DNA from: Arthrobacter sp. zg-Y1110
GTDB taxonomy: Bacteria; Actinomycetota; Actinomycetes; Actinomycetales; Micrococcaceae
Direction of reading: 5' to 3'
DNA: 64,000 bases
NCBI RefSeq assembly: GCF_025244865.1
Contig: NZ_CP104272.1
Span: forward strand, 1,550,001 to 1,614,000
Part shown: positions 1 through 64,000 of the stretch, one piece after another
Numbering within the stretch: position 1 is the stretch's first letter
Layout: every line of letters begins with the position of its first letter
Position numbers and translations under genes: made by a program
The notes under the pieces: model-generated
The model's database searches: none
What the model saw: only the letters and a program-made list of their open reading frames with translations
What the model was told of the DNA's origin: nothing

Positions 1-319
1 GACTGGCGTCTTCGGCGGCACGTGCCAATGCAGAACCAACTCCTGCGTTTTGGTAAACGGGGTCGACCCAAACGAATATCCATGTGGTGTCCGGAGTGTC
101 GGGTGAATGCATGCCGGCCGCGAAACCAATCAATGTGGTGCCGTTCCATGCGCCAAGCAAATGGTTCTGCCATCCGTTAGGTGTGCGCCAGCCAAGAATC
201 CGGGCTTCCTTGCTGGGGGAAATCCAACCGGGCCTTACGCTTTGGTTTGCCGCGCATTCAATGCGGTAGGCCTCGGCCATGGCGCTGTCATTATCGAGGT
301 CCAGCGGGCGGATTTCCAT
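1..319 (-). CDS. GNAT family N-acetyltransferase (3' end outside window)
   Basis: About 106 N-terminal residues are present; the rest lies beyond the window edge. The reverse-strand translation opens MEIRPLDLDNDSAM and reaches the acetyl-CoA binding loop as YQNAGVGSALA, which fits GNAT motif A (Q/R-x-x-G-x-G/A), after the hydrophobic strand TWIFVWVDP. GNAT enzymes move an acetyl group from acetyl-CoA to an amine; the substrate cannot be inferred here. The ATG is the first in frame. The next gene on this strand ends in its own terminator, so this gene is probably transcribed separately. Confidence 0.8.
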   Translation of the reverse strand, partial: MEIRPLDLDNDSAMAEAYRIECAANQSVRPGWISPSKEARILGWRTPNGWQNHLLGAWNGTTLIGFAAGMHSPDTPDTTWIFVWVDPVYQNAGVGSALARAAEDAS

Positions 320-396
320 AGGCCACACTCTAAGGTCTTCAGGGATGTTTATCGGCGCCGAACCGCGGGAAAGTTGCCTAGGGCGAAAGGCCAGCT

Positions 397-437
397 TAAA
401 ACAAAACCGGCGTGAAGCTCAAAGAGCTCCACGCCGG
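397..437 (-). terminator. Rho-independent terminator of the small membrane protein gene
   Basis: A 14-bp stem (407-420 pairing with 424-437, one G:U pair) with a 3-nt loop is followed on the reverse strand by the T-rich tract TTTTGTTTTA. It lies 33 nt beyond the stop codon of the gene at 471-755. Confidence 0.85.
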
Positions 438-470
438 AATAGGCGTCCGGCTCAAGGCCGGAAACGCGTG

Positions 471-755
471 TTACGCGTTGTGGTTGTTGTTACCGCGGTG
501 GCCGGACTTGGCCAGGCCGCGGGCAACCATCAGGCCGACCGTGAGGAAGGTGATGTACTGCATTGCCTGTGCGGCGTTGAATGCGTCAAGGCCATTTTCG
601 CTGGCGTTGTCGCCAACGACAGCTGCCGTGATGATCGTGGCGATAACGGCCAGGACGTAAACGGCGAATTCGAGGGTCCGCGTGGACACCTTGATGTCGT
701 TGGCGTTGCGAACGGTGGTGTTCGTGTGATCGTTGTGAGTCTGTGTATTAGCCAT
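471..755 (-). CDS. Small two-helix membrane protein of unknown function
   Basis: A 94-residue protein. A polar N-terminus (MANTQTHNDHTNTTVRNAND) is followed by two predicted membrane helices, roughly residues 31-49 (LEFAVYVLAVIATIITAAV) and 62-80 (AMQYITFLTVGLMVARGLA), and a basic, Asn-rich tail. I chose the ATG at 755 because GAGGAG stands a few bases before it; a longer frame starting at 797 has no such site. No enzymatic motif is visible and I do not recognise a characterised family. A strong terminator follows, so it is probably a monocistronic gene. Confidence 0.75.
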   Translation of the reverse strand: MANTQTHNDHTNTTVRNANDIKVSTRTLEFAVYVLAVIATIITAAVVGDNASENGLDAFNAAQAMQYITFLTVGLMVARGLAKSGHRGNNNHNA

Positions 756-923
756 GTGGTTCTCCTCAAGTAGTGGTGTGAGCGGCCTGGTGGCCATGCA
801 ACTTTGATCCCGCTACTGAAACCATGTCGGCATTTTCTCTACTGGAAAGACTTTATCGATAGGCCGGCTAATAAGCAAACTTAGTTTTATCGCCGAGCAG
901 ACCAGGCCGGGATGACCTGCGGC

Positions 924-962
924 TTAAACAAAAGAAGGAACAGGCAAAAACCTGTTCCTTCT
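924..962 (-). terminator. Terminator of the reverse-strand tRNA cluster
   Basis: A perfect 12-bp stem (933-944 with 951-962) with a 6-nt loop is followed on the reverse strand by TTTGTTTAA. It lies just beyond the last tRNA of the cluster. Confidence 0.8.
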
Positions 963-987
963 AAGCCGGCAATCAAGGCCGGGGGAG

Positions 988-1061
988 AGCGGACGACGGG
1001 ATTCGAACCCGCGACATCCACCTTGGCAAGGTGGTGCTCTAGCCAGCTGAGCTACGTCCGC
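988..1061 (-). tRNA. tRNA-Gly(GCC), copy 1
   Basis: Acceptor stem GCGGACG/CGTCCGC, D-arm GCTCAGCTGGCTAGAGC, anticodon loop TTGCCAA giving GCC, T-arm around GGTTCGAATCC, discriminator U. The sequence is identical to the copies at 1215 and 1561. Confidence 0.97.
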
Positions 1062-1086
1062 AAATGCAAACAGTCGAAACTGTCCG

Positions 1087-1158
1087 TGCGCGATACTGGG
1101 ATCGAACCAGTGACCTCTTCCGTGTCAGGGAAGCGCGCTACCGCTGCGCCAATCGCGC
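1087..1158 (-). tRNA. tRNA-Val(GAC), copy 1
   Basis: Acceptor stem GCGCGAT/ATCGCGC, anticodon loop TGACACG giving GAC, T-loop TTCGATC, discriminator A. Identical to the copy at 1317. Confidence 0.96.
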
Positions 1159-1214
1159 CCTAAACTGCTCGGCCCGTTCAGGATTACTCCTGGAAAACCA
1201 TAAGCAGAAGGGAG

Positions 1215-1288
1215 AGCGGACGACGGGATTCGAACCCGCGACATCCACCTTGGCAAGGTGGTGCTCTAGCCAGCTGAGCTACGTCCGC
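1215..1288 (-). tRNA. tRNA-Gly(GCC), copy 2
   Basis: Identical in the mature region to copies 1 and 3; anticodon loop TTGCCAA. Part of a duplicated Gly-Val unit of about 230 bp. Confidence 0.97.
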
Positions 1289-1316
1289 AAGAAAAGCACT
1301 GAAACAGTACTGTTCG

Positions 1317-1388
1317 TGCGCGATACTGGGATCGAACCAGTGACCTCTTCCGTGTCAGGGAAGCGCGCTACCGCTGCGCCAATCGCGC
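1317..1388 (-). tRNA. tRNA-Val(GAC), copy 2
   Basis: Identical in the mature region to the copy at 1087-1158; anticodon loop TGACACG. Confidence 0.96.
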
Positions 1389-1419
1389 CCATAAATGGGT
1401 TTCTTGCAATCCACTGTGG

Positions 1420-1490
1420 AGGTGGGGACGGGATTCGAACCCGCGTATACGGCTTTGCAGGCCGCTGCCTCGCCTCTCGGCCACCCCACC
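1420..1490 (-). tRNA. tRNA-Cys(GCA)
   Basis: Acceptor stem GGTGGGG/CCCCACC, anticodon loop TGCAAAG giving GCA, discriminator U, T-loop TTCGAAT. 71 nt. Confidence 0.96.
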
Positions 1491-1560
1491 GTAACCGCCG
1501 CATAAAGCTTTGGAGAACCGAACCCGGCGAAACCGGGAGCGGCTTGTACAGTGACTTGCG

Positions 1561-1634
1561 AGCGGACGACGGGATTCGAACCCGCGACATCCACCTTGGC
1601 AAGGTGGTGCTCTAGCCAGCTGAGCTACGTCCGC
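1561..1634 (-). tRNA. tRNA-Gly(GCC), copy 3
   Basis: First tRNA of the reverse-strand transcript, about 80 nt downstream of the promoter at 1716-1743. Identical to copies 1 and 2. Confidence 0.97.
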
Positions 1635-1715
1635 ATGTTGATCAGGTGAGGGAGCTATTGCCCCGGATTGCTTGCGCTTTCCGCGGCGAACCCCCGCTTT
1701 CCAACGAAGAAAAAC

Positions 1716-1743
1716 TCTATAGGACGTTTGCGGGTTCGTCCAA
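1716..1743 (-). promoter_or_regulatory. Sigma-70 type promoter of the reverse-strand tRNA cluster
   Basis: On the reverse strand a TTGGAC -35 hexamer (1743-1738) is followed after 16 nt by TATAGA (1721-1716), upstream of tRNA-Gly copy 3. Confidence 0.6.
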
Positions 1744-1766
1744 TCGGTCCCGGGTTCGGCCCAGGT

Positions 1767-1795
1767 TTGGACTGGGGCGGGATCTGGGCTAGCAT
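1767..1795 (+). promoter_or_regulatory. Sigma-70 type promoter of tRNA-Val(CAC)
   Basis: TTGGAC (1767-1772), 17-nt spacer, TAGCAT (1790-1795). It lies about 50 nt before the tRNA-Val(CAC) gene and is back to back with the tRNA-cluster promoter. Confidence 0.6.
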
Positions 1796-1846
1796 CTTTA
1801 GACGTTGGAGTGCTTCCGGGCGCATCAACGTGATTTAGCAAAAGAA

Positions 1847-1918
1847 GGGCGATTGGCGCAGTGGTAGCGCGCTTCGTTCACACCGAAGAGGTCACTGGTT
1901 CGAACCCAGTATCGCCCA
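1847..1918 (+). tRNA. tRNA-Val(CAC)
   Basis: Acceptor stem GGGCGAT/ATCGCCC, anticodon loop TTCACAC giving CAC, T-loop TTCGAAC, discriminator A; CCA is not encoded. Divergent from the tRNA cluster. Confidence 0.96.
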
Positions 1919-1924
1919 CCCTTC

Positions 1925-1965
1925 AAAAGACCGTCACTTTCCTCCGGGGAGGTGGCGGTCTTTTT
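1925..1965 (+). terminator. Terminator of tRNA-Val(CAC)
   Basis: A-rich/T-rich flanked stem: AAAAGACCGTCAC pairs with GTGGCGGTCTTTTT, ending in five T residues, 7 nt after the tRNA. Confidence 0.85.
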
Positions 1966-2024
1966 GCGTCTGTCCGGCGGACGGCCGAAAGCAGACTGTC
2001 ACCGCCGGGTGGCAGACTGGAGAC

Positions 2025-2963
2025 ATGACTGAACCAGCACTGGGACACGCAACCGAATACGGACGCATGTATTCGCGGTCCCTTTCCGAGCCGCCCACGG
2101 TCCCGTCCATCACCACGGTCATTTCCCAGGGCTCAACGTCCCTGGACGGCTGGCACAGCTATATGGCAGCCTCCGCCGTCGTCAAGGATCCCAAACTCAC
2201 CGCCGCCCTCGGGAGTCCGTCGCAGCTGCGCTCCGTGGTCAAGGAGGCCTCCTCGGCCTCCGAACGCTACCGCGACGCCGCCGCGCAGCGGGGCACACGC
2301 GTCCATTACTACTGTGAGCAGGTGGCGCTCCGCGCCCTGGACCGCCCGCATGAACTCGAGCGTGCCCGCGAGGAGCTTGCCGCCCGCGGGGAGCACCAGT
2401 TCGCGGACCGGTTCGACGAATGGTGGAAGCTTTACGACGTCCAGCCCATCGCCCCGGAAATCACCGTGTGGAACGCCGAGCTTGGCTACGCCGGCACCCT
2501 GGACCTGGTGGCTCGGATCGGTGGCCGGCTGTGCCTGATCGATTACAAGACCAAGAACACCGACCGCGACGGACAGGTGAAGCAGTTGGACGACAAGGTC
2601 GTGATGCAGCTCGTCGCTGGGATGAAGGCACAGGAATCGCTCGTCGACGCCGGTGCCGGCACCTGGGAGCCGTGGGCCTACGGACAGGATCCGCTGCTGC
2701 TTGGCGTCGCCGTGGGCCAGACCGAGGTGCGTCCCATGCGCGCAAACCCGGACGTGCTGCCCCAACACTGGTTCAAGTTCTGCGCACTGCGCCGGGTCTG
2801 GCAGACCAACATCGACGCCGTTGCCGCAGGCCGTGCCCTGCTGCCCGTGCCGCCGCCCCCGGTCGGAGCGCACGAAGCCCCCGCTTCACAGACTTCAACC
2901 CTGCAGGCTGCACCGACGGCAGATCCGCAGACTTCGGTGGCAGCGGGCGCTCCTCAGGCCTGA
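2025..2963 (+). CDS. PD-(D/E)XK superfamily nuclease-like protein
   Basis: A 312-residue soluble protein. The core fits the RecB/Cas4-type PD-(D/E)XK nuclease fold: a helix with RGTRVH (His94), then Glu145 in EITVWN, GTLD (157-160, Asp160) and LIDYKTK (172-176, Asp173 and Lys175). These would be the metal and catalytic residues. About 60 C-terminal residues are Pro/Ala rich and probably disordered. The gene stands alone: no helicase or Cas genes are nearby, and def starts 75 nt downstream. The N-terminus through residue 90 has no recognised domain. The nuclease assignment rests on motifs read by eye; the substrate is unknown. Confidence 0.7.
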   Translation: MTEPALGHATEYGRMYSRSLSEPPTVPSITTVISQGSTSLDGWHSYMAASAVVKDPKLTAALGSPSQLRSVVKEASSASERYRDAAAQRGTRVHYYCEQVALRALDRPHELERAREELAARGEHQFADRFDEWWKLYDVQPIAPEITVWNAELGYAGTLDLVARIGGRLCLIDYKTKNTDRDGQVKQLDDKVVMQLVAGMKAQESLVDAGAGTWEPWAYGQDPLLLGVAVGQTEVRPMRANPDVLPQHWFKFCALRRVWQTNIDAVAAGRALLPVPPPPVGAHEAPASQTSTLQAAPTADPQTSVAAGAPQA

Positions 2964-3037
2964 GCGTCCCGGCGGGCGGCGGAGCCAACTAGACTGGATT
3001 CCGATCCCCTGCAGCAAGAGTAAGGAACAAACCCCCG

Positions 3038-3634
3038 ATGGCCATCCTGACTATCCGCACGCTCGGCGACCCGGTCCTGCGGACCCGCGCCGAAGACGTG
3101 ACCGACTTCGGCCCCGAACTGGCGAAGCTGGTAGCGGACATGGAGGAAACCATGGAGGACGTCGAAGGTGCCGGGCTGGCAGCACCCCAGGTCGGCGTCA
3201 GCCTGCGCGTATTCACCTACCGCGTGGAGGGCCAGGCCGGGCATGTGGTCAATCCCGTCCTTGAACTGAGCGACGACCTCCAGCCGGACCATCTGGAGGG
3301 TTGTCTGTCCATTCCCGGGCTTGGCTACCAGACGCCGCGCTTCCGCTGGGCCCGCGTCTCCGGCCAGGACCTGCATGGAAACCCCATCAGCATCGAAGGG
3401 GAGGGCATGCTGGCCCGGTGCTTCCAGCACGAAACGGACCACCTGAACGGCGCCCTCTATATCGACCGACTCGAAGGCGAGCACCGCAAGGAAGCACTCC
3501 GGGCCATCCGGCAGCGCGAGTACGACGCGATCGCGGACCGTACCGCAGCGCAGCGTGCCCAGAGCGTGGGCTCCAGCTTCGGTACCTTCGGCCAGGCGGC
3601 CAAGGGTACGTTCGGCACCCAGGCCGGAGCCTAG
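3038..3634 (+). CDS. def: Peptide deformylase
   Basis: Removes the N-formyl group from nascent proteins. All three family motifs are present: GAGLAAPQ (44-51), EGCLS (87-91, metal-binding Cys89) and HETDH (131-135, metal-binding His131 and His135 with catalytic Glu132). 198 residues is normal for actinobacterial enzymes. The stop codon abuts the fmt GTG, so deformylase and the formyltransferase that makes its substrate are translated from adjoining frames. The ATG is preceded by a moderately spaced AAGGA. Confidence 0.97.
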   Translation: MAILTIRTLGDPVLRTRAEDVTDFGPELAKLVADMEETMEDVEGAGLAAPQVGVSLRVFTYRVEGQAGHVVNPVLELSDDLQPDHLEGCLSIPGLGYQTPRFRWARVSGQDLHGNPISIEGEGMLARCFQHETDHLNGALYIDRLEGEHRKEALRAIRQREYDAIADRTAAQRAQSVGSSFGTFGQAAKGTFGTQAGA

Positions 3635-4576
3635 GTGGCCGCGGCACTTCGCGTCCTGTTTGCCGGCACCCCCGCGGTCGCCGTACCGTCCCTCGACGCG
3701 CTGATTGACGCCGGGTTCGACGTCGTCGGCGTCCTCACCCGCCCCGACGCTCCGCTGGGCCGCAAGAAGGTCCTGACACCATCGCCGGTGGCCGCCCGCG
3801 CCGAGGAACTGGGTCTGCCCGTGATCCGCGCTGCAAAGGTGGACGACGAAGCCATCGCGGCCATCGCCGCCCTGGCGCCCGACGTCGCAGCCATCGTTGC
3901 CTACGGTGCCCTCGTTCCGGCGCGTGCCCTCACCGTGCCGAAGCACGGCTGGATCAACCTGCACTTCTCACTGCTGCCGGCCTGGCGCGGCGCCGCCCCC
4001 GTGCAGCACGCCGTCATTGCCGGTGACGACATCACCGGTGCCTCCACATTCCTGCTCGAAACAGGCCTGGACACCGGCCCGGTCTACGGCACGCTCACCG
4101 AAACGGTGCGGCCCGAGGACACCAGCGGTGACCTGCTCGAACGCCTCTCGCATTCCGGTGCGGTGCTGCTGGCCCAAACGCTCAGCGCAGTCGACGCCGG
4201 CGCAGCCGTGCCGGTGCCCCAGCAGGGGGACATCACCCTGGCACCCAAGCTCAGCATCGACGATGCCCGCGTGGACTGGCAGCAGCCCGCCCTGGCTATC
4301 CGCCGCCGCATCAACGGTGTCACCCCCGAACCCGGCGCGTGGACCACCTGGGACGGCGCCCGGTTCAAGATCGGCGCGGCCACGCTGCGCTCCGACGTCA
4401 CCGACCTGCGCCCCGGCCAGGTCCGCTTCACCGGCGGCGGGGACGCCGCCGCCGTCGTGGGCACCGGCTCACACGGACTCGAACTGCTGCGTGTCCAGCC
4501 CGCAGGCAAGAAAATGATGCCGGGGGCCGACTGGGCCCGCGGCCTCGCCAACCGTGAGGACGTGGTCTTCGAATGA
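3635..4576 (+). CDS. fmt: Methionyl-tRNA formyltransferase
   Basis: Formylates initiator Met-tRNA using 10-formyl-tetrahydrofolate. The N-terminal formyltransferase Rossmann region (LRVLFAGTPAVAVPSL) carries the family signature SLLPAWRGAAPVQHAVIAGD around residues 110-129, and an OB-fold C-terminal domain follows. 313 residues is typical. It starts with GTG directly after the def stop, and its TGA overlaps the rsmB ATG by 4 nt, so the three genes are translationally coupled. Confidence 0.97.
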   Translation: MAAALRVLFAGTPAVAVPSLDALIDAGFDVVGVLTRPDAPLGRKKVLTPSPVAARAEELGLPVIRAAKVDDEAIAAIAALAPDVAAIVAYGALVPARALTVPKHGWINLHFSLLPAWRGAAPVQHAVIAGDDITGASTFLLETGLDTGPVYGTLTETVRPEDTSGDLLERLSHSGAVLLAQTLSAVDAGAAVPVPQQGDITLAPKLSIDDARVDWQQPALAIRRRINGVTPEPGAWTTWDGARFKIGAATLRSDVTDLRPGQVRFTGGGDAAAVVGTGSHGLELLRVQPAGKKMMPGADWARGLANREDVVFE

Positions 4577-6066
4577 CCCCCCAACCTGAAAAACACCGCA
4601 ACGACAAGGGCCACGAACGCCGCCGCGCCGCAGTGAAGACTCGCACCGCCGCCGCCCCCGGCCAGCGCACCCGCGCCGCCGATCCGGCCCGGCTGGTTGC
4701 CTTTGAAGTGCTCCGCGCCGTTTCCGGCGAGGACGCTTACGCCAACCTCGTGCTGCCGAAAAGCATCCGCAAGCACCGCCTGGACAAGCGCGACGCCGGC
4801 TTTGCCACCGAGCTGGCCTACGGCGCCCTGCGCGGCCAGGGCACCTATGACGCCATCCTCGCCAAGTGCGTGGACCGCCCGCTGGAACGCCTGGACCCCG
4901 CTGTCCTGGACGCCCTGCGCATCGGCACCCATCAGCTGCTGGCCATGCGCGTCCCTGCGCACGCCGCCCTCGACCAGACCGTCGGCCTGGCCCGTGCCGT
5001 CATCGGCGCCGGACCGTCGGCACTGATCAACGCGGTGCTTCGCAAGGTCGCCGCCCGCAGCCTGGACGAGTGGGTGGAACTGCTCACCGAAGGCGAAACC
5101 GACGCGGTTAAACGCTCCGCCATTGAACACTCCCACCCGGAATGGATCGTCCGGGCACTGCGCCAGTCACTCGTGGCCCACGGTCGCAGCGTCGATGAGA
5201 TCACCGACCTGCTGCGTGCGGACAACGACGCTCCCGTGGTTAACCTGGTCGCCCTGCCCGGCCTCGGCGACCTCGATGAAGCCCGTGCCGCCGGAGCGAC
5301 GGACGGCGAGCTCGTGAAGGATTCCGCCCTGTTCTCCGCCGGCGACGTCGGCCGGCTGGACTCGGTCCGCGCCGGCACCACCCGCGTGCAGGACGCCGGC
5401 TCCCAGCTGGTCGCCCGCGCCCTGGCCGAACTGGACCTCGGCGGCGCGTCCGTCGATGAGGACGGCGTGGAAAAGTGGCTGGACATGTGTGCCGGCCCCG
5501 GCGGCAAGGCAGCACTGCTCGCTGCCCTCGCCCACGAATCCGGCGCCGTGCTGCTGGCCAACGAGCCCGCCCCGCACCGCGCGCAGCTGGTCCGCCAGGC
5601 CCTGGACGCCGTGCCCGGGGAAACCTGGAACGTACGTACCGGAGACGGCCGCACCATCGCCGAGGACTACCCGGAAACCTTCGACCGGATCCTCGTCGAC
5701 GCACCCTGCACCGGTCTGGGCGCCCTGCGCCGCCGTCCGGAGTCCCGCTGGCGCCGCAAGCCCACCGACGTCGGCGAACTCGGCATCCTGCAGCGCGAGC
5801 TGCTCACCACCGCCGTGGACGCGGTTAAGCCCGGGGGAGTGGTGGCCTATGTAACGTGCTCCCCGCACCCTGCGGAAACCACCGCCGTCGTCGCCGACGT
5901 GATGCGCAAGCGCAACGATCTGGAACTGCTCGACGCCGGCGCCGCACTGGACGCCGTCAGCCTGCCCGGCGCGCTGGAGGCCGGCCACGAATCCACCGCC
6001 CAGCTGTGGCCGCACATCCACGCCACCGACGCCATGTTCCTGGCGCTGATCCGCCGCAAAATCTAG
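4573..6066 (+). CDS. rsmB: 16S rRNA m5C967 methyltransferase RsmB
   Basis: 497 residues: a basic N-terminal extension, a NusB-like RNA-binding domain (about 35-170) and a SAM-dependent methyltransferase domain. Motif I appears as [12 protein letters not shown] (about 305-316), motif IV as [15 protein letters not shown] (catalytic-cycle Cys), and motif VI as [10 protein letters not shown] (nucleophilic Cys). These two cysteines are diagnostic of m5C RNA methyltransferases. The gene is coupled to fmt through ATGA. Assignment to the C967 enzyme rests on domain order and context. Confidence 0.94.
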
Positions 6067-6076
6067 GAGACCCTTC

Positions 6077-6745
6077 GTGAGCAAGTGCTGCATCAACCCG
6101 AGCATCCTCTCGGCCGACTTCGTGAACCTCGAAGCCGAGCTGCAGCGGATCAGTGCCGCGGACGCCGTGCACGTGGATGTTATGGACAACCACTTCGTGC
6201 CGAACCTGACCATCGGCCTGCCCGTGGTGGAACGGATCCAGCAGGTGTCCAAGCTGCCGCTGGACGCGCACCTGATGATCGCCGACGTCGACCGCTGGGC
6301 GCCGCTGTATGCCGAGGCCGGACTCGCCTCGGTCACGTTCCACGTAGAAGCATCGACGGCCCCGATCAAGCTCGCCCGCGACCTGCGGGAGCGCGGCGCC
6401 AAGGCCGGCATGGCCCTGCGTCCGGCCACCCCGGTGGAGCCGTACCTGGACATGCTGTCCGAGCTGGACATGCTGCTGATCATGACCGTGGAGCCGGGCT
6501 TCGGCGGACAGAAGTTCCTGGACGTGACGCTGCCCAAGATCCGCCGGGCCGCCGAGGCCGTCCGCGGCTCCGGGTTGCCGCTGGCCATCCAGGTGGACGG
6601 CGGAATCTCCGCGGAGACCATCGAACGGGCTGCGGAGGCCGGAGCGAACGTGTTCGTGGCCGGCTCGGCCGTTTACGGGACAGGTGATCCCAATGACGCT
6701 ATCCGCAAACTGCGCGCATCTGCCGAAGCGGCTGTGCAAGAATAG
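6077..6745 (+). CDS. rpe: Ribulose-phosphate 3-epimerase
   Basis: Interconverts ribulose 5-phosphate and xylulose 5-phosphate in the pentose phosphate pathway. A (beta/alpha)8 barrel of 222 residues with the metal-site motif [28 protein letters not shown] and the phosphate-binding IQVDGGI. GTG start with AGGAG 8 nt before it, 10 nt after rsmB. Ribulose 5-phosphate is also the substrate of RibB, encoded in the following operon. Confidence 0.96.
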
Positions 6746-6756
6746 TTAGCAACAAA

Positions 6757-6897
6757 CGTGCTCCGGGGTCGGTGTAATTCCGAACCGGCGGTTATAGTCC
6801 GCGACCCGCACTGCTGATCCGAGAAATCGGGGCAGCGGTTCGGTTGAATCGGTGAAACTCCGATACCGACAGTTAAAGTCTGGATGGGAGAAGCACG
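6757..6897 (+). ncRNA. FMN riboswitch (RFN element)
   Basis: The P1 stem closes with ACGTGCT at the left and AGCACGT at the right. Between them are the conserved RFN blocks: GGGTCGGTGTAATTCCGAACCGGCG (given here as GGTCGGTG, ATTCC, ACCGGCGGT), TATAGTCCGCGACCC, and GGTGAAACTCCGATACCGAC followed by AGTTAAAGTCTGGATGGGAG. It begins 11 nt after the rpe stop and precedes ribM and the rib biosynthetic genes. Binding of FMN is expected to turn the operon off. Confidence 0.95.
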
Positions 6898-6930
6898 TGC
6901 AGTTTGTTGTTCCGCCGGCTTTGCCGACCC

Positions 6931-6965
6931 TTCGAGGTCCCCTTTTGCAGGGGTGACCCCTCGAA
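6931..6965 (+). promoter_or_regulatory. Possible expression platform hairpin of the FMN riboswitch
   Basis: TTCGAGG (6931-6937) pairs with CCTCGAA (6959-6965), and CCCC pairs with GGGG inside. It lies between the aptamer and ribM. There is no T-run, so termination here would not be of the simple Rho-independent kind. The role is inferred from position. Confidence 0.4.
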
Positions 6966-7032
6966 CCGGTCGCACCCCGGCGACGCATCGTACTGTCGTA
7001 CCCCCGGAGCACCCGCTCAGGGATAGGACGAC

Positions 7033-7716
7033 ATGGATTTTCTACGGTGGCTCTTCGAGGCACAGCTTCCGGTGGGCTCAAGCTCACTGCTGGTGCGCGA
7101 ACTTGTGGGCAACATCTTCGGGCTGCTCAGCGCCTTCGGCGGTATGCGCCGGAAAGTCTGGGCCTGGCCCGTCGGCATCCTGGGTAACCTGCTCCTGCTG
7201 ACCGTCTTCCTCGGCTCCGTCTTCGGCGGCGCCGATACCGCCACACTGCTGGGCCAGGCCGGCCGGCAGATCATGTTCATCGCAGTATCGATCTACGGCT
7301 GGCGGCGCTGGCAGCAGAGCAAAACCAAGGGCGAGGCCGCCGTCACCCCGCAGTGGGCCACCGGCCGTCAGCGGATCGGGCTGGTCACCATCATGCTGCT
7401 GGGCACCGTCGCCCTGACCCCCGTTTTCGCCCGGCTGGGTTCCTACGAACCGGTGTGGGCGGATGCCTGGACCTTTGTCGGGTCGCTGCTGGCCACCTAC
7501 GGTATGGCCAAAGGCTGGGTTGAGTTCTGGTTGATCTGGGTGGCCGTGGACATAGTGGGTGTGCCCCTGCTCTTCAGCACCGGCTACTACGCCACTGCCT
7601 TTATGTACCTCTTCTACGGCTGCTTCACCCTTGCCGGGTTCTTCGTCTGGTGGAAAGCCAAGCGGAACGAGAAGCCGCAGGTGGAGGTCCTGATGCCGGA
7701 CCCGCGGACCCGGTAA
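7033..7716 (+). CDS. ribM: Riboflavin transporter RibM (PnuC-like)
   Basis: A 227-residue integral membrane protein with about six to eight helices. The N-terminal part (ELVGNIFGLLSAFGGMRRKV, then WPVGILGNLLLL) and the Trp-rich helices resemble the PnuC family, which carries nicotinamide riboside. RibM/PnuX proteins of this family lying directly behind FMN riboswitches in actinobacteria (Streptomyces, Corynebacterium) import riboflavin. Position as first gene after the riboswitch supports that substrate over NMN. Its TAA overlaps the ribD ATG, so salvage and synthesis are co-expressed. Confidence 0.87.
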   Translation: MDFLRWLFEAQLPVGSSSLLVRELVGNIFGLLSAFGGMRRKVWAWPVGILGNLLLLTVFLGSVFGGADTATLLGQAGRQIMFIAVSIYGWRRWQQSKTKGEAAVTPQWATGRQRIGLVTIMLLGTVALTPVFARLGSYEPVWADAWTFVGSLLATYGMAKGWVEFWLIWVAVDIVGVPLLFSTGYYATAFMYLFYGCFTLAGFFVWWKAKRNEKPQVEVLMPDPRTR

Positions 7717-8789
7717 TGCCCGGATTCGGCGCGGCCGAAGCAGCGGCCATGGAAACCGCCCTGGGCCTCGCGGCCCAGGGGGTGCGCGGCGCCAATCCAC
7801 TGGTGGGCGCGGTGATCCTCGACGCCGACGGCGGCATCCTCGCCACCGGTTACCACCGCGGCGCGGGCACGGCGCATGCCGAGGCCGACGCGCTGGCCCG
7901 CGCTGCAGCATCGGGAGTGGAGGTTCGGGGAGCCACGATGATGGTCACCCTGGAACCCTGCAACCACACCGGACGCACAGGACCCTGTACGCAGGCGATC
8001 CTTGCCGCAGGCCTGGCCCGGGTGGTCTTCGCTGCCGCGGATCCCACGCAGGCCGGCGCCGGGGGAGCAGCCGCGCTTCGGTCCGCCGGCGTGGAGGTGG
8101 CTTCCGGGCTGCTGGCCGGACCCGCCGAACAGCTCAACGCCCGCTGGTTCCGCGCCGCTGCCGAGCATCGCCCGTTTGTGACAGCGAAGATCGCCCAGAG
8201 CCTGGACGGCCGGATCGCCGCCGCAGACGGCACCAGCCAGTGGATCACCGGGCCCGAAGCGCGGCAGGACGGCCAATCGATCCGCTCCCGGGTGGACGCC
8301 ATCCTGGCCGGCACCGGCACCGTGCTGGCAGATGATCCCCTGCTGACCGCCCGGACCCCCGACGGCGCGGAGGACACACGGCAGCCGCTGCGCGTCGTCG
8401 TCGGCCGGCGCCCGGTTTCGGCGGACGCCGCCGTCCGCGGTTCCGACGGCAGGTTCCTGCAGCTGCAGGAACACAATCCGGCCGTCGTGGCCGCCGGCCT
8501 GTACACCCGCGGGGTCCGCCACGTGCTCATTGAGGGCGGAGCCACCCTGACCAGCGCCTTCCTGCGGGCCGGACTGGTGGATGAACTCGTGGTTTACACC
8601 GCTCCGCTGCTGCTTGGCGCGGGGACTGCCTCGGTCGCCGGCCTAGGCGTGCAGACCCTCGGCCATGCCCCGCGCTGGCGGTGGGACACCGCGGCCGGCG
8701 GCGCCGTCGTGCAGCTGGGCCGGGACCTGCGCCTGCGGCTGGAACCGGAGCCCGACTCATTCAACAACCCCCACACAAAGGACTCATAG
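7716..8789 (+). CDS. ribD: Bifunctional riboflavin deaminase/reductase RibD
   Basis: 357 residues. The N-terminal pyrimidine deaminase carries HAEADAL (54-60, zinc ligand His and catalytic Glu) and PCNHTGRTGPC (81-91, zinc ligands Cys82 and Cys91). The C-terminal reductase begins near RPFVTAKIAQSLDGRIA and includes VRHVLIEGGATL. It converts the product of GTP cyclohydrolase II in two steps. I placed the start at the ATG in the TAATG overlap with ribM; a longer frame would overlap ribM by 67 nt. The reductase domain is on the short side. Confidence 0.94.
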   Translation: MPGFGAAEAAAMETALGLAAQGVRGANPLVGAVILDADGGILATGYHRGAGTAHAEADALARAAASGVEVRGATMMVTLEPCNHTGRTGPCTQAILAAGLARVVFAAADPTQAGAGGAAALRSAGVEVASGLLAGPAEQLNARWFRAAAEHRPFVTAKIAQSLDGRIAAADGTSQWITGPEARQDGQSIRSRVDAILAGTGTVLADDPLLTARTPDGAEDTRQPLRVVVGRRPVSADAAVRGSDGRFLQLQEHNPAVVAAGLYTRGVRHVLIEGGATLTSAFLRAGLVDELVVYTAPLLLGAGTASVAGLGVQTLGHAPRWRWDTAAGGAVVQLGRDLRLRLEPEPDSFNNPHTKDS

Positions 8790-9413
8790 ATGTTCACCGG
8801 CATAGTTGCTGAACAGGGCAGCGTGGTCTCCCTGTCCCCGAATACCGACGGCGACGGCGCGGTCCTGGTCGTCACGGCACCCGCCGCCGGCGCGGCCCTG
8901 GAGCCCGGCGGATCCATTGCCGTCAACGGCGTGTGCCTGACCGCCACCCGGATCGAGGACGGGACCATCAGCATGGATGTGATGGGTGAAACCCTCGCCC
9001 GCACCACCACCGGAGACCTGCAGGCCGGCCAGAACGTAAACCTGGAACGCTGCGTGCCCGCCGCCGGACGGCTGGACGGGCACGTGGTGCAGGGACACGT
9101 GGACGGCGTGGTGACGCTGCTTGAGCGCGAATCCCTAGGCAGCTGGGACCGGCTGCGCTTCGCCGTGCCTGCCCGGCTGGCTCGGTACATCGCGGAGAAG
9201 GGATCGATCGCCGTCGACGGCGTTTCCCTCACCGTTACGGCGGTCAGTCCGGCCGACGCAGGGGAACACTGGTTCGAGGTCGGCCTGATTCCCACCACGC
9301 TGGCCGAAACCGGACTCGGCGCGCTGGAACCCGGCGGACGGGTGAACCTGGAGGTGGACGTGCTGGCGAAATACGCCGAACGTCTGCTGGCATTTACGCG
9401 GAGCCCGCAGTGA
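8790..9413 (+). CDS. ribE: Riboflavin synthase alpha subunit
   Basis: Catalyses dismutation of two lumazines to riboflavin. 207 residues, with two copies of the lumazine-binding barrel. The first opens [12 protein letters not shown] and contains VNGVCLTAT; the second contains [15 protein letters not shown]. The paired VNGVCLT and VDGVSLT motifs are the family signature. The ATG immediately follows the ribD stop, and its TGA overlaps the ribB GTG by 4 nt. Confidence 0.96.
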
Positions 9414-10054
9414 GCGCGCAGGCCATCGTGCTGAACTCCGTGTCCGAGGCCGTCGAGGCCATCGCTGCCGGCCGCGCCGTCGTAGTCGTGGACGACGCCG
9501 ACCGCGAAAACGAGGGCGACATTGTCTTCGCCGCCCAGCACGCCACCCCCGAACTGATGGGCTGGACCATCCGCCACAGCTCCGGCGTCGTCTGCGTTCC
9601 GCTGCCCGGCAGCTACGCGGACCGGCTGGAGCTGCCGCCCATGACGGCCGTGAACCAGGACGCCAAGGGCACCGCCTACACGGTCTCCTGCGATGCCGCC
9701 GCGGGCACCAGCACCGGGATCAGCGCCTCGGACCGCTCGCTCACCGCCCGCGTCCTGTCCGACCCGGCCGCAGATCCGGGATCCCTGCACCGCCCGGGCC
9801 ACGTCTTTCCGCTGCGCGCCGCCGACGGCGGGGTCCTGGTCCGCCGCGGGCACACGGAGGCCGCGGTCGACCTCGCGCAGCTGGCCGGCTGCACCCCGGT
9901 GGGTGTGATCGCCGAACTGGTCCACGACGACGGCGAGATGATGCGGCTGCCGGCCCTGCGGAAGTTCGCAGACGCGTACGCCCTTCCGCTGATCTCCATC
10001 GAGGACCTGGCCCAGCACCTGCACCTGCACCTGCGGAAAGGAAGCGGCGAATGA
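9410..10054 (+). CDS. ribB: 3,4-dihydroxy-2-butanone 4-phosphate synthase
   Basis: Makes the four-carbon riboflavin precursor from ribulose 5-phosphate. 214 residues with the acidic metal-binding loop [12 protein letters not shown], the segment SSGVVCVPL, and [16 protein letters not shown], which supplies the second metal His. Many actinobacteria fuse this domain to GTP cyclohydrolase II as RibBA; here each domain has its own start and stop, joined by an ATGA overlap. GTG start. Confidence 0.95.
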
Positions 10055-10710
10055 GCGAAGCAGCAGCTTCCGCGCCTGTCCTGCCCGGACCGCCGGTGCA
10101 GCTGCCCACCGCCTTCGGCGACTTCACTGCCACCGCGTGGACGGACACGCGCACCGGCGTCGAACACCTGACTCTCTCCGCGCCCGGCACCGAGACTGAG
10201 CTGGCCGGCGGCCTCGGCGAAGGCGCCCCGCTGGTGCGGCTGCACTCGGAATGCCTGACCGGGGATGTCTTCGGGTCTTTCCGCTGCGACTGCGGGGAAC
10301 AGCTGGAGCAGGCGATGGAACTGGTGGCATTGCACGGCGGCACCATCGTGTACCTGCGCGGCCAGGAAGGCCGGGGGATCGGGCTGGCCAACAAGCTGCG
10401 GGCCTACGCCCTGCAGGAAGCCGGGGCGGACACGGTGGAAGCCAATGAACAGCTCGGACTGCCCGTGGACGCCCGTGACTACCAGGCCGCCGCGGACATC
10501 CTGCACCAGCTGGACCTGCACCGGATCCGGCTGCTGACCAATAACCCCGCCAAACGGGACTGGATGCGCCGCTTCGGCATCGAGGTGGAAGCCATGGTGC
10601 CCTCCGAGGTGCCCATCCGGGCCGAAAACGAGCGGTACCTGCAGACCAAGCGGGACCGGATGGACCACCACCTCACCCTGCTGCGCACCAAACCCGTGCA
10701 GCAGAGTTAA
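10051..10710 (+). CDS. ribA: GTP cyclohydrolase II
   Basis: First committed step of the guanine branch of riboflavin synthesis. 219 residues; zinc ligands Cys68, Cys79 and Cys81 in [20 protein letters not shown], followed by [15 protein letters not shown] and the C-terminal NNPAKRDW. The start overlaps ribB by ATGA. The first 30 residues are an extension not needed for the core fold, which may be a remnant of a linker in a former RibBA fusion (inference). Confidence 0.95.
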
Positions 10711-10737
10711 CCGACTTCGAGCAAGGAGCAATACATC

Positions 10738-11220
10738 ATGAGCGGACACGGCGCACCGGAAAACGACGTCAGCAGCATCAAGGCGCAGGGCCTGGAGATT
10801 CGGGTGGCGATCGTGGCCGCCAGTTGGCACACTCAAATCATGGACGGCCTCATCGGCGGGGCGCTGCGTGCAGTGGAAGATGCCGGCCTGCGGCCGAAAC
10901 TGATCCGGGTCCCGGGCAGCTTCGAACTGCCCGTCGCCGCCGCCCGGCTGGCCCCGCACTACGACGCCGTGGTGGCACTCGGCGTCGTGATCCGCGGCGG
11001 CACGCCGCACTTCGACTACGTCTGCTCGGCGGCCACCACCGGCCTGACCGAGGTCAGCGTCCGCACCGGCACCCCGATCGGTTTCGGCGTGCTGACCTGC
11101 GACACCGAGCAGCAGGGCCTGGACCGCGCCGGCCTGCCCGGTTCATCCGAGGACAAGGGCTACGAGGCGGTTGCAGCTGCGGTGACCACCGTGGCTGCGC
11201 TGCGCGGGGCGGGGGTCTAA
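10738..11220 (+). CDS. ribH: 6,7-dimethyl-8-ribityllumazine synthase
   Basis: Condenses the ribB product with the pyrimidine from RibD. 160 residues with the family segments [40 protein letters not shown] (active-site His) and [20 protein letters not shown] precedes the ATG after a 27-nt gap, the first real spacer in the operon. Last enzyme gene of the riboswitch-controlled unit. Confidence 0.96.
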
Positions 11221-11247
11221 ACCGGCACGGCAACAAGGAGGCACATC

Positions 11248-11661
11248 ATGGAACCAACAAGCACCAGCGTCAGCAGCTTCATCGACGGTGTGGCATCGCC
11301 CGTACGCCGGCGCGACGCCCAAACGCTGGTCCAGCTGATGACGCGGATCACCGGCGAGGCGCCCGCCATGTGGGGGCCGTCGATTGTCGGCTTCGGCAGC
11401 TACCACTACAAATACGCCAGCGGCCGGGAGGGGGACGCCGGCGCGGCGGCATTCTCGCCGCGCAAGGGCGCCACCACGGTTTACCTTCCTGACGGCCTGG
11501 ACGCGTACACGGAGCAACTGTCCCGGCTCGGCGACCACAAGACGGGTGCGGGGTGCCTCTACCTTACGGATCTCGGCAACGTGGACATGTCCGTGCTGGA
11601 GGACATTATCGCCGAGTCCTACCGTCGCGTCAGTGCAGATGATTTCGGCAGCGGCGGCTGA
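11248..11661 (+). CDS. DUF1801 domain-containing protein
   Basis: A 137-residue cytosolic protein in the YdhG-like DUF1801 family: SVSSFIDGVASPVRRRDAQT, MWGPSIVGFGSYHYKY and GCLYLTDLGNVDMSVL are the recognisable blocks. Function is unknown in the family. It follows ribH by 27 nt behind AAGGAGG, so it may be read with the riboflavin operon; there is no obvious metabolic link. Confidence 0.85.
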   Translation: MEPTSTSVSSFIDGVASPVRRRDAQTLVQLMTRITGEAPAMWGPSIVGFGSYHYKYASGREGDAGAAAFSPRKGATTVYLPDGLDAYTEQLSRLGDHKTGAGCLYLTDLGNVDMSVLEDIIAESYRRVSADDFGSGG

Positions 11662-11771
11662 ATCCGGTAACCAGTAGATTAGGGATAGGCCTACCCGGCT
11701 CGAGCAAAGGGCAATCGGATCCAGTTAGCTGCCCGCCGGATATCAGAGGCAATGGAAAACGGGGGAGCACC

Positions 11772-12866
11772 ATGGGCGCGATGGATGATTTGCTGGGGCC
11801 GAACGAGGTGAAAGTGCTGCATGATGCGCTGGCCTCTGCCGCTCCGGGCGTGAACTGGGGCGGTGTGCTGGCCACCCGGGCCCGGCTGGAACCGTTGTCG
11901 CTGCGCGGCCGGACCGACGCCGTCGCGTCCGTCCTCGTTGACGCCCTGGGCACCTATCCGGCAGCTGCCACGGCGTTCCGTTCCGCACTGGAGGATCCGA
12001 CCTTCACCGGCTGGGCGCTGTGGCCGGTCACCGAGGCAGCAGTCACGTTGGCACTGGCCGACGGCGGCACCCCGGCCTTCGACGATGCCCTGGCCCTGCT
12101 CGCGGAACTGACCCCGCGGCTCACCAGCGAGTTCGCCATCCGGCGGCTGCTGCAGGCCGACCACGAAAGGGCGCTGGACATCATCCGGACCTGGACCGCC
12201 CACCCCAACGAGCATGTGCGCCGGCTGGCCAGCGAGGGAACCCGGCCCTACCTGCCCTGGGCCGTCCGGGTACCGTTGCTGCTCGCTACATCCGGGGCCA
12301 CGCTGCCGATCCTGGATGCGCTGCACAACGACGAGTCCGAATACGTGCGCCGGTCCGTCGCCAACCACGCCAACGATCTCGCGCGGCACGCGCCCGAGCT
12401 GGTGCTGACGGCTGCCGCACGCTGGCAGCAGACCGGCACGCCCGGCGCCGCCTGGGTGGTCCGGCGCAGCCTGCGCACCCTGGTTAAAAAGGGCCATCCC
12501 GTCGCACTTGAGCTGATGGGTTTCACACCGGCGGAGGTGGGCATCACCGAACTGCGGGCTGAAACAGCTGCCCTGCAGTTGCCCGGTGTGCTCGCTTTCG
12601 ACTTTGTCCTGACCAATACCGGCGACGCTCCGGCCCGACTGTCGGTTGATTACGCCGTGCATTACGTCAAGGCGAACGGGTCCACGGCAGAGAAGGTCTT
12701 CAAGCTGACCACCGTGTCCCTGGAACCGGGGGAGTCCCGGCCGCTGCGGGGCCGGCACGGCTTCCGGCAGATGACCACCCGGCGGCATTATGCCGGAGCG
12801 CATGCCCTGGAGGTGCAGGTCAACGGCGTCCGGCACGGGCGGCTGGAGTTTGATCTGGTGCTCTAG
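11772..12866 (+). CDS. DNA alkylation repair protein, AlkC-like
   Basis: 364 residues. The first ~240 are HEAT-like helical repeats typical of the AlkC/AlkD glycosylases, including HPNEHVRRLASEGTRPYLPW, a segment I associate with the AlkC branch. The last ~100 residues (LAFDFVLTNTGDAPARLSVD to the end) look like an all-beta immunoglobulin-like domain, which is known for AlkC. Such enzymes excise cationic alkylated bases without base flipping. GGGGGAG precedes the ATG. Its stop overlaps the convergent PadR gene stop within a shared CTAG. Confidence 0.85.
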   Translation: MGAMDDLLGPNEVKVLHDALASAAPGVNWGGVLATRARLEPLSLRGRTDAVASVLVDALGTYPAAATAFRSALEDPTFTGWALWPVTEAAVTLALADGGTPAFDDALALLAELTPRLTSEFAIRRLLQADHERALDIIRTWTAHPNEHVRRLASEGTRPYLPWAVRVPLLLATSGATLPILDALHNDESEYVRRSVANHANDLARHAPELVLTAAARWQQTGTPGAAWVVRRSLRTLVKKGHPVALELMGFTPAEVGITELRAETAALQLPGVLAFDFVLTNTGDAPARLSVDYAVHYVKANGSTAEKVFKLTTVSLEPGESRPLRGRHGFRQMTTRRHYAGAHALEVQVNGVRHGRLEFDLVL

Positions 12867-13237
12867 TTTCCGGCGCCCTCCCCGCTGCGCGGCGGGGAGA
12901 AACCGACGAGGCTGTCGTTGATGCCGGCCAGGAACCGTGCGCCCACCGCGGTCAGCGAAATCTCCTTGCGCTTGGCTCCGGTCCGGGGTGCGGCAACCTC
13001 CGCGCTCTGTAGGAAGCCGGAATCCTGAAGCCGCTTCAGGCTCCGGTACATGCTCCGTTCGGTGATCGTCCATCCGGTGGCCGACGCGACGCCGGCTGCA
13101 ATCCGGGCGACCGTCACCGGCTGCGCAGCTTCAACGACCCGCAGGATCACCGGCGTCAGCATCGATTTCTTATACGTCTCCACCCAGGACTCGATCCGGG
13201 CTTCCACCCATTCCTCGTTCTCCGTGGGGCGGGCCAT
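12863..13237 (-). CDS. PadR-like winged-helix transcriptional regulator
   Basis: 124 residues. The helix-turn-helix region runs through ILRVVEAAQPVTVARIA and TERSMYRSLKRLQDSGFLQS, followed by a basic beta hairpin (TGAKRKEISLTAVG). This fits the PadR family, though a short MarR/ArsR-like protein cannot be excluded. It starts 2 nt after the stop of the membrane protein gene upstream, which suggests a coupled pair in which the regulator controls its own operon. Confidence 0.75.
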   Translation of the reverse strand: MARPTENEEWVEARIESWVETYKKSMLTPVILRVVEAAQPVTVARIAAGVASATGWTITERSMYRSLKRLQDSGFLQSAEVAAPRTGAKRKEISLTAVGARFLAGINDSLVGFSPPRSGEGAGN

Positions 13238-13239
13238 GC

Positions 13240-13680
13240 TCAGTCCTCCCAGCCGCGGCCCAGGACCGCGCCGGTGAGGTGGATCAGCAGGCCGAGCCCC
13301 CATGCCGCGCTCATCACCAGGGTCGCGCCGAACCAGGGGGTTGCCAGAAGTTCGGCGGCAGCAGCTCCGTCGCCCCCGGCGGTGAACGCCCGCAGCACGG
13401 CGTGCACATTGAACGAGGTTGTCACGGTGACGAAGGCGATCGCATGCGCGACGGCGAAACCGAAGCGGATCCGGGTGACCTTCCGGGCGTTTCGCCACAT
13501 CCAAAGGGCAATCCCCACGGCGACGACGGCGGTAAGGCCCCCTGCGAGGAGGTCGACATCGCCCCCGGTCAGGGAGATCACCGCCTGGACGAGCAGCATG
13601 GCCGCAACCAGGGCGAGTGTGTACGGCAGCAGAATCGAGCGGGCATTGACGGTTGCCTGAGGCAGGGTGTTTGTGTCCAT
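13240..13680 (-). CDS. Four-helix membrane protein of unknown function
   Basis: 146 residues with four predicted membrane helices: about 18-36, 43-62, 72-92 and 117-138. No catalytic motif is visible and I do not recognise the family. It is the first gene of a pair with the PadR-like regulator; such membrane/PadR pairs often respond to membrane-active compounds (inference). ATG start at 13680. Confidence 0.75.
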   Translation of the reverse strand: MDTNTLPQATVNARSILLPYTLALVAAMLLVQAVISLTGGDVDLLAGGLTAVVAVGIALWMWRNARKVTRIRFGFAVAHAIAFVTVTTSFNVHAVLRAFTAGGDGAAAAELLATPWFGATLVMSAAWGLGLLIHLTGAVLGRGWED

Positions 13681-13687
13681 GCCGGGG

Positions 13688-13706
13688 ACTGTACCAGTGG
13701 AACAGT
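13688..13706. promoter_or_regulatory. Possible operator upstream of the membrane/PadR pair
   Basis: ACTGT (13688-13692) and ACAGT (13702-13706) form an inverted repeat with 9-nt spacing just upstream of the ATG at 13680, in the region shared with the divergent MFS gene. The site is short and could be chance. Confidence 0.35.
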
Positions 13707-13780
13707 ACCGGCGGTAGGGGTAATTGCCGCGGCGCTTTAAGTGCTGGGATGCCCGCGTTGATACAAGCTATTCTCGGGGG

Positions 13781-15034
13781 ATGAAGACCAACGTGCTGGA
13801 CGAGGCGCGCCGCGTCTCAGTTCAGCGGCGTACCCTCGCCGTGGTTGTCCTCAGCCAGATTCTCGGCGGGGCGGGACTGGCCGCAGGTGTCACGGTGGGG
13901 GCACTTCTGGCTCAGGACATGCTTGGATCGGAGGGGTTGGCCGGTCTGCCGGCGGGGCTGATCACACTGGGCTCCGCACTGGCTGCCTACCTCGTAGGAA
14001 GGGTTACCCAGCGGGCCGGACGGCGCATTGGACTCGGAGCCGGTTTCCTGACCGGCGGCCTCGGTGCCCTGGGCGTGGTCCTGGCTGCCGTGGTGGACAA
14101 CCCCCTTCTGCTGTTTGCGGCCCTGTTCCTTTATGGGGCGGGAACGGCCACCAATTTGCAGGCCAGATATGCCGGAACGGACCTGGCGCTGCCGGACCGC
14201 AGGGGACAGGCCATCAGCATTGCGATGGTCTCGACGACGTTCGGGGCGGTTGCCGGACCCAATTTGGTGACGCCCATGGGCCGCTTCGCCGAGGACCTCG
14301 GTATCCCTGCCCTGGCCGGCCCCTTCCTCCTTGCCGGAGCAGCGTTCCTGGCCGCCGGCGTCGTCCTGCTGGTACTTTTGCGCCCGGATCCGTTTTTCCT
14401 GGCACGCCGGTTGGAGGACCGGACGGCGGACACCGTGCCGGGCGACGTCGGTGCGCCGGCAGCCCGGCCGGGGGTCGGAGTCTACGTGGGTGCCGCCGTG
14501 ATGGTGCTGACCCAGATCGCGATGGTGGCGATCATGACCATGACGCCGGTGCATATGCGGGCCCATCACCATGACCTTGCCGCGGTCGGGATGGTCATCG
14601 GGGTGCACATCGGCGCGATGTATCTGCCGTCGCTTGTCACGGGTGTCTTGGTGGACAAACTCGGACGTACTCCAATGGCTATCGCCTCCGGGGTCACCCT
14701 GCTCTTGGCCGGAGTCACTGCGGCCCTCGCGCCGGGTGGATCCCTGGGCCTGCTGCTCCTCGCCCTGGCACTGCTCGGCATGGGCTGGAACTTCGGCCTG
14801 ATTGCCGGCACGGCACTGGTAGTCGATAACACGTCGCCGGAGATCCGTCCCCGCGTCCAAGGCAAGATCGACGTGCTGGTTGCCTTGGCCGGGGCCGGTG
14901 GGGGAACCCTGTCCGGTGTGGTTATGGCCGGCACCAGCTACGCCGTACTTGCCCTCTCGGGCGGCATCCTGGCCTTGCTGCTGATCCCGGTGCTGTTTTG
15001 GGCCCGGCGCAGCAAGGCAGTGGAAAGGTACTAG
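13781..15034 (+). CDS. MFS transporter, 12 helices
   Basis: 417 residues with twelve predicted helices and the conserved loop after helix 2 as GRVTQRAGRRIGLG (MFS motif A-like). A longer cytosolic loop near residues 195-220 separates the two halves. The start was set at MKTNVLDEARR because GGGGG lies directly before it and the extra upstream residues do not look like protein. Divergent from the membrane/PadR pair. Substrate unknown; the drug-efflux branch is plausible. Confidence 0.85.
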   Translation: MKTNVLDEARRVSVQRRTLAVVVLSQILGGAGLAAGVTVGALLAQDMLGSEGLAGLPAGLITLGSALAAYLVGRVTQRAGRRIGLGAGFLTGGLGALGVVLAAVVDNPLLLFAALFLYGAGTATNLQARYAGTDLALPDRRGQAISIAMVSTTFGAVAGPNLVTPMGRFAEDLGIPALAGPFLLAGAAFLAAGVVLLVLLRPDPFFLARRLEDRTADTVPGDVGAPAARPGVGVYVGAAVMVLTQIAMVAIMTMTPVHMRAHHHDLAAVGMVIGVHIGAMYLPSLVTGVLVDKLGRTPMAIASGVTLLLAGVTAALAPGGSLGLLLLALALLGMGWNFGLIAGTALVVDNTSPEIRPRVQGKIDVLVALAGAGGGTLSGVVMAGTSYAVLALSGGILALLLIPVLFWARRSKAVERY

Positions 15035-15098
15035 TCGCGGACGGCGGCTACCGCTTTGATCTCCGGGCCGGTCCCGCTCCCGTGGTTGAGGGGCCGAC

Positions 15099-15641
15099 TT
15101 AGTCGGTTCCGGCGGAACCGCTGCGCCGTTCCAGGAACAGGGTGTCCCGCCATTCACCGGCGTGCGGTCCGTGGCCCATTTTCGCCACGCGCTGGCGCCT
15201 GCCAACCACGCGGAAGCCCGCTGCCTGGTGCAGGGCGAGGCTGGCCATGTTCTCCGGAAAGATACTGCACTGAAGCGTCCAGATTCCCGAGGTCTCCGCG
15301 GACGCCACCAAGGCACGCAGCAGAAGCCTTCCGATGCCGCGTCCTCGGGCGGCGGGGGCGATGTAAACAGAATGTTCGACGACGCCGCGATAGGCATCCC
15401 GGGTGGAAACGGGTGAGGCCGCTGCCCATCCCAGGATGCCGCTTCCTGTGTCGGCGACAAGCCGGAGTCCGGCCAGATGGGCGGAATCAAAGGCTTCCCA
15501 TTCGGGTACCGCGCTCTCGAAGGTGGCCTGCCCGGTGGCAATCCCCGCCGCGTAGATGCTGCGCACCGCGGGCCAGTCCGAAGCCAGCAGGGGCCGGACG
15601 AGTACCGCGCCTTCCGGCACAGCGGCAGGTGTGCTGCTCAC
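15099..15641 (-). CDS. arsN1: ArsN1-type N-acetyltransferase
   Basis: 180 residues, GNAT fold. The order VRPLLASDWPAVRSIYAAGI, then ATGQATFESAVPEW, HSVYIAPAARGRGIGRLLL and NMASLALHQAAGF matches the phosphinothricin/arsinothricin acetyltransferase family (PAT, Bar, ArsN1). It would acetylate the arsenic antibiotic arsinothricin or a glutamate analogue. The GTG start overlaps the arsR stop by 4 nt, so it is translated with the arsenic repressor; that context favours ArsN1 over a herbicide-type PAT. A generic GNAT role cannot be excluded. Confidence 0.8.
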   Translation of the reverse strand: MSSTPAAVPEGAVLVRPLLASDWPAVRSIYAAGIATGQATFESAVPEWEAFDSAHLAGLRLVADTGSGILGWAAASPVSTRDAYRGVVEHSVYIAPAARGRGIGRLLLRALVASAETSGIWTLQCSIFPENMASLALHQAAGFRVVGRRQRVAKMGHGPHAGEWRDTLFLERRSGSAGTD

Positions 15642-15988
15642 CGGGGAGAGAGGACCGCGGCCGCCCGCTCCAGCGCACCCGGCACGATGGAGTAGTAGGC
15701 CCAGACGCCGCGCTTCTCGCGGTGCAGGATGCCGGCGTCGACCAGGATCTTCAGGTGGTGGGACACCGTCGGCTGCCCGAGGCCGATCGGTTCGGTGAGG
15801 TCGCACACGCACGCTTCTTTGTTCTCCTGGGCAGCGATCAGTGAGACCAGGCGCAGGCGGGTCGGCTCGGCCACGGCCTTGAGCAGCTGGGCGAACCGCT
15901 GGGCGTCTTCGATGCTCAGCGCTTCGGAGGTCAGCGGGGTGCAGCAGGCCTCGACGGCGGGAGCGGGAACTGTCAGTGCAGAGGTCAC
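15638..15988 (-). CDS. arsR: Arsenic-responsive ArsR repressor
   Basis: 116 residues. The winged-helix core runs from RFAQLLKAVAEPTRLRLVSL to QPTVSHHLKILVDAGIL. Cysteine pair Cys15-Cys16 (EACCTP) in the N-terminal arm plus Cys60 and Cys62 (ACVCDL) gives an As(III) site like that of Corynebacterium glutamicum ArsR, which uses an N-terminal Cys pair. The ATG at 15996 runs into a stop, so the GTG at 15988 is the start. It should repress the divergent acr3 operon and its own operon through the palindromes at 16015-16062. Confidence 0.92.
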   Translation of the reverse strand: MTSALTVPAPAVEACCTPLTSEALSIEDAQRFAQLLKAVAEPTRLRLVSLIAAQENKEACVCDLTEPIGLGQPTVSHHLKILVDAGILHREKRGVWAYYSIVPGALERAAAVLSPR

Positions 15989-16014
15989 CTGCCCATTATG
16001 CACAGATTGACAGG

Positions 16015-16062
16015 TATCGATATATCCCGGAATACTCGACATCGAAGGATATCGATATTCTT
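16015..16062. promoter_or_regulatory. Probable ArsR operators between arsR and acr3
   Basis: Two AT-rich palindromes lie in the divergent gap: TATCGATA (16015-16022) and an 18-bp near-perfect palindrome at 16045-16062 centred on ATATCGATAT (one mismatched pair). AT-rich ATCGAT-centred sites stand out in this GC-rich region. Confidence 0.65.
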
Positions 16063-16101
16063 CAATATAGTTCGCCTGTCGATGTCCCGCCGAGGAGCTT
16101 T

Positions 16102-17226
16102 GTGAGCACGTCCACCGCACCACCCCAGGCCGGCCAGGTCACTGCCCGGCTCTCCACCCTGGACCGCTTCCTGCCGCTCTGGATCCTCGCCGCGATGGCT
16201 GCCGGGCTGCTGCTGGGCCGGCTGGTTCCGGGCATTGGTCCCGCACTGGACTCGGTGAAGGTGTCGAATGTGTCGCTGCCCATCGCCGTCGGACTGCTGG
16301 TGATGATGTATCCGGTGCTGGCCAAGGTCCGGTACGACGAAACCTCGCGGGTGATTGCCGACCGGAAACTGATGGTCACCTCACTGGTGCTCAACTGGGT
16401 CGCCGCTCCGGCATTTATGTTCGCCCTGGCCTGGATCTTCCTGCCCGATCTGCCCGAATACCGCACCGGGCTGATCATCGTGGGGCTGGCCCGCTGCATC
16501 GCCATGGTGATGATCTGGAACGACCTGGCCTGCGGTGACCGCGAAGCCGCCGCCGTGCTGGTCGCCATCAACTCCGTCTTCCAGGTTTTGGCCTTCGGCG
16601 CGCTGGGCTGGTTCTACCTGCAGGTCCTGCCCGGCTGGCTCGGCCTGGAAACCACCAGCGCCGGGTTCTCCTTCTGGGCCATCACGGTAAGCGTGCTGGT
16701 TTTCCTGGGCATCCCGTTGCTGGCCGGCTTCCTCACCCGCACCCTTGGCGAAAAGGCGAAGGGCCGTGACTGGTACGAGGCCACGTTCCTGCCGAAGCTT
16801 GGCCCTTGGGCGCTCTACGGCCTGCTGTTCACCATCGTGCTGCTGTTCGCCCTGCAGGGGGATGAAATCACCTCGAACCCGCTCGACGTCGCCCGCATCG
16901 CCCTGCCACTGCTGGTCTACTTCCTCGTGGTGTTCGGCGCCGGCATGCTGCTGGGCAAACTGCTGGACCTGGGTTACGCCCGCACCACCACGCTGGCCTT
17001 CACCGCCGCCGGGAACAACTTCGAACTCGCCATCGCCGTGGCGATCGGCACCTACGGCGTGACCTCCGGACAGGCGCTGGCCGGCGTCGTCGGCCCCCTG
17101 ATCGAAGTGCCCGTTCTGGTCGCCCTGGTCTACGTGGCCCTTTGGACGCAGAAGAAATACTGGCCCGCCGCCACCACTGCCCTTGCTCCCTCTCCAAACG
17201 CTTCCACAGAAAAGACGAACCGATGA
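16102..17226 (+). CDS. acr3: Acr3 arsenite efflux transporter
   Basis: 374 residues, about ten membrane helices. Family blocks include PIAVGLLVMMYPVLAKVRYD and LARCIAMVMIWNDLACGD, the latter carrying the conserved Cys of the Acr3 transport site, and TAAGNNFELAIAVAIG. It exports As(III) using the proton motive force. The start is the GTG at 16102 with GAGGAG 5 nt before it; the frame extends upstream without a better start. Its TGA overlaps the arsC ATG by 4 nt. Confidence 0.95.
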   Translation: MSTSTAPPQAGQVTARLSTLDRFLPLWILAAMAAGLLLGRLVPGIGPALDSVKVSNVSLPIAVGLLVMMYPVLAKVRYDETSRVIADRKLMVTSLVLNWVAAPAFMFALAWIFLPDLPEYRTGLIIVGLARCIAMVMIWNDLACGDREAAAVLVAINSVFQVLAFGALGWFYLQVLPGWLGLETTSAGFSFWAITVSVLVFLGIPLLAGFLTRTLGEKAKGRDWYEATFLPKLGPWALYGLLFTIVLLFALQGDEITSNPLDVARIALPLLVYFLVVFGAGMLLGKLLDLGYARTTTLAFTAAGNNFELAIAVAIGTYGVTSGQALAGVVGPLIEVPVLVALVYVALWTQKKYWPAATTALAPSPNASTEKTNR

Positions 17227-17639
17227 GCACCGAAACCGCCGCCAAGCCCTCCGTCCTGTTCGTCTGCGTGCACAACGCCGGACGGTCGCAGATGGCCGCC
17301 GCGTACCTGCGACACCTCGGCGAGGGACGGATCGAAGTCCGCTCCGCCGGATCCGCGCCCGCCGACTCGGTCAATCCCGCCGCCGTTGAAGCCATGGCCG
17401 AAGAGGGCATCGACATGTCCGCCGAGCTGCCGAAGGTGCTGACCACCGAGGCCGTGAAGGAGTCCGACGTCGTAATCACCATGGGCTGCGGCGACGCCTG
17501 CCCGATCTTCCCCGGCAAGCGCTACGAGGACTGGAAACTCGACGACCCCGCAGGCCAAGGCGTCGACGCCGTCCGCCCCATCCGCGACGACATCAAGACC
17601 CGGATCACCGCACTCATCGCCGACCTCCTGCCGGCATAG
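17223..17639 (+). CDS. arsC: Arsenate reductase, low-molecular-weight phosphatase type
   Basis: 138 residues. The P-loop CVHNAGR (Cys15 to Arg21) is followed by Cys89 and Cys93 (GCGDACP) and the acid DDP near 107-109, as in LMW-phosphatase-like arsenate reductases. It reduces As(V) to As(III) for export by Acr3. In actinobacteria this group can use mycothiol/mycoredoxin or thioredoxin; the second pair of cysteines would allow the thioredoxin-type relay. Coupled to acr3 by ATGA. Confidence 0.93.
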   Translation: MSTETAAKPSVLFVCVHNAGRSQMAAAYLRHLGEGRIEVRSAGSAPADSVNPAAVEAMAEEGIDMSAELPKVLTTEAVKESDVVITMGCGDACPIFPGKRYEDWKLDDPAGQGVDAVRPIRDDIKTRITALIADLLPA

Positions 17640-17672
17640 CAAAACCTTCGTACTCCCTGAGGAAAAGCACCA

Positions 17673-19178
17673 ATGAACACTGATCTGTCCCAGCTTCCCG
17701 TCGCCGTCATCGGCTCCGGTCCCGTGGGCCTGGCTGCCGCCGCGCACCTGCTCGAACGCGGACTGACGCCGGTCATCTTCGAATCCGGCGACGCGCCTGC
17801 CGCGGCCGTCCGCGCCTGGGGACACATCCGGCTGTTCTCGCCGTGGCAGTACGACGTCGACGCCGCCGCGCGCCGCCTGCTCGCCGACACCGGCTGGCAG
17901 GAACCGGACGCCGAAACCCTGCCGACCGGTGCGGAACTTCTCGAGCAGTACCTGCAGCCGCTGGTTGCCGTCCCCGCCATCCGGAACGCCCTGCACACGA
18001 ACAGCGAGGTTGTTGCCGTCAGCCGGGAAGGCCTAGACAAGACCCGCACCGGCGGACGGGATACCACTCCGTTCCTGGTCCGCGTCCGGACCGCCGACGG
18101 CACAACCGCCGATCACCGGGTCCGCGCCGTCATCGACGCGTCCGGCACCTCGAACTCCCCGAACCCGCTGGGCTCGGCCGGACTTGCAGCACCGGGGGAG
18201 TCCGCCGCCTATGCAGAGGGCTTCATCACCGCTCCGCTGCCGGATGTCACCGGCCGGGCCCGCGACCGGTTCGCCGGCAAGCACATCCTGGTGGTCGGCG
18301 CAGGCCATTCGGCGGCCAACACGCTGCTGGCACTGGGGGAGCTGGCCGAGCAGGAACCGGAAACCCGGATCAGCTGGGCCATCCGCCGGTCTTCGGCGGC
18401 AAGCGTGTACGGCGGCGGCGATCTGGACGGACTGCCGGCCCGCGGCGCGCTGGGCAGCCGCCTGCGGACCCTGGTCGAGGAAGGCCGCATCGAACTGCAC
18501 ACCTCGTTCACCATCACCGGCTTCAAGAGCGCCGACACCTTGACCGTCGTCGGGAGCACGCCGTGCGGGGAATCGCAGTTGGACGTCGACCTGCTGGTTC
18601 CGGCCACCGGCTTCCGGCCGAACCTGGAGATGCTGCGCGAAATCCGGCTGGATCTCGATCCCGCCGTGGAAGCACCGCGGGCGCTCGGGCCGCTCATTGA
18701 CCCGGAATTCCACAGCTGCGGCACCGTGACGCCGCACGGCGCCCGGCTGCTGTCCCACCCCGAGAAGGACTTCTACATCACCGGAATGAAGTCCTACGGC
18801 CGGGCCCCGACGTTCCTGATGGCCACCGGGTATGAGCAGGTCCGTTCCATTGCCGCGGCCCTTGCGGGGGACCAGAAGGCCGCCGACGACGTCGAACTCG
18901 TCCTGCCAGAAACCGGGGTCTGCTCCACGGACCTGGGCGGCAGCTGCGATACGGTGGCCGGCTGCGATACGGATGCCGCTGCTGCGCCTGCCGCTGAGTC
19001 TTGCTGCGGGACACCGGAGCCGGCTGCTGCGGCGCCTGCCGCTGAGTCTTGCTGCGGGACACCGGAGCCGGCTGCTGCGGCGCCTGCCGCTGAGTCCTGC
19101 TGCTCGGCGCCGGAACCGGCGTTCCTGGGTATTCCTACCGGTCTGGAACACGGCCGCTCCGGGGAACAGGGGAACTAG
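17673..19178 (+). CDS. FAD/NAD(P)-dependent oxidoreductase of the ars operon with vicinal-cysteine repeat tail
   Basis: 501 residues. Residues 1-410 are a two-dinucleotide-fold flavoprotein: VAVIGSGPVGLAAAAHLLE binds FAD and HILVVGAGHSAANTLLAL (about 207-224) binds NAD(P)H, with ATGFRPN near 312. The overall plan is that of flavin monooxygenases and ArsO-type proteins. The last 87 residues hold nine cysteines: single ones at 417, 425 and 431, then CC pairs at 444-445, 460-461 and 476-477 in three 16-residue repeats. Dithiols bind As(III), and ArsR here has the same CCTP-like motif, so a metalloid-binding tail is a fair inference. GAGGA precedes the ATG, 33 nt after arsC. Confidence 0.85.
   Translation: MNTDLSQLPVAVIGSGPVGLAAAAHLLERGLTPVIFESGDAPAAAVRAWGHIRLFSPWQYDVDAAARRLLADTGWQEPDAETLPTGAELLEQYLQPLVAVPAIRNALHTNSEVVAVSREGLDKTRTGGRDTTPFLVRVRTADGTTADHRVRAVIDASGTSNSPNPLGSAGLAAPGESAAYAEGFITAPLPDVTGRARDRFAGKHILVVGAGHSAANTLLALGELAEQEPETRISWAIRRSSAASVYGGGDLDGLPARGALGSRLRTLVEEGRIELHTSFTITGFKSADTLTVVGSTPCGESQLDVDLLVPATGFRPNLEMLREIRLDLDPAVEAPRALGPLIDPEFHSCGTVTPHGARLLSHPEKDFYITGMKSYGRAPTFLMATGYEQVRSIAAALAGDQKAADDVELVLPETGVCSTDLGGSCDTVAGCDTDAAAAPAAESCCGTPEPAAAAPAAESCCGTPEPAAAAPAAESCCSAPEPAFLGIPTGLEHGRSGEQGN
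18975..19118 (+). repeat. Three tandem 48-bp repeats encoding AAAAPAAESCCGTPEP
   Basis: Units at 18975-19022, 19023-19070 and 19071-19118. The first two differ by few bases; the third ends SCCSAPEP. They sit inside the C-terminal coding region of the ars flavoprotein and keep frame. High DNA identity suggests recent duplication or slippage. Confidence 0.9.
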
Positions 19179-19234
19179 TTCCGGGATACGATGCGGCAGT
19201 CCGCCCGCTACTACGTCCCGGAAGGAACCGGCCG

Positions 19235-19591
19235 ATGAACAACACCGCAAAAGGGTGGCTGCTCCTGGTTGCCGCCATCCTGGCCGAAGTGACTGCGTCG
19301 CTCTCGCTCAAGGGTGCGCTGGAGCATGCCGGTCTCTATGCCGTGGTTGCGGCCGGCTATCTTGGCTCCTTCATCCTGCTCGCCGGCGTGCTGCGCGCCG
19401 GCATGGCCTTGGGTGTGGCTTACGGCGTCTGGGGTGCAAGCGGTGTCGCCCTGACCGCTATCGGCTCCCTGGTCTTCTTCGGAGAACCGCTCACCCTGCT
19501 GATGGGCATTGGTATTGCCGTTGTCATCGCCGGGGTGCTCTGCGTTGAACTCGGGTCCCAAGCGGCACATGAGAAAGCCGAAACGGCGTAA
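19235..19591 (+). CDS. Small multidrug resistance (SMR) transporter, subunit 1
   Basis: 118 residues, four helices. The first helix has the essential glutamate in VAAILAEVTASLSLKGA (Glu18), and GVAYGVWGASGVALTAI matches the central SMR motif. Proton-coupled exporters of cationic drugs or guanidinium compounds. Its TAA overlaps the next ATG (TAATG), and two unequal SMR genes in tandem usually form a heterodimer such as EbrAB or YkkCD. 56 nt after the ars flavoprotein; GAAGGAA precedes the ATG. Confidence 0.9.
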   Translation: MNNTAKGWLLLVAAILAEVTASLSLKGALEHAGLYAVVAAGYLGSFILLAGVLRAGMALGVAYGVWGASGVALTAIGSLVFFGEPLTLLMGIGIAVVIAGVLCVELGSQAAHEKAETA

Positions 19592-19914
19592 TGGCCTACC
19601 TGTTCCTGATCGGCGCGATCCTCTTCGAGGTGGCGGGCACCGTCTGCCTCCGCCTCGCCGTCGACGACAAGCGCTGGTACGCCGGAGTCGCCGTCGGCTA
19701 CGTGGTGGCGTTCGGCATGCTCACTCTCACCCTCGCCAACGGCCTGCCGTTGGGTGTCGCCTACGGGATCTGGGCTGCAGCGGGCGTCGCCCTGACTGCG
19801 GTCATCGGCAGGGTCTTATTCAAGGAGCCCTTCACCTGGCTGATGGGCGTGGGAATAGTCCTTATTGCCGGCGGCGTCCTGCTCATCGAGCTGGGCGCCG
19901 TGAACGGCACGTGA
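19591..19914 (+). CDS. SMR transporter, subunit 2
   Basis: 107 residues, four helices, with the conserved Glu in LIGAILFEVAGTVCLRLA (Glu13) and LGVAYGIWAAAGVALTAV. Predicted partner of the preceding SMR protein. Its 3' end overlaps the convergent SGNH hydrolase gene by 32 nt. Confidence 0.9.
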   Translation: MAYLFLIGAILFEVAGTVCLRLAVDDKRWYAGVAVGYVVAFGMLTLTLANGLPLGVAYGIWAAAGVALTAVIGRVLFKEPFTWLMGVGIVLIAGGVLLIELGAVNGT

Positions 19915-20539
19915 CGTCTCCCGGTTTGCGGGTGAGCGTCTCCTGAAGCCTACGAAAGATGGCAGCATGCCCTTCGGTGTCGGGGTGGAGTCCGTCGGTT
20001 AGCCGTTCCGGGGCACCGATGAACAGATCCCAGAGCAGTACCCGGGGGACCCCTAGAACACCACAGGTTTTGGCGAGATGCATTTCCACTTCCCGTGCCG
20101 GTTCAGCGTCGAAATAATCTCCGAAGATCGGCGTGGTGCGGGACGTGTCCGGAGGAATTAGACCGACAGCGCATACGGCCGCTCCCATAGTTCTCAGGTG
20201 CTCCACATTGGCGGCGAAGCCGTCCGCAACCTGTTCCGGCGTCGCGGGGCGAGGACCGTCCGGTGTACCAATTCGCCGGGAATCATTGATTCCGTAAGCC
20301 AGGATGACCAGATCCGGCGTGCGGAACGGAATTTCGGTCCGGACAATCCGGGAGATTTCAGCCGTACCGATCCCGGGTATGGAGAGGTTGAAATAACGGT
20401 GCTGCTCCGGGTTTCGCACCAGGTGGGCTTTCTGCAGCATTCCGGCCCATCCGGTTCCGCAGCCGTCTCCGCGGCCGTAGGCGATGCTGTCCCCGGCCAC
20501 GACAATGCGCTCAACCTGCTTGCCTTCAGCTGTAATCAC
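19883..20539 (-). CDS. SGNH/GDSL hydrolase family protein
   Basis: 218 residues, cytosolic. The esterase motifs are in order: VAGDSIAYG (block I, nucleophilic Ser18), IPGIGTAEI (block II Gly), AYGINDSR (block III Asn) and DGLHPDTEGH (block V Asp and His). Substrate unknown. GTG start, as no in-frame ATG lies upstream. The 3' end runs 32 nt into the SMR gene on the other strand. Confidence 0.85.
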   Translation of the reverse strand: MITAEGKQVERIVVAGDSIAYGRGDGCGTGWAGMLQKAHLVRNPEQHRYFNLSIPGIGTAEISRIVRTEIPFRTPDLVILAYGINDSRRIGTPDGPRPATPEQVADGFAANVEHLRTMGAAVCAVGLIPPDTSRTTPIFGDYFDAEPAREVEMHLAKTCGVLGVPRVLLWDLFIGAPERLTDGLHPDTEGHAAIFRRLQETLTRKPGDVTCRSRRPAR

Positions 20540-20611
20540 GGGCGGGCCTCGAACGCATCGGCCGTAACTGTATTCTGTGGCGGCAACATTAGGACTCCTC
20601 TGTGACTGGAC

Positions 20612-21172
20612 TCAGGTTTGAGCTTGCAGCATTCGCTCGACGGCGGTGACGACGGCTTGCCGGCGAGCGGAAATTTCCTCACCTCTGGCCGGGTTTTCCG
20701 CGAGGCCGGTGAGCCCTTCCGGAGAGAGCTGCCAAGCCTGCGCGATGGCGTAGATGAAGACTAGGACGTCGACGGCGGACAGCGGGTGTGCGGCAGCCGT
20801 CGCGACGGCGAGCGTTTTGTTCCGATAGATATCGCTCGGCTCGGCGGTGGCCTCCGGCCGCTCGAGCTGAGCCCACATGCTCAGGCGGAGGACCTCGGGG
20901 AAGCGCTGATGATGGTCGAACACGTCCCCGGCCCAGCCTGCGAGGTCGTCGGGGCGCGGCGGGACGTTCTCGGCCATGCGACGCAGCGCGTCAGCAACCG
21001 TTGCATCGAACAAGCCGCTCTTGCTGCCGTAGTACGCGTAGATCATCCGAACGTTGCTCTGCGCCTGGGAGGCTATCCGCTCCACGCGCCCGCCGGCGAA
21101 ACCGTGGGCCGCAAACTCCACGGTCGCCGCGGCGAGTATCCGCTCCCTCGTGGCTTCAGCGTCACGTGCCAT
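20612..21172 (-). CDS. TetR family repressor
   Basis: 186 residues. The N-terminal helix-turn-helix reads TRERILAAATVEFAAHGFAGG, then NVRMIYAYYGSKSGLFDA; the rest is a helical ligand domain. GAGGGGA precedes the ATG. Divergent from the SDR gene at 21257, across an 84-bp gap holding a palindrome inside a clear promoter, so it very likely represses that gene. Ligand unknown. Confidence 0.88.
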   Translation of the reverse strand: MARDAEATRERILAAATVEFAAHGFAGGRVERIASQAQSNVRMIYAYYGSKSGLFDATVADALRRMAENVPPRPDDLAGWAGDVFDHHQRFPEVLRLSMWAQLERPEATAEPSDIYRNKTLAVATAAAHPLSAVDVLVFIYAIAQAWQLSPEGLTGLAENPARGEEISARRQAVVTAVERMLQAQT

Positions 21173-21193
21173 GCATTTCCCCTCGGGTAGGTA

Positions 21194-21222
21194 TTGACGG
21201 GTCAGTGTTCGAACACTAGCTT
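21194..21222 (+). promoter_or_regulatory. Promoter of the SDR gene with a TetR operator in its spacer
   Basis: TTGACG (21194-21199), 17-nt spacer, TAGCTT (21217-21222). A perfect 14-bp palindrome AGTGTTCGAACACT occupies 21204-21217, filling the spacer. A second inverted repeat TAAGTA-N6-TACTTA lies at 21228-21245 in the leader. Confidence 0.65.
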
Positions 21223-21256
21223 ACAAGTAAGTATCCATTTACTTATAGGAGACGCC

Positions 21257-22003
21257 ATGACCCGCATTGCCCTCGTGACCGGAGCCAACCGCGGACTGGG
21301 ACGAGCCACAGCGCTTGCTTTGGCCCGGAACAAGATCAACGTCGTCGCTGCCTCGCGGGGTGGAGCGGGTGACGTCGTGGACGAAATCGTCGAATTGGGC
21401 GGCGAAGCCATTGCGGTCCGGTTGGATGTCGCAGACCTGCCCTCCATCGAGGCGGCCCGCGTCGCGGTGCTTGCTGGCATTGAGCAGGAATGGAACGCCA
21501 GCACTATCGATGTCCTGGTCAACAATGCGGGGGTGGGACTGTTCGCGCCGCTCGGCGCGATCACGGCAGAAGACTTCGACGCCACCTTCGCCGTCAACGT
21601 CCGTGGTCCTCTTTTCGTCACGCAGGCCTTCCTGCCCCACCTGTCTGAGGGAGCAAGCATCGTGAACGTGTCGAGTTCGCTCAGCCGGCACGTCAGTCCG
21701 GCGACCTCCGTCTATGCGGCATCGAAGAAGGCACTCGAAGCACTTACCCGGAGTCTCGCCGTCGAGCTGGGCCCGAGGGGCATTCGGATCAACTCGATCG
21801 CACCCGGGCCGACCGCGACCGACTTCAACGGCGGAGCCATGCGCGATAGCGAAGACATGCGTGCGGCACTGGCCGGGCAAACCGCTCTCGGGCGAGTGGG
21901 TGAGCCGGAGGAAATCGCCGACGCGATCTCTGCCCTGGTGTCCCACGAGTTCCGCTGGACCACCGGGGAGCGCATCGAGGTGTCCGGCGGTGTGCTGCTG
22001 TGA
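21257..22003 (+). CDS. Short-chain dehydrogenase/reductase
   Basis: 248 residues, classical SDR. Cofactor motif TGANRGLGRA (8-17), NNAGVG near 91, and the Ser-Tyr-Lys triad in VSSSLSRH and YAASKK. The C-terminus ISGGVLL-like segment (VSGGVLL) is normal. NADP preference is likely but not certain. The ATG at 21257 follows AGGAG; upstream in-frame starts would lie in the promoter. Likely target of the divergent TetR repressor; substrate unknown. Confidence 0.9.
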   Translation: MTRIALVTGANRGLGRATALALARNKINVVAASRGGAGDVVDEIVELGGEAIAVRLDVADLPSIEAARVAVLAGIEQEWNASTIDVLVNNAGVGLFAPLGAITAEDFDATFAVNVRGPLFVTQAFLPHLSEGASIVNVSSSLSRHVSPATSVYAASKKALEALTRSLAVELGPRGIRINSIAPGPTATDFNGGAMRDSEDMRAALAGQTALGRVGEPEEIADAISALVSHEFRWTTGERIEVSGGVLL

Positions 22004-22216
22004 CCAAGCCTGGACCCGGATCTCGGGGGTCACTGAACTCCCGTCCGTAGCGGACCCGTGTGGGCACCGCCGGGTACCGGCCTGCCTGCGTTTCGGAATT
22101 GCCGGCTCACGGTGGAGGATTGCCCCGGGGCTTCCGTCTCAGCCATTGCGTCCTGGAGCTTGATCCGGGACCTCAGCGGTGAACTCGGCGCTGGGAAGAC
22201 TGAAAAGGGGGAGTTG

Positions 22217-23191
22217 ATGAGTGAGACGCCGCGGGAGCAGGGAATGCTCAATGTTGGAAACGGTCAGAGCATTTACTGGGAAGAGTGGGGGCAGCCCGAC
22301 GGCGTGCCCGCGCTCTATCTGCACGGCGGCCCCGGTGGCACGCTGGGAACAAGCGGGTACCGGCACCGTTTCGACCTCACGCGCACCCGACTGCTCGGTC
22401 TGGATCAACGCGGCTGCGGACGTTCCCGCCCGCATGCGTCGGATCTTTCCACACCCCTGGAGACTCACACAGTTGCCCACCTGATTCACGACATCGAAAC
22501 CCTGCGCGAAGCCCGCGGCGTCGAGAAGTGGATCGTCAACGGAGTGTCCTGGGGATCGACCCTTGCCCTCGCCTATGCGCAGGCGCACCCCGAACGTGTC
22601 CTGGGTATGGTGCTGGTGGCGGTCACGACGACGAGCCGGCGGGAAGTGGACTGGATCACCGAAGGCGTCGGTGCGATCTTCCCGGAAGCCTGGGATCGGT
22701 TCGCCGTGCACGCCGAGCGAAGCGGGATTGGGTATGAGCGCGGACACGGACGGCTGGTCGAGGCTTACCTGCGTCTCCTGAACTCACAGGATCCTTCCAT
22801 CCGCGACGCCGCCTCCCGCGAGTGGGCTTGGTGGGAGGACACCCATATCTCCATCGGCACAGGCGGCTTCCGCCGCGATTCCCGATGGAACGACGACGGC
22901 TACCGGACCGCCTTCGCCCGACTCACGGCGCATTACTGGACTGCTGCCGGCATCAGCGACCCGCCGATCCTGGCCGCCATGGACCGCCTGCACGGCATTC
23001 CGGGGATACTCATCCACGGGCGCCGCGACATCTCCGGCCCAGCGCTCACAGCCTGGGAGCTCCACCAACAGTGGCCGGGATCAAAGCTCATTATCGACGA
23101 GGGGGACGGCCACGGCGGCGGGAGCATCGTGAAGCACTGGGACCAAGCCAACGCGCAGCTCGTCAGCGGGGGAGTCATTAAAATGAAGTGA
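22217..23191 (+). CDS. pip: Proline iminopeptidase-like alpha/beta hydrolase (S33)
   Basis: 324 residues. Family blocks are LHGGPGG (oxyanion loop), LDQRGCGRSRPH, and the nucleophile elbow GVSWGSTLA; the acid lies in HGRRDISG and the His in EGDGHG. This matches prolyl aminopeptidases, which release N-terminal proline, though other S33 hydrolases share the plan. The start is the ATG behind AAAAGGGGGAG. No obvious operon partner; it follows the SDR gene by 213 nt. Confidence 0.88.
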   Translation: MSETPREQGMLNVGNGQSIYWEEWGQPDGVPALYLHGGPGGTLGTSGYRHRFDLTRTRLLGLDQRGCGRSRPHASDLSTPLETHTVAHLIHDIETLREARGVEKWIVNGVSWGSTLALAYAQAHPERVLGMVLVAVTTTSRREVDWITEGVGAIFPEAWDRFAVHAERSGIGYERGHGRLVEAYLRLLNSQDPSIRDAASREWAWWEDTHISIGTGGFRRDSRWNDDGYRTAFARLTAHYWTAAGISDPPILAAMDRLHGIPGILIHGRRDISGPALTAWELHQQWPGSKLIIDEGDGHGGGSIVKHWDQANAQLVSGGVIKMK

Positions 23192-23229
23192 GTTCTCCGC
23201 TGCCGGAATGCTGCTGGTGCCCGCGGATC

Positions 23230-23430
23230 TCATTGCTGCTCGTCGGGAAAGAAAAGGTCCTCGATTGTGCAGTTGAAGACGGCGGCGATCCGAAAGGCCA
23301 GCGGCAACGAAGGGTCAAAACGTCCGCGTTCGATGGAGATGACGGTCTGGCGGGATACGCCCAACTCGTCAGCGAGCCGCTGTTGGGACCAGGCCAGGCG
23401 CTGACGTGACTCATGTACCAGGTTCTTCAC
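23230..23430 (-). CDS. Small XRE-family regulator (YozG-like)
   Basis: 66 residues made up almost entirely of a Cro/C1 helix-turn-helix: RLAWSQQRLADELGVSRQTV and ERGRFDPSLPLAFRIA, ending EDLFFPDEQQ. GTG start one base after the stop of the membrane-protein gene (TGAcGTG), so the pair is coupled. Probably autorepresses through the CTTTACATGT repeats upstream of the pair. Confidence 0.88.
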   Translation of the reverse strand: MKNLVHESRQRLAWSQQRLADELGVSRQTVISIERGRFDPSLPLAFRIAAVFNCTIEDLFFPDEQQ

Positions 23431-23431
23431 G

Positions 23432-23899
23432 TCAGCCTTTCCACCGCAGCACCAGGTACCGGATGCCGAAGGAGGCGAAGCCCAGAGCGATCACGGCCGG
23501 AAGGACGAGCTTCAGGTCGACGGAAATGTCCCTGGGGATGAAGGCCAGAACGGTAGCCGCGACCCCAAGCACCAGGATCAAATCCGTGAATGACCCCGAA
23601 GCCGCCTTATCGAACCACCCGGATTCGACGGAGTCGTCAGGCCGTTCGGTTGCACCTATCAAAGTGTTTCGATCCACGACCAGGACATAAATCAAGGCCG
23701 CAGCGGGCATGGCGATGCAGGCAAAAAAGAGCCAAAAGCCGAGGGCAGGATTCGGATCGGTGATGCCGAGCAAGACAGACAGCAAACCTCCTGCTGCTCC
23801 CAGAGCTAACCCACAGGGAACAGCGATGGCCGCGGCCGGTATCCGGCCGGTTCCGAACTTGGCATATCCCCAATTTGTGCGGGTTTGCTCAACAGACAT
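23432..23899 (-). CDS. Four-helix membrane protein paired with XRE regulator
   Basis: 155 residues, four predicted helices: about 19-43, 51-73, 107-125 and 130-149. GAGGAGG precedes the ATG at 23899. Function unknown. The gene order (membrane protein then tiny XRE protein, touching) is the same as in the cassette at 42120-42982, although the two membrane proteins are not alike in sequence by eye. The pairing suggests the membrane protein modulates the regulator or is its target. Confidence 0.8.
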   Translation of the reverse strand: MSVEQTRTNWGYAKFGTGRIPAAAIAVPCGLALGAAGGLLSVLLGITDPNPALGFWLFFACIAMPAAALIYVLVVDRNTLIGATERPDDSVESGWFDKAASGSFTDLILVLGVAATVLAFIPRDISVDLKLVLPAVIALGFASFGIRYLVLRWKG

Positions 23900-23926
23900 T
23901 GCCGGCCTCCTCGGATGTACAGCTTG

Positions 23927-23954
23927 CTTTACATGTCTAGTTTCCTTTACATGT
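23927..23954. promoter_or_regulatory. Tandem operator-like repeats upstream of the membrane/XRE pair
   Basis: CTTTACATGT occurs at 23927-23936 and 23945-23954, 18 bp apart, each containing the palindrome ACATGT. They lie 28-55 nt upstream of the membrane gene start, where a promoter should be. Confidence 0.55.
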
Positions 23955-24073
23955 TTGCCGCTGTCAAGAGTGCTGTGGGGGCCCCGGTCGCCCGGCAGGA
24001 CCGGCGTCGTCCTCATCTTCCTTGCGCCGATTATGCTTCGTCGTATCCTTTCCATCCCTGCACCAAGAAACGG

Positions 24074-24661
24074 ATGAAAATGTTCGAGAACATGTCATGG
24101 CTGAACGAGCCCGCGAGCTGGAAAGTCGGCAGGGATTCGTTGGCCCTGGAAACTGCTGGCTCCACGGATTTCTGGCGCGAAACCCACTACGGATTCATCC
24201 GCGACACCGGACATTTCTTCTCGACTGAAGTGACCGGCGACTTCATGGCTACCGCGACATTTTCCGGCGATTTCACCACGCTCTATGATCAGGCGGGACT
24301 GATGCTCCGGACCGACGAGCGGACCTGGCTGAAGACGGGAGTCGAGTACAGCGACGGCGCGCTTCAGCTCAGTACGGTGATTACCGACGGCACTTCCGAC
24401 TGGTCTCTGCGTCCTCTCGGCACAGGCCGGGACGAGATAACCCTGCGGCTGACCCGGCAGGCCACCGCGGTCCATGTGCAGTACCTGGAACGCGGCGGCA
24501 CGGACGGGCAGCAGTGGAGCAGTCTGCGGCTGGGCTACCTTCCCCTGGAGAGCCGTTGCAAGGTAGGGCTGATGGCCTGCTCTCCGGAACGCGGCGGCTT
24601 AAACGTCCGTTTCACGGACTTCAGCATTGCGCCCTCAGACGGGATCAATCTGCATCCCTGA
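24074..24661 (+). CDS. DUF1349 domain-containing protein
   Basis: 195 residues, concanavalin A-like beta sandwich. WKVGRDSLALETAGSTDFWRE, FFSTEVTGDFMATATF, LYDQAGLMLRTDERTWLKTG and VGLMACSPE are characteristic of DUF1349 (regulator of enolase family). Biochemical role unknown; possibly carbohydrate binding. The start is uncertain between the ATGs at 24074, 24080 and 24092; none has a strong ribosome site. Its end overlaps the convergent acetyltransferase gene by 17 nt. Confidence 0.85.
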   Translation: MKMFENMSWLNEPASWKVGRDSLALETAGSTDFWRETHYGFIRDTGHFFSTEVTGDFMATATFSGDFTTLYDQAGLMLRTDERTWLKTGVEYSDGALQLSTVITDGTSDWSLRPLGTGRDEITLRLTRQATAVHVQYLERGGTDGQQWSSLRLGYLPLESRCKVGLMACSPERGGLNVRFTDFSIAPSDGINLHP

Positions 24662-25178
24662 ACGAAGAGCAGTAGCGGACTTCCGTCAGTGTTGAGTCCC
24701 CAATCAGCTCTTGCTTAGTTGTTCCGTCCGGGGCCATTCCCATTCGTTCGTAGAAATTCCTTCCGCGCTGGTTTGAATCCAGCACCCACAGTGACAAAGC
24801 GGTGTGTCCGCTTTCGCGTAACTGGTTCAGCGCTGCCTCCCACAAGCGGCGCCCGACTCCCGTACCGACAAATTCCTCCAGGAGGTAGAGGGCGGTGACC
24901 TCTCCGACCTGCGGATCGGCGTCGTCGTCGCCGCTGGTGTCCGCATGGGCGAATCCCACGACGTTCGAGCCGATCAGGGCCAGATGCGGTTGCGGCACCA
25001 GCCCTTCGTGGATCATCCGCTTCCAGCCCGCAGCCCTCCGCTCAAGGTCCAGTCCATCGAGGAGGGAATCGGGCATCAATCCGCGGTAGGCCCATTGCCA
25101 TGCTTGGACATGGACCTGCGCGAGGTCGTGGGCGTCATTTTCGGTGGCTCGGCGGATTTCAACGGCTGGCATAAGCAT
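24645..25178 (-). CDS. GNAT family N-acetyltransferase
   Basis: 177 residues. IRRATENDAHDLAQVHVQAWQWAYRGLMP is a common start of this subfamily (shown here in its first 20: IRRATENDAHDLAQVHVQAW), followed by TALYLLEEFVGTGVGRRLWE (motif A) and NQRGRNFYERMGM (motif B). The substrate is unknown. Start at 25178 or the second ATG at 25172. Confidence 0.87.
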   Translation of the reverse strand: MLMPAVEIRRATENDAHDLAQVHVQAWQWAYRGLMPDSLLDGLDLERRAAGWKRMIHEGLVPQPHLALIGSNVVGFAHADTSGDDDADPQVGEVTALYLLEEFVGTGVGRRLWEAALNQLRESGHTALSLWVLDSNQRGRNFYERMGMAPDGTTKQELIGDSTLTEVRYCSSFRDAD

Positions 25179-25248
25179 TAGTCAACAATGAGAAGGCTAT
25201 TTGCGCTAGGAGATTCTTATGGGTTAACCAGCCCGGACAAAACGGGCT

Positions 25249-25923
25249 TTATCGGCAGGCGACCGGCTGCTGCTCAAACTCTGTCGGTCCCACCGCCACG
25301 TAACCGCTGAGCTCGCTGCCGTCGGCGTCGAGCTGCACGGTGTATTCGCTGGCTTCAACCAGCCGGTATCCGTTGACGGTGGAAGCGCCGTCGACGGTGA
25401 GCTCTCCGCCGGTGGCGCTCCACTCCAGGGTGTAGTTGCCCGCTTCGATCGGCCGGTAGCCGTCGTCGGTGTTCCACTCACCGGCCAGCCTGCCGATTCC
25501 GTGGCTGCCTACCGCGTAAACCTTGCCGCCTCCTGACATGAGGAAAGCGGACTCCCGCACTGCGGCGCGGCAGCCCTCCGGGCCCTGGGGATCCAGAATG
25601 AAGCTCTCGGTCCCTGCGTCGAGCAGAGATCCGACGGCAATTCCGACCCCCACGACGGCGGCCGCCAGCAGTGCCAGAACGGGGGAGTGCAACCGGGGAT
25701 TCTTGCGGTCGCCGGTCCGGTTCCGAGAACCTAGCCACCGAATCGCCACGGAGGCCAGCAGCAGCGCGGCGGCCGCCAGCCAGGGGCTGACGACGTGGGA
25801 GCCGATGACGAGGATCCACCCGGTGGGAGATGACAGGACAAACGCGAGCCCAAGCAGCAGGCAGGCGCCGGGCACAACAACGCGCAACGCAACTGTCCGG
25901 TAGCGAGGTTCGTTGGAGTCCAC
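25249..25923 (-). CDS. Membrane protein with extracytoplasmic beta domain, unknown function
   Basis: 224 residues. Three predicted helices (about 14-33, 45-63 and 81-101) are followed by ~120 residues with repeating short blocks: GYRPIEAGNYTLEWSATGGE and GYRLVEASEYTVQLDADGSE are internal near-repeats of about 30 residues. That tail is probably outside the membrane. No family recognised. It ends upstream of the CGNR gene stop region on the same strand, 3 nt after that gene. Confidence 0.65.
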   Translation of the reverse strand: MDSNEPRYRTVALRVVVPGACLLLGLAFVLSSPTGWILVIGSHVVSPWLAAAALLLASVAIRWLGSRNRTGDRKNPRLHSPVLALLAAAVVGVGIAVGSLLDAGTESFILDPQGPEGCRAAVRESAFLMSGGGKVYAVGSHGIGRLAGEWNTDDGYRPIEAGNYTLEWSATGGELTVDGASTVNGYRLVEASEYTVQLDADGSELSGYVAVGPTEFEQQPVACR

Positions 25924-25926
25924 CGG

Positions 25927-26502
25927 TTACAAGCTTTCCCGGAGCCAGGCGTTTGTCCGGGCGACCGCTTGCGAGTCCGGGATGCTGTCCACCAGCTGCT
26001 GCTCCGCAGCCGCCCGCTGGCGGCCGGCATGCGTGCGGGCCTTCATCCGGTTGCCGCAGACGGCCATGGAACACCACTTGGCGGTGCCCGGCCTGCTCCT
26101 GTCGATGAGGAAGAGGTTGCACTCGTTGTTGGCGCAGGGACGAAGACGGCCGGGGAGCTCCTTGAGCACCCGCGACCAGGCAAGGGCAGCACGGAAGGCT
26201 AGCCGCTCGTCCTCCGGCGCACGCACTTCCCAGCGGAGTCCCTCCGGAGTGACCCGGGGGACCAGGACCCCGTCGCCCAGCGCTGTCGAAAGGCGGGACA
26301 GTGCATCCCCGGACCCCCGGACGGCGTCCTGCAGGCACTCCCGCATCCGGCGAAGATGTTCAAGCTCGGCTGGGGAACCCGTGCCACCGTAGCGTGCAAC
26401 GAATCCCTTGCCGGAGGCGCCTGCCAGTTCGTCCGTGGAACGGCCTGAGACAACGGGTGTGCTGTTCAGCAACGCCAGCAGCAGGTCTTCATCCTCGAGC
26501 AT
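25927..26502 (-). CDS. CGNR zinc-finger transcription regulator
   Basis: 191 residues. The C-terminal zinc finger CANNECNLFLIDRSRPG...KWCSMAVCGNRMKART gives four Cys ligands and the diagnostic CGNR; the N-terminal part is the ABATE-type stress domain. AAGGA precedes the ATG at 26502. Divergent from the alpha/beta hydrolase at 26614 across a gap with repeated GCACGGCAC motifs, so it probably controls that gene. It is followed 3 nt later by the membrane protein gene on the same strand. Confidence 0.88.
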   Translation of the reverse strand: MLEDEDLLLALLNSTPVVSGRSTDELAGASGKGFVARYGGTGSPAELEHLRRMRECLQDAVRGSGDALSRLSTALGDGVLVPRVTPEGLRWEVRAPEDERLAFRAALAWSRVLKELPGRLRPCANNECNLFLIDRSRPGTAKWCSMAVCGNRMKARTHAGRQRAAAEQQLVDSIPDSQAVARTNAWLRESL

Positions 26503-26520
26503 CGGGTTCCTTTCTCGGGA

Positions 26521-26580
26521 GCACGGCACGCTTTCCAGGTTCACGCGGGTGCACGGCACTCGTTCCATGGTAGCGTGCCG
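26521..26580. promoter_or_regulatory. Repeated operator-like motifs between CGNR regulator and hydrolase
   Basis: GCACGGCAC occurs at 26521-26529 and 26551-26559, exactly 30 bp apart, each followed 3-4 nt later by TTCCA (also 30 bp apart). An inverted copy CGTGCCG lies at 26574-26580. The 30-bp period places the sites on the same face of the helix (about three turns). Confidence 0.55.
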
Positions 26581-26613
26581 ATAACCACTAAAACGATTGA
26601 TAGGGGTTAGTCC

Positions 26614-27474
26614 ATGGTTGCCGTCCATCACCACACCGTTTCCGTCAACGGCCTAGACGTCTTCTACCGCGAAGCCGGGCCCGTGGATGCCCCGGTGCTG
26701 TTGCTCCTGCACGGATATCCCACAAGCTCGCACATGTTCCGCCACCTCATCCCCAGGCTCGCCGAACAATACCGGGTGATCGCCCCGGACCATATCGGCT
26801 TCGGCCGGTCGTCGGCGCCGTCAGTTGAGGAGTTTACGTACACATTCGACGTCCTGGCCGACGTGACGCGTGCTTTCCTGGCGGAACTCGGCGTGGACGC
26901 CTACACGGTCTACACCCAGGACTACGGCGCCCCCATCGCCTGGCGGCTGGCGCTGACCAACCCGGCAGCGGTGGAAGGGGTGATTTCGCAGAACGGCAAC
27001 GCCTACGAAGAGGGTTTTGTGCCCGACTTCTGGGCTCCCATCTGGGCCTACGGTGCGGACCCTTCGCCGGAAAACAAGGCGGCCCTGCGTCCGGCCCTGG
27101 GCCGGGAGGCAGTCGAGTGGCAGTACAAGCACGGCGTTCCGGATCCCACCACCGTGGACCCGGACGCCTGGGAGCACGATCTGGCGCTCCTGGCCCGCTC
27201 CGGCATCGACGAGGCCCAACTGGCGCTCTTCGGCGATTACCACACCAACCGGGCGCTGTATCCGGCGCTCCACGAATGGCTGCGTTCCAGCCAGGTTCCG
27301 GTGCTTGCCGTGTGGGGGCGGAATGACGAAATCTTCGGTCCCGCCGGAGCCGAAGCGTTCCTGCGCGATGTCCCCAAGGCCCGCGTGGAACTGCTCGACG
27401 GCGGCCACTTCCTCCTGGAGTCACACCTCGACGAGGTTGCGGACATCATCCTCGACTGGCGTTCCCGGTTCTGA
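26614..27474 (+). CDS. Alpha/beta hydrolase, haloalkane dehalogenase/epoxide hydrolase type
   Basis: 286 residues. The oxyanion loop is LLHGYPTSSHM, and the nucleophile elbow YTQDYGAPIAW carries Asp rather than Ser, in the QD-[WY]-G context of haloalkane dehalogenases and related enzymes. GRNDEIFGP and DGGHFLLE supply the acid and the catalytic His. The halide-binding Trp next to the nucleophile is Tyr here, so dehalogenase activity is doubtful and epoxide or ester hydrolysis is possible. Single gene opposite the CGNR regulator. Confidence 0.87.
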   Translation: MVAVHHHTVSVNGLDVFYREAGPVDAPVLLLLHGYPTSSHMFRHLIPRLAEQYRVIAPDHIGFGRSSAPSVEEFTYTFDVLADVTRAFLAELGVDAYTVYTQDYGAPIAWRLALTNPAAVEGVISQNGNAYEEGFVPDFWAPIWAYGADPSPENKAALRPALGREAVEWQYKHGVPDPTTVDPDAWEHDLALLARSGIDEAQLALFGDYHTNRALYPALHEWLRSSQVPVLAVWGRNDEIFGPAGAEAFLRDVPKARVELLDGGHFLLESHLDEVADIILDWRSRF

Positions 27475-27620
27475 CGGAGGGCTTGGGCGGGGGACAGATC
27501 CGGGCCGTTCTTAGCCAGGGTCACCGGACTGGTGCTCATCAGCCGTTCAGCCCTGCATCTCATCACTGGGTATGCGCCACAAGATTGCGGTTGCGACTTC
27601 TTCTGAGAGCCCCGGCGTAA

Positions 27621-28160
27621 TCAGCCCTCAGCAGTTCCGGGCGTCCCTTCCATTTCCGCCGGCCTGGCGAGGTTGAATCGCTCCACCAGAAGTGGAAGTG
27701 AGTCGAAGTCCATTTGCAGCCCGTATTTTGCATTCGCTGCTGCTAGCGTGTCGAGATCCGGAGGGGCGTCCTCAGGGAAACACGCGCTGATCTCCTGGAA
27801 ATACCCGGCGAAACCCGCAGGCGAGATGATTTCCAGAACGCGCGCCGGTTCGTCGTCGGCGTTCCAAAAGGTATGCCACTGGTTCCTGGGTTTCCTAACA
27901 AGTTCGCCGGGGCCGGCGTAAAAGACCTCATCTCCTAGGAGGAAGCCAATTCTTCCCTTCGTGACTACGGTGAACTCATCCTCGCGGCTGTGCATGTGAA
28001 AGGGCGCTGCAAGTTCTCTCGGCGCGATCAAGTGTTCGACAACCGAGAAGGAGTCCGCCGTTGATTGCGGCCCGAGAACCGTCCGTGCCGTCATCGCGTC
28101 ATTGAAGCGAATCAGGAGTCCCTCGTCCTCACCGACAGGTCCGTAGTAACTGGTGCTCAT
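27621..28160 (-). CDS. Cupin domain-containing protein
   Basis: 179 residues. A single cupin barrel with metal motif 1 HMHSREDEFTVVTKGRIGF and motif 2 PRNQWHTFWN; ending with a helical tail. Resembles quercetinase-like small cupins, but the reaction is unknown. The ATG at 28160 has AAGGA 10 nt upstream. No operon partner; the broken membrane gene on the same strand ends 65 nt upstream. Confidence 0.85.
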   Translation of the reverse strand: MSTSYYGPVGEDEGLLIRFNDAMTARTVLGPQSTADSFSVVEHLIAPRELAAPFHMHSREDEFTVVTKGRIGFLLGDEVFYAGPGELVRKPRNQWHTFWNADDEPARVLEIISPAGFAGYFQEISACFPEDAPPDLDTLAAANAKYGLQMDFDSLPLLVERFNLARPAEMEGTPGTAEG

Positions 28161-28224
28161 GGGACCATGTTCCTTCCATTTATGACAGTACGGAAGAAGG
28201 GCCGGAATTCCGGTAGTCGGCAAA

Positions 28225-28424
28225 CTAGGGGGATTTGGGACGGCGTTTTCCGGACGGGGCGCGTCGGTACTCCAGCACGGAGCAGATTAGGAGCGCAGAA
28301 GCTGCCAAGACCATGACGAGGATCGACGCTGGGCTCCACCATTCCGGCAGCTGCTCGACAGCATCATCGTGCCCACCGCGAAAACGATCGAGACCCCGAA
28401 CGGGTAGCGGCTCCATGCAGTCAT
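28225..28424 (-). pseudogene. Frameshifted small two-helix membrane protein
   Basis: From the ATG at 28424 the frame gives MTAWSRYPFGVSIVFAVGTM and then loses sense and stops near 28287. A second frame, one base off, gives VEQLPEWWSPASILVMVLAA and continues to a stop at 28225 with a basic tail (YRRAPSGKRRPKSP). Joined, these make a typical two-helix protein of about 66 residues. One lost base near 28345-28365 explains it. A sequencing error, or an intact shorter gene using only the second frame, is also possible. Confidence 0.45.
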
Positions 28425-28664
28425 AGCCACAGCCTAACCGCGGCAGAGATTCCAAGACGAGGCACACGATAGGCGATCCTTCACAGCACCACCTGCGTCA
28501 GGAACGGCTACGAAAAAAGGTTACTGGTGCTAGTCGAACTTCCCCTCGTTCTGTGGTCGACTAGCGTTGCGACGATCGTCACAGCCCATCCCGTCCTACG
28601 CCACCTTTGGTCGACACTGGCTCCGTCACGGTTTGGAAATCCGGCCCGATCCGAAGGAGACGAC

Positions 28665-29510
28665 ATGTGCCGTTGGCTAGCGTATTCAGGTTCCCGCGTC
28701 CGATTGGATGACCTTCTCTACAAACCGGCCAACTCCCTCGTCATGCAGAGCAAACACGCGCGTATGGGAGCCGAGACCACCAACGGGGACGGGTTCGGTG
28801 TCGGCTGGTACGGCACCGAACCGATTCCCGGGATCTTCCGCAGCACGGAGCCTGCCTGGCACGACCGCAACCTGCGCGAGCTCGCAGGGCAAGCCTCCGC
28901 AGGCCACGTCTTTGCGCATATCCGCGCCACGACCGGCACGGCGGTCCAACAAACGAACTGCCACCCGTTCCGCCACGGCCAGTGGCTCTGGATGCACAAC
29001 GGGGTGCTCGCGGACTTCCCGAAAGTGAAGCGTGATCTGGCCATGGCGGTCGAGCCCAGCCTCTATCCCGAGATCGAAGGGTCAACAGACTCCGAGTTGT
29101 TCTTCTACCTCGCGTTGACCTTCGGGTTGGAGCGGGACCCCCGCGCGGCGGTCGCCGAGGCAGTGGGTTTCATCGAGGATGCCGGACGGCGCCACGGCGT
29201 CGAGCACCCCATTCAGATGACGGTCGCAACCACCGACGGTGACTCGACCTGGGCCTTCCGCTACTCCAGCGAAGGTAACTCGCGATCGCTCTTCCACAGT
29301 AATGACATCGCGACCCTCCAGGCCCAGTACCCGGACCATGCGATGCTCCATGGACTCTCGGACGACACTCGGTTGGTGGTCTCCGAACCGCTGGGGGATC
29401 TCCACGGAGCGTGGCAGGAAGTACCGGACGCCACGTGCGCCGTCGTACACGGAGGCGAGGTGGAGCTGTACCCGTTTGCGCCGTCGGCTCCGATCGCCGC
29501 AGCAGTCTGA
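28665..29510 (+). CDS. Class II glutamine amidotransferase
   Basis: 281 residues. After Met removal the N-terminal nucleophile is Cys2 (MCRWLAYSG). NGDGFGVGWYG, HIRATTG, NCHPF and WMHNGVLADF are the glutaminase substrate-pocket blocks of the YafJ/EgtC branch. No synthetase partner and no ergothioneine genes are adjacent, so the acceptor of ammonia or the amide-bond substrate is unknown. GAAGGAGA precedes the ATG. Confidence 0.9.
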   Translation: MCRWLAYSGSRVRLDDLLYKPANSLVMQSKHARMGAETTNGDGFGVGWYGTEPIPGIFRSTEPAWHDRNLRELAGQASAGHVFAHIRATTGTAVQQTNCHPFRHGQWLWMHNGVLADFPKVKRDLAMAVEPSLYPEIEGSTDSELFFYLALTFGLERDPRAAVAEAVGFIEDAGRRHGVEHPIQMTVATTDGDSTWAFRYSSEGNSRSLFHSNDIATLQAQYPDHAMLHGLSDDTRLVVSEPLGDLHGAWQEVPDATCAVVHGGEVELYPFAPSAPIAAAV

Positions 29511-29586
29511 GCCGGCGGTGCGGCGTCGAGATGAGCGCGGCGGACGCACGTCCGCTCCACGAAGGAGTCCTCGCCATAACCAGGAA

Positions 29587-30354
29587 TTAGTGGACCGAAA
29601 AACCTCCATCAACGGTGATCAACTGCCCGACGACGTACGTCGACGCAGCGCTGGCCAGGAACACAGCTGCGCCTGCGAAGTCCTCGGGCATGCCGTTTCG
29701 CCCGGCGAGTGTGCGCCTGGCCAGTGCTTGGACGGTAGCTGGGTCCGCGCTGAGCCGCTTGTTCAAGGGGGTTTCCACGAAGCCCGGCACCAATACGTTT
29801 GCGGTGACACCGTATGGTGCCCAGGCCTCGGATTGGGACCGGGCCAGAGCCTCGATGGCTGCTTTCGATACTCCGTAGGCACCACTTGACGCGAACGCCC
29901 GATGTGCCTGCTGAGAGCTGATGTGAATGATCCGGCCGAAACCGCGTTCGGCCATTCCGGGCGCAAAGCGCTGACCGAGGATGAATGGCGCCTCGAGGTT
30001 GACTCGCATGGTCTTATCCCAGGTGACCTCGTCGAGCTCGGGCATCAGCGGGCGAAGATTGATACCGGCTGAGTTGACCAGGATGTCGACGTCGCCGGCA
30101 GCATCGGCGAGAGCATGTGCTCCCTGGCGGGTTGAGAGGTCCACGACGACGCTGTCGGCGGACCCTCCCGCCTCGCGTATTTCCTCTACCGTCGCGTCGA
30201 TCGCCGCCGCGGTCCTGGCCGCGATGAGGACGTGTGCGCCGGCTGCGCTGAGCGCGAGTGCGATCGCTTTGCCAATGCCTGAACTGCCTCCCGTCACGAG
30301 TGCCACGCGCCCATGCAGGCCGAAGAGATCGCGAAGATACGCTGCTGAGTCCAT
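29587..30354 (-). CDS. SDR family oxidoreductase
   Basis: 255 residues. LFGLHGRVALVTGGSSGIGK gives TGGSSGIG, then VDLS, NSAGIN, and the Ser-Tyr-Lys triad as ISSQQAH and YGVSKAA; the C-terminal QLITVDGGFSVH is the usual SDR end. Closest in feel to gluconate 5-dehydrogenase or 3-oxoacyl-ACP reductase types. No linked genes suggest a pathway. Confidence 0.9.
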   Translation of the reverse strand: MDSAAYLRDLFGLHGRVALVTGGSSGIGKAIALALSAAGAHVLIAARTAAAIDATVEEIREAGGSADSVVVDLSTRQGAHALADAAGDVDILVNSAGINLRPLMPELDEVTWDKTMRVNLEAPFILGQRFAPGMAERGFGRIIHISSQQAHRAFASSGAYGVSKAAIEALARSQSEAWAPYGVTANVLVPGFVETPLNKRLSADPATVQALARRTLAGRNGMPEDFAGAAVFLASAASTYVVGQLITVDGGFSVH

Positions 30355-30609
30355 CGCATGAGCGTAACGCCGGGCACCGTGCCCATAACCTTTTGCTGAT
30401 CAGAACCATGCCGCTGGGATCGTGGTCCCGACGAATGCTCAAGCGGCTGAGCCAGTGCGCGGATGACAACCGCCGCGCCGATCAAAGGTTTTGCTTCCTC
30501 CGACTTCTATCGGTCGGCTGCCTTGCGGCTCAGAGACTTGCCGGGTCCGGGCAATGGTCCTCTGGGAACTACTTGCTGCTATCCCCACCACGGTGGATTT
30601 GCCAGCACA

Positions 30610-30629
30610 CTAGCTGTAGGGACAGCTAG
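30610..30629. promoter_or_regulatory. Perfect palindrome before the ABC exporter operon
   Basis: CTAGCTGT (30610-30617) and ACAGCTAG (30622-30629) form a perfect 8-bp inverted repeat with a 4-nt centre, just before the ribosome site of the ATPase gene. It could be an operator or an RNA hairpin occluding translation. Confidence 0.5.
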
Positions 30630-30643
30630 AGGACGGGGAGGCT

Positions 30644-31555
30644 ATGAGCGCGGAGTTGGTCATCAGTGTTCAGGGACTGGAGAAGTCTTTCGGGAAATTC
30701 CAGGCCCTGAACGGGCTGGACCTACAGGTTCAGCGTGGGCAGGTACACGGTTTTCTGGGGCCAAACGGTTCAGGGAAGTCAACAACTATCCGCGTGCTCT
30801 TGGGGCTGTTGAAGGCCGACGCCGGCGACCTGCAGGTCCTGGGAAAGGATCCGTGGCGGGAGGCCGTGCCCCTGCATCGGCGGCTTGCCTATGTGCCCGG
30901 CGATGTCGCGTTATGGCCGGGCATGACCGGCGGCGAGGCCATCGACCTGCTGGGATCGCTCCGCGGCGGGCTGGACGAGCGGCGGCGGGCGGAACTGATT
31001 CAGCGGTTTGAGCTGGATCCCGCGAAACGGGGCCGCCAGTACTCCAAAGGTAACCGGCAAAAGGTAGCCATCGTCGCCGCCCTGGCCTCCGACGTCGAAC
31101 TCCTCATCCTGGACGAGCCAACCAGCGGTCTGGACCCGCTGATGGAGAACGTCTTCCAGGAAGTCATCGGTGAGGCGAAGCAACGCGGCACCACGGTGCT
31201 GCTCAGCAGCCATATCCTCGCCGAAGTCGAAACCCTCGCAGACCGGGTGAGCATCATCCGGGACGGACGGATCGTGGAGGAAGGCACACTGGCCCGGCTT
31301 CGCGGGCATACCACCACCGCCGTCCACGCCACTCTGGAACGGAACCCACAGCCCGGCCAGCTGGCCGCATTCGAAGACGTACACCTGGACGGCGGCAAAC
31401 TCACGGCTGTGGTGGAGTCCGCACGGGTGGGTGAGGCAATGGCAGCACTCACCCCGTTCGGCATCACATCGCTGACCGTTGAACCGCCCTCGCTGGAGAG
31501 CCTCTTCCTGCGGCTGTACGACGACGACACCCCCTCCACACGGGCACGCCCATGA
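30644..31555 (+). CDS. ABC transporter ATP-binding protein (drug exporter type)
   Basis: 303 residues. Walker A GPNGSGKSTT, signature YSKGNRQKV in place of the common LSGGQ, Walker B LLILDEPTSGLD, and H-loop SSHILAEVE. The YSKGN variant and ~75-residue C-terminal extension are typical of actinobacterial polyketide/drug export ATPases. GGGGAGG precedes the ATG. Coupled to the permease gene by an ATGA overlap. Confidence 0.93.
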   Translation: MSAELVISVQGLEKSFGKFQALNGLDLQVQRGQVHGFLGPNGSGKSTTIRVLLGLLKADAGDLQVLGKDPWREAVPLHRRLAYVPGDVALWPGMTGGEAIDLLGSLRGGLDERRRAELIQRFELDPAKRGRQYSKGNRQKVAIVAALASDVELLILDEPTSGLDPLMENVFQEVIGEAKQRGTTVLLSSHILAEVETLADRVSIIRDGRIVEEGTLARLRGHTTTAVHATLERNPQPGQLAAFEDVHLDGGKLTAVVESARVGEAMAALTPFGITSLTVEPPSLESLFLRLYDDDTPSTRARP

Positions 31556-33141
31556 GCAACGCCCTGACGGGTACCGGGCCCCTGCTGCGTGCTACTGTCC
31601 GCTTCGACGGACGTAGCTTTGTACCGTGGATCCTGATCGCGACGGCGCTCTCTGCGTCCTCCGTGCTTGTCTACCCATGGGTTTTCCCCACCCAGCAGGA
31701 CCGCCTCGGACTAGCCCTTGCCATCGGCTCCAACCCGGCACTGGGCCTGATCTTCGGACCGGCCTACGATCTGAGCACCGACGACGGTTTCAACGCCTGG
31801 CGCAGCCTCGCCCTGGGCGGGTTCCTCGCCGCACTTGGATCGATTTTCACCGTCACCCGGTCCAGCCGGGGCCAGGAGGACTCCGGACAGGCCGAGCTTC
31901 TGGCATCCGGTGTACTGGGCCGGAGCAGCCGCCTGCTGGCTGGAGTGAGCCTGGCACTGATCGGCTCGGTTGCTCTGGGAGGCGTCGCCGGAGTCGTCAC
32001 TTCCTGGTGCGGCGGCGGCTGGAATGCCTCCCTGCTGCTGGGAGCAACGTTCACTGCCACCGGTTGGATGTTCGCTGCGGTCGCCGCTGTGACCGCGCAG
32101 CTAGGATCCGATGCGCGGACGGCCAACTCGCTGGCCGTGGGTACCTTCGGCGCGCTGTTCCTGCTGCGGGGCTTCCTGTATTCGGTGGATGCACCGGACT
32201 GGACGTCCTGGATAAATCCATTGAGTTGGATGACGGAAACCCGGCCGGCCAGCGGGAGCCACTGGTGGCCGCTGCTCCCTGCAATGGCCCTCACCCTGGT
32301 CCTGCTCGGTATAGCGTTCCTGCTGCAGTCGCGGCGCGACTTCGGGCAGGGGGCAATCGCCCCCGGACCAGGCCCCGCCCGGGGCAGGGTTGGAACTCCG
32401 TGGAGCCTGGCGGTCCGGGTGAACCGCGGCCCGCTGCTGACGTGGACCGTTGCCTTCCTGATTATCGGGGTGGTCTTCGGGTTTTTTGCCCGTTCCTTTA
32501 AGGACATCCTGAGCGGTGACAGTGCAGCCGCCTCGGTTCTCGCATCCGGTGCGGCCACACCGGATGGCCTCGCGCCGGCCTTCCTGGTGACGATCCTGAG
32601 CCTGGTCGGTATTCTCGCCGCCATCCCCGGCGTGCAGATCCTGCAGAAGGTGCGGATCGAGGAACTGGAGGGCCGGCTGGAACCCGTTCTGGCCGCCGCT
32701 GTTCCGCGCTCCCGTTACTTCACGGCAAACGTCATGCTCGCATTGGCCGCACCAACCATCTACTTGCTTCTCGCTGGAGCCATCATCACGGCGCTGGCCT
32801 CTGGGGACCTGGGCATCGACGCCGGCAAGGTTCTGCTGCAGGCCGTGGTGACGGTTCCGGCCGTCTGGACGGCCACCGCCGTTTCGGTGGCGGTTGTCGG
32901 TGCGCGGCCGCAGGTGCTGATCGCGTCCTGGGCTGGTGTGTTTATTTCCTTCGTACTCACGTTGCTGGGTCCGACGTTCAGGCTCTGGGACTGGGTCCTG
33001 GCGATCAGTCCGTTCTGGCACGTTCCCAACGTTTCCGTCGACGACGCCGGGTGGGCCGGGTTGGCGGGAATCTCCGCCGTCACCGCTGTGTTCCTGCTGA
33101 TCGGCTTCACTGGTTTTCGCCGCCGGGACCTCGATGGGTAG
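31552..33141 (+). CDS. ABC transporter permease, polyketide exporter type
   Basis: 529 residues with about twelve helices in two six-helix halves, joined near residues 260-290 by a polar, proline-rich loop. RSSRGQEDSGQAELLASGVLGRS in the first cytosolic loop is typical (quoted here as GQEDSGQAELLASG), and KVRIEELEGRLEPVLAAAV is the matching segment of the second half. Such double-length permeases work with one ATPase homodimer to export antibiotics or lipids. Substrate unknown. Confidence 0.9.
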   Translation: MSNALTGTGPLLRATVRFDGRSFVPWILIATALSASSVLVYPWVFPTQQDRLGLALAIGSNPALGLIFGPAYDLSTDDGFNAWRSLALGGFLAALGSIFTVTRSSRGQEDSGQAELLASGVLGRSSRLLAGVSLALIGSVALGGVAGVVTSWCGGGWNASLLLGATFTATGWMFAAVAAVTAQLGSDARTANSLAVGTFGALFLLRGFLYSVDAPDWTSWINPLSWMTETRPASGSHWWPLLPAMALTLVLLGIAFLLQSRRDFGQGAIAPGPGPARGRVGTPWSLAVRVNRGPLLTWTVAFLIIGVVFGFFARSFKDILSGDSAAASVLASGAATPDGLAPAFLVTILSLVGILAAIPGVQILQKVRIEELEGRLEPVLAAAVPRSRYFTANVMLALAAPTIYLLLAGAIITALASGDLGIDAGKVLLQAVVTVPAVWTATAVSVAVVGARPQVLIASWAGVFISFVLTLLGPTFRLWDWVLAISPFWHVPNVSVDDAGWAGLAGISAVTAVFLLIGFTGFRRRDLDG

Positions 33142-33216
33142 CCGCGCTGCAGGCTGCTGCCCTTCTCGATTCTGGTTCTCTTTGCCCGGGAACGACGACG
33201 GCGCGGCCGCTGCGTG

Positions 33217-34602
33217 TCACCCGCCAGGGGAGGGCGGGGCCGCCGTCGTCGGATTCCGGATCCCCAGGAACGCGACTGCCCCGGCCGCCAGGAAGAGGCA
33301 CGCGGTGACCAGTACCGTCTGCCGGAAGCCCGGAAAGTCCAGGGCGCCGCCGGACACGGTGCCGGCCAGCGCGATCGCAATCAGCCCGGCCACCCGCGAG
33401 ACGGCATTGTTGACCGCGGAGCCGATGCCGGCGTCGTCCTCGTTCAGCGCGCCAAGCACCGCGGAGGTCAGCGGCGCCACCATCAGGGCGAGGCCCAGCC
33501 CGCACAGCAGCAGCCCGGGCAGCAGATGGGTAAGGAAATCCAGCGGCGGCTGGACCGCGAGCATCAGCAGGAACCCGGTCCCGCAGATCACCGGCCCGGC
33601 GGTCATAAACAGGCGCGGCCCGTAAATTCCGGCCAGCCTGCCGACGCGGGCCGACAGCAGCAGCATCGCCACCGGCAGCGGTAAGGCAGTGAAGCCGGCG
33701 GCCGTGGCGGAAAACCCTGCGGCTTCCTGGACGAAAACGGTCACGGCGAAGGTCCCCAGCGAGAGCCCGGCGTAGGCGCCCGCGGTGACGACGTTGCCGT
33801 AGCGGAAGTTCCGCGCCCGGAAGAGAGACAGCGGCATCATCGGAGCCGGCGCCCGCGCCTCGCGCAGCACGAACAGCACCAGGGCCAGCAGCCCTGCGGC
33901 CAGGGGAACAACGACGGCGGGATGCCCCCAGCCGAGCCGTTCCTGCTCGATCAATGCATAGACGGGACCGGCAAGTCCGGCGACCGCCAGAACGACGCCG
34001 GGCAGGTCGAACGCGGCCCGCCTCGGTCCGCTGCTCTCCTGCAGACCGGTCATCAGCAGCAGGCAGGCGGCCACCGGCAGGACGTTCACGGCGAAGATCA
34101 GCCGCCAGCTTCCCCAGTCCACCAGCACCCCGCCCAGCAGCGGGCCGATGATCGCGGCCGTGCCGGTCCATGCCGTCCACCTGCCGATCGCGGCGGCCCG
34201 CGCGGCGTCGTGGTACGAAGTCGTAATGAGCGCCAGCGAGCCGGGCACCAGCAGGGCGGCGGTGATGCCCTGGATTCCTCGGGCCAGAATCAGGACGCCG
34301 GGTGCCCACGCCAGCGCGCAGGCAAGGGAGGAGAACCCGAAGCCCAGGATGCCGATCCGCAGGATACGCAGCCGGCCGAAGGAGTCCGAGAGCGAGCCGG
34401 CCAGCAGGATGAACGCGCCCAGGGTGAGCAGATAGGCGTTCACGGTCCACTGCTGGGTGGGCAGGCCGCCGCCGAGTTCTCCGCTGATGGCCGGCAACGC
34501 CACGGTGACGATGGACCCGTCGAGGAACGCCACGAAGGTGGCGAGAACGGCGACGGCCAGCAGCCGGGTGGTACCGGAGGGGCTGCTGGCCGCGCTGGTC
34601 AT
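33217..34602 (-). CDS. MFS drug transporter, DHA2 family (14 helices)
   Basis: 461 residues, about 14 helices. FLDGSIVTVALPAISGEL (motif D1-like), GSLSDSFGRLRILR (motif A) and LVPGSLALIT with GPLLGGVLVDWGSWRLIF (motif C) are DHA2 marks. It follows the esterase gene by 9 nt on the same strand. A TAGTAT hexamer lies 6 nt before the ATG (34614-34609), so the message may also be made leaderless from an internal promoter. Confidence 0.9.
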   Translation of the reverse strand: MTSAASSPSGTTRLLAVAVLATFVAFLDGSIVTVALPAISGELGGGLPTQQWTVNAYLLTLGAFILLAGSLSDSFGRLRILRIGILGFGFSSLACALAWAPGVLILARGIQGITAALLVPGSLALITTSYHDAARAAAIGRWTAWTGTAAIIGPLLGGVLVDWGSWRLIFAVNVLPVAACLLLMTGLQESSGPRRAAFDLPGVVLAVAGLAGPVYALIEQERLGWGHPAVVVPLAAGLLALVLFVLREARAPAPMMPLSLFRARNFRYGNVVTAGAYAGLSLGTFAVTVFVQEAAGFSATAAGFTALPLPVAMLLLSARVGRLAGIYGPRLFMTAGPVICGTGFLLMLAVQPPLDFLTHLLPGLLLCGLGLALMVAPLTSAVLGALNEDDAGIGSAVNNAVSRVAGLIAIALAGTVSGGALDFPGFRQTVLVTACLFLAAGAVAFLGIRNPTTAAPPSPGG

Positions 34603-34611
34603 GGACGAATA

Positions 34612-36231
34612 CTAAGGTGCCGGGCTCACCCGGTCCCACAGTTCACACCCGTGCTCGGCATCGACCGTTGCGTGGCTGACCACTTGGGCGCTCGGGGCAA
34701 CGAATTGCAGCATCTCTCCCTGCGGGCGGTAGCGCGGCCACTCCGGCGCGTAGTCCGCGTCCGGCCGTCCTTCGCCGGCGAAGCTGGACCAGTAGCTGAT
34801 CATCTGGTCCGAGAGCTGTACCTGTTCGGTGCTGAACGGCAGCGCGGTGCCCAGATAGTCCCACAGGTAGCCAAGGTCATTGACGTGCGTGGCGCCGAAC
34901 GGGTAATCGGTGCCGAGCCGCCAGATGGAGGTGAACGCCGGTCCGTCCTTTTCCGCGAACTCGTAGGCGTACGTCCTGGTGTCCGCTGCCATCCTGTCCC
35001 GCAGAGTCTGGTCGCGGCAGGCACGCTGATCGCTCTGCACATCTCCCCACGCCACTGTTGGGGAGGGATAGTTGGTGGCAGGGTAGGCCGCGGCCACCTG
35101 CGCCGCATCGTTCGGATACGTGGTGGCGATCAGATCGGCGAGCATCTCCTCGGTGATCGGGTTGCCAACGTAGTCGTATGCACCGAAGACGCTCTGCTGC
35201 GACTCATCCGCCGTCCCGCCCACAATCACCGGAAGCCTCGTGAGCCTGCCGGCCTTCAACAGCTCGAGCGGGTCGGACGGGAGGACGGCGTTGCCGTGAA
35301 CCGCGCCGCTCTGCCGCACCACCGTCTGGGCGGCAAGCACCTCGGCCGGAGACTTCGCCCGGAGGCAGGCGAGCTCGGTTGCCGGATCAGCGCAGCCGAT
35401 CTCCGCCGCGAACTGTGCGCCGGACGCACGCGCCGCCTGTGGTGTGCGGGCCGAGCACCCGCCGCTTTGCAGGATCGCCTGGTCAAACAAGCCGTCGGCT
35501 CCGGGGGAGGCGAGCTGTGCGCAGGTATTCGAGGCTCCGGCTGACTGGCCGGCGAGGGTGACGTTCCGTGCGTCACCGCCGAACCTTCCAATGTTCTCCT
35601 GGATCCAGGTGAGAGCGGCCTGCTGGTCGAGCAGGCCGAAGTTGCCTGCCGCCCCGTCCGGGTTATCCGCTTCCAGCCCGGTGGTATCGAGCCAGCCCAT
35701 CGCACCCACGCGGTAGTTGATGGTGACGAACACCGCCTCGCTCTTGGTGATGAACTTGTTCGGGTCGGTGTCACGGCCGGCGCCGGCGACGTTGCCTCCA
35801 CCGTGGTTCCACACGAACACGGGCAGCTTTTTCGACGACGGCTCACTCGGCCGATACACGTTGAGGTACAGGCAGTCCTCGTTCAACGTGGGCTGATCAT
35901 AGCCCGGGTCCCATCCGGTGCCCTGGGTGCAGGAGCCCCCGAATTGCGTGGCGTCCAGCACTCCTTCCCATGGCTCGGCCGCCGCTGGGGCCTTCCAGCG
36001 CAGGTCACCGACCGGGGGAGCAGCATAGGGGATGCCTTTGAAGGAAGTGACCATCGACGTCGCTTCCCCCTGCACGTCGCCCTTGTCCGTCGAGACGACG
36101 GGGTAGTGGTCCCGGTAGCCTTCGCTGGGATCGTGCACGGCGGGGGAGCTGGCAAATGCCGCGCCGGTCACGGTCAGGCCAACCGCTATTCCCGCGGCTG
36201 ACCATGCGCGCACTCTTTTGGTAATCATCAT
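34612..36231 (-). CDS. Secreted type-B carboxylesterase/lipase
   Basis: 539 residues. The N-terminal signal peptide is MMITKRVRAWSAAGIAVGLT with a likely AFA-SS cleavage. Family blocks: FKGIPYAAPPVGDLRW, NEDCLYLNVYRP, the oxyanion WNHGGG, and the nucleophile elbow AGQSAGAS, where Gln replaces the usual Glu of GESAG. Four or more Cys pairs suggest extracytoplasmic disulfides. The ATG at 36231 has GAGG 6 nt upstream; the earlier GTG is less likely. Likely co-transcribed with the MFS gene behind it. Confidence 0.9.
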   Translation of the reverse strand: MMITKRVRAWSAAGIAVGLTVTGAAFASSPAVHDPSEGYRDHYPVVSTDKGDVQGEATSMVTSFKGIPYAAPPVGDLRWKAPAAAEPWEGVLDATQFGGSCTQGTGWDPGYDQPTLNEDCLYLNVYRPSEPSSKKLPVFVWNHGGGNVAGAGRDTDPNKFITKSEAVFVTINYRVGAMGWLDTTGLEADNPDGAAGNFGLLDQQAALTWIQENIGRFGGDARNVTLAGQSAGASNTCAQLASPGADGLFDQAILQSGGCSARTPQAARASGAQFAAEIGCADPATELACLRAKSPAEVLAAQTVVRQSGAVHGNAVLPSDPLELLKAGRLTRLPVIVGGTADESQQSVFGAYDYVGNPITEEMLADLIATTYPNDAAQVAAAYPATNYPSPTVAWGDVQSDQRACRDQTLRDRMAADTRTYAYEFAEKDGPAFTSIWRLGTDYPFGATHVNDLGYLWDYLGTALPFSTEQVQLSDQMISYWSSFAGEGRPDADYAPEWPRYRPQGEMLQFVAPSAQVVSHATVDAEHGCELWDRVSPAP

Positions 36232-36360
36232 TGGGTACCTCACTCATCGGCGAATGTCCGGCCGAGTATTGAGTGTTGAAGTGCGCGGATCAAGCGTTTC
36301 ATCTAGTTACATATGTACTTCCGGGATAAGGGCCTTTACCTGTTGTGGAATGGGCAGCAG

Positions 36361-36933
36361 TCAGCCAGCCTTGACGACCGCACGGCAGCTGCGCAGGAAA
36401 GAAGAAGCGAGGTCATCGCCGTCGGCGTCAAGGTAGCCGGCAATCATCGCGCCGCCGTGTAGAAGCATCAGATCCTGGGCCGTAGCGTCCGGGTCGGCGG
36501 GAGCCAGCGGGCGGACAATTTCCGTGTACGCAGCCTTGCACCATTCGCGGTGGTCCTTGATGGTTTTACGGACCGCACTGGCGGGATCCGGATACTCGGC
36601 CGCGGCGTTGATGAAGGGGCACCCGCGGAATCCGGGCTCGCACGACATTGTGCCTAAATGTTCCGCAATGAGTTGGAACGTCTTATCGGCATCTCCGCCT
36701 GCGTGTTCCATCGCAGCGCCGATTCCCTCGCGCTCAATCTTTGCCCGGCGTTCCAGATGGGCCACCACCAGGTCATCCTTGCTTTTGAAATGCCGGTAGA
36801 AGGTCACTTTCGTCGTGCCGGCACGGTCGATCACCTTGTCAACGCTGACCGCCCGCAGCCCCTCGGCATAGAACAGCTCAGTCGCGGCTTCGACGAGTCG
36901 TTCCCTCATCGATACCTTCACAGCCTCCGCCAT
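36361..36933 (-). CDS. TetR family repressor of the 37-40 kb operon
   Basis: 190 residues. Helix-turn-helix MRERLVEAATELFYAEGLRA, then AGTTKVTFYRHFKSKDDLV. The C-terminal domain has GFRGCPFINAAAEYPD, common in repressors that sense reactive or aromatic compounds. AAGGAAAA precedes the ATG. It faces the alpha/beta hydrolase gene across a gap with a 22-bp palindrome, so it very probably represses that operon and itself. Confidence 0.9.
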   Translation of the reverse strand: MAEAVKVSMRERLVEAATELFYAEGLRAVSVDKVIDRAGTTKVTFYRHFKSKDDLVVAHLERRAKIEREGIGAAMEHAGGDADKTFQLIAEHLGTMSCEPGFRGCPFINAAAEYPDPASAVRKTIKDHREWCKAAYTEIVRPLAPADPDATAQDLMLLHGGAMIAGYLDADGDDLASSFLRSCRAVVKAG

Positions 36934-36990
36934 GGTTTTCCTTCCCGTTGCCCTTGCGTGTCCCCGTGATCCACATTACGCTCCTTCTAA

Positions 36991-37012
36991 GTAGAGTGAC
37001 TAGTCATTCTAC
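36991..37012. promoter_or_regulatory. TetR operator, 22-bp near-perfect palindrome
   Basis: GTAGAGTGACT (36991-37001) and AGTCATTCTAC (37002-37012) pair with one mismatch across 11-bp arms. It lies midway between the repressor and operon starts. Confidence 0.8.
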
Positions 37013-37076
37013 CAGCCGTGAACGGCCTTCCGTATGGCCGCCGGGCGGCTTCAACTCCGATGAAAGGACAACCCAG

Positions 37077-37844
37077 ATGTTCAACAATTCATCCCGACTG
37101 GGGACCACTACCGATTCCGACGCCGCCGATAACCAGGCCGCAAACCAGGGATTGCCGACCATCGTGCTTGTGCACGGTGCGTGGGCCGATTCCTCCAGTT
37201 GGGAGCAGGTGATCGACGAACTCCTGCATGCAGGATTCCCGGTCCAGGCAATTGCGAACCCGCTGCGGGGCGTGGAACATGACACGGCCTACCTGGCCAG
37301 CTACCTTGCGGCGATCGAGGGTCCCGTGGTGCTTGTGGGCCATTCGTACGGCGGTGCAATCATCACGAACATCGATACGAGTGCCTTTGACGTGCGAGCC
37401 CTCGTCTACGTCGCGGCATTTATTCCGATTGCAGGGGAGACGGTCGGCCAGCTGGCAGCCCAGTCTTCGACCCCGCTGCCCTTGGTGACGGTCGAAACAC
37501 CAAGCGGGCCTGAGGTGCACATCAGCCCGGAGGGGTTCCGCGCAGCCTTTGCCGCCGACGTCGACCAACGCAGGGCAGGTGTCCTCGGCATCGTCCAGCG
37601 TCCTGCCAACGTCCGGGCGGTCGCGGAACCGATCAGCCGGGAGGCATTCCGCACCGTGCCCGCCTATGTACTCGTCACCACAGCAGACCGGGCTATCGAC
37701 CCGGACGTGCAGCGGATGATGGCCCATCGTACCGGCGCGGCCGTCGTCGAGGTCGAGGCCTCCCACGCCGTCATGGTCAGTCGTCCCTCGACCGTCGCGG
37801 GTCTCATTCTCCAGGCGGCGACGTCGGCGGTAACCGTCCGATGA
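37077..37844 (+). CDS. Alpha/beta hydrolase
   Basis: 255 residues. VLVHGAWADSSSWEQVI and the nucleophile elbow LVGHSYGGAII fit the EstC/hydroxynitrile-lyase-like hydrolases, with the acid in TTADRAID and His in EVEASHAVMVSRP. AAAGGA precedes the ATG. First gene of a four-gene operon controlled by the divergent TetR protein. Substrate unknown. Confidence 0.87.
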   Translation: MFNNSSRLGTTTDSDAADNQAANQGLPTIVLVHGAWADSSSWEQVIDELLHAGFPVQAIANPLRGVEHDTAYLASYLAAIEGPVVLVGHSYGGAIITNIDTSAFDVRALVYVAAFIPIAGETVGQLAAQSSTPLPLVTVETPSGPEVHISPEGFRAAFAADVDQRRAGVLGIVQRPANVRAVAEPISREAFRTVPAYVLVTTADRAIDPDVQRMMAHRTGAAVVEVEASHAVMVSRPSTVAGLILQAATSAVTVR

Positions 37845-37900
37845 CCCCTCACCAGACACCCCCTTCCCGCTTTCAAACACTTCAAACAGAACGGAACGTC

Positions 37901-38467
37901 ATGACTGCATCAACCATCCAGACCCCACCGGCGATCTCGCCGGTCCTTCGGAAGCTGTACTTCGTCCGCTTCGGATTCGCCATTGTCTGGGCAGTCCTCA
38001 TTGCCCTGACCGCTTCCACCCTCGGAACCTTCAGCATCGCCCTGCTCATCCTCTACCCGCTGTTCGACGTGGCGGCCGCCGTCGTCGACCACCGCGCCTC
38101 CCGCGCTACCCGTCCCGGCCCGCTGCTCCTGGTGAATATGGCGCTCAGCCTGCTGACCGCCGTCGCGCTCGGCGTGGCCGTCACCTCGGGAGTGCCCGCC
38201 GTGCTGGTTGTCTGGGGTGTCTGGGCTATTACCGCGGGCGCCGTCCAGCTCGCCGTTGCCATTTCCCGCCTGCGGCTGGGTGGGCAGTGGCCGATGATTC
38301 TCAGCGGCGGCATCTCCACCCTCGCCGGCACCGGATTCATTCTGATGTCCGACACCTCCGCGGCGGCCCTCACCGGCGTCGCGGGATACGCCACCCTCGG
38401 CGGAATATTCTTCCTCCTCTCCGCGATCCGGCTGCAGCGTCTTGCGAAGGCCGGCACAACACGATGA
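37901..38467 (+). CDS. DUF308-like membrane protein
   Basis: 188 residues with six predicted helices, resembling HdeD/DUF308 proteins: VRFGFAIVWAVLIALTA, LILYPLFDVAAAVVDHRAS, WGVWAITAGAVQLAVAI. The start could be the ATG at 37841, which overlaps the hydrolase stop, but homolog-like sequence begins at 37901 behind CGGAACG. Its TGA overlaps the next ATG by 4 nt. Role unknown. Confidence 0.8.
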   Translation: MTASTIQTPPAISPVLRKLYFVRFGFAIVWAVLIALTASTLGTFSIALLILYPLFDVAAAVVDHRASRATRPGPLLLVNMALSLLTAVALGVAVTSGVPAVLVVWGVWAITAGAVQLAVAISRLRLGGQWPMILSGGISTLAGTGFILMSDTSAAALTGVAGYATLGGIFFLLSAIRLQRLAKAGTTR

Positions 38468-39903
38468 CCGGGACCGTTACGGACGTTATTGTTGTCGGCG
38501 CCGGTCCGGTGGGCGAGAACGTTGCGGACCGGATAGTTGCCGGCGGACTCAGCGCGGTGATTGTCGAATCCGAGCTGGTGGGCGGCGAGTGCTCCTACTG
38601 GGCGTGCATGCCGACCAAAGCACTGCTGCGGGACGCCGCCGCACTCCGCGCCGTCCGGCAGTTGCCCGGGGCCGCCGCGGCGGTAACCGGCGGACTCGAC
38701 GTCGACGCGGTGCTGGCGCGCCGGGACCGGTTCGCCTCGAACTGGAATGACGAGGGTCAGGTGGCGTGGCTCCAACAGGCCGGCATCACCCTGGTCCGCG
38801 GGCGCGGGCGGATCAGTGCCCCGCGGACCGTGGAAGTCACCGGCCGGGACGGCACGGTCAGCACGATCACGGCACGGCACGCCGTCGTCGTCGCCACCGG
38901 CACCAGCGCGGCGCTGCCGCCGATCCCGGGACTGGCGGACGCCGCCCCCTGGACCAGCCGTGAAGCGGTGTCCGTGAAGAAAATCCCGGAGCGGCTCGCG
39001 ATCATCGGCGGCGGCGTCGTCGGCACGGAAATGGCGACCGCCTTCAGCGCACTGGGCGCCGCGGTGACGCTCATTGCGCGCGACGGCGTCCTGCCGAGGG
39101 TCGAGCCGTACGCTGCCGAGCATGTCGTCGCGTCCCTGGAAAGCGCTGGAGCGCGGGTGCTGATCGGCGCAAGCCCGAGCGACGTTACCCGCGACGCGCG
39201 CGGCACCGTGCACATAACCCTGGCCGGTGGCGGGAGTATCGACGCCGACGAGGTCCTGGTTGCCACGGGACGCCGGCCCAACACCGGCGACCTCGGGCTC
39301 GAACACCTCGGGCTCGCGGCCTCCGGCTGGCTAAGCGTGGACGAGACGCTCCGGGTGGTCGGCCCCGACGGCACCGTGCCCGACGGCGGCTGGCTTTACG
39401 CCGCGGGCGACGTCAACGGACGGGCGCTGCTCACCCACCAAGGCAAATACCAGGCCCGGGCTGCGGGGGACGCGATCGTGGCACGGGCAACCGGCGCTCC
39501 GGTGGAGGACTTCCCGTGGGGGCGTCATGCGGCGACCGCCGACGTACGGGCAGTTCCGCAGGTCATCTTCACCGACCCCGAGATTGCCTCCGCCGGCCTC
39601 ACGCTGGCCGGCGCCGTCGACGCCGGGCTCCGGGTCCGTTCCGTGGAATACGACCTTGGATCGGTTGCCGGTGCTTCCCTGCATGCCGACGGCTATACCG
39701 GCCGCGCGAGCATGGTCATCAATGAGGACACCAACACGATTGTCGGGTTCACTGCCGTCGGACCTGACGTGACCGAGCTGGTGCACGCCGCAACCATCGC
39801 GATCGCGGGGGAAGTGCCGATCGACCGGCTCTGGCATGCGGTTCCCGCCTATCCCACGATCAGTGAAATCTGGCTCCGGCTCCTGGAGACCGCGGCACGG
39901 TAG
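38464..39903 (+). CDS. Pyridine nucleotide-disulfide oxidoreductase lacking the catalytic His
   Basis: 479 residues. FAD fold VIVVGAGPVGENVADRI, redox disulfide Cys43/Cys48 in GGECSYWACMPTKALL, NAD(P) fold LAIIGGGVVGTEMATAF, and YAAGDVNG. The C-terminal interface, where lipoamide dehydrogenase and mercuric reductase-like enzymes have HxHPTxxE, reads PAYPTISE: Tyr replaces the catalytic His while Glu is kept. A quinone or other small-molecule reductase is therefore more likely than lipoamide dehydrogenase. Mycobacterial LpdA (Rv3303c) is a known precedent for altered catalytic residues. Coupled to the DUF308 gene by ATGA. Confidence 0.87.
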   Translation: MTGTVTDVIVVGAGPVGENVADRIVAGGLSAVIVESELVGGECSYWACMPTKALLRDAAALRAVRQLPGAAAAVTGGLDVDAVLARRDRFASNWNDEGQVAWLQQAGITLVRGRGRISAPRTVEVTGRDGTVSTITARHAVVVATGTSAALPPIPGLADAAPWTSREAVSVKKIPERLAIIGGGVVGTEMATAFSALGAAVTLIARDGVLPRVEPYAAEHVVASLESAGARVLIGASPSDVTRDARGTVHITLAGGGSIDADEVLVATGRRPNTGDLGLEHLGLAASGWLSVDETLRVVGPDGTVPDGGWLYAAGDVNGRALLTHQGKYQARAAGDAIVARATGAPVEDFPWGRHAATADVRAVPQVIFTDPEIASAGLTLAGAVDAGLRVRSVEYDLGSVAGASLHADGYTGRASMVINEDTNTIVGFTAVGPDVTELVHAATIAIAGEVPIDRLWHAVPAYPTISEIWLRLLETAAR

Positions 39904-39962
39904 ACAACCGTCCCACGTGCCCGGAAACTTCAACCACCCTGACCCCCGAAAGGAAGAACCCT

Positions 39963-40268
39963 ATGCCCACCAAGATCACGTTCGTCATCGACAACCCCGC
40001 GGACCCCGACGCGTTTGAGACCGCCTACAAAGGCATCGCGGACAGCGCCAAGCAGCTCCCGAAGCTGCGTCGTTACGAGGCAGGCAAGGTCTGGCCGAAG
40101 GAAAACGGCTCACCCACCCCTGCCCACCGGACGCTTGACCTGTACTTCGACAGCTACGAGGACGCGTCGGCTGCCGTGACAACACCTGCGGCCGCTGACC
40201 TCTTCGGTCAGCTGAAGGCCACCAGGACCACCTTCATGGCCCTGTTCTCGGAGGTGGAAGAGAGCTAG
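39963..40268 (+). CDS. EthD family protein
   Basis: 101 residues, a single ferredoxin-like (dimeric alpha-beta barrel) domain of the EthD type: TKITFVIDNPADPDAFETAY, KLRRYEAGKVW, RTLDLYFDSYEDASAAV. GAAAGGAAG precedes the ATG. Last gene of the TetR-controlled operon, which ends at the terminator 40313-40353. Its role in the family is unclear. Confidence 0.85.
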   Translation: MPTKITFVIDNPADPDAFETAYKGIADSAKQLPKLRRYEAGKVWPKENGSPTPAHRTLDLYFDSYEDASAAVTTPAAADLFGQLKATRTTFMALFSEVEES

Positions 40269-40312
40269 GCGGGGCACGGTTTGCCCGCCTTGATCCCTAT
40301 TCGCCTGGTGTC

Positions 40313-40353
40313 GATGCCCGTGTTCCATCACCGGAACACGGGCATCGGCTTTT
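40313..40353 (+). terminator. Terminator of the TetR-controlled operon
   Basis: A perfect 14-bp stem (40313-40326 with 40333-40346) and 6-nt loop followed by GGCTTTT, 45 nt after the EthD stop. Confidence 0.85.
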
Positions 40354-40411
40354 AACCGTTCCGCGCATCCGCTCCACAGGGCCGGAGCTGCCCCGTAGTA
40401 GGCTTCGGGCC

Positions 40412-40882
40412 ATGGGAACTCGGCGAAGCATCAGCAAATCGGATTACCGGCTTTACGCGCGGCCGGTGCCCGGGGAAAGCGGGGACTGGGTGGAAGTGGT
40501 GTCCGACGGCGGTGAACCTCCACAGGCGTCCAGTCGTACCACCCATACCGAAGCGGAATTCAGCGATGCGGGCGTTGACGGCGCCGCTGCTCAAGGGCCT
40601 CTCCACGTGGTTACTGCCCCCAGGAGCCGGTTCAACCCCTATCTCTGTGCCGCGTGGGCGGTTGTGGCGATGATGCTTGTCCTTGGACTGATCTGGCTCT
40701 CCGGCAACCTCCAAATCACGTCGGCCATTTACAGCGGCGGCAGTGCAGTCACGAGTGCCCAGGACGTTGCGATGATGAACTTCCAGATGATGGGTGTGTA
40801 TCTGCTGCCCTTCGGCCTGGCAGGCGCCCTTGCCCTGCTGATGCTTCAGGCTTCCGGCTACCGCCGCGAACGCCGGGGCTAA
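40412..40882 (+). CDS. Two-helix membrane protein of unknown function
   Basis: 156 residues. A polar N-terminal ~75 residues, then predicted helices at about 78-97 (LCAAWAVVAMMLVLGLIWLS) and 125-144, and a basic tail YRRERRG. No family recognised. ATG start is the first in frame; nothing convincing as a ribosome site. Confidence 0.65.
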   Translation: MGTRRSISKSDYRLYARPVPGESGDWVEVVSDGGEPPQASSRTTHTEAEFSDAGVDGAAAQGPLHVVTAPRSRFNPYLCAAWAVVAMMLVLGLIWLSGNLQITSAIYSGGSAVTSAQDVAMMNFQMMGVYLLPFGLAGALALLMLQASGYRRERRG

Positions 40883-40966
40883 ATAGGCGCCCGTCTCCTA
40901 GCCGGGGATCAGGAGGTAACTGATTCGCCAGTTCCTGCCCCCCGCGGCGGGCTGCACCGATTCTGC

Positions 40967-41021
40967 TGCCGGTTTGGAAAAAACCTCCGCTGCGCAGCGG
41001 CAGGGATTTCCCAAACCGGCA
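40967..41021. repeat. Long inverted repeat with inner palindrome
   Basis: TGCCGGTTTGG (40967-40977) and CCAAACCGGCA (41011-41021) are perfect 11-bp arms; the 33-nt interior holds GCTGCGCAGC. It follows the gene at 40412 by about 85 nt. It could be a terminator-like hairpin without a T-run, or a remnant of a small mobile element; neither is proven. Confidence 0.5.
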
Positions 41022-41119
41022 GGCCTTTCCCATAACGGAGTGAATCCGCCCGGTCCGGAATAGTTAGACTGCTACTGCTGATCCTCCGGTAGGTCCGCCC
41101 GTTATCGATAGGTCTCAAA

Positions 41120-41626
41120 GTGTCAAAAGCGAAAGAAGTCCCCGGTGTGCAGCCGAGCGAGAGCCTCGTTCCGAAGGTGACCAGTTCATGGGTGCTGATG
41201 GGCATGCTGGGTGGCCCGGGCATTGGTCTTGTCCTCGCAGGTGTGGCTATGGACGAGACTGAGGGCGGTCCGGCAGAAGAGTTTTGGTTCGTATTGGTCC
41301 TGGTTTTTCTTCTCGCTGCGTTTGTGGGTCTTGTTGTGTCGATCCCGCTTATCGTGAAACTTAGGAAGGCAATATCAGCAGCCAACCGGAACATTGCCGA
41401 ATCCCTGCGCTGGCAATACGGGTTCACCGTTGACCGCCCGAAAACTCTGATCCTGACGGACAAGGCCCCCGTCCGGCTGAATCCCTTCGACATACCGGCG
41501 ACCGACACATACGGGCGCCCGGTCAATATCCGGATCAGCCCGGATGAAACGGGTACCAAAGTGGTCGCCACCATCTGCGAGGAACATCCCACTCCAGCGG
41601 CAAACCATCCCTACGAACGGCACTAG
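41120..41626 (+). CDS. 168-residue membrane protein, paralog A
   Basis: GTG start. Two predicted helices (about 26-47 and 58-83) sit in the first half; a conserved cytosolic-looking C-terminal half ends DIPATDTYGRPVNIRISPDE, then TGTKVVATICEEHPTPAANH. The protein is near-identical in plan and length to the one at 43084 and shares 28 nt around the start. No known domain recognised. Function unknown. Confidence 0.75.
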   Translation: MSKAKEVPGVQPSESLVPKVTSSWVLMGMLGGPGIGLVLAGVAMDETEGGPAEEFWFVLVLVFLLAAFVGLVVSIPLIVKLRKAISAANRNIAESLRWQYGFTVDRPKTLILTDKAPVRLNPFDIPATDTYGRPVNIRISPDETGTKVVATICEEHPTPAANHPYERH

Positions 41627-41632
41627 GCAGGG

Positions 41633-41938
41633 TTAACCGGCGAGGTCGTAGTGTGACACCGTGCGGTCACGCTCCAGTAGGTACCGATCGTCCTCGGGAT
41701 AGAAGACGGCCCGGCCGACGTCGTCGCCCGCGAAAGCGCGAATAGCCTCGAGGGAAACCCACAGCGAAACCGTGACAATCTCGCTGCGTCCCTCTTCCAA
41801 GCTGCGGGTGAGGATCCAGGCACCGAGGTTGCCGGCCGTGGCGCGGTACTCGTCGATCCCGGTCACCCGAACGTATTCGACGTATGCCTCAAGGTCTTCG
41901 CTGCGGACAACACCGCGCCACGTCCGAACAACGCGCAT
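41633..41938 (-). CDS. Antibiotic biosynthesis monooxygenase (ABM)-like small protein
   Basis: 101 residues, ferredoxin-like fold: RTWRGVVRSEDLEAYVEYVR, GNLGAWILTRSLEEGRSEIV and VSLWVSLEAIRAFAGDDVGR fit the ABM/DUF4188-like dimeric barrel. AAGGA precedes the ATG. No catalytic residues can be assigned. Convergent with paralog A, 6 nt away. Confidence 0.75.
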   Translation of the reverse strand: MRVVRTWRGVVRSEDLEAYVEYVRVTGIDEYRATAGNLGAWILTRSLEEGRSEIVTVSLWVSLEAIRAFAGDDVGRAVFYPEDDRYLLERDRTVSHYDLAG

Positions 41939-42078
41939 TCCGGTCCTTCCGATTAGGGTACGTTTCCGGATCCGCCCGGCCCCGGGTGCAGGAGCCTAGC
42001 GCCGGCCGGGCTGGGCCGCCAGAGTGAGACGGTTGTCGGAGGGGGTGCCATTGACGCCCGTACAGCAACGGCGTAAGT

Positions 42079-42109
42079 TATCGACAATCGTTATTAACGA
42101 AAGTCGATA
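42079..42109. promoter_or_regulatory. Nested 31-bp palindrome upstream of the DUF2975/XRE pair
   Basis: TATCGAC (42079-42085) mirrors GTCGATA (42103-42109), and inside them TCGTTA (42088-42093) mirrors TAACGA (42095-42100) around one central T. It ends 10 nt before the ATG, overlapping the leader, and is very probably the XRE operator. Confidence 0.75.
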
Positions 42110-42119
42110 TGGGGGAACC

Positions 42120-42755
42120 ATGAAGCTGACGAAAAACACCGGCGCGCCGGCAGGCCAAAAGAGAATCGTTTCGCGAACGGACGCGACCGTATTCATGCTT
42201 GTGGCGGCATTGGCCGCGGTCGTGAGTACTGTCTTTTCAATCTCCGAAATCGTCGGGTACTTCACCGGCCCGGTGACGCTGGAGCTCCCGGTCAACGCAC
42301 AGGACCAGAGCGTGGACGGGCTGACGGCCGGAGTGAGCGCACACTACACAACACTGACAGCTACGGTTCCCGCTCTTCCCTCCGGTCCCGCAATGCTCCT
42401 CGCATGCTCTTCAGCGCTGCACCAAGCAGGTGTGCTCGCCGTCCTGGCGCTGGTATTCCTGCTGGCCTACCGGCTCCGCAGTGCGGTCCTGTTCACCGCG
42501 GTGTCCGTGAGGATCATCGGTGCCTGCGGTATCGTCCTGCTGCTGGTAGGGACGTTTAGCCAGGGCCTCTACGGCATCGCGGTGCCCCGCGTGGCGGACC
42601 TGGTTGTTATGGAGCGCCAGACGGGCGACGAACTGGTCCTCTTTGAAGGCACGCTGAGCCCCTGGCCGCTGGTGCTTAGCCTCGTCCTGATACTGGTTGC
42701 GGGAGTCTTCCAATACGGACGCCGGATTCAGCAGGATACGGATGGCCTGGTCTGA
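42120..42755 (+). CDS. DUF2975-like four-helix membrane protein
   Basis: 211 residues with helices near 22-48, 99-118, 122-146 and 176-196, and an extracytoplasmic loop of ~50 residues after helix 1. The layout and the YozG-like partner suggest the DUF2975 family. GGGGG precedes the ATG at 42120. The TGA overlaps the XRE ATG by one base. Confidence 0.78.
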   Translation: MKLTKNTGAPAGQKRIVSRTDATVFMLVAALAAVVSTVFSISEIVGYFTGPVTLELPVNAQDQSVDGLTAGVSAHYTTLTATVPALPSGPAMLLACSSALHQAGVLAVLALVFLLAYRLRSAVLFTAVSVRIIGACGIVLLLVGTFSQGLYGIAVPRVADLVVMERQTGDELVLFEGTLSPWPLVLSLVLILVAGVFQYGRRIQQDTDGLV

Positions 42756-42982
42756 TGCCGGCGGATGATTCCTCGAACATCCACTGCCGTCTTGACGAAC
42801 TCCTGGAAGCCCGCGGCATGACGCTGACGGAACTGAGCCGGCAGGTCGGTGTCAGCCTCGTGAATCTGTCGGTCCTCAAGAACGACCGGGCCAAAGCCAT
42901 CAGGTTCTCCACGTTGACCGCGATCTGCAATGCGCTGGACTGCGAGGTCGGGGATCTTTTGGTGATTCCCCGTCCCGCTTGA
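42755..42982 (+). CDS. Small XRE-family regulator (YozG-like)
   Basis: 75 residues: LDELLEARGMTLTELSRQVG, SLVNLSVLKNDRAKAIRFST, then ICNALDCEVGDLLVI. This is the YozG type of minimal HTH protein. It overlaps the membrane gene stop by one base (TGATG). Likely autoregulator through the nested palindrome. Confidence 0.9.
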   Translation: MPADDSSNIHCRLDELLEARGMTLTELSRQVGVSLVNLSVLKNDRAKAIRFSTLTAICNALDCEVGDLLVIPRPA

Positions 42983-43083
42983 ACATGTTCGGTTTAATCT
43001 TTGATCCGTGCGAATCCGCCGTACCGTTACAGTGCGACTGCTGAAGTTATAGTTCCGTGCGCCTTTTACCGTTAGGTCTCAAA

Positions 43084-43590
43084 GTGTCAAAAGCGAAAGA
43101 ACTCCCCGGCGTACAGCCAAGCGAGAGCGTTGTTCCGAAGATGACCAACTCCGGGGTGCTGATCGGTCTGCTGCTGGGACCGCTCGGAGTTCTCATTGCC
43201 GCAAGCATCGCCATGGAAAATGCCGCCGGTGGGCAATGGGAAGACTTCTGGTTCGTCGTAATCCTTATTTCTCTGCTTGCTGCGGTTGTGGGTTTAATTG
43301 TCGCGATCCCGCTTGGCGTGAAACTTCGGAAGGCAATATCCACCGCCAACCGCAATATCGCGGAATCGCTGCGCTGGGAATACGGCTTCACCGTGCACCG
43401 CCCGAAAACCCTGATTCAGACCGATAAGGCCACGGTCGGCCTGAATCGCTACGACATACCGGCAACCGACCAGTACGGGCGGCCGGTCAATATTCGGATT
43501 CGCCCGGATGAAACGGGCACCAAAGTTGTCGCCTCCATCTGCGAAGAACATCCCACTCCCGCGGCAAATCATCGATACCGTAGGCACTGA
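43084..43590 (+). CDS. 168-residue membrane protein, paralog B
   Basis: GTG start in the same context as paralog A (AGGTCTCAAAGTGTCAAAAG shared). Two helices near 26-46 and 58-82; the second half ends DIPATDQYGRPVNIRIRPDE and ICEEHPTPAANHRYRRH. Divergence is highest in helix 1 and the acidic loop after it. Separated from copy A by the ABM gene and the DUF2975/XRE pair. Function unknown. Confidence 0.75.
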   Translation: MSKAKELPGVQPSESVVPKMTNSGVLIGLLLGPLGVLIAASIAMENAAGGQWEDFWFVVILISLLAAVVGLIVAIPLGVKLRKAISTANRNIAESLRWEYGFTVHRPKTLIQTDKATVGLNRYDIPATDQYGRPVNIRIRPDETGTKVVASICEEHPTPAANHRYRRH

Positions 43591-43591
43591 A

Positions 43592-44779
43592 CTAAGCCTG
43601 CGGCGCCTTTCTCGCTTCCTGCAGGGATGCCCGCAGCGCGGGATCGGACGCCGCGTCTGCAGCGGTCCAGGCCAGAGCCAGGGCGGCATCCAGCACGGCA
43701 GCATCGGCCGCCGGCCCCTGTGTTTCCGCGGCAAAGCCCGCGGTATGCGGCGCGGCCGTGGCCCCCAGGACGGCGATCACCGGGTGAATCGCGGGCAGTG
43801 CGTGCGAGACGTTGCCCATGTCCGTGGAGCCGCCTCCGCCTCCGGGCGGCCGCACCAGCGTGCGGCCGGTCGCAGCCAGGTTCCGGTTCCAGAGACCGAG
43901 CAGTTCCTTGTGCTGGCGCACCGGCAGATAGGCGGGGGAATCCTGGTCCCAGGACCAGCTGCACCCGGTAGCCAGCGCAGAGCCTTCACAGGCGAGCAGG
44001 ACCCGTGTCTTGGTGTCGTGCTGCACATCTGCATCAAGGGCGCGGACTTCGAGTAGCAACTCCGCATAGTCGGGGATGACGTTGATGGCCGATCCGCCCG
44101 CCGGCACCAGCGCGTTGATCCGCACGCCGTCGGGCAGCTGCTGGCGCAGCAGGCCGATGGCGACCTGCGCCACGGTCGCCGCATTGAGTGCATTGACGCC
44201 GTCAGCCGGCGCCGCAGCCGCGTGCGAGGCCTTGCCCCGGAACTTCACCCGGAACCGGTCGCAGCCCTGCGAGGACGTGCCGCTGCAGTCCAGATCCACG
44301 CCCGGCGTCGGGTGGGCCATCAGGGCGATGTCGGCGGCAGCGAAGGCGCCGGCTTCGAGCATCAGGACCTTCCCGCCGCCCTCTTCTTCTGCTGGGGTGC
44401 CGAGCAGGACCACGGTCAGATCCAAGTCCGCGGCCACCGCAGCGAGCGAAAGGGCGGCACCCACCGCCGAGGCGGCAATGATGTTGTGCCCGCAGGCGTG
44501 ACCGATTTCCGGCAGCGCATCGTATTCGGCGCAGATCACCACCCGGAAGGATCCGGTGCCATACACCGCCTCGATCGCGGTCGGCAGCCCGTAACAGCCC
44601 ACAGTCGTCGAAAAACCCTCCTCACGAAGCAGGTCGGCCACCCGCGCCGCAGACCGGTGCTCGGCGAACGCCACCTCCGGGTCGGCGTGCAGGTCGGCGG
44701 ACAGGGCCAGGAGTGCCTGCCGGTGTCGCTCTAAGCGTTCGGAGATGGCAACGGTGAGCGGCGTCGTCGTGGTGCTCAT
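43592..44779 (-). CDS. M20 family metallo-amidohydrolase
   Basis: 395 residues. Zinc-site blocks: ICAEYDALPEIGHACGHNII (Asp, His), TPAEEEGGGK (Glu pair), and HPTPGVD; the dimerisation lid begins near FRVKFRGKASHAAAAP. Resembles AbgB/aminobenzoyl-glutamate hydrolases and related peptidase-like amidases. It overlaps the stop of the MFS gene by 4 nt (ATGA), so uptake and hydrolysis of one substrate are likely coupled. Confidence 0.92.
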   Translation of the reverse strand: MSTTTTPLTVAISERLERHRQALLALSADLHADPEVAFAEHRSAARVADLLREEGFSTTVGCYGLPTAIEAVYGTGSFRVVICAEYDALPEIGHACGHNIIAASAVGAALSLAAVAADLDLTVVLLGTPAEEEGGGKVLMLEAGAFAAADIALMAHPTPGVDLDCSGTSSQGCDRFRVKFRGKASHAAAAPADGVNALNAATVAQVAIGLLRQQLPDGVRINALVPAGGSAINVIPDYAELLLEVRALDADVQHDTKTRVLLACEGSALATGCSWSWDQDSPAYLPVRQHKELLGLWNRNLAATGRTLVRPPGGGGGSTDMGNVSHALPAIHPVIAVLGATAAPHTAGFAAETQGPAADAAVLDAALALAWTAADAASDPALRASLQEARKAPQA

Positions 44780-46263
44780 GCGGTGCGTTCCCCCTGGGCG
44801 GAAGCGGGCGGGGCGGTGTCGGCGGCCGGGACCGTATCCGGGGCAGCTCCGTCGTTGCCGCGGAAGCGCAGGGCCACCAGGGCCAGAGCCAGGGCCAGAG
44901 CCGCGCAGATCCCCCAGACGGACAGGTAGGACGCGTTGGCAGAGGCGACGGTGGTTTCGCCGTCGATCTGCAGGGTGACCAGGAACGCGGACATCACCAG
45001 CGCGAACACGGCTCCGCCCACCGACCCGGCAGCGGTGCGGGAGGTGTTGTAGAGGGCCGAGGCGACGGCGACGGAGTCTGCCGGCGCCTTCTTCACCACG
45101 ATGGCAGGCAGGACGCCGAGTATCAGACCGTTGCCGAAAGCGCCGAGCAGCATCGCGGCCAGGAAGGGCACCGTGCTGGTGGAGAAGCCGATCATGGCCA
45201 CGTAGGAGGCCACACCCAGCAGCGCCCCGAGGACCACTGTGGATTTGGCGGTGATCCGCGCCGCGATTCGGTCGCCGAGGGTGGCGCCGGCGAAGCTGGC
45301 CAGCGCCAGAACCAGGAAGAGGACGCCGACGGTGGCTTCGGAGAGGCCCAGGCCGAAGCCGTGCGTATCGGGATCGTTGAGGATGAACAACGAGCCGGCG
45401 GTCTGGGAACCGAACATCTGCGCACCGAACAGGGACGCGCCCAGGATAGGCAGGCCGATCCCCGACGTCGTGAGGACGTGCAGGTCCACGAGCGGGTAGC
45501 GGACTTTGCGCTCGACCATCACCCAGAGCACCAGGACCGCCAGCCCGAAGGCGATCGAGCCGAGCGTCAGGCCCGAGGTCCACCCCCAGCTGCTGGCGTT
45601 GGCGATGCCCAGCAGGGTGGAGAGCAGGCCGGTGGTGAGCAGGGCAGCGCCGGCCCAGTCCACGGTGCCCGCGCTGCGGGTGGTAGTCTCCGGAACCAGC
45701 CAGGCCACGACCGGGATGCAGAGGAACATAAACACCGCCGGGACCAGCAGGACGATGGTCAGGTTGTCCACCACGGAGAGCAGGATGCCCGAAACCATGG
45801 CGCCGATGGCGCCGCCCACGGTCAGGGCACCGACCAGTTTGGCGATACTGCGGCCGGCGGTGTCCTCGCTGCGGCTGCGGACGATGGCGAATTCCAGCGG
45901 CAGGAAGGCCGCGAGCGGTGCCTGCAGTGCCCGGCCGAGCAGCAGCACTCCGAAGCTGGGGGCAAACGCCACGATCACCGACCCGACCGCCACCAGGCAG
46001 ACCGTGACCAGCAGCATCCGCTTGTGCCCGTAGAGGTCGCCGAGCTTGCCGAGGACCGGCACAAACGCGACGGTCATCAGCAGATAGACCACGCTGACCC
46101 AGTTCAGGGCGGCGTCGTCCACCGAGAAGTCCTCGCCGATGCGGGCCAGCAGGGGCGGAAACCAGCCCTGCAGCAGCCCGGAGCCGAACTCCATAACAAT
46201 CAGGAAGCCGACGGCGCCGCCGGCCGCCTTGGTACTGGTGCTGGGGGAGGACTTCATGCTCAT
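44776..46263 (-). CDS. MFS transporter, 14-helix type
   Basis: 495 residues, about 14 helices. GKLGDLYGHKRMLL is motif A, and LVGALTVGGAIGAMVSGILL is the motif C region. Start at 46263 (MSMKSSPSTS) or the next ATG at 46257; longer frames run into the divergent promoter. It forms a two-gene operon with the M20 amidase and faces the Lrp-type regulator, so it may import an amide or dipeptide-like compound (inference). Confidence 0.87.
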   Translation of the reverse strand: MSMKSSPSTSTKAAGGAVGFLIVMEFGSGLLQGWFPPLLARIGEDFSVDDAALNWVSVVYLLMTVAFVPVLGKLGDLYGHKRMLLVTVCLVAVGSVIVAFAPSFGVLLLGRALQAPLAAFLPLEFAIVRSRSEDTAGRSIAKLVGALTVGGAIGAMVSGILLSVVDNLTIVLLVPAVFMFLCIPVVAWLVPETTTRSAGTVDWAGAALLTTGLLSTLLGIANASSWGWTSGLTLGSIAFGLAVLVLWVMVERKVRYPLVDLHVLTTSGIGLPILGASLFGAQMFGSQTAGSLFILNDPDTHGFGLGLSEATVGVLFLVLALASFAGATLGDRIAARITAKSTVVLGALLGVASYVAMIGFSTSTVPFLAAMLLGAFGNGLILGVLPAIVVKKAPADSVAVASALYNTSRTAAGSVGGAVFALVMSAFLVTLQIDGETTVASANASYLSVWGICAALALALALVALRFRGNDGAAPDTVPAADTAPPASAQGERTA

Positions 46264-46368
46264 CCGTTCCGGAAGTAGTGACGCGCGATGGTATCGTCCT
46301 GCCAAAGTACCGACGGTGCCCGCCGGGCCCGAAGAAAATGCCGATTGTTTCGCCAAAATGAGGGTGGC

Positions 46369-47370
46369 ATGCCGGAAAGTTCCCTGAATCCGCTAGATCT
46401 GCGGATTATCAACGCGCTCCAGGTCTATCCCCGCGCGCCCTGGACCCAGCTGGCGCCGATCCTCGGCGCGGACGCCGCTACCCTGAACCGCCGCTGGCGG
46501 GACCTGCACGCGTCCGGCACGGCGTGGATCAGCACCTTTGACACGGGCAGCTGGGAGGCGGGGGCGCTGGTCGAGATCAGCTGCCATTCCGGTGCCAACC
46601 TGCGTGTGGCTGCGGCGCTGGCCGAGACCCCGGAGGCGATCGGCGTCGACCTCACCGCCGGCGGGCGCGACATCGTGGCCACCATTGCGGCCTCCAGCGA
46701 AGCGGCGCTGTGGGCGTATCTGCTGGACGAGCTGCCGCTGGTCGACGGCATTGAATCGGTCCGGAGCCATCCGATAGCCCGGAACGTGTTCGACGGCAGC
46801 GCCTGGCGGGTGCGGGCCCTGGACGCCGTGGAAGCATCCCGGGTGCAGGCCCTGCACCCTGCTGCCGGCGGGCGTGGGGGCGGGCGCAACGCGGAGCTGG
46901 AGCGGGAGATCATCGCCGTCCTGAACCAGGACGGGCGGGCCACCGCGACGGCGATCGGCAGCGCGCTGGGTGAAAGCGCTCGGCACATCCGCGAAACCCT
47001 GGCGCAGATGTCCGCGTCCGGGCGGCTGCACCAGCGCACCGACCTGGTCCGCGGCGCCTCGGGCTGGCCGGTGAGCGCCTGGTATTTCCTTCGTGTGCCG
47101 GCCTCCAAACTCGACGTCGTGGCCACCCGGCTGCCGCATCTGGACGAACTGCGGATCGTCTCGCACACGGTGGGACCGTATGACCTGATTATGGGCGTGT
47201 GGCTCAAGAGCCTGGCCGAGGTGCAGCGGCTGGAGCAGCATCTGGAGGTGAAGCTCTCCGGGGTCTCGACGGCGGACCGGTCAGTGGTCCTGCGCAGCGT
47301 CAAGCAGCTCGGGCAGATCCTGGACCACCGCGGGCGGGCCACCGGGCGGAGCAACCTGCACGCGGTGTAG
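46369..47370 (+). CDS. Double-module Lrp/AsnC family regulator
   Basis: 333 residues containing two full Lrp units: HTH DLRIINALQVYPRAPWTQLA then a RAM domain (to about 155), and a second HTH LEREIIAVLNQDGRATATAI followed by RAM segment AWYFLRVPASKLDVVATRLP and TVGPYDLIMGVWL. Such fused proteins act as two-subunit equivalents. GAGGGTGG precedes the ATG. Divergent from the MFS-amidase operon, its probable target; the ligand may be the transported substrate. Confidence 0.9.
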   Translation: MPESSLNPLDLRIINALQVYPRAPWTQLAPILGADAATLNRRWRDLHASGTAWISTFDTGSWEAGALVEISCHSGANLRVAAALAETPEAIGVDLTAGGRDIVATIAASSEAALWAYLLDELPLVDGIESVRSHPIARNVFDGSAWRVRALDAVEASRVQALHPAAGGRGGGRNAELEREIIAVLNQDGRATATAIGSALGESARHIRETLAQMSASGRLHQRTDLVRGASGWPVSAWYFLRVPASKLDVVATRLPHLDELRIVSHTVGPYDLIMGVWLKSLAEVQRLEQHLEVKLSGVSTADRSVVLRSVKQLGQILDHRGRATGRSNLHAV

Positions 47371-47374
47371 GGCC

Positions 47375-47947
47375 TCAGCCCTCCAGATCGTAAACCTGAG
47401 CCGGGTCGCGCTCGAGGATACGGTCCCGCATTTCGCGCTTGAGGACCTCCAAGTGGGCCAGCTCGGCTGGGGTTTTCTCCGGCTTCGCGGTGAGCTCGAT
47501 GAACTCGTCCGCGACGATGCCCGCATTCCGGATCACGCAGGTGACGGTTGCATCCCCGGCGGTCAGCTCGAAGACATAGCGGGCCAGGGTGTTGCCGCGC
47601 TCGGGACGGGCCAGTTCCGGCAGTACGGCGTAGCGGTCGCCGGTGACCGCGCGGGTCACGAGTTCGAAGGCGTCCCGGGCGCCGGGACCGCCGAAGGGGG
47701 TGCGGATCCGGATCTCGCGGCGCTCGACGCGGCCGCCGGGGGTGCGGGCTGCCAGTTCCGGCAATGCCCGGCCGAGTGCTGCGAAGGCGTGCGCGACGCC
47801 GCCTGGGAAGCCGGGCCCGTGGTACTTCATGCAGTCGGCGAAGGTGAAGTCCAGCTGCACCCCGTCCTCCCACACGGTGAGGGTGCGCTCGGGGTTCGGG
47901 ATCGGCATCGGTTCTGGACGTTCGGGGGTTGCTGCATGCTTGCTCAT
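47375..47947 (-). CDS. Conserved hypothetical protein, possibly FmdE-like
   Basis: 190 residues, soluble. FTFADCMKYHGPGFPGGVAH and IRTPFGGPGARDAFELVTRA vaguely recall the FmdE pattern of a Cys/His followed by HG-x-P-G and a later GxxD motif, but zinc ligands cannot be assigned with confidence. The C-terminal third is helical and charged. Convergent with the Lrp gene, 4 nt apart. Function unknown. Confidence 0.6.
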   Translation of the reverse strand: MSKHAATPERPEPMPIPNPERTLTVWEDGVQLDFTFADCMKYHGPGFPGGVAHAFAALGRALPELAARTPGGRVERREIRIRTPFGGPGARDAFELVTRAVTGDRYAVLPELARPERGNTLARYVFELTAGDATVTCVIRNAGIVADEFIELTAKPEKTPAELAHLEVLKREMRDRILERDPAQVYDLEG

Positions 47948-48058
47948 GTGGGGTTTACTCTCGGTGCTTTGGTGTTGGTGGGGGAGCCGTCAATTCTATC
48001 GAACTCCCGGGTGGCCGCGGAAAGGCGGGGAACGGGCGTCGCCGACGAGCAGCCCGAC

Positions 48059-49213
48059 TCACCCGGGCCTGTTCCGGTCAGCAGCATTCAGCCGCGCCGC
48101 CTGCAGGGTCAGGTGGTCGCGCTCGGCCAGGTTCGGCGCCAGCAGCGCCGCCTCCGCGTATAGCCGCGCGGCCTGTTCGACGTCGCCGCCCTTCTCATGC
48201 AGGTACGCCAGAGCCGCGGTGTGCCGGGGGAGCAACGGATCCAGTTCCGCCAGCGCGGCCAGGCCGGAACGCGGCCCGTCCGCCTCCCCGACGGCGACGG
48301 CCCGGTTCATCAGGGCGACCGGGCTGCCCGTGAGCCGGACCAGTTCGTCGTACCACTGGACAATCTGCGGCCAATCGGTGTCCTCCGCCTTCTGGGCGTC
48401 CGCGTGCAGGGCCGCAATGGCAGCCTGGGCCTGGTACTCGCCCAGCCGGTCACGGGCCAGGGCCCGCTGCAGGATGGCCACGCCCTCAATGATTCCCCGG
48501 GTATCCCAGCGGCTGCGGTCCTGCTGGGCCAGCGGAACAAGCCGTCCGCCGTCGTCGGTCCGTGCAGCCCGGCGGGCGTGGTGCAGCAGCATAAGCGCCA
48601 GCAGTCCCCGCACCTCCGGATGGTCGACGGCGGCGGCCAGCTGGCGCGTGAGGCGGATGGATTCGGCGGCCAGGTCGACGTCGCCCGAGTAGCCCTCGTT
48701 GAAGACCAGGTACAGCACCCGCAACACGGTGGCGACGTCGCCGGGCGTATCGAAGCGGACGCGTGCCACGGTCCGTTTGGCCCGGCTGATCCGCTGCGCC
48801 ATGGTCGCCTCGCCCACCAGATACGCGGCGGCGATCTGCCGGGTGGTCAGCCCGCCCACGGCACGCAGTGTCAACGCCACCGCCGAGGACGGGGACAGCG
48901 ACGGGTGGGCGCAGAGGAAATACAGCTGCAGCGTGTCGTCAGTGGAAGCGACGACGCCGGGCGCGGGTTCGCCGTCGACCTTTAGTTCACGACGGCGGCG
49001 GGACGACTCCGCACGCGTGGCATCAAGGAACTTCCGCCACGCGGCGGTGACCAGCCAGCCCTTGGGATCCCGGGGCGGATTCTCCGGCCACGTGCGCAGG
49101 GCTTCGAGCAGGGCGTCCTGCACCGCGTCCTCGGCCGCCGCGAAGTCGGCTCCGCGGCGGACGAGGACGGCGATGACCTGCGGGGTGAGAACCCGCAGCC
49201 GGCTTTCCTCCAC
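48059..49213 (-). CDS. ECF42-group RNA polymerase sigma factor
   Basis: 384 residues. Region 2 is AAAEDAVQDALLEALRTWPE with GWLVTAAWRKFLDATR; region 4 contains GGLTTRQIAAAYLVGEATMA. A C-terminal ~200-residue helical (TPR-like) extension includes LALMLLHHARRAARTDDGGR and LAYLHEKGGDVEQAARLYAE. This long extension and the DGPF partner gene are the marks of ECF42. No anti-sigma gene is nearby. GTG start 6 nt after the partner gene stop. Confidence 0.9.
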   Translation of the reverse strand: MEESRLRVLTPQVIAVLVRRGADFAAAEDAVQDALLEALRTWPENPPRDPKGWLVTAAWRKFLDATRAESSRRRRELKVDGEPAPGVVASTDDTLQLYFLCAHPSLSPSSAVALTLRAVGGLTTRQIAAAYLVGEATMAQRISRAKRTVARVRFDTPGDVATVLRVLYLVFNEGYSGDVDLAAESIRLTRQLAAAVDHPEVRGLLALMLLHHARRAARTDDGGRLVPLAQQDRSRWDTRGIIEGVAILQRALARDRLGEYQAQAAIAALHADAQKAEDTDWPQIVQWYDELVRLTGSPVALMNRAVAVGEADGPRSGLAALAELDPLLPRHTAALAYLHEKGGDVEQAARLYAEAALLAPNLAERDHLTLQAARLNAADRNRPG

Positions 49214-49219
49214 GAGCGG

Positions 49220-49627
49220 TTATTCCGTGATCGTGACGGGGGCGGCCAGGAACGGACGGACCTCGATCCACTCGTGGAGCGGTTTGCCGCCGGCGGCCGG
49301 TGCTGCGGACAGCTCTCCGGCCAGTTCGAGCGCGCGGTCATAGCCGTCCACGTCGATTGCGAACCAGCCGGCGATCAGGTCCTTGGTTTCCGCGAAGGGT
49401 CCGTCAGTCACCGGAGGCCGGCCCTCGCCGTCGTACCGTACGAAGGTTCCTTCGGGGGAGAGGGCCTGGCCCTCCACGTATTCGCCGTTGGCCTGCAGCC
49501 GTTCGGCATAGTCCGCCATGAACTGCATGTGTGCCGCGACTTCGTCAGGTGTCCACTGGTCCATCGGTACGTTGTTGAGCGCTTCCGGTGCGCCGCGGTA
49601 GTGCTTGAGCAACAGGTACTTGGCCAT
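49220..49627 (-). CDS. YCII/DGPF domain protein, ECF42 partner
   Basis: 135 residues with the diagnostic TDGPFAETKDLIAGWF. Dimeric barrel fold. Genes of this kind sit next to ECF42 sigma factors across bacteria, and are reported as targets of the sigma factor in Streptomyces. AAGGGAG precedes the ATG. It is first in the operon, 6 nt before the sigma gene. Confidence 0.92.
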   Translation of the reverse strand: MAKYLLLKHYRGAPEALNNVPMDQWTPDEVAAHMQFMADYAERLQANGEYVEGQALSPEGTFVRYDGEGRPPVTDGPFAETKDLIAGWFAIDVDGYDRALELAGELSAAPAAGGKPLHEWIEVRPFLAAPVTITE

Positions 49628-49811
49628 GACGGTCTCCCTTGTTCAACTGCAACTGTTCCCCCACGACACAGCCATTGTGGCTGTGTTCGTACCGGGGACG
49701 GAACGGGGGAGGGGATTTCGACATGACGGCGCGGGGCAGGTTCCGCGGCCGACTCCGCGGGTTTTGGCGGAGCCTTTGCAGCTGTGCCCGGCGGGCGTAG
49801 CGTCAATAAGC

Positions 49812-50354
49812 GTGAGTGAAGAAGTTTCGCTGCCGTTGCGTCTGGCCCGGGCCGTGGGCACCAGCCCGGTCTCGGAACGCGTTGCCGCCGCGCAGGAGTT
49901 CCTCTATAAGCCGGTTCTCGAGTGGGCGCGGAAAAGCCCGTTCCATACCGGCGTCCTGGGCCACTCGATCCATCCGCCGCTCACCGATCTGACGCTTGGC
50001 TGCTGGGGCAGCGCGTCCATCCTCGATGTGGCGGGCGGACCCCAGTCACGGCACGGTGCCACCGTCCTGGTGGGCGCGGGGCTGGCCGCGGCGGTGCCCA
50101 CCGCTATCGCCGGCGCCAGCGACTGGGCGGGAATGACCGGCGACGCGCGTCGAATCGGCGCCGTTCATGCTCTGGGGACCGATGTGGCTGTGTTTGCCAA
50201 CCTCGGATCACTGATCGCCCGGACCCGCGGCCGGCACGGGCTGGGCGTGGCCTTGGCCCTTGCGGGCAATGCGGTTCTGGCGGGTTCCGGGTTCCTGGGC
50301 GGGCATCTGGCGCTCAACCGCGGCACGGCGCGTCGGGTACCTGCCGCCGCCTGA
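49812..50354 (+). CDS. DUF2231 domain-containing membrane protein
   Basis: 180 residues with four to five helices. GHSIHPPLTDLTLGCWGSAS carries the histidines typical of DUF2231, and GASDWAGMTGDARRIGAVHA follows. The family may bind heme or take part in electron transfer, which is unproven. The GTG at 49812 is chosen as the first in-frame start beyond the YCII promoter region. Confidence 0.82.
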   Translation: MSEEVSLPLRLARAVGTSPVSERVAAAQEFLYKPVLEWARKSPFHTGVLGHSIHPPLTDLTLGCWGSASILDVAGGPQSRHGATVLVGAGLAAAVPTAIAGASDWAGMTGDARRIGAVHALGTDVAVFANLGSLIARTRGRHGLGVALALAGNAVLAGSGFLGGHLALNRGTARRVPAAA

Positions 50355-50378
50355 CGGGTTTGCGGGCGGGACCGGGCC

Positions 50379-51173
50379 TCAAGCGAGGGAAGCCAGGAAC
50401 GCCGCCGCATCCGCTGCCACCTGTTCCGGGCATTCCCACAAGACCAAGTGGGCGGCATCGGGATAGATCTTCAGTTCTGCGCCGTCAATTTTGGCGGCCA
50501 GGGTGTCCTGGTCCGCGCGGGGGAGCAGGCTGTCCTGCCCGCCCCACAGGATCAGCGTGGGAACCTCGATGGCTCCCGTTTCGGTCGGCGGCACGGCCGT
50601 GTACAAGCCACGCAGGCTGAGCTGCCACGCGTGGGCGGGCATCTTGACGCCGTCACGCACCCGGTCCTCGATGAACCAGGGGGGAACCTCTTGGATGAGG
50701 GGAAACCAGGCGAGGAAACCGCGCACCCAGTCCTCGGCGACGGGATCAGTCAGGCCGTCGACGTCGTCGGCGAACCCGGGCCGGCCCTTCAGAGTCAAAG
50801 GGGCGCCCACCAGCACAAGCGCCGCCACCCGGTCGGGGTGATCCACGGCCAACTGCTGGGCCACATAGCCGCCGCTCGAGGAGCCAAGGACCGACGCCGT
50901 CGGCACCTCCAGCGCATCCAGAACCGCGGCGGCGTCCTCGGCTTGCTCCGCCAGCGAGTATCCGTCCTGCGGTTTGTCGGCATCGCCCTGGCCACGGAGG
51001 TCCGGAGCGTAAATCCGGAAGCCCGCCAAACCAGGCAATAGGCGGTCAAAGCTCCGGCGGGATTCAGCCCAGGCATGCAACAGCAATACCGGTGGTGCAT
51101 CGGCGTCGCCCTGGACCAGACAGGGCACCGTGATGCCGGTGTGAAGCGGAAGATTCCGGACTTCGGATTCCAT
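50379..51173 (-). CDS. Alpha/beta hydrolase
   Basis: 264 residues. Oxyanion loop LLHAWAESRRSF, nucleophile elbow LGSSSGGYVA, acid in WGGQDSLLP, and His in DAAHLVLWE. AhpD-like or 3-oxoadipate enol-lactonase-like hydrolases look similar; the substrate is not apparent. Convergent with the DUF2231 gene and divergent from the sugar importer operon. Confidence 0.87.
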   Translation of the reverse strand: MESEVRNLPLHTGITVPCLVQGDADAPPVLLLHAWAESRRSFDRLLPGLAGFRIYAPDLRGQGDADKPQDGYSLAEQAEDAAAVLDALEVPTASVLGSSSGGYVAQQLAVDHPDRVAALVLVGAPLTLKGRPGFADDVDGLTDPVAEDWVRGFLAWFPLIQEVPPWFIEDRVRDGVKMPAHAWQLSLRGLYTAVPPTETGAIEVPTLILWGGQDSLLPRADQDTLAAKIDGAELKIYPDAAHLVLWECPEQVAADAAAFLASLA

Positions 51174-51232
51174 AGCTCAGGGTACGCCGCGCAGGGCGGC
51201 GAATTCGATGGGATCTTGGTTCCCAACAACCG

Positions 51233-51261
51233 TTGACAGCAATTAGTCCAGTCGCTTTACT
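51233..51261 (+). promoter_or_regulatory. Promoter of the mannosidase importer operon
   Basis: TTGACA (51233-51238), 17-nt spacer, TTTACT (51256-51261); the substrate-binding protein gene begins 113 nt downstream. This is the likely ROK-controlled promoter. Confidence 0.55.
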
Positions 51262-51373
51262 TATCCGCACGGCGGCTGATATGTACCCGGGCCGCCTCCC
51301 ACACATTTTGGGTTCCTGTCACAGCGGACGGTTGCTCAGACAGCGTGGGTCGCGAATGGAGCAAAGGAGCACC

Positions 51374-52741
51374 ATGCGAAGGTCCATGTCCTGGGCATTG
51401 CCCACCACCGTCCTTCTGGTCCTCGGAGCCAGTGGCTGCGCGCCGGAGGGAAGCGGGGGAGGAGAAAACGCAGACGGGGGATCGATCACCGTCGCATACC
51501 AGAAAACCAGTGCGTATACGCAGGTTGACGCACTGATGCAGCAAGCCAAGGAAGACTTCGAAGCGGCTAACCCGGACGTCACAGTCAACTTGGAGCCGAT
51601 CGAAGCAGAGGAAAACGACTACGCCACCAAGTTGTCCCTGATGCAGCGGTCCCCGGACACCGCACCGGACGTCTTCTATGAAGACAGCTTCAGGGTCCGG
51701 CCGGACGCGGAAGCGGGCTATCTGCTGGCGCTGGATGACTATCTTGCCGAGTGGGAAGACTGGGACACCGGCTTCATCGAAAGCGCAAAACAGGCCGGAC
51801 TCGGATCCGACGGCAAGACCTATGCAGTACCGATGGGGACTGACACCCGCGCGCTTTGGTACAACAAAGTCGTCTTTGAACAGGCCGGCCTGCCCGTACC
51901 CTGGGAGCCCCAGACCTGGGAAGACATTCTGGCCGCGGCAGAAGCGGTAAAAGCAGCAGATCCCGACGCCGTGCCTTTCAATATCTATTCCGGCACCGGC
52001 ATGGGTGAAGCAGCGTCGATGCAGGGCTTCGAGATGCTTCTCTATGGCACGGACGACACCCTTTACGACACTGACGAAGGCAAGTGGATTGTCGGTTCGC
52101 AGGGCTTCAAGGACTCCCTGCAGTTCATCTCCGACGTTTACACCGGTGGGCTGGGACCCGACGTCGCGACAGCCCTTGATTCCACCTATTACCAGCAACT
52201 CAACGGCGAGTGGTACCCGGAAAACAAAGTGGGCGCCTCGATCGACGGTTCATGGATTGCCGGGAACTGGCTCGAGGACGGTCCGACCCCCTGGCCCGAA
52301 TGGTCCGAGGTGATGGGGGTGACACCGATGCCCACCCAGGACGGCGGTGAGCCGGGCGCCACCAGCATGTCCGGCGGCTGGACCCTCGCGGTCGGCGCCG
52401 GGACCCAGGATCCGGACCTGGCCTTCGACTTCATCAGCACCGCGTTAAACAAGGACAACAGCCTGTCCTACAACGTAAACGCGTCCCAGGTTCCGGTGCG
52501 CAGCGATGTCGCGGAAGATCCGGCCTTCACCGAATCCAGTCCGGTCAGCGGATTCTTCAGCGACTTGGTGGAAGTGACGCACTACCGCCCCACCACCTCC
52601 GACTACGCAGAGATCTCCGGGAACATCCAGCAGGCCATGGAAGCGGTCATGACCGGCGAACAATCGGTGGACGAGGCTGCGGCGGCATATGACGAAGCCG
52701 TCACTTCCCTCGTAGGCGAAGAGAATGTCAGCCGGGGATGA
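51374..52741 (+). CDS. Sugar ABC transporter substrate-binding lipoprotein
   Basis: 455 residues, family 1 solute-binding protein. The signal peptide ends with the lipobox LGASGC (Cys at about residue 24), so it is anchored in the membrane. The mature part opens ITVAYQKTSAY. AAAGGAG precedes the ATG. First gene of an operon with two permeases and a GH38 mannosidase, so the ligand is probably a mannose-containing oligosaccharide. Coupled to the next gene by ATGA. Confidence 0.93.
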   Translation: MRRSMSWALPTTVLLVLGASGCAPEGSGGGENADGGSITVAYQKTSAYTQVDALMQQAKEDFEAANPDVTVNLEPIEAEENDYATKLSLMQRSPDTAPDVFYEDSFRVRPDAEAGYLLALDDYLAEWEDWDTGFIESAKQAGLGSDGKTYAVPMGTDTRALWYNKVVFEQAGLPVPWEPQTWEDILAAAEAVKAADPDAVPFNIYSGTGMGEAASMQGFEMLLYGTDDTLYDTDEGKWIVGSQGFKDSLQFISDVYTGGLGPDVATALDSTYYQQLNGEWYPENKVGASIDGSWIAGNWLEDGPTPWPEWSEVMGVTPMPTQDGGEPGATSMSGGWTLAVGAGTQDPDLAFDFISTALNKDNSLSYNVNASQVPVRSDVAEDPAFTESSPVSGFFSDLVEVTHYRPTTSDYAEISGNIQQAMEAVMTGEQSVDEAAAAYDEAVTSLVGEENVSRG

Positions 52742-53694
52742 CAACCACTCCCACCCAGCCGGTGCAGGAGCGGGGGCCGCGCCATCCGGTGCGGTCCACC
52801 GTTCCTGCCGGGCGGCGTCACTCCAGGGGACGCTCGATCCGGCGCGCCGTCCCCTTGGCGCCGGCCGTCGTCCTGCTCCTGTTGTTTATGCTCGGTCCGG
52901 TCCTGTGGTCCATCTGGGGTTCATTCACCAATGCGGCGCTTTCGGGCAGAGCGGCTTCCGAACCCCGTTTCATCGGCATCGACAACTACGTGGCGCTGCT
53001 GACGGACCCGGACTTCCCGAACGCGCTCTGGCTGACCGTTGTTTTCCTGCTGGTCTCGGCGGTCATTGGCCAGAACTTCCTCGGCCTGGCGTTGGCATTA
53101 ATGACTGCCAACGCACCGAAAATGGTCCGCTCGATCGTTGCGACGACGGTGGTCACAGCCTGGGTGCTGCCGGAAATCGTTGCTGCCTTTGCCTGCTATG
53201 CATTTTTCAGCAGTGACGGGACACTGAACGCGCTCACGGGCCTGGCCGGGCTCGAACCGGTTGAATGGCTTTTTGCCTATCCACTGGCCGCCGTGGTGCT
53301 CGCGAACATCTGGCGCGGGACGGCGTTCTCGATGATGATCTACGAGGCCGCCCTGAATGACGTTGCCCCTGAAATCACCGAGGCAGCCGTCATTGATGGT
53401 GCCGGCGGCTGGAAACGTCTGGCCTTTGTGACCATCCCGATGATCCGCAACAGCATCTCGACGAACCTCATGCTGATCACCCTGCAGACGCTGTCCGTGT
53501 TCACCTTGATTTTCGTGATGACCAGCGGCGGCCCGAATCAGCGCAGCACCACGCTCCCACTGTTCGCCTACGCTGAAGCGTTTGGCCTGGGGAAGATCGG
53601 TTACGGCACCGCCATAGCGACGGTGATGCTGCTCCTGGGGGCGGTTTTTTCCTTCCTCTATATCCGTATCCTCAAGCCGGGAGGGAACGCATGA
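52738..53694 (+). CDS. Sugar ABC transporter permease, MalF-like
   Basis: 318 residues, six helices, with the ATPase-contact motif EAAVIDGAGGWKRLAFVTIP. The basic, proline-rich N-terminus (~40 residues) is cytosolic. Pairs with the next permease; overlaps both neighbours by 4 nt. No ATPase gene lies in the operon. Confidence 0.94.
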   Translation: MTTTPTQPVQERGPRHPVRSTVPAGRRHSRGRSIRRAVPLAPAVVLLLLFMLGPVLWSIWGSFTNAALSGRAASEPRFIGIDNYVALLTDPDFPNALWLTVVFLLVSAVIGQNFLGLALALMTANAPKMVRSIVATTVVTAWVLPEIVAAFACYAFFSSDGTLNALTGLAGLEPVEWLFAYPLAAVVLANIWRGTAFSMMIYEAALNDVAPEITEAAVIDGAGGWKRLAFVTIPMIRNSISTNLMLITLQTLSVFTLIFVMTSGGPNQRSTTLPLFAYAEAFGLGKIGYGTAIATVMLLLGAVFSFLYIRILKPGGNA

Positions 53695-54533
53695 GCGCCG
53701 GGACCGCCACCACACAACGCCGTGCGTCGAAGGCCGCAGCCTCCGGTGTGCTGCTCGCTATTGCGGCCTGCTTCCTGCTGCCGCTGGCCTGGCTGGTTCT
53801 TGCCTCCCTCGATCCCGGGGCGAGTGCGTCGCTGGCGATGCCCGAGCGGTTTTCGCTGGCGAATTTCTCCGCGGTGCTGACGCCGGGACAAACCCTGTGG
53901 CCGCTGTGGAACAGCTTCCTGCTCTCGGCCGGATGCGCTGTGATCACCGTCCTTGCGGCCGTCCTCGCCGCGTATCCGCTGTCCCGCTACCAGGCCCGCT
54001 ACAACAAGCCGTTCCTGTACGGGGTGCTGTTCGGCACGGGGCTGCCCATCACGGCCATGATGGTCCCGGTGTACAGCATGTTCGTCCGGCTGGGGCAGCT
54101 CGACAGTGTGCCCGCCGTTGCGCTCTTCATGGCTGCAACGTCCCTTCCGATGGCCATCTGGATGACCAAGAACTTCATGGATTCGGTGCCCGTGAGCCTG
54201 GAGGAAGCGGCGTGGATTGACGGGGCCAGCTCCATGAAGGCGCTCCGCACCGTCGTCGTACCCCTGATGCGGCCGGGTCTGGCGGTGGTGTTCATCTTCG
54301 TGTTCATCCAGGCATGGGGAAACTTCTTCATCCCGTTCATCCTGCTGCTGTCGAGCCACAAGCAGCCTGCGGCCGTCACCGTCTTCAACTTTTTCGGGCA
54401 GTACGGGAGCGTTGCCTACGGTGAGCTGGCTGCCTTTTCACTGTTGTATTCCCTGCCCGTGATCGTTCTTTACGTCATCGTCACCAAGGGCATCGGCGGG
54501 TCCTTCGCCACCGCCGGAGCGCTCAAGGGCTGA
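53691..54533 (+). CDS. Sugar ABC transporter permease, MalG-like
   Basis: 280 residues, six helices, with the EAA loop LEEAAWIDGASSMKALRTVV and the MalG-like end YGSVAYGELAAFSLLYSLPV. Partner of the preceding permease. The ATPase is expected to be a shared MsiK-type subunit encoded elsewhere. Confidence 0.94.
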   Translation: MSAGTATTQRRASKAAASGVLLAIAACFLLPLAWLVLASLDPGASASLAMPERFSLANFSAVLTPGQTLWPLWNSFLLSAGCAVITVLAAVLAAYPLSRYQARYNKPFLYGVLFGTGLPITAMMVPVYSMFVRLGQLDSVPAVALFMAATSLPMAIWMTKNFMDSVPVSLEEAAWIDGASSMKALRTVVVPLMRPGLAVVFIFVFIQAWGNFFIPFILLLSSHKQPAAVTVFNFFGQYGSVAYGELAAFSLLYSLPVIVLYVIVTKGIGGSFATAGALKG

Positions 54534-54582
54534 CCCCCGCGCGCCGGCCTCCCTCCTTACCAGCCTCGAAAGGCAGCACCCC

Positions 54583-57500
54583 ATGCACTATGACGCCACC
54601 CTTGTTGAAGCCCGCGTCCGGCGGTTCCGCGGCGAACGGCTTGTGCCGGCCCTTTACCGCCGCACCGAGCCGCTCGATCTGGCCTTCTGGGAGGTTCCCG
54701 ATGAGCCCGTACCGTTCGCCACCGCCGTCGGGCAGCAGTTCCTGCCGGCCCGGCACGGCATGGTTTGGGGGAAGCCCTGGGGCACGGTGTGGTTCCACGC
54801 GGAAGGTAAGGTGCCCGCAGCCTGGGCGGAGGAAAAGGACACCCGCGCCGAGCTCGTTGTCGATCTGGGATTCACCGCCCAGCAGCCCGGGTTCCAGGCT
54901 GAGGGGACCGTCTATTCTTCCTCGGGGACCATCATCAAGGGGGTGGAACCGCTCAACCGCGCGGTCCGGCTCGACGTCGGCGCGGGCGGCGAAATCGACC
55001 TCTATATTGAAGCAGCTGCCAATCCGAATGTTGCCCAGGATTTCCTCTTCATCCCGACACCCTATGGGGACAAGGCGACCGCCGGGGATGCCCGGCTGTA
55101 CCGGTTGGCGCAGATCGAGGCGGGGCTCCTCGACCTGCCGGTATGGGAACTCCAGCAGGACGTAGAGGCATTGATGGGACTCATGGGGGAGCTGCCCGAG
55201 TCTTCGCAGCGGCGCGCAGAAATCCTCCGTGCCCTGGACCGCATGGTGGACGCCATGGACCCGGATGACGTGTCCGGGACCGCCGCCGTCGGCCGGCGCA
55301 TCCTCCAGCCGGTGCTCGCCCAACCCGCCGCGGCAAGCGCGCATCATCTGCACGCCGTCGGGCACGCGCACATCGATTCGGCCTGGCTCTGGCCGACGCG
55401 GGAGACGGTCCGCAAGGTGGCGCGCACCTTCTCCAACGTCTGCGACCTTATTGATGAGAACCCGGATTTCGTTTTCGCCGCGTCGTCGGCGCAGCAATAC
55501 GCCTGGCTTAAGCAGTCCTATCCGGAGCTTTTCGCGCGTGTGAAGGAAAAGGTCGCCGCCGGCAACTTCGTTCCAGTGGGCGGTATGTGGGTCGAATCTG
55601 ACACCAACCTTCCGGGCGGGGAGGCGCTGGTGCGGCAGTTCGTGGCAGGCAAGGGGTTTTTCCTGCGGGAGTTCGGGATTGACTGCGAGGAGGTCTGGCT
55701 GCCGGACTCCTTCGGCTACTCCGCTGCGCTGCCGCAGATCATGGCTGCAGCCGGCGCACGCTGGTTCCTCACCCAGAAAATTTCCTGGAACGAAACCAAC
55801 AGGATGCCGCACCACACCTTCCGGTGGGAGGGAATCGACGGGTCCCGGATATTCACCCACTTCCCGCCGGTCGATACCTACAACTCGGACCTGGGCGGCG
55901 CGGAACTCGCGCGGGCCGAGCGGCAATACGCGGAAAAGGGCAACGGTACGACGTCGATGGTTCCCTTCGGCCACGGCGACGGCGGCGGCGGCCCCACCCG
56001 GGAAATGATCGCCGCTGCGCGCCGCACCCGGTCCCTCGAAGGGTCTCCCACCGTTGAGCTGTCCAGCCCGCGCACCTTCTTCGAGGCCGCCGAGGCGGAG
56101 TATGCCGAGCCGCCGGTCTGGTCCGGTGAGCTGTATTTGGAATTCCACCGCGGCACCTACACCTCCCAGGCCAGGACCAAGCGCGGCAACCGGCGCTCCG
56201 AGCACCTGCTGCGCGAGGCGGAACTGTGGGCGGCAACCGCTGCTGTCCGGGCGGGGGCGCCCTACCCGGCGGAGGAGTTAAGGAAGGCCTGGGAGACCGT
56301 GCTTCTGCAGCAGTTCCACGACATTCTGCCGGGGACGTCCATCGCCTGGGTATACCAGGAGGCCGAGCGTAACTACGCCGAGGTGGCAGCCACGTTGGGA
56401 ACGATCATCGAGGCGGCGGCGCATGAACTCCTGGGCCGCGGTCCGGTCGCCGCCGTACTCAACGCGTCCCCTTATCCAGTAGCGGGAATAGCTGCTTTCG
56501 GTGCCGGGCCCGAGCCCGCTCCGGAAAAGCGGAACGTGTCCCGGGCCGGGGACGGGTTCGTCCTTGAAAACGATGCCGTCCGGATCTTCGTTGACCAAGC
56601 CGGGCTCATCCGCTCGATGTACGACAAGATTGCCGACCGGGAAGTCGTTCCGTCCGGTTCCGCCGCCAACTTGCTGCAGCTGCACCGCGACACCCCGACG
56701 CAGTGGGATGCGTGGGACATCGATGAGCACTACCGCCGGAACACCGTCGATCTGGTGGACGTATCCGCCCTGGAGATCGTGGACGGTCCCGCGGGGACGG
56801 CGCTGCGGATCGAGCGCACGTTCAATTCCTCGCAGGTGGTCCAGTACCTTTCCCTCGACAGCCGGGCGCCGCGGCTGGAGATCAGCACCGAGGTGGACTG
56901 GCATGAACAGAAAAAACTCCTCAAACTCGCCTTTCCACTGGATATCCATGCCGAACGCGCGACGTCGGAAATCCAGTTCGGGCATATCCATCGGCCGACG
57001 CACGCGAATACCTCCTGGGATGCGGCCCGTTTTGAGACAGTTGCCCACCGCTGGGTCCACGTCGGGGAGCCCGACTACGGGGTGGCGGTAGCCAACGATT
57101 CCACCTACGGGCACGACATCACCCGCTCTGCACACTCCGGCCGGGCCACCACCACAACAGTGCGGCAGTCACTCCTGCGGGCACCGGTGTTCCCTGACCC
57201 GGCGGCGGACCAGGGCAGCCACCGGATGGCGACCTCAGTGGTTCTGGGCGCAGGCATCCCTGAGGCCGTTGCTGAGGGGTACCGGCTGAATCTTCCCCTG
57301 CGCACCATCGGCGGGGTGGAACGCACCACGGTGGACCCCCTCGTGCGGTTGGACAACCCGGCCCTGGTGGTGGAAGCGGTCAAGCTGGCCGAGGATGGTT
57401 CCGGCGACGTTATTGTGCGCGTTTACGAGGCCCACGGGACGAGGGCGCGGGGGACCCTGACGACCGATTTCAGCCATAACGGCGTTACGGAAACCGATCT

Positions 57501-57615
57501 GCTGGAGCGCCCCCGGGAAAGTTCCGCGCTGCGGAAAAGCGACGCGAACAACACCGAGCTTGTGCTCCGGCCGTTTGAGCTAGTCACGCTAAGATTTGGT
57601 GTCCCCGGCCGGTGA
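54583..57615 (+). CDS. Alpha-mannosidase, glycoside hydrolase family 38
   Basis: 1010 residues with no signal peptide, so cytosolic. Catalytic domain: zinc ligands in AVGHAHIDSAWLWP (His and Asp near 260-263), nucleophile Asp near 374 in WLPDSFGYSA, and zinc-binding His in QQFHDILPG near 577. Beta-rich C-terminal domains follow. It would trim mannosyl units from the oligosaccharide brought in by the adjoining importer. AAAGGCAG precedes the ATG. Confidence 0.95.
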   Translation: MHYDATLVEARVRRFRGERLVPALYRRTEPLDLAFWEVPDEPVPFATAVGQQFLPARHGMVWGKPWGTVWFHAEGKVPAAWAEEKDTRAELVVDLGFTAQQPGFQAEGTVYSSSGTIIKGVEPLNRAVRLDVGAGGEIDLYIEAAANPNVAQDFLFIPTPYGDKATAGDARLYRLAQIEAGLLDLPVWELQQDVEALMGLMGELPESSQRRAEILRALDRMVDAMDPDDVSGTAAVGRRILQPVLAQPAAASAHHLHAVGHAHIDSAWLWPTRETVRKVARTFSNVCDLIDENPDFVFAASSAQQYAWLKQSYPELFARVKEKVAAGNFVPVGGMWVESDTNLPGGEALVRQFVAGKGFFLREFGIDCEEVWLPDSFGYSAALPQIMAAAGARWFLTQKISWNETNRMPHHTFRWEGIDGSRIFTHFPPVDTYNSDLGGAELARAERQYAEKGNGTTSMVPFGHGDGGGGPTREMIAAARRTRSLEGSPTVELSSPRTFFEAAEAEYAEPPVWSGELYLEFHRGTYTSQARTKRGNRRSEHLLREAELWAATAAVRAGAPYPAEELRKAWETVLLQQFHDILPGTSIAWVYQEAERNYAEVAATLGTIIEAAAHELLGRGPVAAVLNASPYPVAGIAAFGAGPEPAPEKRNVSRAGDGFVLENDAVRIFVDQAGLIRSMYDKIADREVVPSGSAANLLQLHRDTPTQWDAWDIDEHYRRNTVDLVDVSALEIVDGPAGTALRIERTFNSSQVVQYLSLDSRAPRLEISTEVDWHEQKKLLKLAFPLDIHAERATSEIQFGHIHRPTHANTSWDAARFETVAHRWVHVGEPDYGVAVANDSTYGHDITRSAHSGRATTTTVRQSLLRAPVFPDPAADQGSHRMATSVVLGAGIPEAVAEGYRLNLPLRTIGGVERTTVDPLVRLDNPALVVEAVKLAEDGSGDVIVRVYEAHGTRARGTLTTDFSHNGVTETDLLERPRESSALRKSDANNTELVLRPFELVTLRFGVPGR

Positions 57616-57643
57616 GGTCGACACGTCCAACGGAGGTTGTGCC

Positions 57644-58897
57644 CTGAGCGCTACACAGCGAGCCGCGACCCGCCGGGGCACGAACCTTCCGCGGATGGGC
57701 GGGTTCAACCAAACAGTGGTCCTCGACGCGATCCGGCGCTCTCCCAATGGGCTCAGCCGGGTGGAGCTGGCGAATATTTCAGGGCTCTCCGCACAGACAC
57801 TGTCCAATATTGCGCGCCGTCTGCTGGATGAGGGGCTCATTCTCGAGTCGGGAAAGATCCAGCTGGGTCCCGGCAAGCCGAGGACACTCCTCACACTCAA
57901 TCCCTCGGCACGCTTCGCTATCGGTGTGCACCTTGACCCGGCTGTCATCACCACCGTGATCCTCGACCTGAGCGGGCGGGTGGTTTCCCATTCGACGCGG
58001 CGGACGCCGCAGCCGATGGATGCCAATGCCGTGATCAGCGTGATGGTGGAGGCGGTGTCGGACCTGCTCACGGAAACCGAAGTGGACGCACGGCGCGTGC
58101 TGGGCGTCGGCGTCGCCTCGCCCGGGCCAATAGATTCCGACCACGGTATTGTGGTCGATCCGCCGCACCTGCTCGGATGGGAACGGGTTCCGCTGCGGAA
58201 AGCGCTCAGCACGGCCACGGGCTTCCCTGTCGTCCTCGAAAAGGACGTAGCCGCTACGGCGATTGCAGAAATCTGGGGCAGTCACAGCGAGTCGCCGGAA
58301 AACTTCATCTTCGTGTACCTGGGCACCGGCATCGGCATGGGGCTTGTCTCCGGCGGTGCGGTGCTGAGGGGGACGAGCCAGAACGCGGGGGAGGTGGGGC
58401 ACATCGTCGTCGACCCGGACGGGCCGGTGTGCTTCTGCGGTCTGCGGGGCTGTGTGGCCGTGACGTGCATGCCGCAGAACCTGGTTGAGGAAGCCGTCCG
58501 GGCCGGCGTCCATCGGGGGCCGGTCGACAAAACGGACCCTTCCGCCGTCGAGGAGGCTTTCCTGGAGCTCTGTGCGAAAGCGCGCCGGGGCGATTCCGGT
58601 GCCGGCGCGATCATCGACCGTTCAGCGACGCGCGTGGCCAAGGCCGTCTCGGTGTTGACCAATGCCCTGGATTTCGACCGCGTGGTCTTCGGCGGTCCGT
58701 ACTGGCCGATGCTCTCCGAGACGTATCTTGCCTTGGTGCCGGCTGCCCTGCGGAAACTGACCGTAGCCCCGCACGCCTCGGACATCCGGGTAGAGGGGAC
58801 GGCGTTCGGTACGGACGTGGGAGCCATCGGTGCTGCCTGCGCGGTCTTTGATAATGCTTTTTCACCGGACACCCGGAGTCTGCTGCTGCAGCACTGA
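57644..58897 (+). CDS. ROK family transcriptional repressor
   Basis: 417 residues. Winged helix at the N-terminus ([39 protein letters not shown]), then the ROK domain: [11 protein letters not shown] (sugar contacts), [14 protein letters not shown] and the zinc motif CFCGLRGC, whose usual following Glu is Val here. Likely the sugar-responsive repressor of the mannosidase operon. Start: CTG at 57644 lies 7 nt after GGAGG and opens [15 protein letters not shown] 57599 and ATG 57695 have no ribosome site. Confidence 0.87.
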
Positions 58898-58979
58898 GCG
58901 GGGATGCCAGATGCAACATGACGACCCACCACGCCCCACGATTCCGCCCCGCCCGGCGCCACAGCGTACCCTTGTCACT

Positions 58980-59243
58980 GTGAAAACCTTCGAAGACCTC
59001 TTTGCCGAGCTGAGCCAGAAAGTTCAGGACCGCCCCGCCGGGTCACGCACCGTGGCCGAATTCGAGTCGGGCGTGCACGGCATCGGTAAGAAGGTTGTTG
59101 AGGAGGCCGCCGAAGTGTGGATGGCCGCCGAATACGAATCCGATGCCGAATGCGCCGAAGAAATCTCCCAGCTGCTCTACCACCTCCAGATCCTGATGCT
59201 GGCCAAAGGCCTGACCCTGCAGGACGTTTACAAGCATCTCTAG
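58980..59243 (+). CDS. hisE: Phosphoribosyl-ATP diphosphatase
   Basis: 87 residues, all-alpha MazG-like fold: [20 protein letters not shown] holds the metal-binding acidic residues. Second step of histidine synthesis. I chose the GTG giving [13 protein letters not shown], the usual HisE start; there is no ribosome site, but TACCCT lies 7-12 nt upstream as a -10, so translation is probably leaderless. An upstream ATG (58911) would add 23 Pro-rich residues. Confidence 0.93.
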
Positions 59244-59328
59244 CCGCGCGCTGACCTTGTCAGTGTGTGGCCCGCCGGTTGAACTACTCCCTAATTCAGC
59301 GAAAAAACTTCCAGCGAAAGATGCTCCC

Positions 59329-60171
59329 ATGCTCCGTGTAGCCGTACCCAACAAGGGTGCCCTGTCCGAATCCGCCTCCGCCATGCTCAACGAGGCGGGC
59401 TACCGCCAGCGCCGCGACACCCGCGAACTGGTCATGGTGGACCCCGATAACGACGTCGAATTCTTCTTCCTCCGCCCCCGCGACATTGCCGTCTACGTCG
59501 GAGCCGGAACGCTCGACGTCGGCATCACCGGCCGCGACCTGTTCCTGGACGCGCAGGTGGACGCCGAAGAACTGATGAACCTCGGCTTCGGCGCCTCCAC
59601 CTTCCGCTTCGCCGGCCCGGTGGGGGACTTCTCCTCCATTGACCAGCTCGAAGGCAAGCGCCTGGCCACCAGCTACGACGGCCTGCTGCGCTCCTACCTG
59701 TCCGAACGCGGCATCAACGCCTCCGTGGTCCGGCTCGACGGCGCCGTGGAATCCTCCGTGCGCCTCGGCGTCGCCGACGCGATTGCCGACGTCGTCGAAA
59801 CCGGCACCACCCTCCGCGCCGCCGGCATGGAAATCTTCGGCGAACCGATCCTGAAGTCAGAGGCCGTGCTGATCGGCCGCAAGGGTGCCAGCCCCGCCGG
59901 CGTCGACGTGCTGATCCGCCGCCTCCGCGGCGTCCTGGTGGCACGCCAGTACGTGATGATGGACTACGACGTCCGCAAGGACCTCGTGGACGAGGCCGCC
60001 GCCCTGACCCCGGGCCTGGAATCACCCACCGTCTCCCCGCTGCAGAACAGCGACTGGGTGGCCGTGCGCTCCATGATCAAGAAATCCGACACCAACCGGA
60101 TCATGGACGAGCTCTACGACATCGGCGCCCGCGCCATCCTGGTCAGCAGCATCCACGCCTGCCGGATCTAG
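59329..60171 (+). CDS. hisG: ATP phosphoribosyltransferase
   Basis: First, feedback-inhibited step of histidine synthesis. 280 residues, long form with C-terminal regulatory domain. [14 protein letters not shown] starts the type II PRT-like fold; ITGRDLFLD and [20 protein letters not shown] (the PRPP loop) follow, and [11 protein letters not shown] begins the regulatory domain. ATG chosen at the canonical [10 protein letters not shown]. Confidence 0.96.
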
Positions 60172-60188
60172 GGAAGGGGACACACGCC

Positions 60189-60959
60189 ATGAGTGTTGCC
60201 ATCCGCGTTATCCCCTGCCTGGACGTCGACGCCGGACGGGTGGTCAAGGGGATCAACTTCGAAGGCCTGCGCGACGCCGGCGACCCGGTGGAGCTCGCGC
60301 ACCGGTATGACCGTGCCGGCGCCGACGAACTGACCTTCCTCGACGTCACCGCCTCCTCCGGCAACCGCGACACCACGTTCGACGTCGTCGCCCGGACCGC
60401 CGAGGAGGTCTTCATTCCGCTGACCGTCGGCGGGGGCGTGCGCACCATCGCGGACGTGGACCGGCTGCTGCGCTACGGCGCGGACAAGGCCTCCATCAAC
60501 ACCGCCGCCGTCGCCCGTCCCGACGTGATTGACGAAATCACCCGGCACTTCGGCTCGCAGGTGCTGACGCTCTCCGTGGACGCCCGGCGCACGCACGACG
60601 GCGCCACGCCGTCGGGCTTCGAAGTCACCACCCACGGCGGGCGCACCGGGACCGGGATCGACGCCGTCGCCTGGGCGAAGGAGGCGGCCGACCGGGGCGT
60701 GGGGGAGATCCTGCTGAACTCCATCGACGCCGACGGCACCCGCGAGGGCTTCGACATCGAGATGATTCGGGCCGTCCGCGCCGCAGTCGACGTGCCGCTC
60801 ATCGCCTCCGGCGGCGCCGGCAAGCCCGAGCACTTCCCGGCCGCCGTGATTGCCGGGGCCGACGCCGTCCTGGCCGCCTCGGTGTTCCACTTCGGCCCGG
60901 ACGATGCGATCCACCAGGTCAAGCAGGCCATCCGCGACGCCGGGTTCGACGTCCGCTAG
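60189..60959 (+). CDS. hisF: Imidazole glycerol phosphate synthase cyclase subunit HisF
   Basis: 256 residues, (beta/alpha)8 barrel. [18 protein letters not shown] carries catalytic Asp11, and the second half-barrel has VSVDARR-like [11 protein letters not shown] and [14 protein letters not shown] (catalytic Asp130). Works with HisH, which is not in this window. GAAGGGG precedes the ATG, 17 nt after hisG. Confidence 0.96.
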
Positions 60960-60973
60960 CAGCTGCCGGAAAC

Positions 60974-61001
60974 CCCTCACGGTCGGCCCCGGCCGTGAGG
61001 G
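60974..61001 (+). terminator. Possible hairpin terminator after hisF
   Basis: CCCTCACGG (60974-60982) pairs with CCGTGAGGG (60993-61001), 15 nt after the hisF stop. There is no T-run, so its action as a terminator is uncertain. Confidence 0.5.
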
Positions 61002-61059
61002 CGCGCGGGGCTGCTTCTCTTCTGCTGTGAGAGCGGATGAATGTGGCATGCTCACGTCC

Positions 61060-61545
61060 ATGACTATGCCTACACGCCTGCGACCCGCCGAAGTAAGCGA
61101 CCTGCCATTCATCCTCCGCCAGGAGCGCGAGTACATGGAGACCATCGAACCTGACGCACTCCTGGGGTGGCTGACAGTTCTCGACCAGAACCTCGAACTC
61201 TGGATCGATTGCCTTCCCAACACGCTCTTCTGCGTTGATGAAGACAGACACCCGCTCGGGTATGTGATGTGGAGCCTCGACGGTGACACCGCGACCCTGG
61301 TCTCGATCAGTGTCCTCGACGGCCGTCGTCGCCAAGGTCTCGGGCGGCTCCTTCTGGATGCGTTCGAGCAGAAGGCCAGCTCAGGCGGAGCCCGCGTTGT
61401 GGAACTCGGTGTTTACCGAACCAACCAGGCTCACCTGCTCTACCAGGCCGCGGGCTTTGAGGCCACGGGCCAGGACGGCGAATATGTGCTGTTCACCAAG
61501 AAGCTCAGCCCGGCCGACGAGGATAACCGGGTATTGCTGGGATGA
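61060..61545 (+). CDS. GNAT family N-acetyltransferase
   Basis: 161 residues. RLRPAEVSDLPFILRQEREY at the start and LVSISVLDGRRRQGLGRLLL (motif A) with NQAHLLYQAAGF (motif B). RimI-like in plan; substrate unknown. The start could also be the ATG at 61048, four residues earlier. Not part of the his operon in function. Confidence 0.85.
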   Translation: MTMPTRLRPAEVSDLPFILRQEREYMETIEPDALLGWLTVLDQNLELWIDCLPNTLFCVDEDRHPLGYVMWSLDGDTATLVSISVLDGRRRQGLGRLLLDAFEQKASSGGARVVELGVYRTNQAHLLYQAAGFEATGQDGEYVLFTKKLSPADEDNRVLLG

Positions 61546-61578
61546 GCGCGTAGGGACCGCAAGCAGCTCGAGCAGGAG

Positions 61579-62172
61579 TTAATCGCGGGCCTGGACGAGG
61601 TTGGCGAAGGGCAGCCGACCGTAGGACCGGACAAACTCCGCCTGGTACTTTGCGAGGGCCGGGTTGAGTGCGTCGGGCGGCAGTTCCTTCCACGCCACCA
61701 GAAGATCCTCTGCATCGAGCAGCTGCCAGATCAGCCGACCGTCCCAGTGCCCCGGCGGCTTTCCCCTGCCGAAGTCCACGAATTCGGAGATCTGCCGACG
61801 CAGACCGCGGTTGCCCTGGCTGCCGGCGCTGGCCTTGCCGAGAAACAGCACGTCGGCATCCGCCACCCACTCGGCGGCGAGCTCATCCCGGGACAGGGTT
61901 GGCTTCTTCTTTTTGAACACCCCGGCCGTGCTTTCCTTGCGGAACCGCGGTTCGAACCCCTCGGGCCGCAGCACGGCGAAAATGCCCTGACGTTGCGGGA
62001 TCCGGTTGATGTCCAGACCGTCGATGGGCCGGAAACCGGTGAAGCCGTCATCCTTGAGTGATTTCTTGTTCAACGGGTTCGGGTTCCTAGCAGTGAAGTG
62101 GGGCGGGTGCCCATCAATGATATCCGGACGCCCCGGCTGTCGCACTCGGTAACCTTCGTGTTCACGGGCCAC
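61579..62172 (-). CDS. GIY-YIG-like domain protein
   Basis: 197 residues, soluble. GIFAVLRPEGFEP (63-75) matches the first GIY strand, VLFLGKAS (108-115) the YIG strand, and LRRQISEFVDFGRGKPPGHW the following helix and loop with an Arg in the catalytic place. Late GRLIWQLLDAEDLLVAW and YGRLPFANL look conserved. An insert of about 40 residues separates the two motifs, longer than usual. GTG start with AGGA 6 nt before it. Divergent from the MFS gene. Function unknown. Confidence 0.6.
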   Translation of the reverse strand: MAREHEGYRVRQPGRPDIIDGHPPHFTARNPNPLNKKSLKDDGFTGFRPIDGLDINRIPQRQGIFAVLRPEGFEPRFRKESTAGVFKKKKPTLSRDELAAEWVADADVLFLGKASAGSQGNRGLRRQISEFVDFGRGKPPGHWDGRLIWQLLDAEDLLVAWKELPPDALNPALAKYQAEFVRSYGRLPFANLVQARD

Positions 62173-62204
62173 AATGGGTCCTGTTACTCCACGAAGGGAT
62201 AAGC

Positions 62205-63416
62205 GTGCGCTCCACCGCCGGACCCGGCCTGCTTTTTGTGCTGGTCTGCGCCATGGGCGCCGGCCCGATGATGAACTACGGACTCTCCGCCACTAGCACT
62301 CTGATCATGGCGGACCTGCGGATCAGCGATGCACAGTTCGGACTTCTGGCCGCCACCTGTTTCGCCGGGGCAGCGGTGTCCTCCATGTGGCTGGGCCGGC
62401 TGAGCGACCGGATCAGCGCCCGCTCCCAGCTGCTGATCATGTTCGGCGGCACCGCCTTCGCCCTGGGCTTCGCCGCCTTGTCCGGTAACTATTTCTGGCT
62501 GCTGGCCGCCGTGCTGCTTTCCGGCCCCGCGCAGGCCATCTCCAACCCCACTACGAACCGGATCATCATCCACGCGGTCGAACCAGGTAAACGGCCCGGC
62601 TGGATGGGGATCAAGCAGTCCGGCGTGCAGGCCAGCCAGCTGTTCTCCAGTCTCTTCTTCCCGGCCGCCGCCCTGATCGCCGGATGGCGCGGGGCCGCCG
62701 TCGGCGCCGTCGTAGTCCTGCTCCTGCTGCTCGCGTACGCGTGGTACCGGTTGCCGCCCGAACCACGGCTCCCTGCACCGCGCGCCCCCGGGCAGCCCGC
62801 GGACCGGAAATTCCCCGCCGCGGTCTGGCTGCTGGCCGCGTTCGCACTGTTTTCCGGCGCCGGCATGCAGGCCACCAATGTCTACCTGCCCCTGTTCGCC
62901 CAGCGGGAGATCGGCTTTTCGCTGCTGATGGGCGGTGTCACGGCGGCGGTGGCCGGCGTCGTCGGCGTGACCTCCCGGGTGCTCTGGGGGCGGCGGATGG
63001 CCGACGGCGTCCGCGCCTCCACCCTGCTGCTGATCCTGGCTGCCGGTGCGGTCTGCGGTGCAGCCCTGCTCCTCGCTGCCGGACAGACCGGAGCGCCCGC
63101 GCTGCTGTGGTCCGGCGTCGTCTTCCACGGCGCTTCCGTGCTCGGCGTGAACGTGGTGGTGATGGCGGGCGTCCTGCGCGAGGTTCCCCGGGAGCGGGTG
63201 GGCGCGGCGTCCGGGGCCGTCTCGCTGGGCATGTACTCCGGTTTCGCGCTGGGCCCGCTGGCCATGGGCCTGCTGCTTCAATACTCCGGCGGCTTCCTCG
63301 CCGGATGGCTGTCCATTGGCGCGGCTTACCTGGTCTGCGGCGGCATCGGTCTGGCATACCGGCGGCTGGGCTCAAAGCGAGCCGGATCCGCCGTCGTCGG
63401 CACCCCGCGGAAATAA
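62205..63416 (+). CDS. MFS transporter
   Basis: 403 residues, twelve helices. GRLSDRISARSQLL (motif A-like), WMGIKQSGVQASQLFSSLFF (near motif C) and GAASGAVSLGMYSGFALGPL are visible, resembling the cyanate/aromatic-acid MFS groups. GTG start with AAGGGA 5 nt before it. Substrate not inferable. Confidence 0.87.
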   Translation: MRSTAGPGLLFVLVCAMGAGPMMNYGLSATSTLIMADLRISDAQFGLLAATCFAGAAVSSMWLGRLSDRISARSQLLIMFGGTAFALGFAALSGNYFWLLAAVLLSGPAQAISNPTTNRIIIHAVEPGKRPGWMGIKQSGVQASQLFSSLFFPAAALIAGWRGAAVGAVVVLLLLLAYAWYRLPPEPRLPAPRAPGQPADRKFPAAVWLLAAFALFSGAGMQATNVYLPLFAQREIGFSLLMGGVTAAVAGVVGVTSRVLWGRRMADGVRASTLLLILAAGAVCGAALLLAAGQTGAPALLWSGVVFHGASVLGVNVVVMAGVLREVPRERVGAASGAVSLGMYSGFALGPLAMGLLLQYSGGFLAGWLSIGAAYLVCGGIGLAYRRLGSKRAGSAVVGTPRK

Positions 63417-63482
63417 ACGACGCCGGATCGGACTTGTGCTTTAAGTGCCCTATGGCACTGTTCCCCCACAGCTTGGAGAAAT

Positions 63483-64000
63483 ATGACAACCGCACGCGCC
63501 TACGCAGCCACCTCCGCCACCGATCCGCTGGTCCCCACCACGATCGAACGCCGCGAGGTCGGCCCGCATGACGTCCTCATCGACATCGCCTATGCCGGTG
63601 TCTGCCACTCGGACATCCACACCGTCCGCGGCGAATGGGGACCCATCGCGTACCCGCAGGTCGTCGGGCACGAAATCGTAGGCACCGTGGCCGAGGTCGG
63701 CACCGACGTCACCGCCCACAAGGTCGGCGACCGCGTAGGTGTGGGCTGCATGGTCAACTCCTGCGGTGAATGTGAAAACTGCCAGGCCGGCATGGAGAAC
63801 TACTGCCTGAACGGCAATGTCGGTACGTACGCCAGCAAGGACCGCGACGGCACCATCACCCAGGGCGGCTACTCCACCTCCATCGTCGTGAATGACGGCT
63901 TCGTGCTCCGCGTTCCGGAAAGCATCCCGTACGAAGCAGCCGCTCCGCTGCTCTGCGCAGGCATCACCACCTACTCACCCCTCGCACACTGGAACGCCGG
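63483..64000 (+). CDS. Zinc-dependent alcohol dehydrogenase, CAD-like (3' end outside window)
   Basis: The first 172 residues are present. [17 protein letters not shown] gives the catalytic zinc ligand Cys and the substrate-site Ser/Asp, [17 protein letters not shown] supplies the His-Glu pair, and [20 protein letters not shown] holds the structural-zinc cysteines. This fits the YahK/cinnamyl alcohol dehydrogenase group that reduces aldehydes with NADPH. The cofactor fold lies beyond the window. Confidence 0.93.

Follow-up and report, generated by a model that had tools for sequence, protein, structure and literature searches.

The window, a stretch of 64,000 nucleotides from Arthrobacter sp. 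zg-Y1110, carries an ars gene cluster that ends in a flavoprotein gene with a cysteine-rich terminus. The features are as follows.

13781..15034, forward strand: MFS transporter, start assumed (MFS_1, 91.6 bits against a cut-off of 33.4)
15102..15635, reverse strand: GNAT acetyltransferase, ArsN1-like, start uncertain (NF040503, 118.9 bits, below the cut-off of 170)
15638..15988, reverse strand: divergent ArsR/SmtB-type repressor, start uncertain, open reading frame reaching 16123 (NF033788, 91.2 bits against 55)
16102..17226, forward strand: acr3, arsenite exporter, GTG start assumed (TIGR00832, 424.9 bits against 282.8)
17223..17639, forward strand: arsC, arsenate reductase of the low-molecular-weight-phosphatase type (LMWPc, 86.7 bits against 23.2; TIGR02689, 99.5, below the cut-off of 157.6)
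17673..19178, forward strand: flavoprotein, 501 aa, ATG start, with a two-Rossmann core of the FAD/NAD(P)H type and a cysteine tail, putatively ArsV-like
18717..18719, forward strand: codon of the core Cys349 (IDPxxH[S/T]C), invariant in the family
18915..19175, forward strand: cysteine tail, residues 415-501, from GVC (Cys417, codon 18921-18923), motif LPx[TS]G[VIA]C
18975..19118, forward strand: three 48-bp tandem repeats, one CC module each (CC codons 19002-19007, 19050-19055 and 19098-19103)

The acr3 stop and the arsC start overlap in an ATGA (17223-17226) and a gap of 33 bp separates the arsC stop (17639) from the flavoprotein start, so that the three genes likely form a single operon; the place after acr3-arsC given in the preliminary description is correct. 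In a search of the whole genome, acr3 had one match above cut-off, and the flavoprotein likewise had one match in its own 3.9-Mb genome. Directly downstream lies a tandem pair of SMR family transporters (19235-19591 and 19591-19914). An NCBIfam scan of the MFS transporter at 13781..15034 gave no ArsK match.

Nine cysteines are found within the 87 residues of the tail (415-501) against two within residues 1-405 (Fisher p = 4.8e-6). They include three CC pairs, at 444/445, 460/461 and 476/477, and the period of exactly 16 residues reported earlier was reproduced. In the DNA, copies 2 and 3 of the 48-bp repeat are 96% and 83% like copy 1 (TRF score 238), and an extra 18-bp duplication is present at 18943-18978. 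The general architecture of such an arm is Cys417 followed by at least one CC pair on Ala/Pro/Glu/Ser linkers. AlphaFold2, run with 93 sequences, gave a well-folded core and a pLDDT below 50 for residues 423-501, from which point the arm is presumably disordered. In the same way, residues 421-430 of a short-tailed relative of 430 aa (L211) had a pLDDT below 50, and the AlphaFold2 models of these two proteins showed no sign of the tail docking on the core. Selenocysteine was considered and rejected, the apparent internal stops in many relatives being ordinary stops that end the tail.

The preliminary description knew of no described ars flavoprotein with such a repeat array; that a tail of this kind is singular finds no support in the comparison. 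On the sequences gathered here, the cysteine tail is a hallmark of a large bacterial flavoprotein family, and it is old. Among the matches listed, LPx[TS]G[VIA]C was found in 239 of 240 database homologs and GLC in the remaining one, and the cysteine of the GVC block was present in all 121 sequences formed by the window protein and 120 close homologs. A set of 168 family members was extracted, consisting of 80 named loci, 29 same-genus loci, 52 other actinobacterial loci and 7 plasmid records. For the named loci, mostly Proteobacteria, 590 candidate stretches were ranked by their similarity to the Ensifer protein and the best 80 taken. An order search matched 63 of 198 genomes, 61 of them outside the genus, from which 46 loci, mostly higher-scoring, were taken; six further loci from a phylum search (25 of 396 matched) gave the 52. 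The set includes the window gene, with its duplicate L001 dropped and L228-L230 outside the count; it retains L078 and L095, which reach a contig end and whose tails are possibly incomplete, as well as L204, frameshifted in the tail.

LPx[TS]G[VIA]C was observed in all 168 members and a CC after it in 161. The seven members without CC, all actinobacterial, imply that the CC pairs are not indispensable. The proteobacterial tail reads approximately GVC...GCCGGPAP...ACC...GCGC, and at least two CC pairs with differing linkers occur in 71 of the named loci (best 80 of 590); a single CC is found in 37 of the 52 other actinobacterial members. Two longer members, P0172 and P0198, contain the cysteine-rich, CC-bearing portion of their tail in duplicate. 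A literature search for such a cysteine tail, with the primary descriptions of ArsV outside its reach, found nothing related. A scan for other CC-tailed open reading frames near the family returned 87 rows, mostly wrong-frame noise, among which the plausible neighbours, judged by eye, were ArsR, ArsI and PadR-type proteins. CC modules also end ArsI-type proteins, again by eye, that adjoin the flavoprotein in two Streptomyces-like loci (L218, 7348-7827; L219, 7357-7866), and similar tails may therefore recur in unrelated ars proteins.

The core is that of a flavoprotein with two dinucleotide-binding domains, according to its motifs, Pfam, AlphaFold2 and a fold search. The N-terminal GxGxxG and the GxGxSA of the second Rossmann domain were each found in 167 of the 168 members, the window protein having both, and H[S/T]C in all of them (164 HSCG, 2 HTCG, 1 HSCS and 1 HSCC). 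Cys349 is the sole core cysteine in 93 of the 168. In 100 aligned sequences 49 positions are invariant, 44 of them before residue 406. The fold search placed the protein near YpdA and small flavin monooxygenases, with a disulfide reductase as best match; no sequence relative was found in the PDB at 1e-5. Assignment to ArsO was rejected (NF040505, 44.8 bits against a cut-off of 425), as was ArsT or thioredoxin reductase (core CxxC in 0/168; TIGR01292, 22 against 343.45 bits), and Streptomyces FR-008 holds ArsO, ArsT and the tailed protein, all three. YpdA/Bdr, whose conserved cysteine motif is GxGPCG, does not fit either (TIGR04018, 36.7 against 339.9 bits; GxGPCG in 0/168). Two further motifs were absent from all 168 members, namely FxGxxxHxxx[YFW], the fingerprint of class B flavin monooxygenases, and the core CxxxxC that MerA carries next to FAD.

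The flavoprotein gene is present in all 29 same-genus genomes searched, where the tail is far from constant. One CC pair was counted in three loci (L204 included), two in nine, three in eleven and four in six, with spacings of 11-43 residues; linker length and CC number thus drift within the genus while CC pairs recur. Spacing of 16 residues throughout, with at least three CC pairs, was shared by only two of the 28 other same-genus loci (L202 and L203); in L195, the only spacing, between its two CC pairs, is 16 residues. On the core tree, many forks of which are weak, CC number requires 11 parsimony changes, the minimum possible being 3. Shuffled CC numbers gave a mean of 15.0 changes and fell as low as 11 in 3 of 200 cases; this slight clustering suggests that CC number is partly inherited. 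As number and spacing vary in this way, the strict period of 16 in the window is best read as the mark of a tandem duplication that took place recently in an old tail. On this sequence evidence, then, the three-fold array is a lineage-specific, recent tandem expansion and not a product of chance; the three repeats may add binding sites. One same-genus genome has a second flavoprotein copy split in two frames (G400:C11:301755-303193). In L204 (G417) the tail runs out of frame past the first CC, through either real loss or sequencing error.

Neighbours were defined as tblastn matches to 30 reference proteins within 6 kb. An ars-type gene was found within this distance in 158 of the 168 members when ArsR or ArsO is included, 'ArsR' being any match at 1e-6 to four ArsR references and so possibly including other ArsR/SmtB regulators. 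A specific ars gene (efflux pump, ArsC, ArsN, ArsI, ArsA/D or AioA) was found in 115 of the 168. Tailed homologs away from ars genes, which the preliminary description had named as evidence against its reading, amount to at most 10 of 168, some of them on cut contigs. In the genus, Acr3 lies within 6 kb in 29 of 29 loci and ArsC directly upstream in 26. Of the 80 named loci, the best of 590 candidate stretches, 57 have ArsR immediately upstream of the flavoprotein and 50 have an MFS transporter immediately downstream; ArsC lies within 6 kb in 32 and Acr3 in 20. In P0104 (610 aa) the flavoprotein is preceded, within one chain, by an ArsC (LMWPc), the same order as in the operon.

As a control, 11 loci were taken from the nearest tailless group (about 32-42% identity). 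The stretches searched around the 11 measured 7 to 15 kb, some (e.g. L227) extending less than 6 kb on one side, and none contained a match to any of the 30 reference proteins at 1e-4. None of the ten relatives with a readable C-terminus (that of L243 is cut off, which removes it from the tail count) has a CC, and each of the ten stops no more than about 20 residues from the Rossmann core. Nine of them have a cysteine exactly aligned with Cys349; in L242 it is one residue off. Cys349 thus looks ancestral, and on this comparison the tail goes with the ars context, the controls all being distant Actinobacteria in which taxonomy is not separated from the trait. The homolog comparison proposed earlier gave a tail common to the family and mostly near ars genes, with one to four CC pairs within the genus. 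With the tail cysteine in 168/168, ars-type neighbours in 158/168 and 0/11 in the tailless group, the earlier idea of an arsenic-linked, capturing tail has gained support; an arsenic-binding tail is plausible and better grounded than before.

Four of the named loci (best 80 of 590) gave no neighbour match, and in two of these a PadR-type regulator with vicinal cysteines lies directly upstream of the flavoprotein. PadR-type regulators, recognised by eye and containing CCSPT, were observed about 300-380 bp upstream in L083, L095, L101 and L103, and another with CCSPA directly upstream in L079 (7469-7933). Such a protein is a possible alternative arsenic sensor to ArsR. L101 belongs to a 616-kb record entitled Candidatus Nesciobacter abundans chromosome; around its tailed member (7938-9434), the PadR-like gene aside, no ars-type gene was found.

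Taken together, the protein is probably an ArsV-like FAD/NADPH oxidase (monooxygenase) of trivalent arsenicals in which a disordered cysteine arm captures and delivers the metalloid. As to enzyme activity, substrate, metalloid binding and hand-over to Cys349, we infer this from the anatomy of the protein, its gene context and the biochemistry of ArsV. NADPH would reduce the flavin, and O2 would then give a (hydro)peroxyflavin. The tail thiols (Cys417 and the CC pairs) would chelate a trivalent arsenical or antimonite and carry it to the flavin pocket, where Cys349 may take part; the caught metalloid would be oxidised to a less toxic pentavalent form and exported. Plain arsenite is a less likely substrate, because ArsC would re-reduce it once oxidised, in a futile cycle; the most likely one is methylarsenite, some other trivalent organoarsenical, or antimonite. 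The ArsV-like oxidase reading is weakened by the absence of the monooxygenase fingerprint from all 168 members and by a best fold match to a disulfide reductase. Against it also speak the acr3-arsC setting in Arthrobacter, the seven members lacking a CC, the ten with no ars-type match within 6 kb, the undocked tails of the two models and the frameshifted tail of L204. A stronger version, in which the tail is an obligatory family-wide capture arm forming a MerA-like relay for oxidation and Arthrobacter tunes its capacity by duplication and loss of CC modules, appears rather unlikely.

The YpdA-like fold and the ArsC fusion of P0104 would suit instead a thiol-disulfide reductase, in which FAD and NADPH reduce a disulfide between Cys349 and the tail, whose dithiols in turn reduce ArsC or an arsenic-thiol adduct in place of thioredoxin or mycoredoxin. 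This is improbable: CxxC, CxxxxC and GxGPCG are each missing from all 168 cores, with Cys349 alone in 93 of them, and ArsC is not an obligate partner, being found near only 32 of the named loci (best 80 of 590). It is also known that ArsD hands arsenite to ArsA, and the tail could likewise be an arsenite buffer or chaperone that passes As(III) to Acr3, the flavin core only keeping its thiols reduced. The predicted disorder of the arm, CC repeats that are possible metalloid sites and the constant company of Acr3 in the genus (29/29) are consistent with this role. However, among the named loci (best 80 of 590) Acr3 is near only 20, and 49 invariant positions, 44 of them before residue 406, are more than a passive anchor needs; we regard a chaperone as very unlikely.

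Another explanation concerns the repeat only and is compatible with the ArsV-like oxidase: the array may be neutral, arising by in-frame slippage of a GC-rich 48-bp unit, with only Cys417 and one CC at work. The near identity of the copies in the window, the 11 changes of CC number among 29 same-genus loci and the single CC of 37 of the 52 other actinobacterial members speak for neutrality. Yet most shuffles scatter CC number more widely over the tree than is observed (a mean of 15.0 changes against 11), and among the named loci (best 80 of 590) 71 hold two or more CC pairs on different linkers, which suggests that extra sites are useful. Neutral slippage is thus a real possibility, albeit one that we lean against.

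The invariant cysteine of the core and that of the disordered arm provide a specific, testable part for a flavoenzyme family that is widespread and linked to arsenic, and that is not easily assigned by its chemistry to either the disulfide reductases or the monooxygenases. Because CC modules range naturally from one to four across species, the effect of added thiol pairs on metalloid handling could readily be examined.

Several known systems resemble the Arthrobacter protein. ArsO is likewise an NAD(P)H flavoprotein of ars clusters, and in Streptomyces FR-008 it is a gene separate from that of the tailed protein. From YpdA/Bdr, the bacillithiol disulfide reductase, the Arthrobacter flavoprotein differs by its extra tail and by the lack of GxGPCG. 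In the mercuric reductase MerA, flexible C-terminal vicinal cysteines feed the metal to the flavin site; the idea of how the tail works is shared, but the tailed family is without the core CxxxxC (168/168) and other chemistry is expected. The closest parallel is ArsV, a methylarsenite/antimonite monooxygenase that uses flavin and is reported from Ensifer adhaerens ST2 and Paracoccus sp. SY. The arsR-flavoprotein-MFS order is common in Proteobacteria and corresponds to the arsR-arsV-arsK/arsW order of ArsV. In E. adhaerens E-60 and M8, the tailed flavoproteins likewise lie between arsR and arsK (ArsK, 513 bits against 400) and have the LPETGVC...CC tail of the Arthrobacter protein. In a three-gene set on a Paracoccaceae plasmid, the tailed flavoprotein lies between arsR and an MFS transporter (219.7 bits for ArsK, below the cut-off). 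According to published accounts, ArsV oxidises methylarsenite and ArsW extrudes methylarsenate. The Arthrobacter gene differs in being associated with acr3-arsC and a divergent ArsR rather than ArsK/ArsW, and in the 16-residue array of its tail. Judged by gene context and by what is known of ArsV, the family probably corresponds to ArsV as already described, which makes a new kind of enzyme unlikely, and the Arthrobacter protein is a lineage-specific variant of a widespread enzyme family that probably has a name already.
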